Below, piece after piece: positions 1 to 38,908 of a DNA stretch of 38,908 nucleotides. Origin of the DNA: Opitutia bacterium (GTDB lineage: Bacteria; Verrucomicrobiota; Verrucomicrobiia; Opitutales; UBA953). Made by a program: the position numbers and the translations under genes. Location of the stretch: contig CANGRI010000005.1 of NCBI GenBank assembly GCA_947456525.1, positions 1 through 38,908 on the forward strand, in the 5' to 3' direction. The notes under the pieces are model-generated. The model saw nothing but the letters and a program-made list of their open reading frames with translations. It was not told the origin of the DNA and searched no databases. The first letter of the stretch is position 1; the number at the start of each line of letters is the position of its first letter.

Positions 1-114
1 ACCAACGAGCACTCTCCGCATTATAACTTCAAGTTCGCGGTGGGTCCCAAGGATTTCGAAAGCGGCAATGTCAAGCTGCCGACCGAAGCGCCGCCGATCC
101 CGGGTCGAGCTTGA
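1..114 (+). CDS. C-terminal fragment of a CDS entering from the left edge (function unknown)
   Basis: Frame 1 reads TNEHSPHYNFKFAVGPKDFESGNVKLPTEAPPIPGRA* with a TGA stop at 112-114; start lies outside the window. Confidence 0.6.
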   Translation, partial: TNEHSPHYNFKFAVGPKDFESGNVKLPTEAPPIPGRA

Positions 115-119
115 GGGTG

Positions 120-178
120 GGACAGCACGTGCTGTCCTCTTGGGGCTCGGTCGATTAGGACATCACGTGGTGATGTCC
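120..178. repeat. Two adjacent inverted repeats (REP-like) with CACGTG cores
   Basis: GGACAGCACGTGCTGTCC (120-137) is a perfect 18-bp palindrome; GGACATCAC-GTG-GTGATGTCC (158-178) is a 9-bp stem with a 3-nt loop. Confidence 0.75.
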
Positions 179-199
179 CTACCCGATGCAGGCACAAAA

Positions 200-225
200 A
201 AGGACGGCAGTGGTGCCGTCCTTTT
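200..225. terminator. Bidirectional rho-independent-like terminator between convergent genes
   Basis: AAGGACGGCA-GTGG-TGCCGTCCTT stem (10 bp), flanked by an A-run on the left (196-201) and TT on the right, between a plus CDS ending at 114 and a minus CDS ending at 244. Confidence 0.8.
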
Positions 226-243
226 CGGGTAAACCGTAATTGC

Positions 244-1029
244 TTACTTGACCGGGGAGTAGTCGACAGGGACGAGGAACTCCGATTTCACGCCGTTGGG
301 CTGGGCGATCGTCAACGAACCGCCGGCCTTCTTCTCAGAGGCTTCCTTGGCGGCGACCCAGACCGGGTCGGCGCGGAAAGCGTCGAAGCTGGCCTTGGCC
401 GCGTCGACGGACTTGTGGGTCAGGAGGTAGATGAGCGTGTTTCCGGCGACGTAGGAATTCTTCGCGCCCTTCTCGGCGTCGGCGAGGTTCCAGTAGGTCA
501 CGTTGGTCATGCCATGCTTCTCGAAGAGCTTGAGGGTATGGTCACGGAAGCGGGCGTTGAGGTCGGGGAGGCGGCCGGCTTCGGTCGTGTAGGTGCGGAG
601 TTCGAAGACGCCGACGCCGTAGGTCTTGGCCTGGGCGAGGGCGGAGTATTCGGTCGCGCTGAGGAAAGCGTTCTCGATGTGGTCGATGAGCTTGCCGTCC
701 TTCTCGGAGGCCTTGGCGGCCGCCTTCCAGTCCGGGTCGGCCGAGAAGGCTTTCCAGGAAGCGTCGTGCGCGGCGCGATCGGGGAACGCGAGGAAGTAGA
801 CCAGCTTGTTCTCCTTGTTGTCGACCGGGACGAAATAGCCGAGGCTCGTCATGCCGTGCTTGGCGAAGAGCTTGAGGGTGTGGTCGCGGAAGCGGGCGTT
901 AAGGGCGTCGAGCTTGCCGGGCTTGGCGAAGTAGACGCGCATCTCGAAGAGGCGCGTGTCAGGCTTGTCGGCGGCGACGGCGGTCACGGCGAAAAAGCCG
1001 AAGGTGAGGAGGGAGAGCAGGGACTTCAT
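244..1029 (-). CDS. NIPSNAP family protein, two tandem domains, signal peptide
   Basis: 261 aa; hydrophobic N-terminus; repeated motif LNARFRDHTLKLFxKHGMT in both halves. Confidence 0.85.
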   Translation of the reverse strand: MKSLLSLLTFGFFAVTAVAADKPDTRLFEMRVYFAKPGKLDALNARFRDHTLKLFAKHGMTSLGYFVPVDNKENKLVYFLAFPDRAAHDASWKAFSADPDWKAAAKASEKDGKLIDHIENAFLSATEYSALAQAKTYGVGVFELRTYTTEAGRLPDLNARFRDHTLKLFEKHGMTNVTYWNLADAEKGAKNSYVAGNTLIYLLTHKSVDAAKASFDAFRADPVWVAAKEASEKKAGGSLTIAQPNGVKSEFLVPVDYSPVK

Positions 1030-1030
1030 G

Positions 1031-1987
1031 TTATTTGAGGAATTGGGAGAGGTTGTCGCGGGTGATCAGCTGGAAGGGGATCATCGTTTCCTTGGGGCAC
1101 GGCTGCTTCTTGGCGAGCAGGATTGCCGCGTCGACAGAACCCTTGCCCTGGCCGACCGCGTCCTGGAAGACCGTGGCGTCGAGGCGGCCTTCCTTCACCG
1201 CCGACAAAGCCTGGGCGATGGCGTCGATGCCGATGACATAGACGTCCTTCTTCAGGCCGGCGCGTTCGAGGGCCAGCAGGGCGCCCATGGCCATCTCGTC
1301 GTTGTGCGCGAAGATCGCCGAGAACTTGCCCTTGTGGGCTTGGATCCAGTTCTCGGTCAAGGCCATCGCCTTGGCCCGGTCCCACGACGCAGTCTGTTGG
1401 TCGACCAGCTTGAGACCGGGGTGCGTGGCGAAGACTTCGCGGGCGCCGGCTTCACGCTCCAGCTGGGCCGAGGTGCCCATGATGCCATGAAGCATCAGCA
1501 CGCCACCTTGGCCGTTCAGCTTCTTGGCGATCGCCGTCATCGCGATGCGTCCGGCTTCGAGGTCGTTGGAGCCGATGTAGGAATCGCCGGCCGACTTCGT
1601 CGTCTGATTGACGAGCACGAGCGGGATGCCGGCCGCCTTGATGCGATCGACGGCCGGGGTGCTGGCCTCGAGTTCGCAGGGGTTCAGGATGATCGCGTCG
1701 ACCTTCTGCGCGATGAAGTTCTCGACCTGGCTGAACTGCTTCTGGACGTCGGACTGCGCGTCGACCATCACCAGTTTCACGCCGGGCTTTGTCTTAGCAT
1801 ATTCGACCACGGCCTCGGAGAGCTTGGCGGTATATTCGGCCGAGAGGTCGCGGGAGGAGAAGCCGATGAGAATCTCGCCTTCCTTGCGGGCTTCGGCTTT
1901 CTTGCAGCCGGAGAAGATGAGGGCGGTGAGCGAGAGGGCGAAGACGACCAGGAAGGCCGAGACGGCAGTGCGAGGGGTAATACGCAT
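1031..1987 (-). CDS. Sugar ABC transporter substrate-binding lipoprotein (RbsB/periplasmic-binding-protein type)
   Basis: Lipobox-like LIFSGCKK; PBP1-like body (VDAIILNPCE, IPLVLVNQ, FAHNDEMAMGAL); adjacent to permease and ATPase. Confidence 0.88.
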   Translation of the reverse strand: MRITPRTAVSAFLVVFALSLTALIFSGCKKAEARKEGEILIGFSSRDLSAEYTAKLSEAVVEYAKTKPGVKLVMVDAQSDVQKQFSQVENFIAQKVDAIILNPCELEASTPAVDRIKAAGIPLVLVNQTTKSAGDSYIGSNDLEAGRIAMTAIAKKLNGQGGVLMLHGIMGTSAQLEREAGAREVFATHPGLKLVDQQTASWDRAKAMALTENWIQAHKGKFSAIFAHNDEMAMGALLALERAGLKKDVYVIGIDAIAQALSAVKEGRLDATVFQDAVGQGKGSVDAAILLAKKQPCPKETMIPFQLITRDNLSQFLK

Positions 1988-1996
1988 ACCCGACTT

Positions 1997-2932
1997 TTAC
2001 GAACGGGCCTGACGTCGGTCGAGCCAAACCGCACCCACGATGATCAGGCCCTTGATGACCGCCTGATAATACGAAGAAACCCCCATCAAATCCAAGCCGT
2101 TGTTGATGACCCCGATGAGCAGGACGCCGAGCAGGGTTCCGGTGATCGTGCCGACGCCGCCTGCGAGGCTCGTGCCTCCGATCACCACGGCCGCGATGGC
2201 GTCGAGTTCGTAAGCCTGACCGGCATTGGGCTGCCCGGTGGTGATACGCGCCGCAAGCACCACGCCGGCCAGACCGGTAAGCAAGCCGCAGAGGCCGTAG
2301 GCGAAGAGCTTCACGCGTTCGACCGGGACGCCGGCCGCGCGGGCGGCGTTCTCATTGCCGCCGACGGCGTAGATATGTCGACCCAGACGGAAGTTGCGCA
2401 GGAAGAACCAAGCCGCGAACGATACGCCCGCGAAGCAGAGGACCGGGATCGGGATGCCGAGGAAGTCCCCGGCGAGGGCCGTCAGGTCGTCGGACATGTT
2501 CGCGACGGGGCGTCCGCCGCTCACGATGAGCGCCAGGCCGCGGGCGATGGTCATCATCCCCAGCGTGACGATGAAGGGCGCCACGCCTCCGCGGGTGACG
2601 ATCACGCCGTTGAGGAGCCCGCAGGCGGCGCCGGTGAGCAGGCCGACGGCGATCGGGACGAAGACGGAGTGCTCCCCCGGATGGGCGAAGGTCGCGCAGG
2701 CGACGCCGCTCAGCGCGACGACCGAGCCGAGGGAAAGGTCCACCCCGGCGGTGAGCAGGACGAACGTCACGCCGACCGCAAGGATGCCGTTGATGGAGAC
2801 CTGGCGGGCGACGTTGGTGAAGTTCGCGACGCTCAGGAACGTGTCCGTCGTGAAGGATAGCACCAGGCCGACGAAAAGGATGACGAGCAGGAGTCCGAAG
2901 CGGTGGAGCAGGTTACGGTCGAGGGCGGGCAT
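1997..2932 (-). CDS. Sugar ABC transporter permease (RbsC-type)
   Basis: Multi-TM; VLLTAGVDLSLGSVVALSGV, GGNENAARAAGVPVERVKL, AVVIGGTSLAGGVGTITGTLLG. Start set at the internal ATG (MPALDRNLLHRFG). Confidence 0.9.
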   Translation of the reverse strand: MPALDRNLLHRFGLLLVILFVGLVLSFTTDTFLSVANFTNVARQVSINGILAVGVTFVLLTAGVDLSLGSVVALSGVACATFAHPGEHSVFVPIAVGLLTGAACGLLNGVIVTRGGVAPFIVTLGMMTIARGLALIVSGGRPVANMSDDLTALAGDFLGIPIPVLCFAGVSFAAWFFLRNFRLGRHIYAVGGNENAARAAGVPVERVKLFAYGLCGLLTGLAGVVLAARITTGQPNAGQAYELDAIAAVVIGGTSLAGGVGTITGTLLGVLLIGVINNGLDLMGVSSYYQAVIKGLIIVGAVWLDRRQARS

Positions 2933-2936
2933 GGCG

Positions 2937-4412
<1,476 letters not shown>

Positions 4413-4421
4413 CGGCGGAGA

Positions 4422-4904
4422 TCAGCAGCAGCCCGAACCGGGCGCGCAGGCTGACTTGTTCTGAAGGTTGGCCGGAAAGCAGACGTCTTCGGCGAGGCAG
4501 GCGGTATGACGGATGCCGAGGGCGAGGATGACCTGTTTATCGTCCATCCGGGTGGCGATGATCGGGAAGACCGACAGATACGGGGCTTCGGTTTCGACTT
4601 CGACCGGCAGGTTAGTCGAGCCAAGGACGCTCGCGCCTTTGGCAAGAATCTGGGCGAACTTGGCCGCGGTGATGCGGTGTTCGGTGTCATCGGCCTGATA
4701 GACTTGGAGGCGACAGCTCGAGTCCGTGCGCAACGTCCCTCCGCAATCGACGAACTTCTTGTCGATGCGCGCCACTTCGGTGACGTGGACGTGCGGAGTG
4801 AGCAGCGACGTAGTCGGGAGTTCGAAGCGCACGATCCGGCCATCCGCCTTGTTCAAGGCCTCCACGAGCTGCTGAAGGGACAAGGGGATGGGGGATAGTT
4901 TCAT
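4422..4904 (-). CDS. DUF6428 family protein with Cys-rich C-terminus
   Basis: HVHVTEVARIDKKFVDCGGTLRTDSSCRLQVYQADDTEHRI and C-terminal CAPGSGCC resemble DUF6428 as I recall it; start MKLSPIPL at 4904 overlaps the upstream stop. Confidence 0.75.
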   Translation of the reverse strand: MKLSPIPLSLQQLVEALNKADGRIVRFELPTTSLLTPHVHVTEVARIDKKFVDCGGTLRTDSSCRLQVYQADDTEHRITAAKFAQILAKGASVLGSTNLPVEVETEAPYLSVFPIIATRMDDKQVILALGIRHTACLAEDVCFPANLQNKSACAPGSGCC

Positions 4905-5758
4905 CGGGAAGGGAGGTCTTTGGCCGTATCGGCGGGCCAAGCGGTCAGCGGCCGGATTTCCAGGCGACGGTATTCGCACTCGGCGGCCTCGGACTGTATC
5001 TGAAGCTTACCCGACTTCAGGGGGATGTCCACCGTCGAACCCTTCTCTCGATAGCGTGAATTCAGGATGACATTGACCGTCTTGCCGTTAAGTCGGAAGA
5101 CCGCGTCGCCGTTCAGGGAGAAGCACTCGATCGTGTTCCACTCGCCGAACGGCTTCTCGTGATAATCGGTGCCATGCCAGACACGGTTATCAGCCGTGAC
5201 CGGTTTAGCCTCGGGGTCGTAGGCGCGCTTCCTAATCGGGTCGCCCGTACGGTAAGGGATGTCGGCGATCGCGCCGGCCAAAGGCCAATAGTCGCCGATA
5301 TCGCCCTCCTGGACCTGCAGCTCCTGGCTACGCATCCAGAACTTGGCTTGGGCGCCGTGTTCGCCGACGCAGTAGATCAGGATGCCGTTGTCTCGGACGG
5401 CCTGCGTGCGCGGCTCCCATCGTTGCTGGCCCCAGCGCTGTTCGGTGCGCAGGTGGAAGTTGTCGTAGGACTTCAGGGTCGTCAGCGCGCCGAAGACCTG
5501 GCCCGTGATATGCAGCACAGTCTCGGCGTCGACCTGACGGGTCGTGAAGACCTTGAGCGGGTCGTTGTTCAGACCTAGCACCGGATCGTCCTTCGGCTTG
5601 GCCCCGCGGACGTAGCCCGGGACTTCGTAAGCGCGATGGACGGGACCGAGCCACTTCTCCCACTGGGAGAGCTGTGGGTCGAGCAACGGCTGGAACGACG
5701 GTTCCGCCGCTCTGGCGAGGCCGACGGAGCAGAGGAGGGCGAGGAGCGGCAGGCGCAT
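4901..5758 (-). CDS. DUF1080 (3-keto-disaccharide hydrolase-like) secreted protein
   Basis: Signal peptide MRLPLLALLCSVGLARA; concanavalin-like body with HLRTEQRWGQQRW, GIEYQ-type quantitation segment, GEWNTIECFSLNGDAVFRLNGKTVN. Confidence 0.8.
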   Translation of the reverse strand: MRLPLLALLCSVGLARAAEPSFQPLLDPQLSQWEKWLGPVHRAYEVPGYVRGAKPKDDPVLGLNNDPLKVFTTRQVDAETVLHITGQVFGALTTLKSYDNFHLRTEQRWGQQRWEPRTQAVRDNGILIYCVGEHGAQAKFWMRSQELQVQEGDIGDYWPLAGAIADIPYRTGDPIRKRAYDPEAKPVTADNRVWHGTDYHEKPFGEWNTIECFSLNGDAVFRLNGKTVNVILNSRYREKGSTVDIPLKSGKLQIQSEAAECEYRRLEIRPLTAWPADTAKDLPSR

Positions 5759-5762
5759 CGGC

Positions 5763-6701
5763 TTAGCGGACGTCGCGCCAGAGCCAGGCCATCGCTTCGG
5801 GCAGCAGCTGGGCGCCATGGCGGCCGTTGTGGGTGCCTTCGCCCATGACGAACTTATAGTCGTATCCCTTGGCTTTCCAGGCTTCGGCCATGGCCTTGTT
5901 GGCCTCGGGCCAGACGCCGAATTCGTTGGTCAGGTCATGGATTCCGTCCTGGGAGAAGATACGGATGTTCTTCTTCGGGGAGTCCATGATCATCTGGGGA
6001 TAGAGGTTGCCGCCTTTTTCGGCGCCCTTGCTGATGACACCGCGGATGTTGGTGAAGCTGCCGATGGTCGTGAAGACCTTGCTGAAGGATTCCGGACGCT
6101 GCCAGGCGGCGTTGAAGGCGCAGATGCCGCCGGAGGAGGAGCCGGCGATACCGCGACGAAGCGGATCCTTCGAGATCTTCACGCCCTTGGATTCGGCGAG
6201 CGGGATCATCTCCTCGACGAGGAACTTCGGGTAGAGATCCGTGACGTTGTCGTATTCGAACGAGCGGTTGGATTTGCCGAGCGGCTTGCCCTTGGCGTCC
6301 TTGCCGTTCGGGTTCTTGGGGTCCGGGATGAAGCCGGGGTTGATGAAGAGGGCGATCGTCACCGGCATCTTGCCCTCGGCGATGAGGTTATCGAACACCG
6401 TCGGCACGCGCCACTGGCCCTTGGCGGATGAGTAGCCCAGGCCGTCCTGGAAGATCATCAGGCAGGCTTCCTTGCTCGGGTCATATTGCTTCGGGACGTA
6501 GAGGGCCCACTTTCGGCCATAGCCCGGGAAGGCCTTCGAGTCGGTCATCTCGTACTCCGTGACCGTACCTTTCGGCACGCCGGCTTTCTCCTGCGAGTCG
6601 GGGCCGAGGACATACTGGGAATCGTAGTCGACCTTCTTGGTGGGTTCGGCGCCAAGCAGGCTGACGGCCAGCAGGCAGGGGAGGAGGCGGAGGAGCTTCA
6701 T
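5763..6701 (-). CDS. Secreted alpha/beta-hydrolase-fold esterase (esterase D/Fes type)
   Basis: Signal peptide [18 protein letters not shown]; nucleophile elbow [14 protein letters not shown]-terminal [22 protein letters not shown]. Confidence 0.8.
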
Positions 6702-6753
6702 GGGGGTGTTCCGATATGAAACATCCCAAGGGGCCGACACAAGCCCAAGCGGG

Positions 6754-8079
6754 TCAGGCGGAGGGCTCTTGGCCGACTTTCTTGAGCTTCCAGATCTCCG
6801 GGAACTTCCAGTGCGTCAGGGCCATCACCCCGAAGGTCGCGACGCCGCCGAACACGACCGAATTGACCGTGCCCATCAGACGGGCCGCCAGACCGGATTC
6901 GGCCATACCGAGCTCGTTGGAGCAACCGATGAAGACGGCCGTGACCGCCGAGACGCGCCCCATCATCTCGGGAGGGACGCTGGTCTGCAGGATCGTCTGA
7001 CGGATGATCACGTTCACCGCGTCGGCCGCTCCGGCGACCAGGAGGAAGCAGAACGACAGGACAAAGGCCGCCTGCAGCCCGAGACCGAAGACGGAGGCCA
7101 TGGCCATCGAGAGCGCGAAGCCGATGGTGCTGAGTCCGAAGACCGCGAAGGAGCCGTACAGAGAACGTCCGGCGTTTTCGAGCGGGGGACGGATGATCAG
7201 ATAGAGCGACATCAGCACGGCTCCAACGGAGGAGGCGGCCCGGAGCATGCCGAAGCCGAAGGCGCCGACGTGGAGCATGTCGGCGAAGATCGGCAATAAC
7301 GCCACCGCGCCGCCGAGGAGGACCGCGAAGAGGTCCATCGTGAACGCGCCAAGCATGATGCGCTGGCTCAGCATGAAATCGATGCCATGCCGGAGGCTCG
7401 TGAAGATCGGCTCAGGCCGACGCGACTGCAGTGTCTGGGTCGTACGGAGGGCGAAGGTCAGAGCCAAGGACGAGGCGAAGCACAGCGCGGTGGCGGCGTA
7501 GGCGACGTTCTCGGCGTGCTTCAGCCCGTTCTTCTCGCCGAGCCAGACCATCAGGCCGGCCAGACCCGGACCGATGACGCACGCGAGTTCGAACAGCGTA
7601 TTGCGCCAGCGCACGCCGCCCGGGATCAGTTCGCGCGGCAGGATCTCCGCGATGAGCGCCTGCCGGGCGGTGGTGAGGAAGCTGCGGGCGAGCCCCCCGA
7701 GCACGATGACCCCGTAGATCACCGTCAGCTGGGCCCAGCGGGCGGTGAGGAATTCCGGCAGGAAGAGGAGCAGTCCCAGCGTCATCATCGCGATCAACGC
7801 CCCGATGGCGATCCGCCGGCGATTGTTCGTGTCGGCGACGTGGCCGGCGAAGAGCACCGCGCTGACGAACGGAATGACTTCCGCGAGACCGATGGCGCCG
7901 AGGGCCAGGGCCGCGTTGGTGCCTTCATCCTTGGTCAGACGATAGACCTGCCAGGCGACCGCGACGTTCTGGATCTGGATGGCCAGCGTCCCCAGGACGA
8001 TCGCGGACAGGTAGAAGCGGAAAGACCGTGAAGCGACGGCGGAAGCGGGTGCCTGCGTGGCGGTAGACATCGTTGCCAC
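6754..8079 (-). CDS. MFS transporter
   Basis: 441 aa, ~12 TM segments; [13 protein letters not shown] motif. Start could be the ATG at 8070 rather than GTG 8079. Confidence 0.85.
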
Positions 8080-8099
8080 CAGTGACCTAGGCCCGGCTC

Positions 8100-9536
8100 C
8101 TAGGCAATCACCGCTTTGACCACGTTGCCGGCGACATCCGTCAGGCGGTAATAACGCCCCTGGAACTTGAAGGTCTGCCTTTCGTGGTCCACGCCGAGCA
8201 GATGTTGCATCGTCGCATGAAGGTCATGCACATGCACGGGGTCTTTCACGATGTTGTAACCGAACTCGTCGGTCTGGCCGTGGACGTGTCCGCCTCTGAC
8301 TCCGCCGCCGGCCATCCAGAGGCTGAAGCAGCGGGGATGATGGTCGCGGCCATAGCTGTCCTTGGTGATCTTACCTTGGCTGTAAGCGGTGCGACCGAAC
8401 TCGCCGCCCCAGATCACGAGAGTGTCTTCGAGGAGTCCGCGTTGCTTGAGGTCCTTGATGAGCGCGGCCGAGGCCTGGTCAGTCTGCTTGCACTGGCGTC
8501 GGATGCCGCCCGGCAGGCCGCCATGCTGGTCCCAACCCTGGTGGAAGAGCTGGACGAACCGCACGCCCTTCTCGATGAGCCGGCGGGCCTGGAGGCAATT
8601 GGCAGCGAAGGAGCCGGGCGTCTTCACGCTGTCGCCGTACATCGCGAGCGTCGTGGGAGATTCGTTCGAGAGGTCGGCGACCTCCGGCACGCTCGTCTGC
8701 ATACGATAAGCCATCTCCGCCTGGGCAAGGCGGGCATCGACCTCCGGGTCGAGTTCCGCCGCTCGCTGGTCGGCGTTGAGCTTGCCCAGCGCGTCAAGCA
8801 TGCCGCGTCGGGCGTGGGGCGAGACACCTTCGGGGTTGGTCAGGAAGAGCACCGGCTCCTTGCCGGCCTTGAATTGCACCCCCTGGTGCTCGGATGGCAG
8901 GAATCCAGCCCCCCAGAGTCGGGAGTAAAGCGGCTGATCCTTCGTCGCGTCCTGCGAGACGAGCACGATGAACGCCGGCAGGTTTTCGTTCATGCTGCCG
9001 AGACCGTAAGAAGCCCAGGCGCCCATCGAAGGGCGGCCGGCCACCTGGTTGCCGGAGCAGAAGAAGGTGATGGCCGGATCGTGGTTGATCGCTTCGGTGT
9101 GCATCGTGCGGATCACGCACAGGTCATCGGCGACTTCACCGGTTTGGCTCAGCAAGTCGCTGTATTCGACGCCGCTCTGGCCGTACTTCTTGAAGTCGGT
9201 GAAAGAACCCGCCAGCGGAAGGGTCGCCTGATAGCCGCTCATGCCGGTGAGACGCTGGCCTTGGCGGACGGAATCGGGTAACGGTTGCGTATGCTTTTCC
9301 CGGAGCAGCGGTTTCGGGTCGAGGGTCTCGAACTGCGAAGGTCCGCCGGCCTGGAAGAGATAGATGACTCGTTTGGCCTTCGCGGGGAAGTGCGTCCCCT
9401 TAGGCAGCGTCGCGGCTTGGGCGTCGCCGACGATTCCGCGCATGGCCAAAGCGCCGAGACCGAGGGCAGAGGTGCCGAGGAAGTGCCGACGCGTATGCCG
9501 CATCAGGCTGTCGTATGAAGGCTTGGACGGTTCCAT
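8100..9536 (-). CDS. DUF1501 domain-containing protein, Tat-like signal
   Basis: RRHFLGTSALGLGALA; typical DUF1501 segments FLFQAGGPSQFETLDPKP, WDQHGGLPGGIRRQCKQTDQASAALIKDLKQRGLLEDTLVIWGGEFGRTAYSQG, GRDHHPRCFSLWMAGGGVRGG. Confidence 0.93.
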   Translation of the reverse strand: MEPSKPSYDSLMRHTRRHFLGTSALGLGALAMRGIVGDAQAATLPKGTHFPAKAKRVIYLFQAGGPSQFETLDPKPLLREKHTQPLPDSVRQGQRLTGMSGYQATLPLAGSFTDFKKYGQSGVEYSDLLSQTGEVADDLCVIRTMHTEAINHDPAITFFCSGNQVAGRPSMGAWASYGLGSMNENLPAFIVLVSQDATKDQPLYSRLWGAGFLPSEHQGVQFKAGKEPVLFLTNPEGVSPHARRGMLDALGKLNADQRAAELDPEVDARLAQAEMAYRMQTSVPEVADLSNESPTTLAMYGDSVKTPGSFAANCLQARRLIEKGVRFVQLFHQGWDQHGGLPGGIRRQCKQTDQASAALIKDLKQRGLLEDTLVIWGGEFGRTAYSQGKITKDSYGRDHHPRCFSLWMAGGGVRGGHVHGQTDEFGYNIVKDPVHVHDLHATMQHLLGVDHERQTFKFQGRYYRLTDVAGNVVKAVIA

Positions 9537-9538
9537 GG

Positions 9539-12500
9539 TCAGCGGGAGGTGACGGCGGCGTCGCTCGCCAGGATCGTCGAGCAGACAAGGGTGAGTGCGG
9601 CGAGGGAAGGGTCGGCGGGCATCTTGGGGAGCACCGAAGTTGCTTCGACGGCAGGCTTCTTCTTGGCCTTGGCCTCAGGCTTTGCATCCGGCTTAGGTGT
9701 CGTCGTGGTTAACTGCGGAGGGTTGGCCTTCTGGGTCGCGTAGAGTTCCTTCAATGCGGCCAGCTCGGACGGACGCGGCTCGCGGGTGCACACGTGGCGG
9801 AAGGCGGCGACGATCTGCGCCGAGACGTCGGGTGCCCCTTTGCTGACCTTGATGGCGAGGTTTTTGGCGGCTTCGACGAACCCAGGGTTGTTCAAGAGCA
9901 CCAGCGCCTGGAGAGGCGTGTTGGTGTTCAGGCGCTTGGGCTGGCAGACTTCGCGGGAGCCGGCATCGAAGATCAGCATGTTATCCGGCGGGGCCGTCCG
10001 CTTACGGTAGGTGTAAAGACTGCGACGGTTAGCGGATTCCTGGACGCTCTCGCCGCCGACTTTCTCTACAAGCGTGCCCGCGGCGAGCAAAGCCTGGTCA
10101 CGGACCATCTCGGCCGTGAGCCGCAGGACCGGACCGCGTGCGAGCAACTTGTTCGAAGGATCCTTTTCGCGTGCTTCGGCCGTAGGCGTCGAAGACTGTC
10201 TGAACGTCGAACTCAGGACGAAACGCCGGAGCAAAGCCTTGGTGTTCCAGCCGCTTTTGACGAAATCGACCGCGAGCGTGTCGAGCAGCTCGGGGTGGGA
10301 AGGCAGGTCTCCCTGCATGCCCAGGTTCTCGCTGGTCGCGACGAGCCCCGCGCCAAAGACCTGAGCCCAGAGTCGGTTGACGATCACGCGCGAGGTGAGC
10401 GGGTGTTTCGGGTCTGTGAGCCATCTGGCAAGTCCCAGGCGGTTCTTCGGCAGGGACTCATCCCAAGGGTGGATACGCGTCGGGACTCCGGGTTCGCACG
10501 GCTTGGTCAGGTCTGGCTTGTCGTATTCGCCTCGGGTAAGCACGAAGCTCTTCGGAGCCAGGTCGGAATGCTCCATCGCGAAGAACGCCGGAGCGGATTC
10601 CTGATGGGCGGCCAGGGCTCGCCGGGAATCCTGCAGGCGCGACCAAGCCTGCGCGTAGGCAGGGTCGGCGCGAAGACGCGAATGTTCGGCTAAGACGCCT
10701 GCGGGGAGGGTCGCGAAGTCGATGCCGTGCAGCGTCGCCACTTCGGCGGCCGTGAGGGCCGTCCTCCAGAGCTGGATTTCATCGATGGAGCCGTTGCGGA
10801 AGCCGGCATCACGGGAGCGGGAGCCGATTTCGAGCGAGTTGTCCCGCGGCTTCGCGTTGAGCGTATCCCGGACGACGGTCGTCTTCGCTTCGCGCCCGTC
10901 GACGTAAACGTGCAGGCCTGCGGCCTTCGATGAGCCGTCGTAGGTGACGGTCACACGCTGCCACGCACCGACGGGCAGTTCGTCCCGGGTCTCGATGGAC
11001 GCGGCGCTGTTCGGCCAGAGATGGATCATGCTCCAGCGGAGTTTACCGTGGTCGACGAGCAACTCGACTCCCGTGGCATCGCCGTCGCCGGTGTAGAATC
11101 CGGTGGAATGGATGACCGTGGCGCGGGCGTTCTTCTCGCCCAGGCGTAGGAAGGCGGAGAAGGTGAACGCATCGAAACGTCCGAGCTGCTTGAACTCCGG
11201 GAGGATGAATCCCGCATCGCCGTCGAACTTCACCGCGTTGCCCTTCACGCCAGGCACGAGTTGGAGGTCTTCCGGAGAACCACGGCGTTCGAATTTCGCC
11301 GGCTTGCCGCCGGCGACCGAGTTATCGACGCCTGACTTGGTGAACGCCTCCAACGGGAAATGGGCGACCGGGGCCGGCACCGTGACGGATGCGGGCGGCC
11401 CGCTGGGCGTGAGGTCGGCCAGAGCTGTTTCCGCGGCCGTGACGGCGCTTCGCAGGGACGACTCCGTCCGTCGGTCGGCCTCGGACTTATAAAGACGAAC
11501 AAAAGGCGGGGGGACTTCGCCATGATAGGACAGGAGGCCGTTTTCGTTCTGGTCGCCGAACATCGCCGCCATCGAGTAGTAGTCGCGCTGCGAGATCGGA
11601 TCGTACTTATGGTCATGGCAGCGCGAGCACTCCATGGTCAGTCCCATGAAGCCGTAACTGGCGGTGATGACCCGGTCATTGATGCCGTCTTGGCGGAATT
11701 CCTCGGCGATCGAGCCCCCCTCGAAAGTCATGCGATGAAGTCGGTTATAAGCCGTCGCCACCCGCTGGTCCTGGGTCGGATTCGGCAGCAAGTCGCCGGC
11801 CAGCTGCTCGGTCAGGAACTGGTCGTAGGGCTTGTTCTCGTTGAACGCCTTCAGCACCCAGTCGCGCCAGGGCCAGGCGAACATCGGCTTGTCCCCCGTG
11901 TAGCCCCAGGTGTCGGCATAACGGGAAAGGTCCATCCACCCGACGGCCAGATGCTCACCGTAACGTGGCGAGCCGAGCATCGCGTCGACGCGCTTCTCAT
12001 AAGCATCCGCGGACTTGTCGGCGAGGAACGCGTCGACCTCGGCAGTGGTCGGCGGCAGGCCGGTCAGGGCAAACGACGCACGACGGAGCAGGGTGGTGCG
12101 GTCGGCTTCGGCGGAAGGCTTGAGCCCAGCTTGGGCGGCCTTGGCGTAGATGAAGGTATCCAGCGGGTCCTTCGCCCATGCGGTGTCGGCGATGGCGGGC
12201 GACGGATAGGCGCGAGGGGGGACGAACGCCCAGTGCGGATCATATTTGGCTCCCTGCTTGATCCAACGGTTGAGGACATCTTTTTCAGCGGCCGAGAGGG
12301 GGCGATGCAACTCGGGCGGGGGCATGATTTCTTCGGGGTCCTGCGAGGCGATACGCTTCGCCATCGCGCTTTTCTCGAGGTCGCCGGGGACGATCGCGAC
12401 GTCTCCGCTCTTCAGCTTCTTCGTGGCGCCGGCCAAATCATCCAGTCTCAGACCTGCCTTTCGGCCTTTGTTCGCATCCGGTCCATGGCATCCGTAACAG

Positions 12501-12610
12501 CGATCGGAAAGGATCGGACGCACCTCCCGATTGAAGTCCACGCTCGCATCATCTGCCCACGCACGCGTTGCGGCCAGGATGACCAAGAAGGGGAGTGCGC
12601 GGACACGCAT
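9539..12610 (-). CDS. PSD1 / planctomycete-type cytochrome c (DUF1549-LamG-DUF1553) domain protein
   Basis: Haem motif RCYGCHG near the N-terminus; DUF1549-like KDPLDTFIYAKAAQAGLKPSAEADRTTLLRRASFALTGLPPT; internal LamG-like segment; DUF1553-like NRLWAQVFGAGLVATSENLGMQGDLPSHPELLD. Start set at MRVRALPFLVILAATRAWA. Confidence 0.93.
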   Translation of the reverse strand: MRVRALPFLVILAATRAWADDASVDFNREVRPILSDRCYGCHGPDANKGRKAGLRLDDLAGATKKLKSGDVAIVPGDLEKSAMAKRIASQDPEEIMPPPELHRPLSAAEKDVLNRWIKQGAKYDPHWAFVPPRAYPSPAIADTAWAKDPLDTFIYAKAAQAGLKPSAEADRTTLLRRASFALTGLPPTTAEVDAFLADKSADAYEKRVDAMLGSPRYGEHLAVGWMDLSRYADTWGYTGDKPMFAWPWRDWVLKAFNENKPYDQFLTEQLAGDLLPNPTQDQRVATAYNRLHRMTFEGGSIAEEFRQDGINDRVITASYGFMGLTMECSRCHDHKYDPISQRDYYSMAAMFGDQNENGLLSYHGEVPPPFVRLYKSEADRRTESSLRSAVTAAETALADLTPSGPPASVTVPAPVAHFPLEAFTKSGVDNSVAGGKPAKFERRGSPEDLQLVPGVKGNAVKFDGDAGFILPEFKQLGRFDAFTFSAFLRLGEKNARATVIHSTGFYTGDGDATGVELLVDHGKLRWSMIHLWPNSAASIETRDELPVGAWQRVTVTYDGSSKAAGLHVYVDGREAKTTVVRDTLNAKPRDNSLEIGSRSRDAGFRNGSIDEIQLWRTALTAAEVATLHGIDFATLPAGVLAEHSRLRADPAYAQAWSRLQDSRRALAAHQESAPAFFAMEHSDLAPKSFVLTRGEYDKPDLTKPCEPGVPTRIHPWDESLPKNRLGLARWLTDPKHPLTSRVIVNRLWAQVFGAGLVATSENLGMQGDLPSHPELLDTLAVDFVKSGWNTKALLRRFVLSSTFRQSSTPTAEAREKDPSNKLLARGPVLRLTAEMVRDQALLAAGTLVEKVGGESVQESANRRSLYTYRKRTAPPDNMLIFDAGSREVCQPKRLNTNTPLQALVLLNNPGFVEAAKNLAIKVSKGAPDVSAQIVAAFRHVCTREPRPSELAALKELYATQKANPPQLTTTTPKPDAKPEAKAKKKPAVEATSVLPKMPADPSLAALTLVCSTILASDAAVTSR

Positions 12611-12890
12611 GTGGAAGTGACACTCAACTTCCGCGCAGGGTTCCTGTCGAACGGCGAATCCTGGATGAGTGCCTTTCCCCATCTCATTTCCCCTCTTTTA
12701 CCCCTCTTTGACTTAACTTGATTTGCTCGCTCGAACCCTTTCGGTCGTATGTCCGGCGAGACTGGGCTGCTAACATATCGTTATTCTTTGCCCTTTTCCT
12801 TTTAATGACTGATTTAATCATATCTATCATAAAAGAAGGATTTCGATCATTTGACCTTGCCAAAACATTCATGAAAGACCCAATAAGCCC

Positions 12891-14246
12891 ATGACGACGA
12901 AGCTATTCGGTACGGACGGCATCCGTGGCAAGGCGAACGAATACCCGATCACTCCTGAGATCGCTTTGCGCATCGGACAGGCGATTTCCCGAGTCCTGCG
13001 TTCCAGCGGAGCCAATCATAACCGTGTCATTATCGGCAAGGACACCCGAATCTCGGGATACATGCTCGAGACCGCCTTGACCAGCGGACTCGTGTCGAGC
13101 GGGATGGATGTCTTCCTGGTCGGCCCGATGCCCACTCCGGCTGTCGCGCATCTCACCAAATCGATGGGCTGCGGAGCCGGCATCATGCTGACGGCTTCGC
13201 ATAATCCTTACGAAGACAACGGCCTGAAGATCTTCGGTCCTGACGGCTATAAGCTTTCGGACGACCTCGAAGCCCTCGTCGAGCAGGAGGTCTTGTACGA
13301 CGTAAAGGCCAATGGCGTCACCGGCGACAAGATCGGCAAGGCCTATCGCATCGACGATGCCCGCGGACGATACATCGAGTTCGTGAAGCAGAGCCTCGGC
13401 AACGCGCACCTCGACGGCATGAAGATCGTCGTCGATTGCGGCCATGGCGCGGGCTACCTGCTGGCTCCACTCATCTTCAAGGAACTCGGCGCCAAGGTCG
13501 TCAAGCTGGGCGTCGAACCGGATGGCATCAACATCAACGCCGGAGTCGGCGCGCTCTATCCCGAATTCGCCGGCAAGGTCGTCAAGGAGCAGGGCGCTGA
13601 TGTCGGCATCTCGCTGGACGGAGACGCCGATCGCGTGATCTTCTCGGATGCCAGCGGCGCGACCGTCTCGGGCGACCGCATCCTCGCGATGTCCGCTCTG
13701 GCGCTGAAGGAGGAGGGCAAGCTTTCGGGCAACACGATGGTCTGCACGGTGATGTCCAATCTCGGCCTCCATGAGGCCATGCGCAAAGCCGGCATCGGCG
13801 TCGTGACCACCGCCGTGAGCGACCGTCATGTCATCGAAGCCCTCCGCAAGGGCGGCTATTCCTTCGGCGGCGAAAACTCCGGCCACCTCATCTTCGCCGA
13901 CTACGCCTCCACCGGGGACGGCATCCTCAGCGCGCTCCAGGTCCTGCGTTTCATGCGGAAGAAGGGCGCCACGCTCGCCGACCTTGCGGCCGGCATGCGC
14001 GAGTACCCTCAGGCTTTGGTCAACCTCAAGGTGAAGGCACGGGTGCCGCTCGTGCAGCTCAACACCCTGCAGGAATCGATTCGCAAGGCTGACGCCAGCT
14101 TCGGCAACGCGGGACGTCATCTCATCCGTTATTCGGGCACCGAGAACAAACTTCGCATCCTCGTCGAGCATCAGGATCAGGCCGAAGTCGACCGTTGGTC
14201 CCTGGTGTTCCGTCAGGCGGTCGAGGCTGATTTCGAGAACCTCTAA
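12891..14246 (+). CDS. glmM: Phosphoglucosamine mutase
   Basis: MTTKLFGTDGIRGKAN, catalytic serine loop TASHNPYEDNGLKIFG, SLDGDADR, GGENSGH, IRYSGTENKLRILVE. Confidence 0.96.
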   Translation: MTTKLFGTDGIRGKANEYPITPEIALRIGQAISRVLRSSGANHNRVIIGKDTRISGYMLETALTSGLVSSGMDVFLVGPMPTPAVAHLTKSMGCGAGIMLTASHNPYEDNGLKIFGPDGYKLSDDLEALVEQEVLYDVKANGVTGDKIGKAYRIDDARGRYIEFVKQSLGNAHLDGMKIVVDCGHGAGYLLAPLIFKELGAKVVKLGVEPDGININAGVGALYPEFAGKVVKEQGADVGISLDGDADRVIFSDASGATVSGDRILAMSALALKEEGKLSGNTMVCTVMSNLGLHEAMRKAGIGVVTTAVSDRHVIEALRKGGYSFGGENSGHLIFADYASTGDGILSALQVLRFMRKKGATLADLAAGMREYPQALVNLKVKARVPLVQLNTLQESIRKADASFGNAGRHLIRYSGTENKLRILVEHQDQAEVDRWSLVFRQAVEADFENL

Positions 14247-14247
14247 G

Positions 14248-15132
14248 ATGGCGACCTTCCACCTTCCTGCCGCGGGCGATGCTCCCGGGTGTCATCCGCT
14301 GACCGTCACGCGCTCATTGGCCGACTTCCCTCTGGGTAACGTAACCCTTCGCCGGCATCAGCAGGCGGCGCTCATCGCCGCGGGTCTGTCCGAGGTCCCT
14401 GGCCCTGCGGCGGACCTGCAGGTCAATCCAGCCGCTTGGTTCGCGCCGGCCGAGCTCGCCACATTCGTGGCGGACTCATCCTACGCCTCGATGGTGCAGG
14501 AGGATGGCACGGTGCTTCTCCGTCGCCAGGTAGGCTCACGCGAGCTACGCGTGACGCAATCTTACGCCATCGCCTATAGCTGGGATCTCCTCCGCGCCAA
14601 CGCCGAGGCCATGACCGCCCGTAAAACATACGCCATGGATTCCGGGGCGCACGCCTCGCTGTACGTCGACGGTCGACTGCAGGTAGGCAAGGGAACCAAG
14701 ATCCTGCCGGGCGTCGTCATCGAAGGGGACGTCATCATCGGCGACAACTGCAAGGTGGGCCCTAACTGCTATATCCGCGGCTCGACCGCGATCGGTGACA
14801 AGTGCCATGTCGGCCAGGCCGTCGAGATCAAGAATTCGATCCTGCTTTCAGGCACGAACGTCGGGCACCTCTCTTACCTCGGTGACTCGATCCTCGGGGA
14901 GAAGGTCAACTTCGGCGCAGGCACGATCACCTCTAATCTGCGCCACGACGGCGGGACGCATCGTAGCCCCGTCGAAGGCCGCATGGTCGACACCGGTCGC
15001 CGCAAGCTCGGCGCCATCGTCGGCGACGGGGTCCACACCGGCATCCATACGTCCCTCTATCCCGGCCGTAAGCTCTGGCCCAAGACCATCACCTTGCCAG
15101 GCGCCATCGTCGACAAGGACATCCTTTCCTGA
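14248..15132 (+). CDS. Alternative GlmU-like protein (shortened N-terminal domain plus left-handed beta-helix acyltransferase domain)
   Basis: N-terminal HPLTVTRSLADFPLGNVTLRRHQQ resembles the alternative bacterial GlmU family start; hexapeptide repeats from ~aa 140 (VGKGTKILPGVVIEGDVIIGDNCKVGPNCYIRGSTAIG); FGAGTITSNLRHDGG; lies between glmM and glmS. Confidence 0.8.
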   Translation: MATFHLPAAGDAPGCHPLTVTRSLADFPLGNVTLRRHQQAALIAAGLSEVPGPAADLQVNPAAWFAPAELATFVADSSYASMVQEDGTVLLRRQVGSRELRVTQSYAIAYSWDLLRANAEAMTARKTYAMDSGAHASLYVDGRLQVGKGTKILPGVVIEGDVIIGDNCKVGPNCYIRGSTAIGDKCHVGQAVEIKNSILLSGTNVGHLSYLGDSILGEKVNFGAGTITSNLRHDGGTHRSPVEGRMVDTGRRKLGAIVGDGVHTGIHTSLYPGRKLWPKTITLPGAIVDKDILS

Positions 15133-15134
15133 CC

Positions 15135-16973
15135 ATGTGCGGCATCATCGGCTATGTCGGTCGCTCCGCGGCCACTCCCGTCCTCCTCGGCGGACTTCGA
15201 CGTCTGGAGTATCGCGGATATGATTCCGCCGGCCTCTCGGTCCAGGATGGCAAAGGTCTCCTGACCTTGCGCGCGGTCGGCAAGGTCGCCCGTCTGGCCG
15301 ACAAGGTCCGCGCCGATTGGCCCGAGTCCCTTCAGGCCCGTTGCACCGTCGGCATCGCCCACACGCGTTGGGCGACCCACGGCGCGCCCACCGAAGCCAA
15401 TGCCCATCCTCATGCGGATGCCAGCGGCAAGATCCGCCTGGTTCATAACGGGATCATCGAGAACTACCGCGTCATCCGCGCCAAGCTGGAGGCCAAGGGA
15501 CATGTCTTTTCCTCCGAGACCGACACCGAAGCGGTCGCCCGGCTGGTCGGTGAATATTACAAAGGGGACCTCCGCAAGGCCGTCATCTCCGCGCTCCGTC
15601 AGGTCGAGGGCGCCTATGGTATCGCCGTCATCTCCGCGGACGAACCAGGACGCATCGTCGTAGCCCGCAAAGGCAGCCCGCTTGTCATCGGCGTCGGCGA
15701 AGGGGAGTGCCTCGTGGCTTCCGACCCCTCGGCGCTGATCTCGCATACCCGACGTGTCATCTACCTCGACGATGGCGACGTCGCGCTGGTCACCGCCGAC
15801 ACCGTCGACATCACCGACCTCAACCACGCCCCGATGGACCGCGATGTCGCCGAACTGGAATTCGAGGCAGGGGCCGTCGAGAAGGGAGGCTTCGAGCACT
15901 TCATGCTCAAGGAGATCCATGAGCAGCCCGAATCCGTCCGCAACGCCCTGCGCGGTCGGCTCGACCTCCTCAACGGCACCGCGGTCCTTTCCGGCATGGG
16001 CGCCACCGCCCGTGAGCTCAGCGACCTCCAGCGCATCGTCATGGTCGGCTGCGGGACGTCGCTCCATGCCGGCATGGTCGGCGACTTCGCCTTCGAAGAC
16101 CTGGCGGCCATCCAGGCCGAAGTCCAGCAGGCGGCGGAGTTCCGTTACCGCAATCCTTTGGTCGACGGTCGCGACCTCGTCGTCGCCATCTCCCAATCTG
16201 GCGAGACCGCCGACACCTTGGCCGCGGTACGCGAGGCCAAGGAGAAGGGCGCCATGGTCATGGGGCTTGTCAACGTCGTCGGTTCGACCATCGCCCGCGA
16301 GGCCGGCCGAGGCGTCTACCTGCATGCCGGCCCCGAGATCTCCGTCGCCTCGACCAAGGCCTTCACCGGCCAGGTCGCCGTGCTCTTGCTGATGGCGTTG
16401 AAACTGGGCCGAGGACGCCGCCTATCCCGCGAGCGTGGCCTTGCCTTGGCTTCCGAGATCGCCCGCTTGCCTGAACTCATCGAAGCCGTCCTGAAGCAGG
16501 ACGCCGCCATCGCCAAGGTCGCCGAAAGCATGGTCAAGCACGAGCATGCCTTCTTCCTCGGTCGCGGCCCGATGTATCCCGTGGCCCTCGAAGGCGCGCT
16601 CAAGCTCAAGGAGATCTCCTACATCCACGCCGAGGGATACCATGCCGCCGAACTCAAGCATGGCCCCATCGCCTTGCTGACGCCGGGCATGCCGGTGGTC
16701 GTCCTCGCGAACCGATCCCCGGTCGTCGACAAGACCTTGGGCAACGCCGAGGAGTGCAAGGCCCGCGGCGCGCGCATCATCGCCGTCGTCACCGAGGGCG
16801 GCCCCGAAGCGGCGATCGCCGACGAGGTCATCCGGATCCCCGACTGCGATCCTTTGGTCGCCACGATTCCCGCGGCCGTCGCATTGCAGCTGCTTTCCTA
16901 CCACGTGGCCCGCCTGCGAGGTTGCCCGATCGATCAGCCGCGCAACTTGGCGAAGTCCGTGACCGTGGAGTAA
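15135..16973 (+). CDS. glmS: Glutamine--fructose-6-phosphate aminotransferase (isomerizing)
   Basis: MCGIIGYVG with N-terminal Cys nucleophile; HTRWATHG; SIS domains; C-terminus DQPRNLAKSVTVE. Confidence 0.97.
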   Translation: MCGIIGYVGRSAATPVLLGGLRRLEYRGYDSAGLSVQDGKGLLTLRAVGKVARLADKVRADWPESLQARCTVGIAHTRWATHGAPTEANAHPHADASGKIRLVHNGIIENYRVIRAKLEAKGHVFSSETDTEAVARLVGEYYKGDLRKAVISALRQVEGAYGIAVISADEPGRIVVARKGSPLVIGVGEGECLVASDPSALISHTRRVIYLDDGDVALVTADTVDITDLNHAPMDRDVAELEFEAGAVEKGGFEHFMLKEIHEQPESVRNALRGRLDLLNGTAVLSGMGATARELSDLQRIVMVGCGTSLHAGMVGDFAFEDLAAIQAEVQQAAEFRYRNPLVDGRDLVVAISQSGETADTLAAVREAKEKGAMVMGLVNVVGSTIAREAGRGVYLHAGPEISVASTKAFTGQVAVLLLMALKLGRGRRLSRERGLALASEIARLPELIEAVLKQDAAIAKVAESMVKHEHAFFLGRGPMYPVALEGALKLKEISYIHAEGYHAAELKHGPIALLTPGMPVVVLANRSPVVDKTLGNAEECKARGARIIAVVTEGGPEAAIADEVIRIPDCDPLVATIPAAVALQLLSYHVARLRGCPIDQPRNLAKSVTVE

Positions 16974-16980
16974 AGGGAAA

Positions 16981-17027
16981 GCCTCAGCGATACACCCCAG
17001 ACCCTTGCCGTTGCTCGGGACTGAGGC
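16981..17027 (+). promoter_or_regulatory. Possible stem-loop between glmS and the downstream small ORF
   Basis: GCCTCAG (16981-16987) pairs perfectly with CTGAGGC (17021-17027). Confidence 0.3.
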
Positions 17028-17047
17028 ACGGCCTTGCTCGAGGAGCC

Positions 17048-17371
17048 ATGAATCAGCCCTCGAAGAAGAAATGCCGTTGCTGCCATAAGACCAAGACCAT
17101 GGATATGTTCCATCGGCTCGAAGGCACGGCCGCGATCCATCCGTTCTGCCGTCCTTGCCTGGGCGCAGCCGCCCGCCGCCGCTCGACCCTGAGGGGGGCG
17201 CGTCGGACTGAGACGACCCGTGCCTGCGCCCAGTGCGACCAGCAGCTGCCCGTGCAGATGTTCCACTGGCTGAGGGCCTCCGGCAGCTACCACAGCTATT
17301 GCCGCCCCTGCCATGCGGCGTACATGGCCGAACGCTACCGTCGCCTCCAGGGCGATCGGCGACGTGCTTGA
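17048..17371 (+). CDS. Small protein with two tandem CxxC...CxxC zinc-finger-like units
   Basis: 107 aa: CRCCHKTKTMDMFHRLEGTAAIHPFCRPC and CAQCDQQLPVQMFHWLRASGSYHSYCRPC; the longer ORF from 16754 overlaps glmS. Confidence 0.65.
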   Translation: MNQPSKKKCRCCHKTKTMDMFHRLEGTAAIHPFCRPCLGAAARRRSTLRGARRTETTRACAQCDQQLPVQMFHWLRASGSYHSYCRPCHAAYMAERYRRLQGDRRRA

Positions 17372-17384
17372 AAGGGTTTCCCGC

Positions 17385-17459
<75 letters not shown>

Positions 17460-17563
17460 AGACAGCGGGATGGGAATGAGTGCAAGACGCGGGCAGGATT
17501 TCAAGAGCAAATGCACTTAAATCGGCAGAGAGTTTCCTGCCGGGGCAAAGAGGGTGTTCGGAG

Positions 17564-17635
17564 TGGCCAGACCGGGACTCGAACCCGGAACCAATTGATT
17601 AAAAGTCAACTGCTCTACCATTGAGCTATCTGGCC
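17564..17635 (-). tRNA. tRNA-Lys (anticodon UUU), CCA not encoded
   Basis: Reverse complement GGCCAGATAGCTCAATGGTAGAGCAGTTGACTTTTAATCAATTGGTTCCGGGTTCGAGTCCCGGTCTGGCCA; loop CTTTTAA; followed by CTC rather than CCA. Confidence 0.95.
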
Positions 17636-17691
17636 TGCCGAACGAGTCGATTACGACACGCCCGAAGGGAGGGGTAAAGAAAAATTGAACC

Positions 17692-18255
17692 TCAGCGATG
17701 GCCGCGCTGACGGACGGCCTCGAAAAGACACACACCGGCGGACACGGACACGTTGAGACAGGGCACCTGCCCGAGCATCGGGATGCGCAGGAGGAAGTCG
17801 CAGGTCTCGGCGGTCAGGTGGCGGATCCCATCGCCTTCGGCGCCGAGCACGATCGCCAGAGGGCCGTTGAGTTTGGCGGCGTAGAGCGACTGGCTCGCCT
17901 TATGGTCCGAGGTGCCCGCGATCCAGACTCCGGCGTCCTTCAACTTGACGAGCGCGTTGCGAAGGTTGTTCGCCTGGACGATCGGCAGCGACTCAGCGGC
18001 GCCGACGGCGACCTTGCGGACCGTATCGGTGACCGGGGCGGAATTCTTGCGGGTGATGACCACGAACGCGCAGCCGGCGCATTCGGCGTTACGGAGGCAT
18101 GCGCCGAGGTTATGCGGATCCTGCACGCCGTCGAGGACCAGGATCAGCGGATCCTTGACGTCCTTGAGGAGGGCCGGGATGTCGGCCTCGTCGAACAGAC
18201 GGATGGGCCGATGAAGGTCGGCGTGGCGCGGGGCGCGATCGTTGCTCCGGGCCAT
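17692..18255 (-). CDS. rlmB: SpoU/TrmH-family rRNA 2'-O-methyltransferase, RlmB-like catalytic domain only
   Basis: LILVLDGVQDPHNLGACLRNAECAG, VAVGAAESLPI, LAIVLGAEGDGIRHLT, IPMLGQVPCLNVSVSAGVCLFEAVRQR; 187 aa. Confidence 0.85.
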   Translation of the reverse strand: MARSNDRAPRHADLHRPIRLFDEADIPALLKDVKDPLILVLDGVQDPHNLGACLRNAECAGCAFVVITRKNSAPVTDTVRKVAVGAAESLPIVQANNLRNALVKLKDAGVWIAGTSDHKASQSLYAAKLNGPLAIVLGAEGDGIRHLTAETCDFLLRIPMLGQVPCLNVSVSAGVCLFEAVRQRGHR

Positions 18256-18262
18256 GGTCGGA

Positions 18263-19282
18263 TTACTTGCGAGCCAGGCGACCCTGGGCGTGCAGCGCTT
18301 CGGCGATCTGGATCGCGTTGAGCGCGGCGCCCTTCCAGAGCTGATCGCCGGAGACCCAGAGGGAGATGCCGTTGTCGAAGAGGGTATCCTTGCGCAGGCG
18401 GCCGACGCCGCACTTCTCCTTGCCCGCGTAGTCGAGCGGCATCGGGTACTTCTTGTTGGCAGGGTCGTCGCAAAGTTCGGCGCCGGGGAAGGCGCTGATG
18501 GCCTTGCGGGCTGCGGCGATGTCGACCGGCTTTTCGAATTCGGCGCTGATGGCGATCGAGTGGGCGCGGAAGACCGGGACGCGGACGCAGGTGGTGGTGA
18601 CCTTCAGCCCGGGCAGGTCCATGATCTTGCGACCTTCGTTGAGCATCTTCATCTCTTCCTTGGTGTAACCGTCCTCGAGGAACGAATCGACCTGGGGGAT
18701 GAGGTTGAAGTTGATCGTGTGCGGGTAGACCTTCGGGGCGAGGGTCTCGCCCTTGGCCCAGGCGCGGGCTTGGGCGTCGAGTTCGCGCATGGCTTCGGCG
18801 CCGGTGCCGGAAACAGCCTGATAGGTCGAAGCGAAGAATCGCTTGAGTCCGAAGGCTTGGTGAAGGGGGTAGAGGCCCATCAGCGCGATCGCCGTCGAGC
18901 AGTTGGGGTTGGCGATGATGCCCTTGTGGTTGGCAAGGTGGTGGGCGTTGATCTCCGGGATGACAAGGGGAACGTCCGGATACATGCGGTAAGCGGAGCT
19001 GTTATCGATGACGATGCAGCCTCGCTTGACGGCTTCCGGGGCGAGGGCGAGGGAGATGGAGCCTCCGGCGCTGAAGATGGCGAAATCAAGCCCTTCGAAG
19101 GCTTCGGGCTTGGCTTCCCGGACGGTCCACTCCTTGCCGCCGTAGGAGACCTTGGAGCCGGCCGAGCGGGCCGAAGCGAGGGGGCGGAGTTCGGCCACGG
19201 GGAAGTTCCGCTTGGCCATGAGCGCCAGCAGTTCTTGACCCACCGCGCCTGTCACGCCCACGATGCCGATACGATATGCCAT
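18263..19282 (-). CDS. asd: Aspartate-semialdehyde dehydrogenase
   Basis: MAYRIGIVGVTGAVGQELL, IFSAGGSIS, NPNCSTA catalytic Cys, STYQAVSGTGAEAMREL, C-terminal WVSGDQLWKGAALNAIQIAEAL. Confidence 0.96.
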   Translation of the reverse strand: MAYRIGIVGVTGAVGQELLALMAKRNFPVAELRPLASARSAGSKVSYGGKEWTVREAKPEAFEGLDFAIFSAGGSISLALAPEAVKRGCIVIDNSSAYRMYPDVPLVIPEINAHHLANHKGIIANPNCSTAIALMGLYPLHQAFGLKRFFASTYQAVSGTGAEAMRELDAQARAWAKGETLAPKVYPHTINFNLIPQVDSFLEDGYTKEEMKMLNEGRKIMDLPGLKVTTTCVRVPVFRAHSIAISAEFEKPVDIAAARKAISAFPGAELCDDPANKKYPMPLDYAGKEKCGVGRLRKDTLFDNGISLWVSGDQLWKGAALNAIQIAEALHAQGRLARK

Positions 19283-19836
19283 GTTCTGAGATCGAGTTAG
19301 GTTTGAAGAAGGAGGTGTCCGAGCGCCTGAAGGAGCTGGGTCTGCCTTCAGCGGAAGATTGCATCGTTGTGTCGATTGACCAGCAAAAACTATGGCTTTT
19401 TAAAGGTTCGGAGTGTGAAACCTATGTCGTGAGCACGGCTCGGGCGGGCCGCGGCTGCGTCCAGGATTCCCTGCAGACCCCCGTAGGAATACATCAGGTC
19501 GGCGAGAAGATCGGCGATGGCGCCATGTCGGGCATGGTGTTCAAGGCCCGTCAGCCGACCGGTAAGCTCGCCGCGGAATGGCCGACGCCGGAAGACAACC
19601 TGATCACCTCGCGCATCCTCTGGCTGGAAGGGCTGGAGCCTGGCCTCAACCAAGGCAACGACGCCGAGGGCAGGGTCGTCGATACGCGTCGCCGCTTCGT
19701 CTACATCCACGGCACCAATCAGACGGACAAGCTCGGTCGCCCCAACAGCCATGGTTGCGTCCTGCTTTCGGATTCCGACGTCATCCGTCTCTACGGCAAG
19801 GTGCCGGTCGGCACCCGCGTGCTGATCAGGGATTAA
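19276..19836 (+). CDS. L,D-transpeptidase (YkuD) family protein
   Basis: VSIDQQKLWLFKGSECETYVVSTA, TPVGIH, YIHGTNQTDKLGRPNSHGCVLL. True start may be downstream (e.g. TTG 19303). Confidence 0.85.
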   Translation: MPCSEIELGLKKEVSERLKELGLPSAEDCIVVSIDQQKLWLFKGSECETYVVSTARAGRGCVQDSLQTPVGIHQVGEKIGDGAMSGMVFKARQPTGKLAAEWPTPEDNLITSRILWLEGLEPGLNQGNDAEGRVVDTRRRFVYIHGTNQTDKLGRPNSHGCVLLSDSDVIRLYGKVPVGTRVLIRD

Positions 19837-21938
19837 CGGGAGCCGTCCGTCTTCTCGTCTTGGTTGGCCTTCACCGCGATCGGCCACCAGGTCTCGAGCA
19901 TCTCCTTGGCCACCGGCCCGGCGGTCTTGCCACCCCAGGTGTTGGTATCAAGCTGTCCCTCGACGAGCACGGCGAAAGCGACGACCGGATCCTTCGCCGG
20001 AGCGAAACCGATCATCCAGGCGAGGTGCGCTTTCTCGCCCTTCTTGAAGTATTCGGCGGTGCCGGTCTTGCCTCCGTAAATCAGGCCAGGGATGCGGGCG
20101 ACCCGAGCGGTGCCTTCCTCGACGCAACGCACCATGCCTCCGCGGAGGGCGTCGAGCTGAGCCTGAGTCAGTCCGATGGGCTCGGCGCCGACGTGATGAC
20201 CGTCGCGGCGCACGTCATGGATGATGGACGGCGTGGTGCGTGTCTGCCCACGGGCGATCGAGGCGGCGACGCAGGCCATGTGCAGCGGCGTCGTCAGCAG
20301 GTAGCCTTGGCCGATGGACATGTTCGCGGTATCGCCGTCGTTCCAGGCGCCGGCGCCGATGCGAAGCTTGTATTCGCGGTCGGGCACGACGAGCCCGCGG
20401 TTCGCGGCATAAGGAAGTTCGGTCATCGGCAGACGTCCGCTTTCGACGTCGCTGACGGTCTGCAGCAACGGCGTGTCGAGACCGAAGCGACGAGATTCGG
20501 CGGCGAGGGCTTCGATACCCGTGCGTAGACCGACTTGGTAGTTCCAGACGTTGCAGGAGATCGCCAGCATCTTGTCGAGGTTCACCTCGCCGAAACCAGC
20601 CGGTTCGTGTTCGGGGAAGTCGCGATTGCCGACCCGGTATGAAGGGCCGCACTCTAGGGCGTCATCCCAGTCGATGACCTTCTTGCGCATCCCGGCCGTG
20701 GCCGTGATCACCTTGAAGGTCGAACCGGGAGCATAGAGTCCTTGGGTGGCCCGATTGAGCCAGCCTCCGGATTTCTCGACTTCTTCATAATAATTGGCCG
20801 ACACACGGTCGGCCAGCCGGTTGGGGTCGAATGAGGGCTGGCTTGCCAGCGCCAGGATCTCGCCGCTGTGGACGTCGATCATCACCGCCGCGGCCGGCAG
20901 TAGCTTACCCTGGGGGTCCTTGACCTTCGACAAGGCGCTTTCGGCGGCCAGCTGGATACGGTAATCAAGCGACAAAGGCACGTTGCTGCCTTGCTGCGGC
21001 TCGCTGTACTTCAACCTCGTCTGGTTATAGCCTGAGGATGTCTTGGACCAGAGTTCCCATCCGCTGAGTCCGCTCAGGACATGGTTATAGCTCAGCTCGA
21101 TGCCCGCCGCACCGGTCTTCCCCGTGTAGTGCAGCTTCTGCATCGACTCGAGTCGGATCTCCGAGATGTCGTCGACGTTTTCGGGTAGTTCGTCGGTGTC
21201 TTTGACGTAGCCGAGCACGTGGGCGGCCATGGCTCCGAAGGGGTAGGTGCGGACAATGTCGGACTCGAGACGGATGGGACCTTCGACAGGGAACTGCTCG
21301 ATGAAACGTGCGACGGACTTGGTCCCGTCGTCGGCCGTGAGGGCCTGCCCTGTGCCCGGGAAGGCGAGGTCGGATACCAACGTGAAGGGCAACGCGCGAC
21401 GCTCCCGCAGGTGCTTGCGCAGGTCTTCGATGTTGACCTGACGTTCTCCGGGCGCGGTGACAGGGGCGAGCTTGGCGGGTTTGCGCGCCTTCGTCCCGCG
21501 GTTGGTCTCATCGATGACGAACCAAACCTTGTTGAGCCAGCCCTGGAGCACGCGCACCCGGGCGTCTTCCATCAGCTTCTCGCGATCGACCTGGACGGCG
21601 TCACGGGCTTTCTCGGCGGCGAGGAGGCGAAGATACTCGGCGCGGAATTCCTTCTGCAAGGATGCCAGGTCGGCCTTGACGCTCCAGCGGGCCCGGTTGT
21701 CGACGAGCGGGAATCCGTTGCGATCGTAGATGCGTCCCCGGGCCGGCGGACGGAGAACGACACGACGGCTCTGGGTGTCCGACTGCTCCTTGAGGTCGCT
21801 CGACTGCACCAGCTGGCGGAAGGCGAGCCCAGCGACCACGTAAAGGAAACCTGCAGCGAAGAAAAAGAACACCCCGTAGAGGCGCAGTCGCTCTACCGGA
21901 GTGGACGGCAGGACCCGGGTGTCAGATGATTCCTTCAT
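19833..21938 (-). CDS. mrdA: Penicillin-binding protein 2 (elongasome transpeptidase)
   Basis: 701 aa; N-terminal TM; PBP dimerisation RPPARGRIYDRNGFPLVDN; APGSTFKV (SxxK), SCN (SxN), GGKTGTAEYF (KTG). Confidence 0.95.
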   Translation of the reverse strand: MKESSDTRVLPSTPVERLRLYGVFFFFAAGFLYVVAGLAFRQLVQSSDLKEQSDTQSRRVVLRPPARGRIYDRNGFPLVDNRARWSVKADLASLQKEFRAEYLRLLAAEKARDAVQVDREKLMEDARVRVLQGWLNKVWFVIDETNRGTKARKPAKLAPVTAPGERQVNIEDLRKHLRERRALPFTLVSDLAFPGTGQALTADDGTKSVARFIEQFPVEGPIRLESDIVRTYPFGAMAAHVLGYVKDTDELPENVDDISEIRLESMQKLHYTGKTGAAGIELSYNHVLSGLSGWELWSKTSSGYNQTRLKYSEPQQGSNVPLSLDYRIQLAAESALSKVKDPQGKLLPAAAVMIDVHSGEILALASQPSFDPNRLADRVSANYYEEVEKSGGWLNRATQGLYAPGSTFKVITATAGMRKKVIDWDDALECGPSYRVGNRDFPEHEPAGFGEVNLDKMLAISCNVWNYQVGLRTGIEALAAESRRFGLDTPLLQTVSDVESGRLPMTELPYAANRGLVVPDREYKLRIGAGAWNDGDTANMSIGQGYLLTTPLHMACVAASIARGQTRTTPSIIHDVRRDGHHVGAEPIGLTQAQLDALRGGMVRCVEEGTARVARIPGLIYGGKTGTAEYFKKGEKAHLAWMIGFAPAKDPVVAFAVLVEGQLDTNTWGGKTAGPVAKEMLETWWPIAVKANQDEKTDGSR

Positions 21939-22447
21939 GGCGTCTCCGGGGCTGGCGGAACGCCGAACCGATCCATGGCGGCGTTCTGCGTCAAGGCGAT
22001 GGGGATAAGGCCGACCGTGCCGACGACGCCTGCGATGAGGAGCTGCAAGATCAGCTGCCAGGCGAGGTCGGCTCCGGCGACAGGCGCGGCATAGGCTGCG
22101 GCCACAAACCAGACCAGGCAGGCGATGATGTTGATGGCCGCCGCCGCACGAAGCATGCCGGGGGTCGTCCGCAGGTGCTGTCGGTTGGAGGAAAGGAAGA
22201 TCGCCACCGCGACGAGGGCGAAGGCGACGATACCGTCAGGGATGGGCCGACGAGCCTCGAAGAGGAAGCCGAGGCAGGCGGCGAACAGGACGGCCTGCCA
22301 TCGACGGAGGCGACGGCAGGGAGCGATCAGGCAGGTGCCGGTGATGAAGAACACCAACGATGAGGAGGCCAATGCATCGGACGCGAGGTCCGCCCCGAGT
22401 AGCCAAGGGTAGGTCGCCAGCACCAGGATCAGCCACGCCCAGCCCAT
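21935..22447 (-). CDS. mreD: MreD-like rod-shape membrane protein
   Basis: ~170 aa, multiple TM helices, located between mreC and mrdA; ATG at 22447 in a TGACCATG junction. Confidence 0.75.
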   Translation of the reverse strand: MGWAWLILVLATYPWLLGADLASDALASSSLVFFITGTCLIAPCRRLRRWQAVLFAACLGFLFEARRPIPDGIVAFALVAVAIFLSSNRQHLRTTPGMLRAAAAINIIACLVWFVAAAYAAPVAGADLAWQLILQLLIAGVVGTVGLIPIALTQNAAMDRFGVPPAPETP

Positions 22448-22449
22448 GG

Positions 22450-23325
22450 TCACTGGAATTGGTCGCCTTGCATCAGGGCTTCGCCCGGATTCTGATGCAA
22501 GGGCACGAGGACGGAGACTTCCTGAAGGTTATATAGGTCGCGCGAAGGGATCAGCAGGCTCTCCTTGAAGTTTCCGACCTGGGTCGCGTAGGTGCCGCCG
22601 TCGAGATACCCGAGCATCAGGCGACTCGGAAAGACGCCGCCCATGCCGGTCGTGAAGACGCGGGCGGGCTGGCCGGCGGGCATGGAGTAGTCGCGAGGAA
22701 TCACGCTCACGCGCGCCTTGGCCGTGCCGAGCGAATTGGCGGCGACGCCGTTGACGAGCACGATGTGATTCTGGTCGTCACCTTCGAGATAGGCGGTGCA
22801 GCGGAAGCCGGGGCTGGTGACCAGGTCGACCTCGCTCGTCGTGAGGTGCACCGCCGTCACGCGGCCGACGACCGTATTGCCGAAGACGACCGGGGCGCCG
22901 GGACGGATGCCGTCATTGCGACCTTTGCGGATGACGATGCGCTGCCACCAGGAGGAACTGTCGCGGGTGGCGACGCGCGCGACGACCGACATGTATTCGA
23001 CGGGGACGTTGTAGCGGGTGATCTCGCGCAACCGTATGTTCTCGCGGCGGACATCCTCGAGCGCGTTGAGCTTGATCTCAAGGGCGGCGTTGATGCGGGC
23101 CAGGTCGCGTCCGGCGGCGGCCATCTCCTCGGTGCTGCGGCTTTTCTTCTCCCAGAACGTGGCTAGGTCGCGGGACTTCCCGACCAGATGCAGGGCGGGG
23201 GCCTGGAATTCGGCGAAGGCTTCCCGATTCAGGCGGCGTACCGCGCTGGGCAGCAGGACCCAGACCGCGAAGAAGATCGCAAGCGCGACATAGGAGGCGC
23301 GGGCACCTTGACGATTCTGATCCAT
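22450..23325 (-). CDS. mreC: Rod shape-determining protein MreC
   Basis: Single N-terminal TM, coiled coil, then VVARVATRDSSSWWQRIVIRKGRNDGIRPGAPVVFGNTVVGRVTAVHLTTSEVDLVTSPGFRCTAYLE. Confidence 0.93.
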   Translation of the reverse strand: MDQNRQGARASYVALAIFFAVWVLLPSAVRRLNREAFAEFQAPALHLVGKSRDLATFWEKKSRSTEEMAAAGRDLARINAALEIKLNALEDVRRENIRLREITRYNVPVEYMSVVARVATRDSSSWWQRIVIRKGRNDGIRPGAPVVFGNTVVGRVTAVHLTTSEVDLVTSPGFRCTAYLEGDDQNHIVLVNGVAANSLGTAKARVSVIPRDYSMPAGQPARVFTTGMGGVFPSRLMLGYLDGGTYATQVGNFKESLLIPSRDLYNLQEVSVLVPLHQNPGEALMQGDQFQ

Positions 23326-23349
23326 GGCGGGTCGGCCCGCGAGCGGGTC

Positions 23350-24366
23350 TTAGTCTCGACCGCTCCAGCGGGAGGAGTTGGCGAGGATCTTGCCGGTGCC
23401 GTTGACGACGGCGCAAAGAGGGTCTTCGGCGACGAAGACCGGCAGGCCGGTGGCCTCGGAGATGGCGCGATCGATCTTGCGGATGAGCGAACCGCCGCCG
23501 GCGAGGACGATGCCACGATCGACGAGGTCGGAGGAGAGTTCGGGCGGGATGCGTTCCAGCGAGCCCTTCACGGCCTCGATGATCTGGTTGATGTTGTCGG
23601 CCATCGCTTCGCGGACCTCCTGGGAGGTGAGATGCAGCTGGCGGGGCAGGCCGGTGACATTGTCGCGTCCCTTCACCTCGAAGGTCAGTTCCTGTTCGAG
23701 GGCGTAAGCCGAGCCGATCTTGATCTTGATCTCTTCGGCGGTGCGTTCGCCGATGATCAGGTTGTACGAGTTACGGATGTACTTGATGATCGACATGTCG
23801 AACTCGTCGCCCCCGACGCGGATGGAGCGGGCATGGACGATGCCGCCGAGGGAAAGCACGGCGACTTCGGTCGTGCCGCCGCCGATGTCGACGATCATCG
23901 AACCGGTGGGCTCTTCGACCGGAAGGCCGACGCCGATGGCGGAGGCGACCGGCTCAGGAATGGTGATCACGTCGTCGGCTCCGGCGCGGTAAGCCGAATC
24001 CATGACGGCTCGGCGTTCGACCGCGGTGATGCCGTAAGGTACGGCCACGACGACGGTAAGGTTCGTGAACAGGGACTTGCGCGCGACCTTACCGATGAAG
24101 TAGCGGAGCATGTGCTCGCTGATCTCGAAGTCGGCGATGACGCCGTCTTTCATCGGACGGAGCGCCTGGATGTCTCCCGGGGTACGGCCGAGCATCATGC
24201 GGGCCTCGTTGCCGACGGCGATCGGCTTGCGCGTGCTGGTGCGAATGGCGACGACGCTGGGCTCGCGGAGGACGACGCCGCGATCCTTGAGGAAGACAAG
24301 CGTGTTGGCCGTGCCAAGGTCGATGCCGATGGCTTGGGTGAATAGCCCGGGGAAGCGCTTAAACAT
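23350..24366 (-). CDS. mreB: Rod shape-determining protein MreB
   Basis: IGIDLGTANTLVFLKDRGVVLREPSVVAI, MIVDIGGGTTEVAVLSLGGIV, VLAGGGSLIRKIDRAIS. Start either ATG 24366 or GTG 24405. Confidence 0.96.
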   Translation of the reverse strand: MFKRFPGLFTQAIGIDLGTANTLVFLKDRGVVLREPSVVAIRTSTRKPIAVGNEARMMLGRTPGDIQALRPMKDGVIADFEISEHMLRYFIGKVARKSLFTNLTVVVAVPYGITAVERRAVMDSAYRAGADDVITIPEPVASAIGVGLPVEEPTGSMIVDIGGGTTEVAVLSLGGIVHARSIRVGGDEFDMSIIKYIRNSYNLIIGERTAEEIKIKIGSAYALEQELTFEVKGRDNVTGLPRQLHLTSQEVREAMADNINQIIEAVKGSLERIPPELSSDLVDRGIVLAGGGSLIRKIDRAISEATGLPVFVAEDPLCAVVNGTGKILANSSRWSGRD

Positions 24367-24664
24367 CAGGGTCGTGGTGGTTTCCTTTATGAACAGTTTA
24401 TTCACAGCATAGTCAAACGAAACTTCGGCCGCCGAGGGCTCGGGCGCGGCGTCATAAGATTCATTCAGACAGCGAGATAGGCGGGGCGGGTTGGAGCATC
24501 GTCCGACCTGTTCACATTCGCAAGGCCGGCCGAGGGTCGGGCCTGGGACTGGCCTCCCATCCTGTCGTCATCGCCTTGGTTTATGTCGTTTCAACCCGAC
24601 AGGTCGGGGTGCATGGAACTTGCGAGGCGGACGCACGGTCGTAGAAACCACTCACCCCAACCCC

Positions 24665-26044
24665 ATGACACCCCAGCTCAACCGCCGGTCCTTCCTTCGC
24701 AATACTGGCATGGCCGCCGCCGCTTTCGCGGTCACCCGCCCTTGGCTCAATTCGGCCGCCCGCACGATCTCTCCGAACGATAAGCTGAACGTGGCCGCGA
24801 TCGGCTTCGGCGGCGTCGGCGCGAGCAACGTCCGCAATTCCTCCGACGAGAACATCGTCGCGCTCTGCGACCTGGATCTCGGCCGTTGCGGCGGCACGAT
24901 CAAGCAGCAGCCCAAGGCCGCCCTCTACACCGATTTCCGCAAGATGCTCGACGAGCAGAAGGACCTCGACGCCGTCATCATCGCTACGCCCGACCATTCC
25001 CACGCCTACATCGCGATGGAATGCATGCGCCGCGGCAAGCACGTCTACGTGCAGAAGCCGATCTCCCATTCCGTCTTCGAAGCGCGCGTCCTCACCGAGG
25101 CCGCCCATAAGCACAATGTCGTGACCCAGATGGGCAATCAGGGCCACTCCGGCGAAGGCATCCGTCAGGTGACCGAGTGGATCGCCGCCGGACTGATCGG
25201 CAAGGTCCGTGAAGTGCATACCTGGACCAACCGCCCCATCTGGCCGCAGAGCCTCGAGATGGATCGACCTCTCGAGGCGCAGAAAGCCCCCGAGGGCATG
25301 GACTGGAACCAGTGGTGCGGTCCGGCGGCCTTCCGTCCGTATCATTCCTCCTATCACCCCGGAAAGTGGCGCGCCTGGTGCGATTTCGGCACCGGCTCCC
25401 TCGGCGATATGGGTTGCCACATCATCGACCCCGCCTTCATGGCGCTCAACCTCCGCTACCCGGAAAGCGTCGAAGGCAACGTCTCCACCGTCTACGAGAC
25501 CTTCGGCAAGAAGACCACGGGCAAGAACGAATCCTACCCGCGCTCTTCGATCGTCCGCTTCAAGTTCCCGGCCCGCGGCGAGATGCCTCCGGTGACGCTC
25601 ACCTGGTGGGATGGCGGCCTGATGCCTCAGCGCCCCGATGAGCTCGAGGACGACATGCCGTTCGGCGACCCCAACGGCGGCTGCCTCTTCATCGGCGACA
25701 AGGGCAAGCTCGTCTGCGGCTGCTATGGCCTCAACCCGCGCATCCTGAATGCCGACCTGCGCGAAGCCGCCAAGAAGGTGGCCAAGACGATTCCTCGCAT
25801 CCCGGGCAACTCCTCCGGTCACGAGAAGGATTGGATCCGCGCCTGCAAGGGCGGTGCCGCCGCTTCGTCCAACTTCGATTATTCCGGCCCGCTCTCGGAG
25901 ATGGTGCTCATGGGCAACCTCGCCTCGCGTTTCCCCGACCGCAAACTCCTCTGGGACGGCGCGAAGATGGAAGTCACGAACGACAAGGCCGCGAACGCCT
26001 ACGTCCGACGCGAGTACCGCAAGGGCTTCGAGCTGGGAGCCTGA
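24665..26044 (+). CDS. Gfo/Idh/MocA family oxidoreductase with Tat-like signal
   Basis: RRSFLRNTGMAAAAFAVTRPW; KLNVAAIGFGGVGASNV; DAVIIATPDHSHAYIAMECMRRGKHVYVQKPISHSVFEARVL. Confidence 0.93.
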   Translation: MTPQLNRRSFLRNTGMAAAAFAVTRPWLNSAARTISPNDKLNVAAIGFGGVGASNVRNSSDENIVALCDLDLGRCGGTIKQQPKAALYTDFRKMLDEQKDLDAVIIATPDHSHAYIAMECMRRGKHVYVQKPISHSVFEARVLTEAAHKHNVVTQMGNQGHSGEGIRQVTEWIAAGLIGKVREVHTWTNRPIWPQSLEMDRPLEAQKAPEGMDWNQWCGPAAFRPYHSSYHPGKWRAWCDFGTGSLGDMGCHIIDPAFMALNLRYPESVEGNVSTVYETFGKKTTGKNESYPRSSIVRFKFPARGEMPPVTLTWWDGGLMPQRPDELEDDMPFGDPNGGCLFIGDKGKLVCGCYGLNPRILNADLREAAKKVAKTIPRIPGNSSGHEKDWIRACKGGAAASSNFDYSGPLSEMVLMGNLASRFPDRKLLWDGAKMEVTNDKAANAYVRREYRKGFELGA

Positions 26045-26051
26045 CCTCGGC

Positions 26052-27014
26052 TCACTTCAGGGCGAGGAACGCCAGGATCGCACCGCCTAGCGCGATGCGG
26101 TACCAGGCGAACACGCCCAAGCCATGCCGGGAGACATAGCCCACGAGCCACTTCACCGACACGAAGGCCGTGACCGCCGCGACCAGGAGTCCGACCCCGG
26201 CGGGACCGGCCGGGTAGACCTGCGTCAGCGCAGGGCCGAGCGACCACATCTTATAGACCGAGGCGGCGGTGAGCGTCAGCAGGCCGACCAGAAAGGAGAA
26301 CTCCGTCGCCGCCGAGTGCGTGAGTCCGGCGAGGCGGCCGCCCAGGATCGTGGAAAGGGAGCGGCTCGTGCCGGGAATCAGGGCGAAGCACTGGCAGAGT
26401 CCCACCGTGAGCGCCTGGCGCCAACCGATCACGGCGACTTCGTCTTTATCCGACGAACGGACCTTCGGCAGCAACGCTTCGGCCACCAGGATCACGCCGC
26501 CGCCCACGACCAGGGCGCCGGCCACGACCTCGACCGAGAAGAGATAGGAAGCGATGGCTTCCTTGAAGAAGAAGCCGAGCAGGGCGGAGGGCACGAAAGC
26601 GACGATGATGGAGACGGCGAGGTCGATCGAGCGGCGGTCCGTCCGGATCAGCCCCGTCAAAAGATTTCGGATGCGTTCGAAGAAGGCCACGAAGACGGCC
26701 AGGATGGCGCCGACCTGGATGATGACGATGTAGTCGTCGGCGATGCGCTCCTGGGAGACCGGCCGCCCCTTGCGGTCGGCGACTCCCGAGATGATCACGC
26801 GTTCATCGGCCGGGACCTGCATGAGTCGGTCAGTGATGATCATGTGTCCGGTCGAGCTCACCGGCAGGAATTCCGTGACTCCTTCCACGGTGCCGGTGAC
26901 GAGGGCACGGCCGTAGGTGAAGTCGGCACGGACCTGCGCGGGAGTCTGGCTATCGCCGGCGGCGAAAGCGGACGAAGAAAACAGCAGCCACAGACCAAAG
27001 GCGAAGCGAAGCAT
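26052..27014 (-). CDS. uppP: Undecaprenyl-diphosphatase (UppP/BacA)
   Basis: [24 protein letters not shown] and [21 protein letters not shown]-terminal extension resembling a signal peptide ([20 protein letters not shown]). Confidence 0.9.
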
Positions 27015-27039
27015 GGCGCACCATTAGGCACCGGAGCAA

Positions 27040-27082
27040 ACAAGGGCAAGGAAAGCCGATTAGCCCTTGTCGCTTGCCCTTG
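27040..27082 (+). promoter_or_regulatory. Overlapping alternative stem-loops upstream of trpB
   Basis: ACAAGGGC (27040-27047) pairs with GCCCTTGT (27063-27070); CAAGGGCAAG (27041-27050) pairs with CTTGCCCTTG (27073-27082). Both perfect and mutually exclusive. Confidence 0.5.
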
Positions 27083-27116
27083 GAGGACGTTCCCGCTTTA
27101 TGCAGGATATATCACC

Positions 27117-28352
27117 ATGTCGGCCTCCAGCCTCATCCCGACCACCGAGCCTCGCTTCCGCGTTCCGGACACCCGTGGACGCTTCGGTCAGTTCGGCGGC
27201 ATGTACGTGCCCGAGACCTTGATGACCCCGTTGCTGGACCTGACCAAGGCCTACGACGAAGCCCGCCGCGACCCTGCCTACCAGCAGGCTTTCGCTGACA
27301 TGCTCCGCGATTACGCCGGGCGTCCGACCGGACTCTATCTCGCTGAATCGCTGACGAAGCATGTCGGCGGCGCCCGCATCTACCTCAAACGCGAGGACAT
27401 GCTCCATACGGGCGCCCATAAGATCAATAACGTCATCGGCCAGGCGTTGCTGGCCATCCGCATGGGCAAGAAGCGCATTATCGCCGAGACCGGCGCCGGA
27501 CAGCACGGCACCGCCACGGCCGCCGTCTGCGCCCGTTTCGGACTCAAGTGCGTCATCTACATGGGTGCGACCGACATGGAGCGCCAGGCCCTCAACGTCT
27601 ACCGCATGCGACTCATGGGCGCCGAGGTCCGTGGCGTCGAGGCCGGCCAGCGTACCCTCAAGGAAGCCGTCAACGAGGCCATGCGCGACTGGGTCACCAA
27701 TGTCCGCGAGACGCACTACATCCTGGGGACGGCCTATGGTTCGCATCCTTATCCGATGATGGTCCGGGATTTCCATCGTATCATCTCCATTGAATCTAAG
27801 CAGCAGATCCTGCGCGCTGAAGGTCGCTTGCCCGACGCCATCGTCGCCTGCGTCGGCGGCGGTTCCAACGCCATCGGCGCCTTCTTCGAATTCCTCGACG
27901 AGCCTGGCGTCCGCCTCATCGGCGTGGAAGCCGGCGGCCGTGGTATCAGCAAAGGCGAGCATGCGGCCCGGTTCGCCGGCGGCCGTCTGGGCGTCCTGCA
28001 AGGTTGCATGACGAACATCCTGATGGACGGGGAAGGGCAGATCGAAGGCACGCATTCCGTCTCGGCGGGCCTGGATTACGCCGCGGTCGGTCCCGAGCAT
28101 GCCTACTATCGCGAGAAGGGCCGCCTCGAGTTCGGCTACGCGACCGACAGCGAATGCCTCGACGCTTTCCAGCTGCTCTCACGGACCGAAGGCATCATTC
28201 CGGCGCTCGAGTCCAGCCACGCCGTCGCCCATGGCGTGAAACTCGCCGCTTCGCTGCCCAAGGAGCAGGTGGTGATCATCAATCTTTCGGGCCGCGGCGA
28301 CAAGGATGTGTGGAGCGCGGCGCGTGCGATGGGCACCGAGATCAAACTCTGA
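27117..28352 (+). CDS. trpB: Tryptophan synthase beta subunit
   Basis: [34 protein letters not shown] (PLP lysine), [24 protein letters not shown]. Longer ORF from 26124 is an artefact. Confidence 0.96.
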
Positions 28353-28354
28353 CC

Positions 28355-29230
28355 ATGGCGGCCTCTTCGATGACGGGCTTCGGCCGGGCGGAGATCAATC
28401 TTCCCGGCGTACGTCTTTCGTTGGAGATCGCCACGGTGAACCAGAAGAACCTCCAGGTTTCCGTCTTCGGCCCTGAGGCCTGGCCCGCCCTTGAATCCGC
28501 GGCTTCCAGCTGGATCCGCGCCCGTCTCCAGCGCGGCAAAGTCACCGCCCGCGTGTCCCAAGCCGCCGCTTCGGCCACTCTACGCCAGTGGGATCATGAA
28601 GCCGTCGCCAACAGCCTCGATGAGCTCGCCAAGATCGCGCAACTCTGCGGCATGAAGCTGACCGCCGACGGCGAACTACTCCTGCGACTCGCCGAGAACA
28701 GCCGTCGTCCCTCGGTCGTCTTGCCGGAGTTCGCCGCCGTCGAAACGAACGTACGTAGCGCCTTCGAGGAAGCCCTAGGCAACCTCGTCATGATGCGTCA
28801 GGCCGAAGGTGCCGCCTTGTCCAAGGACCTGTCCGAACGTCTGGCCAAGATGGCCGCGATGGTGACTGGCATGGAACAGGCTGAAAAACTTGCGCCGGTC
28901 CGCCATCGGGACGCGATGCTCAAGCGACTCAAGGATGCCGGCTTGTCGCTGGACGTGAACGACGAGAGGGTGCTCAAGGAGCTTGCGCTGTTCGCAGACC
29001 GCTCCGACATCACCGAAGAAGTCGTCCGCCTCAATAGCCACGTCGACCAGTTTTCGGCTGAGCTGGCCCTGCCGAATTGTGGGCGAAAGTTGGATTTCCT
29101 GATCCAGGAATTCCTCCGCGAAGTTAACACCATCGGCAGCAAGGCTTCGGAAATCGCCACGACCAAGCTGGTTTTGGAGGCGAAAACCGAGATCGAACGC
29201 ATTCGGGAGCAGGTCCAGAACCTGGAGTAA
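28355..29230 (+). CDS. YicC family endoribonuclease
   Basis: MAASSMTGFGRAEI at N-terminus; C-terminal GRKLDFLIQEFLREVNTIGSKASEIATTKLVLEAKTEIERIREQVQNLE. Confidence 0.94.
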   Translation: MAASSMTGFGRAEINLPGVRLSLEIATVNQKNLQVSVFGPEAWPALESAASSWIRARLQRGKVTARVSQAAASATLRQWDHEAVANSLDELAKIAQLCGMKLTADGELLLRLAENSRRPSVVLPEFAAVETNVRSAFEEALGNLVMMRQAEGAALSKDLSERLAKMAAMVTGMEQAEKLAPVRHRDAMLKRLKDAGLSLDVNDERVLKELALFADRSDITEEVVRLNSHVDQFSAELALPNCGRKLDFLIQEFLREVNTIGSKASEIATTKLVLEAKTEIERIREQVQNLE

Positions 29231-29299
29231 GGTTTTTCGGGTGTGGTATTGCCACGGCCGCTTTCCCATGCCTTTGTCTATCAACACTTACGCAACGTC

Positions 29300-29614
29300 A
29301 TGTCCAACAACCTCACCAAGCGCGACATCGTCCTCAAGATTTTCACGGACAAGGGCTACCCGCAGAAGCATATCCGCGACTCGGTCCAGATGACCCTCGA
29401 CGCCATCAGCGAAGCGCTGCTGTCCGGTCGTGACGTCGAGCTCCGTAACTTCGGCGTCTTCCAGGTGCAGGTCCGCAAGAGCCGCATCGGTCGCAACCCG
29501 AACCGCCCGGAGACGGATGTCGTCATCCCCAAGCGCGCGGTGATCAAGTTCAAGGCCGGCAAGGAACTGAAGGCCAAATTGAAGTCGTACGACGTCGAGA
29601 AGCCCGCTCAGTAA
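29300..29614 (+). CDS. HU/IHF family DNA-binding protein
   Basis: LTKRDIVLKI, DVELRNFGVFQVQVRKSRIGRNPNRPETDVVIPKRAVIKFKAGKELK. Confidence 0.93.
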   Translation: MSNNLTKRDIVLKIFTDKGYPQKHIRDSVQMTLDAISEALLSGRDVELRNFGVFQVQVRKSRIGRNPNRPETDVVIPKRAVIKFKAGKELKAKLKSYDVEKPAQ

Positions 29615-29626
29615 TTCTGCTTCGCG

Positions 29627-30964
29627 ATGTCCGACATTCGAACGCTCCCCGGTTTCCGGGAGTTCTATCCTGAAGACCGCGCCGTCCTAGGCCATGTCAT
29701 GGACGTGTGGCGACGTGCTTGTCGTCGCTACGGATTCCGCGAATGGGAATCGCCCGTCCTGGAACCGCTCGAACTCTTTACTGAGAAGTCCGGCGAAGAA
29801 ATCGTCCGCCAGCTCTTCAACTTCGAGGACAAGGGCGGCCGCAAGGTCAGTCTTCGTCCTGAAATGACGCCGTCCCTGGCCCGCATGGTCGGCGCCAAGG
29901 CCAACGGCATGCCCAAGCCGATCCGCTGGTTCGCGATCGGCGAGAACTACCGCTACGAGAAACCTCAGAAGGGACGTCTCCGTGCGTTCTACCAGCTTAA
30001 CGCCGACTTGCTCGGCGAAGTCGGGCCCGCGGCCGATGCCGAGATCATCGCCTTGTGCGCTGACTGCCTGCTGGGCTTCGGCCTCACGCAGCAGGACTTC
30101 CGCATCCGTGTCTCGGACCGCACGCTCTGGTTCCGCTACCTCGCCAGCCTCGGCGTCCCCGAAGCCCAGGCCGTCGCCGTGCTCGGCGTGGTCGACAAGC
30201 TTGAACGCGGCGCGCCCAAGGACCTCCTCGACGCCATGACGGCGGCGCTCGCCGGCACTTCGGTCGACCCCTCCAAGACGCTCGAAGCCGCCCGCGCCTT
30301 CGCGAACACCAAGTCCCTTGCCGACCTCGAGCAACTCGCCTCCGGCGATGCCTCGATGACCGCACGCCTGGGCGAATGGAAACAGCTGCTCGGCACGCTC
30401 ACCACCATGGGCTTCGGCGAATGCGTCGCCATCGACCTTACGATCGTACGCGGCCTGGCCTATTACACGGGATTCGTCTTCGAGGCCTTCGAGACAGGCG
30501 GCGAAGCCCGCGCGCTCGCCGGCGGGGGGCGCTATGACGCCTTGGTCAAGAAGCTCGGTGGTCCCGACCTTCCCGCCGTCGGTTTCGGCATGGGCGACGT
30601 CACGTTGCGCGACCTGCTCGAGCTCAAGAAGCTCATCCCGGTTTACGCCGACGGGCCTGACTTCTACGTCATGATCCTGGGAGACGACGCCCGGAACGCC
30701 GCGCTCGAAGACATCGCCAACCTGCGTCGCGCCGGTTTCCGCGTGGAATACAATCTCAAGGACGGCAAGTTCCCCAAGCTCATCCAGGCCGCCGAAGTCG
30801 CCGGCTCCAAGTATGCGCTTGTCTATGGCGGAAGCGAAGTCGCCAAGGGCGTCGCCAAGGTCCGCAGCCTGGCCGATCGCTCCGAAGCGGAAGTCCCGCG
30901 GACGGACCTCGTCCCGGCGCTCCGTGCCGTGCTCGAGGAAGGCATGCGCGCCATCCAGCCCTGA
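29627..30964 (+). CDS. hisS: Histidyl-tRNA synthetase
   Basis: SLRPEMTPSLARM, RWFAIGENYRYEKPQKGRLRAFYQLNADLLG, VRGLAYYTGFVFEAF, GGGRYDALV. Confidence 0.96.
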   Translation: MSDIRTLPGFREFYPEDRAVLGHVMDVWRRACRRYGFREWESPVLEPLELFTEKSGEEIVRQLFNFEDKGGRKVSLRPEMTPSLARMVGAKANGMPKPIRWFAIGENYRYEKPQKGRLRAFYQLNADLLGEVGPAADAEIIALCADCLLGFGLTQQDFRIRVSDRTLWFRYLASLGVPEAQAVAVLGVVDKLERGAPKDLLDAMTAALAGTSVDPSKTLEAARAFANTKSLADLEQLASGDASMTARLGEWKQLLGTLTTMGFGECVAIDLTIVRGLAYYTGFVFEAFETGGEARALAGGGRYDALVKKLGGPDLPAVGFGMGDVTLRDLLELKKLIPVYADGPDFYVMILGDDARNAALEDIANLRRAGFRVEYNLKDGKFPKLIQAAEVAGSKYALVYGGSEVAKGVAKVRSLADRSEAEVPRTDLVPALRAVLEEGMRAIQP

Positions 30965-30968
30965 GCCC

Positions 30969-32552
30969 ATGAGCGAGCAGACGCGCCAGTACCAGGCCAT
31001 GGCGAAGACCGCCTCCTGGACGATGGTCTCGCGTGTGCTCGGGCTGTTCCGCGACCAACTGACCGCGGCCATCTTCGGCGCCTCGGCCATCGGCTCGGCG
31101 TTCATTTTCGCCTTCCAGATCCCGAACCTTTTCCGTCGTCTCCTTGGCGAAGGCGCGTTGACCGCCGCCATCGTCCCCGCGCTGGCGGACAAGTCCGTGA
31201 AAGACGGGAAGCCCGCGGCCTTCGGCTTCCTGAACTACGTCCTCCGCAAGGTCTTCCCCTGGATGCTCGGTCTGACCATGATCGGCATCGGGTCGTCGCT
31301 GCTCTGGGCGCTGATCTGGCCGTCGGACGCATCGGCGGCCATCCTGACCGCGATCTGCATGCCGTACATGCCGCTGATCTGCGTCGCGGCGCTGTTCACG
31401 TCGGCGGTGAACCTCAGCGGCCGTTTCGGTCTGGCCGAAATCGCCTCGGGCGTGCTGAACCTTTGCATGATTGTCGGACTTGGCGTCTTCGGCGTCAACC
31501 TGGCCGCCACCGACATGGGCAAGGCCGTCTGGCTTTGCGCTGGCGCCTTGGTCGGAGGCGCGTTCCAGCTGCTCATCCCGCTCTGGGGACTTCGTCAGGA
31601 AGGCTGGACCCCGGCGCTTCGGACGACAGATGAGGCAGCCTGGAAGACCCTGAGCGTCGCCTTCCTTCCGGCCGCTCTCGGCGCGGGCGTCCAGCAGGTC
31701 AACGTCCTCGTTTCTCGCGCGATCGCCTACAAGGTGAGCGATGCCGGCCTGATGTACTATTACATCGCCAACCGGATCGTCGAACTCCCCATCGGGCTTT
31801 TCTCCGCCTCCATCGCCGTCGTCATCTTCCCGGCCCTGGCCACCGCCTTCGCGAACCGTGACACCCCGGCGCTGTCACGCAACTACGGTCGCGGCATGCG
31901 TCTCATCCTGGCCATCAATGTCGCGGCGGCCTTTGGCCTCGCCGCCTTGGCGGAACCGATCGTGCAGCTCCTTTTCCAGTACGGAAGATTCAGCATCAAC
32001 AACTGCAAGGCCACGGCGATCCTCCTGGTGCTGTTCGCCGTCGCGATGCCGTTCTACGCGATGATCTCCATCGTGACGAGAGCCCTCAACGTGGCCGGAA
32101 GGACCAAGGTCACGCTCATCGCCGCGCTCCACGCGCTGGTCGTCAACGCCGTCGGTTCATCGATCGCCGTCGGCATGGGATGGGGCGTGGAAGGGCTCGC
32201 CGTCGCCAATGCCGTCTCGACCATCTGGCAATACCTGGTGCTCCGACATTACCTCAAGCAGCACGCCCCTGAATTCCTCTCCGAGAGCCTGCTCAAGCCG
32301 GCCATCCAGGTATTCGTAGGCTCGGTCATCCTCGCGATCATCGCTTTCAACGGCTACAGCTTCCTGCACAACGTCCTGACCGGACATATCGCCGAGAAAC
32401 TGAACCTCATCCTGTCCATGGGCATCGCCGGCATCGCCGGAATGGTCTTCTACGCCATCTATCTGGACAAGCTCGGATACCCTGAGCGCGACCTGTTGAG
32501 AAATTACGCCAACAAGGTCCTTCGATTCTTCGGAGTTCAGCTCAAGGCTTGA
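30969..32552 (+). CDS. murJ: Lipid II flippase MurJ
   Basis: SWTMVSRVLGLFRDQLTAAIFGASAIGSAFIFAFQIPNLFRRLLGEGALTAAIVP; multi-TM MVF family. Confidence 0.95.
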   Translation: MSEQTRQYQAMAKTASWTMVSRVLGLFRDQLTAAIFGASAIGSAFIFAFQIPNLFRRLLGEGALTAAIVPALADKSVKDGKPAAFGFLNYVLRKVFPWMLGLTMIGIGSSLLWALIWPSDASAAILTAICMPYMPLICVAALFTSAVNLSGRFGLAEIASGVLNLCMIVGLGVFGVNLAATDMGKAVWLCAGALVGGAFQLLIPLWGLRQEGWTPALRTTDEAAWKTLSVAFLPAALGAGVQQVNVLVSRAIAYKVSDAGLMYYYIANRIVELPIGLFSASIAVVIFPALATAFANRDTPALSRNYGRGMRLILAINVAAAFGLAALAEPIVQLLFQYGRFSINNCKATAILLVLFAVAMPFYAMISIVTRALNVAGRTKVTLIAALHALVVNAVGSSIAVGMGWGVEGLAVANAVSTIWQYLVLRHYLKQHAPEFLSESLLKPAIQVFVGSVILAIIAFNGYSFLHNVLTGHIAEKLNLILSMGIAGIAGMVFYAIYLDKLGYPERDLLRNYANKVLRFFGVQLKA

Positions 32553-33417
32553 ACTTGGCCTCGCGGTAGGACTTGGGCTGATAACGGCGCAGCAGGGCTT
32601 CGAGGATCGCGACGGTTTCACTGTCGATGACACCGTCGACCTTGGCGGGTCGAAAGTGACGTTGGAATGATTCGACACCGAGCTTCAGACCGGCGTCGCC
32701 GTTCTCCAGGACATAGCCATAAGCCGTCAGCAGGCTGCGGACATGGTTCGGAGACAGGTTCTGTTTCTTACGCAGGTTATCAGCGACTTCGTTGGGCAAG
32801 GGCCAGGCACCGATGCCTAGCGAAGCCAGCCATGCCCAAGGAAATTTCAGCCCTGGATCCACCTTTCGACCGACCGCGATATCCGAGTGGGCGAGCACGT
32901 TACATGGCTTGATGTCATGCCGACGGATGATCTCGTCGCAGAGCGCGAAGATGATCTCGGCCTGGGCGTCGGAATACGGGTATACGTTCCCATCGTAGTT
33001 GATGATTTCGATCCCGATGGAATTCTGGTTCAAGTTAGACAGCTTACCCCAGCCGCTCTTGCCGGCATGGTAGGCGGCAAGGTTCTCAGGGACCAGACGG
33101 ATGACCCTGGGCTTGGGCTCATCGGTGACCAGGTAATGGACGCCGACCTTATGCTTGGGATCCTTGCCTTGGAGGATATCCAAGGAGGAGGGCAGGGAAC
33201 CCGCGGTATGGTGGAGGATCAGGCAGGTCACCGGTTCCTTGCGCGGCTCTGAACCCAGTGAGCCCGGACCTTGCTCGATGACCAATCCCGTGAACTTGGT
33301 TTCAGCAACCGTCTGCTTGGCCTCGGGCTTGCTCGTGGTGCTGCAACCGACAAAAGCGCCAGAAAATGCCGCCAAAGCCAGCCCGATACGGCAATATGAG
33401 CGAATGGTGGCGTTCAT
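32542..33417 (-). CDS. N-acetylmuramoyl-L-alanine amidase (Amidase_2) lipoprotein with C-terminal peptidoglycan-binding domain
   Basis: Lipobox-like AFVGCST; VTCLILHHTAGS, HYLVTD, NLAAYHAGKSGWG, NSIGIEIINYDG, VLAHSDIAVGRKVDPG; C-terminal VESFQRHFRPAKVDGVIDSETVAILEALL. Confidence 0.9.
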   Translation of the reverse strand: MNATIRSYCRIGLALAAFSGAFVGCSTTSKPEAKQTVAETKFTGLVIEQGPGSLGSEPRKEPVTCLILHHTAGSLPSSLDILQGKDPKHKVGVHYLVTDEPKPRVIRLVPENLAAYHAGKSGWGKLSNLNQNSIGIEIINYDGNVYPYSDAQAEIIFALCDEIIRRHDIKPCNVLAHSDIAVGRKVDPGLKFPWAWLASLGIGAWPLPNEVADNLRKKQNLSPNHVRSLLTAYGYVLENGDAGLKLGVESFQRHFRPAKVDGVIDSETVAILEALLRRYQPKSYREAKFKP

Positions 33418-33472
33418 GGGGTTTGTCTGAAAAAGATATGAAAGGGGTGATTTAAGCCAAGATTTAACAGTT

Positions 33473-33501
33473 TTGACCAATAATAGGCTTGTTTTCATTA
33501 T
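33473..33501 (+). promoter_or_regulatory. Candidate sigma70-like promoter for the deoR-rha locus
   Basis: TTGACC, 17-nt spacer, CATTAT in an AT-rich intergenic region upstream of the DeoR gene. Confidence 0.4.
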
Positions 33502-33638
33502 TCATTAGTTAATTAGACATAATGTATATTGTGCGAAATATAGGTGAGGCCGGCCGGGTTTGGGAATTTGCGTTATTGATTGGTCGATTGGGAACGCTCA
33601 TAACGGCAAGAACGCTAACCCCCAGAGCACACGACTTT

Positions 33639-34418
33639 ATGAAAGTAGCCCGACACATCATTGAAGCCCGCCGCGAAGCGATTGCCAAACTTCTCTCCAA
33701 GGTCGGGTACGTCCCTGTCCTGGAGATCTGCAAACAATTCAATGTCTCCGAGGCGACGGCTCGCCGCGATCTGACCGAACTCGAGAACCAGCGTCGCATC
33801 ACCCGTACTCATGGCGGAGCGCTCTCGGACTTCAACCGCAACTTCCCCCCGCTCGACGACCGCAAGATCGAAGACGCCGAAGCCAAGCGCAAGATCGGCA
33901 ACATGGCCGCGTCGCGCGTCAAGGCCGGCATGACCGTATATCTCGACTCCGGTTCGACCATCTTCTTCGCCGCCGAAGCCATCGCTTCCGCCGGTGTCCC
34001 GGATCTGCAGATTGTCACGACCTGCCTGCCGACCGCTCAGCTGATCTCCTGCCTGCCGGGCGTCGAGGTCTACATCCCGGGCGGTCTTTTCCTGACCCGC
34101 CATGCGATGGTCGCCGGCGATCGCACGCTCGAGGAAGTCGCCCGCTGGAATTTCGACGTGGCCCTGCTCGGCGCCGAAGGCATCGACGAAAACGGTCTCT
34201 GGAATTCCCAGCGCGACATTTCCCATCAGCAGCGCGAAGTCATCCGTCGCAGCGACGAGGTCCTGATCTGCATGAACAAGGTCAAACTGGGCCGCGGCGG
34301 TCCTTGTGCCGTCACCCGTGACGTCAGCTCCTTGTTCCTGGTCACCGATGCGGACGCGGCGTCGGTCCAGAAAGCCAAGGTCAAGCTGTTGCCCGAGCGC
34401 GTCCTGACCGCCCTCTGA
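33639..34418 (+). CDS. DeoR/GlpR family transcriptional regulator
   Basis: HTH segment VLEICKQFNVSEATARRDLTELENQRRITRTHGGAL; sensor domain SGSTIFFAAEAI, GAEGIDENGLWN. Confidence 0.94.
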   Translation: MKVARHIIEARREAIAKLLSKVGYVPVLEICKQFNVSEATARRDLTELENQRRITRTHGGALSDFNRNFPPLDDRKIEDAEAKRKIGNMAASRVKAGMTVYLDSGSTIFFAAEAIASAGVPDLQIVTTCLPTAQLISCLPGVEVYIPGGLFLTRHAMVAGDRTLEEVARWNFDVALLGAEGIDENGLWNSQRDISHQQREVIRRSDEVLICMNKVKLGRGGPCAVTRDVSSLFLVTDADAASVQKAKVKLLPERVLTAL

Positions 34419-34437
34419 TCGCCTGGTTTCCCTAGGA

Positions 34438-35193
34438 ATGTCCGCCGAGGCCATCCAGTCTTTGCTAGAACTGTCCCATCAGTTGGGCGGTGAACGTTTG
34501 CGCATGGCGATCCTCGGCGAAGGCAACACTTCGGTGCGACTTGATGACGATGTCTTCGCCGTCAAGGCCTCGGGGTCCAATCTCGCCACGCTGAAGGATG
34601 CCGACGTCACGCGTTGCGCCTTCTCGCGTCTGCTCCCCCTGCTCGATGCTCCCTCGGCCACCGACGTCGAAGTCGATCAAGCCCTGCTGGCTTCACGTCT
34701 CGATCCTTCGGCCAAGAAGCCTTCGATCGAAGCCCTCTTCCACGCCTATCTGCTCACCCTGCCCGGCGTTCGTTGCGTCGGTCACGTGCATGCGATCGCG
34801 GTGAACCAGATCCTTTGTTCCCCCCGAGCCCGTGAGTTCGCCGAGAAGCGAGCCTGTCCCGATGAGATCGTGATGTGCGGCGTGGAGTCGGTCTTCGTCC
34901 CCTACGCCGAACCCGGCCTCGGACTATCCCAGGCGATCCGCCGTGAAGTCATTGCTTACGTCAAGCGCACCGGTCGCGACCCCAAGGTCATCCTCCTGCA
35001 GAACCACGGCATCATCGCAGTAGGCTTCTCACCCAAGGCCGTCCTAGGATCCCTGCTCATGGCCGAGAAAGCCGCCGAAACGTTCGTCGGGGCGGCCGCC
35101 CTTGGTGGTCCGGTGTTCCTCACCCCTGCCCAGTGCGAACGTATCGCCGGTCGCCCTGATGAGCATTACCGCCAGAAGATGCTCGGAATGTGA
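34438..35193 (+). CDS. Class II aldolase/adducin family protein
   Basis: GEGNTSVRLDDDVFAVKASGSNL, VGHVHAIAVNQILCS, ILLQNHGIIAVG. Confidence 0.88.
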   Translation: MSAEAIQSLLELSHQLGGERLRMAILGEGNTSVRLDDDVFAVKASGSNLATLKDADVTRCAFSRLLPLLDAPSATDVEVDQALLASRLDPSAKKPSIEALFHAYLLTLPGVRCVGHVHAIAVNQILCSPRAREFAEKRACPDEIVMCGVESVFVPYAEPGLGLSQAIRREVIAYVKRTGRDPKVILLQNHGIIAVGFSPKAVLGSLLMAEKAAETFVGAAALGGPVFLTPAQCERIAGRPDEHYRQKMLGM

Positions 35194-35223
35194 CCGCCCA
35201 CTCCTCCCCTCCCCCTTTTGACC

Positions 35224-36693
35224 ATGTCCAATTATCTCGCCATCGACCTCGGAGCCGAATCCGGGCGTGTCATCCTCGGCCAGCTTAAAGCCGGCAAGTT
35301 CACGATGAAGGAGATTCATCGCTTCTCAAACGGGGCCATCACGGCCAACGGCACCCTGCGCTGGGACATCATCCGCATCTTCCGCGAGATCCGCGTCGGA
35401 CTCGCCAAGGGCGCCAAGCTCGGCCCGATCAAGTCCGTCGCCTGCGATTCGTGGGGCGTCGACTATGTCCTGCTCAAGGGCGATGGTCCGCTGCTTTCGC
35501 TTCCCTTCACCTACCGCGACGAACGGAGTTTCGCGTCCTACGAACTGGCCATGCGCCGTTTCTCGCAGAAGGAGATCTTCGAAGGCACCGGCATCGCCTC
35601 GATTTCGATCAACACGCTCTACCAGCTTTTCCACGACGCCGAAAATCGTCCCGAGATGCTGCAGTTCGCCGACAAGTTCCTGCTGATCGGCGACTACATC
35701 ACCTGGCTCCTGACCGGCAAAGCCCGCGCCGAAGAGACGCTGATCTCGGGCAGCCAGTGCTGGGATACCCGCAAGCGCGACTGGGCCTGGCCCGTGCTGA
35801 AGAAACTCGGCATTCCGAAGCATATCTTCCCCAAACCCGTCGCCCCGGGCGTTAAGCTCGGCAAGATGCTGCCTTACCTCGCCAAGGAAACCGGCTTAGG
35901 CAAGGCCGAGGTCGTCACGACCTGCGCCCATGACACCGCCGCGGCCGTCGCGGCCGTCCCCGCCACCAAGGGTGACGATTGGGCCTATCTCTCCTCCGGC
36001 ACCTGGTCGCTCCTGGGCCTCGAACTGCCCAAGCCGCTCGTCAACGAGACCGTCCGCGAGGCTAAGTACACCAATGAAGTGGGTTTCGGAGGCACCTCCC
36101 GCTTCCTCAAGAATCTGGTCGGCCTCTGGGTCCTCCAGGAATGCCGTCGCGAGTGGATGGAAAAAGGCGAGGTCTCCGATTACGGCGAGATCGTTAAGCT
36201 CGCGCTGAAGGCGCCTTCGCTCCGTTCGTTCATCCGTCCCGACGACATCCGTTTCGCCAAGCGCGGAGACATGGTCGCCAAGGTACAGGCCTTCTGCCGC
36301 GAGACCAAGCAACCCGTCCCGAAGACCCACGGCGAGATCGCCCGCTGTGTGCTCGAATCTTTGGCGCTGCTTTATCGTGTCGAAATGGACGGCATGGAGA
36401 AGCTTACGGGCCGCAAGCTGAAGCGCCTACACATCGTCGGCGGCGGCTGTCGCAACGCCCTGCTCAATCAAGCCACCGCCGATGCCACCGGTCGCACGGT
36501 CATCGCCGGCCCGGTCGAAGCCACGGCTGCCGGCAACATCCTCGTCCAGGCTATCGCCATGAAAGAGCTCAAGAACCTCGACGAACTCCGCAAGGTCGTC
36601 CGAAACTCTTTTGAGGTAGTGACTTACACACCCAATCCGACCTCGGCATGGGCAGCGGCCCAAGCGAAGTTTAATGGTTTAAAGAAAGCATAA
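35224..36693 (+). CDS. rhaB: Rhamnulokinase (FGGY family)
   Basis: YLAIDLGAESGRVILG, RWDIIRIFREI, CDSWGVDYVLL, SSGTWSLLGLELPKPLVNE, LHIVGGGCRNALLNQATADATGRTVIAGPVEATAAGNILVQA. Confidence 0.94.
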   Translation: MSNYLAIDLGAESGRVILGQLKAGKFTMKEIHRFSNGAITANGTLRWDIIRIFREIRVGLAKGAKLGPIKSVACDSWGVDYVLLKGDGPLLSLPFTYRDERSFASYELAMRRFSQKEIFEGTGIASISINTLYQLFHDAENRPEMLQFADKFLLIGDYITWLLTGKARAEETLISGSQCWDTRKRDWAWPVLKKLGIPKHIFPKPVAPGVKLGKMLPYLAKETGLGKAEVVTTCAHDTAAAVAAVPATKGDDWAYLSSGTWSLLGLELPKPLVNETVREAKYTNEVGFGGTSRFLKNLVGLWVLQECRREWMEKGEVSDYGEIVKLALKAPSLRSFIRPDDIRFAKRGDMVAKVQAFCRETKQPVPKTHGEIARCVLESLALLYRVEMDGMEKLTGRKLKRLHIVGGGCRNALLNQATADATGRTVIAGPVEATAAGNILVQAIAMKELKNLDELRKVVRNSFEVVTYTPNPTSAWAAAQAKFNGLKKA

Positions 36694-36731
36694 AACCCCT
36701 TACTCAACACCCTCCTTTCCACGTAACAAAC

Positions 36732-38908
36732 ATGTCCAACTACAAGTACGTCTCTCACCTCTGGAACGATGCCGAAGCCGCGAAGCTCGATCCGGTCGGC
36801 CGTCTGGTCTATCGCTCCAACAAGCTCGGAGCCGACCAGCGCATCACGAACACCGGCGGCGGTAACACCTCTTCCAAGATCGTCGAGAAGGACCCTCTGA
36901 GCGGCACCGACACCCAGGTCCTATGGGTCAAGGGTTCGGGCGGCGACCTCCGCACCAGCAATCGCGACAACTTCTCCTCCCTGTACCAAGACAAGCTCAT
37001 CGGACTCCAGAAGTCATATGCAGCCCGCACGGACAAGGGCCTCAAGTCCCAGGCCGAAGACGACATGGTCGGCATGTACAACCACGCCACCTTCAACCTG
37101 AACCCGCGCGCCTCGTCGATCGACACGCCGCTGCACAGCTTCCTTCCCGGCAAGCACGTCGACCACATGCATCCAAACGCGATCATCTCGATCGCCGCGT
37201 CGAAGAACTGCGAAGCCCTCACGAAGGAGATCTTCGCCGGCAAGATGGCCTACGTGAAGTGGATGCGCCCGGGCTTCGAGCTCGGCCTCGCCATGCAGGA
37301 CATCTCCCGCCAGCAGCCGGCCATCAAGGCCATCATGATGGGCCAGCACGGCTTCATCTCCTGGGCTGACGACGACAAGGCCTGCTATGAGCTGACCCTC
37401 GCCATGATCGAGCAGGCCGCGGCCTACATCGACGCCAAGTATCAGGCCATGGGCGGCGACGCCAAGGCCTTCGGCGGCGCCCTCTACCAGACCCTCGACA
37501 CCGAGAAGCGTCACGCCACCTTCGCCGCTATCCTGCCTTGGCTCCGCGGCCAGGTCTCCAAGGAGAAGCGCTTCATCGGCACGATCCAGGAAGACGAAAA
37601 GATCCTCCGCTTCGTCAACTCGAAGGACGCCCCGCGTCTCGCCGAGCTCGGCACTTCCTGCCCGGACCATTTCCTCCGCACGAAGATCAAGCCCCTCTAC
37701 GTGAACTGGAACCCCCAATCCGAAGACGCCGCCGCGCTGAAGACCAAGCTGGCCGCCGCCCTCGAGCAGTACCGCAAGGATTACGCCGCCTATTACAATG
37801 CCTGCAAGCGACCGAACTCCCCGGCGATGCGCGACCCGAATCCGACCGTCGTCCTCATCCCCGGCCTCGGCATGATCGCCTGGGGCAAGGATAAGTCCGA
37901 ATCCCGCGTCACGGCCGAGTTCTACAACTGCGCCGTCGAGGTCATGCGCGGCGCCGAAGCCATCGACCAGTATATCGCCCTACCCCAGCAGGAAGCCTTC
38001 GACATCGAATACTGGCTCCTCGAAGAAGCGAAGCTGAAGCGCATGCCGGCCGAGAAGGAACTCGCCCGCCAGGTGATCATCGTCGTCGGCGCCGGCTCCG
38101 GCATCGGCAAGGAGACCGCCCATCGCCTCGTCAAGGAAGGCGCCCACATCGTCTGCGTCGACAAGAACGTCGAAGCCGCCCAGGCCACCGCCAAGGAGAT
38201 CACCGACAAGCTCGGCTCCGGCATCGGCGTCGCCGGCACCGGCCTCTCCAACTGCGGTCCGGCCATCGGCCTTTCCGGCGACATCATGGACCGCGCTTCG
38301 ATCCGTAAGATGCTCGACCAGGTCGCGCTGGCTTACGGCGGTTTCGACTCCATCTGCGTCACCGCGGGCATCTTCGTGTCCCCGGACACCACCGGCCACA
38401 TCCCGGACGACAAGTGGGCGCTCACCTTCGCCCTCAACGTTACCGGCAGCTACCTCGTCGCCGACGAAGCGTTCAAGACATGGAAGGAACAGGGACTCCG
38501 CGGCAACCTCGTCCTGACCACCAGCGCCAACGCCGCCGTGGCCAAGAAGGGTTCCGTCGCCTACGACACCTCGAAGGCCGCCGCCAACCACCTCGTCCGC
38601 GAGATGGCCATGGAGCTCTCGCCCCTCATCCGCGTCAACGGCGTGGCCCCGGCCACCGTCGTGCAGGGTTCGGCGATGTTCCCGCGCGACCGAGTGATCG
38701 CGTCGCTTGCGAAGTACAACATTCCCTACACCGATGATGAGGCGACCGATTCGCTGACGACGAAGCTCTCCCGCTTCTACGCCGATCGCACCCTGACCAA
38801 GAACCCCATCACCCCCGCCGACCAGGCCGAAGCCTACTTCCTCCTCGTGACCAATCGCCTCAGCAAGACGACCGGACAGGTCATCACCGTCGACGGCGGC
38901 CTCCACGA
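36732..38908 (+). CDS. rhaD: Bifunctional rhamnulose-1-phosphate aldolase / short-chain (lactaldehyde) dehydrogenase, truncated at the right edge
   Basis: ORF open to the window end, so absent from the supplied track. Aldolase half GGGNTSSKI, HVDHMHPNAIISIAASK, GQHGFISW; SDR half IIVVGAGSGIGKETAHRL and YDTSKAAANHL. Confidence 0.93.
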   Translation, partial: MSNYKYVSHLWNDAEAAKLDPVGRLVYRSNKLGADQRITNTGGGNTSSKIVEKDPLSGTDTQVLWVKGSGGDLRTSNRDNFSSLYQDKLIGLQKSYAARTDKGLKSQAEDDMVGMYNHATFNLNPRASSIDTPLHSFLPGKHVDHMHPNAIISIAASKNCEALTKEIFAGKMAYVKWMRPGFELGLAMQDISRQQPAIKAIMMGQHGFISWADDDKACYELTLAMIEQAAAYIDAKYQAMGGDAKAFGGALYQTLDTEKRHATFAAILPWLRGQVSKEKRFIGTIQEDEKILRFVNSKDAPRLAELGTSCPDHFLRTKIKPLYVNWNPQSEDAAALKTKLAAALEQYRKDYAAYYNACKRPNSPAMRDPNPTVVLIPGLGMIAWGKDKSESRVTAEFYNCAVEVMRGAEAIDQYIALPQQEAFDIEYWLLEEAKLKRMPAEKELARQVIIVVGAGSGIGKETAHRLVKEGAHIVCVDKNVEAAQATAKEITDKLGSGIGVAGTGLSNCGPAIGLSGDIMDRASIRKMLDQVALAYGGFDSICVTAGIFVSPDTTGHIPDDKWALTFALNVTGSYLVADEAFKTWKEQGLRGNLVLTTSANAAVAKKGSVAYDTSKAAANHLVREMAMELSPLIRVNGVAPATVVQGSAMFPRDRVIASLAKYNIPYTDDEATDSLTTKLSRFYADRTLTKNPITPADQAEAYFLLVTNRLSKTTGQVITVDGGLH

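Follow-up and report, generated by a model that had tools for sequence, protein, structure and literature searches.

Peptidoglycan and lipid A both require UDP-N-acetylglucosamine (UDP-GlcNAc), and GlmU is a target for antibacterial agents. Three curated NCBIfam families describe GlmU: the classical (TIGR01173), the alternative bacterial (TIGR03991), on which our literature search found no publication, and the archaeal (TIGR03992). The classical enzyme carries a complete pyrophosphorylase, with an LxxGxGTRM motif and catalytic Lys and Asp residues, and an acetyltransferase whose active site we take to comprise R333, E349, K351, H363, Y366, N377 and N386 (E. coli numbering). The archaeal enzyme ST0452 is also active on galactosamine-1-phosphate (GalN-1-P), and its Lys337 and Lys340 are functional residues.

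Here we analyse a glmM–x–glmS operon in a 38,908-nt stretch of DNA from a verrucomicrobial water bacterium (the window, meaning the whole stretch; Table 1). The product of its middle gene, 294 residues long, is in all likelihood a monofunctional glucosamine-1-phosphate N-acetyltransferase, a reading based on sequence and predicted structure, with uridylylation left to a separate enzyme. The genome is a metagenome-assembled genome (MAG), 65% complete, and absences were therefore judged from its relatives.

Table 1. Features of the glmM–glmS locus, in window coordinates.
Feature	Position	Strand	Evidence
glmM, phosphoglucosamine mutase	12891..14246	+	TIGR01455, 561 bits (cut-off 448)
Short GlmU-like gene, predicted monofunctional glucosamine-1-phosphate N-acetyltransferase	14248..15132	+	294-aa ORF; TIGR03992 positions 213–393 only; ST0452 best in PDB by sequence and fold; conserved in 35 homologues
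Probable vestigial nucleotidyltransferase domain, residues 1–124, about 100 residues short	14248..14619	+	AF2 pLDDT 93; Foldseek nucleotidyltransferases only; 111 residues before W112
Possible degenerate NTP-binding signature remnant, residues 6–31, LPAAGDAPGCHPLTVTRSLADFPLGN (cf. Woesearchaeotal AGKSTRTYPLTLTRPKALLSIAN)	14263..14340	+	HMM-HMM alignment to L052/L053; insignificant phmmer segment against ST0452; suggestive only
Predicted left-handed beta-helix acetyltransferase domain, residues 136–294	14653..15129	+	PF00132, 57 bits; TIGR03992 and ST0452 match; AF2 model
Codon of His207, putative counterpart of catalytic His363 (E. coli GlmU) and His308 (ST0452)	14866..14868	+	Alignments; invariant in 35 homologues
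glmS, glutamine-fructose-6-phosphate transaminase	15135..16973	+	TIGR01135, 774 bits

A short gene between glmM and glmS

The nearest named relatives of the window are Opitutae/Verrucomicrobiota records. The open reading frame is exactly as short as the earlier note described, and lies 1 bp from glmM upstream and 2 bp from glmS downstream. Thirty-five homologues align with its product end to end or nearly so, and among 12 close homologues pN/pS is 0.31 for residues 1–105 and 0.066 for residues 136–294, which mark it as a real, constrained gene. That a frameshift, an assembly deletion or a mis-called start hides a full-length gene here has a negligible probability: both flanking gaps leave just 1–2 bp, and dozens of independent genomes, isolates included, share a similar length and gene order. 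Because the homologues are short all over the phylum, the local artefact that the earlier note had considered was rejected; length and synteny are both conserved.

Elsewhere in the window, the minus strand at 8100–12682 encodes a long protein that bears, close to the N-terminus, a c-type-cytochrome-like motif (CYGCHG), in tandem with a Tat-signal-like protein, a pair that we take to resemble the paired cytochrome and DUF1501 genes of planctomycetes and verrucomicrobia. At 33522–38908 on the plus strand, a DeoR-like regulator and aldolase-like, sugar-kinase-like and long dehydrogenase/aldolase-like frames form a putative operon resembling one for L-rhamnose utilisation.

Family assignment

The protein falls below the curated full-length scores of all three GlmU families. 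It reaches 228.6 bits against TIGR03992 (cut-off 292.1) over profile positions 213–393 only, 100.7 bits against TIGR01173 (cut-off 366.85) over the C-terminal positions 299–428 only, and 99.1 bits against TIGR03991 (cut-off 225.3) over positions 199–329 of about 394, with PF13562 giving only E = 0.025. Among solved structures, those nearest in sequence are chains of ST0452 (2ggo, 5z09), in which positions 211–393 align with residues 110–292, and the archaeal-type stretch as a whole comprises residues 108–294. By these comparisons the closest family is archaeal GlmU (TIGR03992/ST0452), with which the protein shares a homologous acetyltransferase domain and a nucleotidyltransferase-derived N-terminus; the complete pyrophosphorylase of classical GlmU, with its LxxGxGTRM and catalytic Lys/Asp, is lacking. 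The protein most likely descends from an archaeal-type bifunctional GlmU.

The proposal that the protein belongs to TIGR03991 did not hold: we rejected it on score and coverage (99 bits against a cut-off of 225, with the N-terminus uncovered), the archaeal type is closer, and a profile of the N-terminal domain was also insignificant against a full-length member. That member (L101:1489-2724, genome G154) is the only one that a search for full-length bacterial TIGR03991 relatives, sought for a better profile, turned up among 96 phylum genomes; it, too, is without a clear GxGTR signature.

The acetyltransferase domain

The beta-helix starts near residue 136–140, in agreement with the earlier placement around residue 140. 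Within it, R177, E193, K195, H207, Y210, N221 and N230 are invariant among the 35 homologues and align, in that order, with the seven E. coli active-site residues given above; since these residues both match and are invariant, the domain is expected to work as an acetyltransferase. The AF2 model of the whole protein (pLDDT 86, pTM 0.88) retrieves ST0452 first in Foldseek, with a TM-score of 0.73–0.76 by query and alignments of about 357–395 columns for a 294-residue query. The suggestion that this is an acetyltransferase-only enzyme, with uridylylation done elsewhere, is supported by a TIGR03992 match confined to the acetyltransferase half and by a nucleotidyltransferase fold lacking about 100 residues. 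Counting against it, Lys337 and Lys340 of ST0452 are replaced by Gly236 and Arg239.

We consider that the protein most likely acetylates glucosamine-1-phosphate (GlcN-1-P) only. Its closest characterised relative being the GalN-1-P-active ST0452, and two loop lysines differing between them, one might suppose that another amino sugar-1-phosphate such as GalN-1-P is the substrate instead. This is very unlikely: the gene shares its operon with glmM and glmS, and the class offers no classical GlmU to take over the GlcN-1-P step, none of 113 class genomes having one above the TIGR01173 cut-off among the matches listed (best 13 nucleotidyltransferase candidates per genome scored, matches listed down to about E = 3.5e-13).

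The N-terminal stump

Modelled alone, residues 1–124 fold with a pLDDT of 93, and all of the 50 Foldseek matches listed are nucleotidyltransferases (ST0452, MurU, IspD, RmlA), the best with TM-scores of 0.60–0.69. The alignments span about 180–245 columns for 124 residues (190–240 for the best matches), which implies that the fold lacks about 100 residues. Rather than an unrelated leader, this stretch is predicted with high confidence to be a miniaturised nucleotidyltransferase fold, without the regions of the catalytic Lys and the metal-binding Asp. The earlier note, which saw little room for a complete nucleotidyltransferase, was right; a complete fold, which it named as an outcome that would tell against its reading, was not found in the prediction, the fold being reduced by about half.

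The note's failure to see LxxGxGTRM was likewise justified, the intact motif being absent and only a degenerate trace present (L6-PAAGDAPGCHPLTVTRSLADFPLGN-31), from which the signature Lys is missing. Global HMM alignment with full-length GlmU of Woesearchaeota matches LPAAGDAPGCHPLTVTRSLADFPLGN to the NTP-binding signature and the segment IAYSWDLLRAN to the last nucleotidyltransferase helix; because the local alignment begins at residue 108, the placement of LPAAGDAPGCHPLTVTRSLADFPLGN as a remnant of the signature is suggestive only.

Counts of residues before the conserved Trp place this stump in a series: 223–224 in full-length archaeal GlmU, 111 here (W112), 86–88 in genomes resembling Luteolibacter and Haloferula, and 48 and 37 in a pair of MAGs from the Akkermansiaceae. 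Read from these sequences, the series (224 > 111 > 87 > 48 > 37) is one of progressive erosion in relatives, and its members show successive stages by which half of a bifunctional enzyme decays. Constraint on the stump is about fivefold weaker than on the beta-helix (pN/pS 0.31 against 0.066) but still present. That it still works as a minimal uridylyltransferase, making the protein a compact bifunctional GlmU, would fit its nucleotidyltransferase-like fold, the purifying selection on it and the retention of PLTxTR, but is highly improbable given the loss of about 100 fold residues, the fivefold weaker constraint, a stump of just 37–48 residues in relatives with the same operon, and the finding that none of the Lys and Asp residues preceding position 111 is invariant, or almost so, in the 35 homologues.

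We regard the stump as a vestigial nucleotidyltransferase that is probably retained for a structural or docking function. A non-catalytic role in docking a separate uridylyltransferase (channelling GlcNAc-1-P), in trimer stability or in UDP-GlcNAc sensing is possible and compatible with the acetyltransferase-only explanation: the domain is confidently folded in the model, about 107–112 residues are retained in all Opitutae-like homologues, and R22, N31, L34 and W64 are conserved. The near loss of the stump in some Akkermansiaceae (L048, L049) argues that such a role is not universally needed.

Candidates for the uridylyl step

In the pathway that we propose, GlmS and GlmM would make GlcN-1-P, the GlmM product supplying the 294-residue enzyme, which would acetylate it with acetyl-CoA to GlcNAc-1-P; a separately encoded uridylyltransferase would then produce UDP-GlcNAc. 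With the uridylyltransferase head lost, here and in the greater part of the phylum, a separate enzyme must do this last step. The genome search that the earlier note advised found no second GlmU in this 65%-complete MAG, whose other nucleotidyltransferases are GlgC-, KdsB- and IspD-like proteins (read from sequence), a MurU–AmgK fusion and a protein similar to PDB 3pnn, an entry for which we found no literature.

Different lineages appear to use different enzymes for uridylylation: stand-alone proteins matching the N-terminal half of GlmU (GlmU-N) in class genomes, AGX1-type UDP-GlcNAc pyrophosphorylases (UAP) in Opitutaceae-like and Lentisphaeria-like genomes, or the 3pnn-like family. Two of the eukaryote-like AGX1/UAP-type genes (L161:691-2112, minus strand; L163:660-2066, plus strand) score about 260–270 bits to human AGX1/AGX2, and a UGP-type UDP-glucose pyrophosphorylase was identified in an Akkermansia-like genome. 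In the window's family, no stand-alone GlmU-N occurs among the NTP_transferase matches, and UAP was rejected as the partner because the UDPGP family (UAP/UGP) is absent from all 41 genomes, with 79 of 96 phylum genomes as positive control. GlmR/YvcK, for which accessory uridyltransferase activity has been shown (PMC10128056), was rejected as well: PF01933 is absent from 32 genomes (16 of the window's family and 16 other Verrucomicrobiota), the control being positive.

The 3pnn-like protein of the MAG (301 aa, G000:C1:29902-30804; 352 bits to 3pnn) is encoded beside a homologue of the N-acetylhexosamine 1-kinase NahK (318 bits), an arrangement found often. Together with a PIG-L-type de-N-acetylase the two genes form one run (L003:26-3454, about 28.8–32.2 kb of G000:C1) that looks like an amino-sugar salvage cluster. 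The gene is present in 27 of 28 genomes of the window's family and in two 0.9-Mb genomes; the reduced relatives G018 and G026 keep it with NahK not adjoining. The nucleotidyltransferase motifs AAGMGxRY..LKQ and NADDFYG are intact in 7/7 aligned members.

Among 109 class genomes, GlmU-N and the 3pnn-like gene are close to mutually exclusive: 38 have GlmU-N alone, 65 the 3pnn-like gene alone, two both and four neither (Fisher 2.4e-22; by family majority 20/1/2/18, 1.7e-8), and switches occur within families f6 and f31. Both values overstate the evidence, because the genomes are related and the survey lists only the strongest matches; none of the presence and absence patterns used here (GlmU-N, 3pnn, UAP, MurU) is phylogenetically independent. 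The 3pnn-like gene also occurs in many genomes that have UAP, so that its product may act on a different sugar in those genomes (UDP-Glc, UDP-GalNAc). For the window's family, we give an even chance to the prediction that the 3pnn-like enzyme is the partner, converting UTP and GlcNAc-1-P to UDP-GlcNAc.

It is also conceivable, though we think it rather unlikely, that the acetyltransferase reading is right and that the enzyme uridylylating GlcNAc-1-P is instead the MurU-like part of the MurU–AmgK fusion (563 aa, G000:C22:3499-5187, i.e. L002:1480-3168). Its two domains score 116 bits against MurU and 55 bits against AmgK, each under cut-off; the fusion is present in most genomes of the family, and genomes with UAP have MurU-like genes less often (3/26 vs 35/7 by genome, p = 7.7e-10). 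That pattern loses significance by family (p = 0.15), however. The fusion scored positive in 25 of 28 genomes of the window's family; several lack it or have only a part, and it does not occur in the 0.9-Mb f16 genomes, which retain the 3pnn-like gene. Moreover, the established role of MurU proteins is in MurNAc-1-P recycling. The 3pnn-like enzyme is favoured because of its exclusion pattern with GlmU-N, that of MurU with UAP being weaker. Genus g2 of the window's family and Akkermansia-like genomes encode MurU and AmgK separately.

Distribution and significance

In all Verrucomicrobiota genomes seen, close homologues have the same short length, and the order is nearly always glmM–x–glmS, with both neighbours flanking the short form in nearly all Verrucomicrobiota loci fetched and no nucleotidyltransferase hidden in the intergenic gaps of relatives. 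Full-length versions (~406 aa) hold the same operon position in Woesearchaeota, where the order glmM, GlmU, glmS is kept with one gene inserted before glmS. There are two beta-helix subfamilies, the HLSY type of the window and a PHFNY type in Opitutaceae-like (f3), f12 and f16 genomes that seems to replace it in other lineages; proteins with the PHFNYVGDS motif (L112, L113, L115, L151) consist of the beta-helix only, at about 235 aa.

The whole phylum, Akkermansia included, appears to be without a bifunctional GlmU. We tentatively suggest, at somewhat less than even likelihood, that Verrucomicrobiota broadly gave it up, keeping the acetyltransferase half, in many cases with a nucleotidyltransferase stump undergoing erosion, and that non-orthologous enzymes took over the uridylyl step. 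One of these would be the uncharacterised 3pnn-like family, as a new type of pyrophosphorylase for UDP-GlcNAc (or for UDP-HexNAc broadly); in the Akkermansia-like genome G127 it is paired with NahK. This phylum-wide reassignment of the final step of UDP-GlcNAc synthesis would be the most interesting consequence of the present analysis. G127 has a short HLSY-type protein and a cluster of a 3pnn-like nucleotidyltransferase, a NahK-like kinase and an NAD-dependent epimerase, while sister genomes of its genus have a UGP-type UDP-glucose pyrophosphorylase, so that UDP-glucose is covered there by another enzyme. A UDP-GlcNAc gap has already been noted in print: Akkermansia muciniphila is reported to lack GlmS and GlmM (PMC5814848) and to require external GlcNAc or GalNAc, and a shortcut from GlcNAc to peptidoglycan has been postulated (PMC5902328). 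We infer that the G127 cluster would supply this shortcut, giving it concrete candidate enzymes.

Comparison with known systems

The PHFNY-type proteins (e.g. L112, L115, L151) are likewise beta-helix-only and occur in genomes without a full GlmU, but they form a separate subfamily with another N-terminus and do not lie between glmM and glmS in the f16 loci viewed. The alternative GlmU (TIGR03991; L101 of G154) is also encoded beside glmS, and its first ~40 residues weakly resemble those of the 294-residue protein, which nevertheless does not match the TIGR03991 N-terminus (N-terminal profile against L101 not significant). Classical GlmU (TIGR01173) occupies the same place in the GlmS–GlmM–GlmU pathway and has the same acetyltransferase active-site residues, with the difference of a catalytic pyrophosphorylase domain that is absent here. 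ST0452 and TIGR03992 (PDB 2ggo, 5z09, 5z0a) share the acetyltransferase half, the last nucleotidyltransferase helix and the His/Tyr/Asn active site with the 294-residue protein, which scores below the TIGR03992 cut-off, whereas their nucleotidyltransferase domain is longer by about 100 residues.
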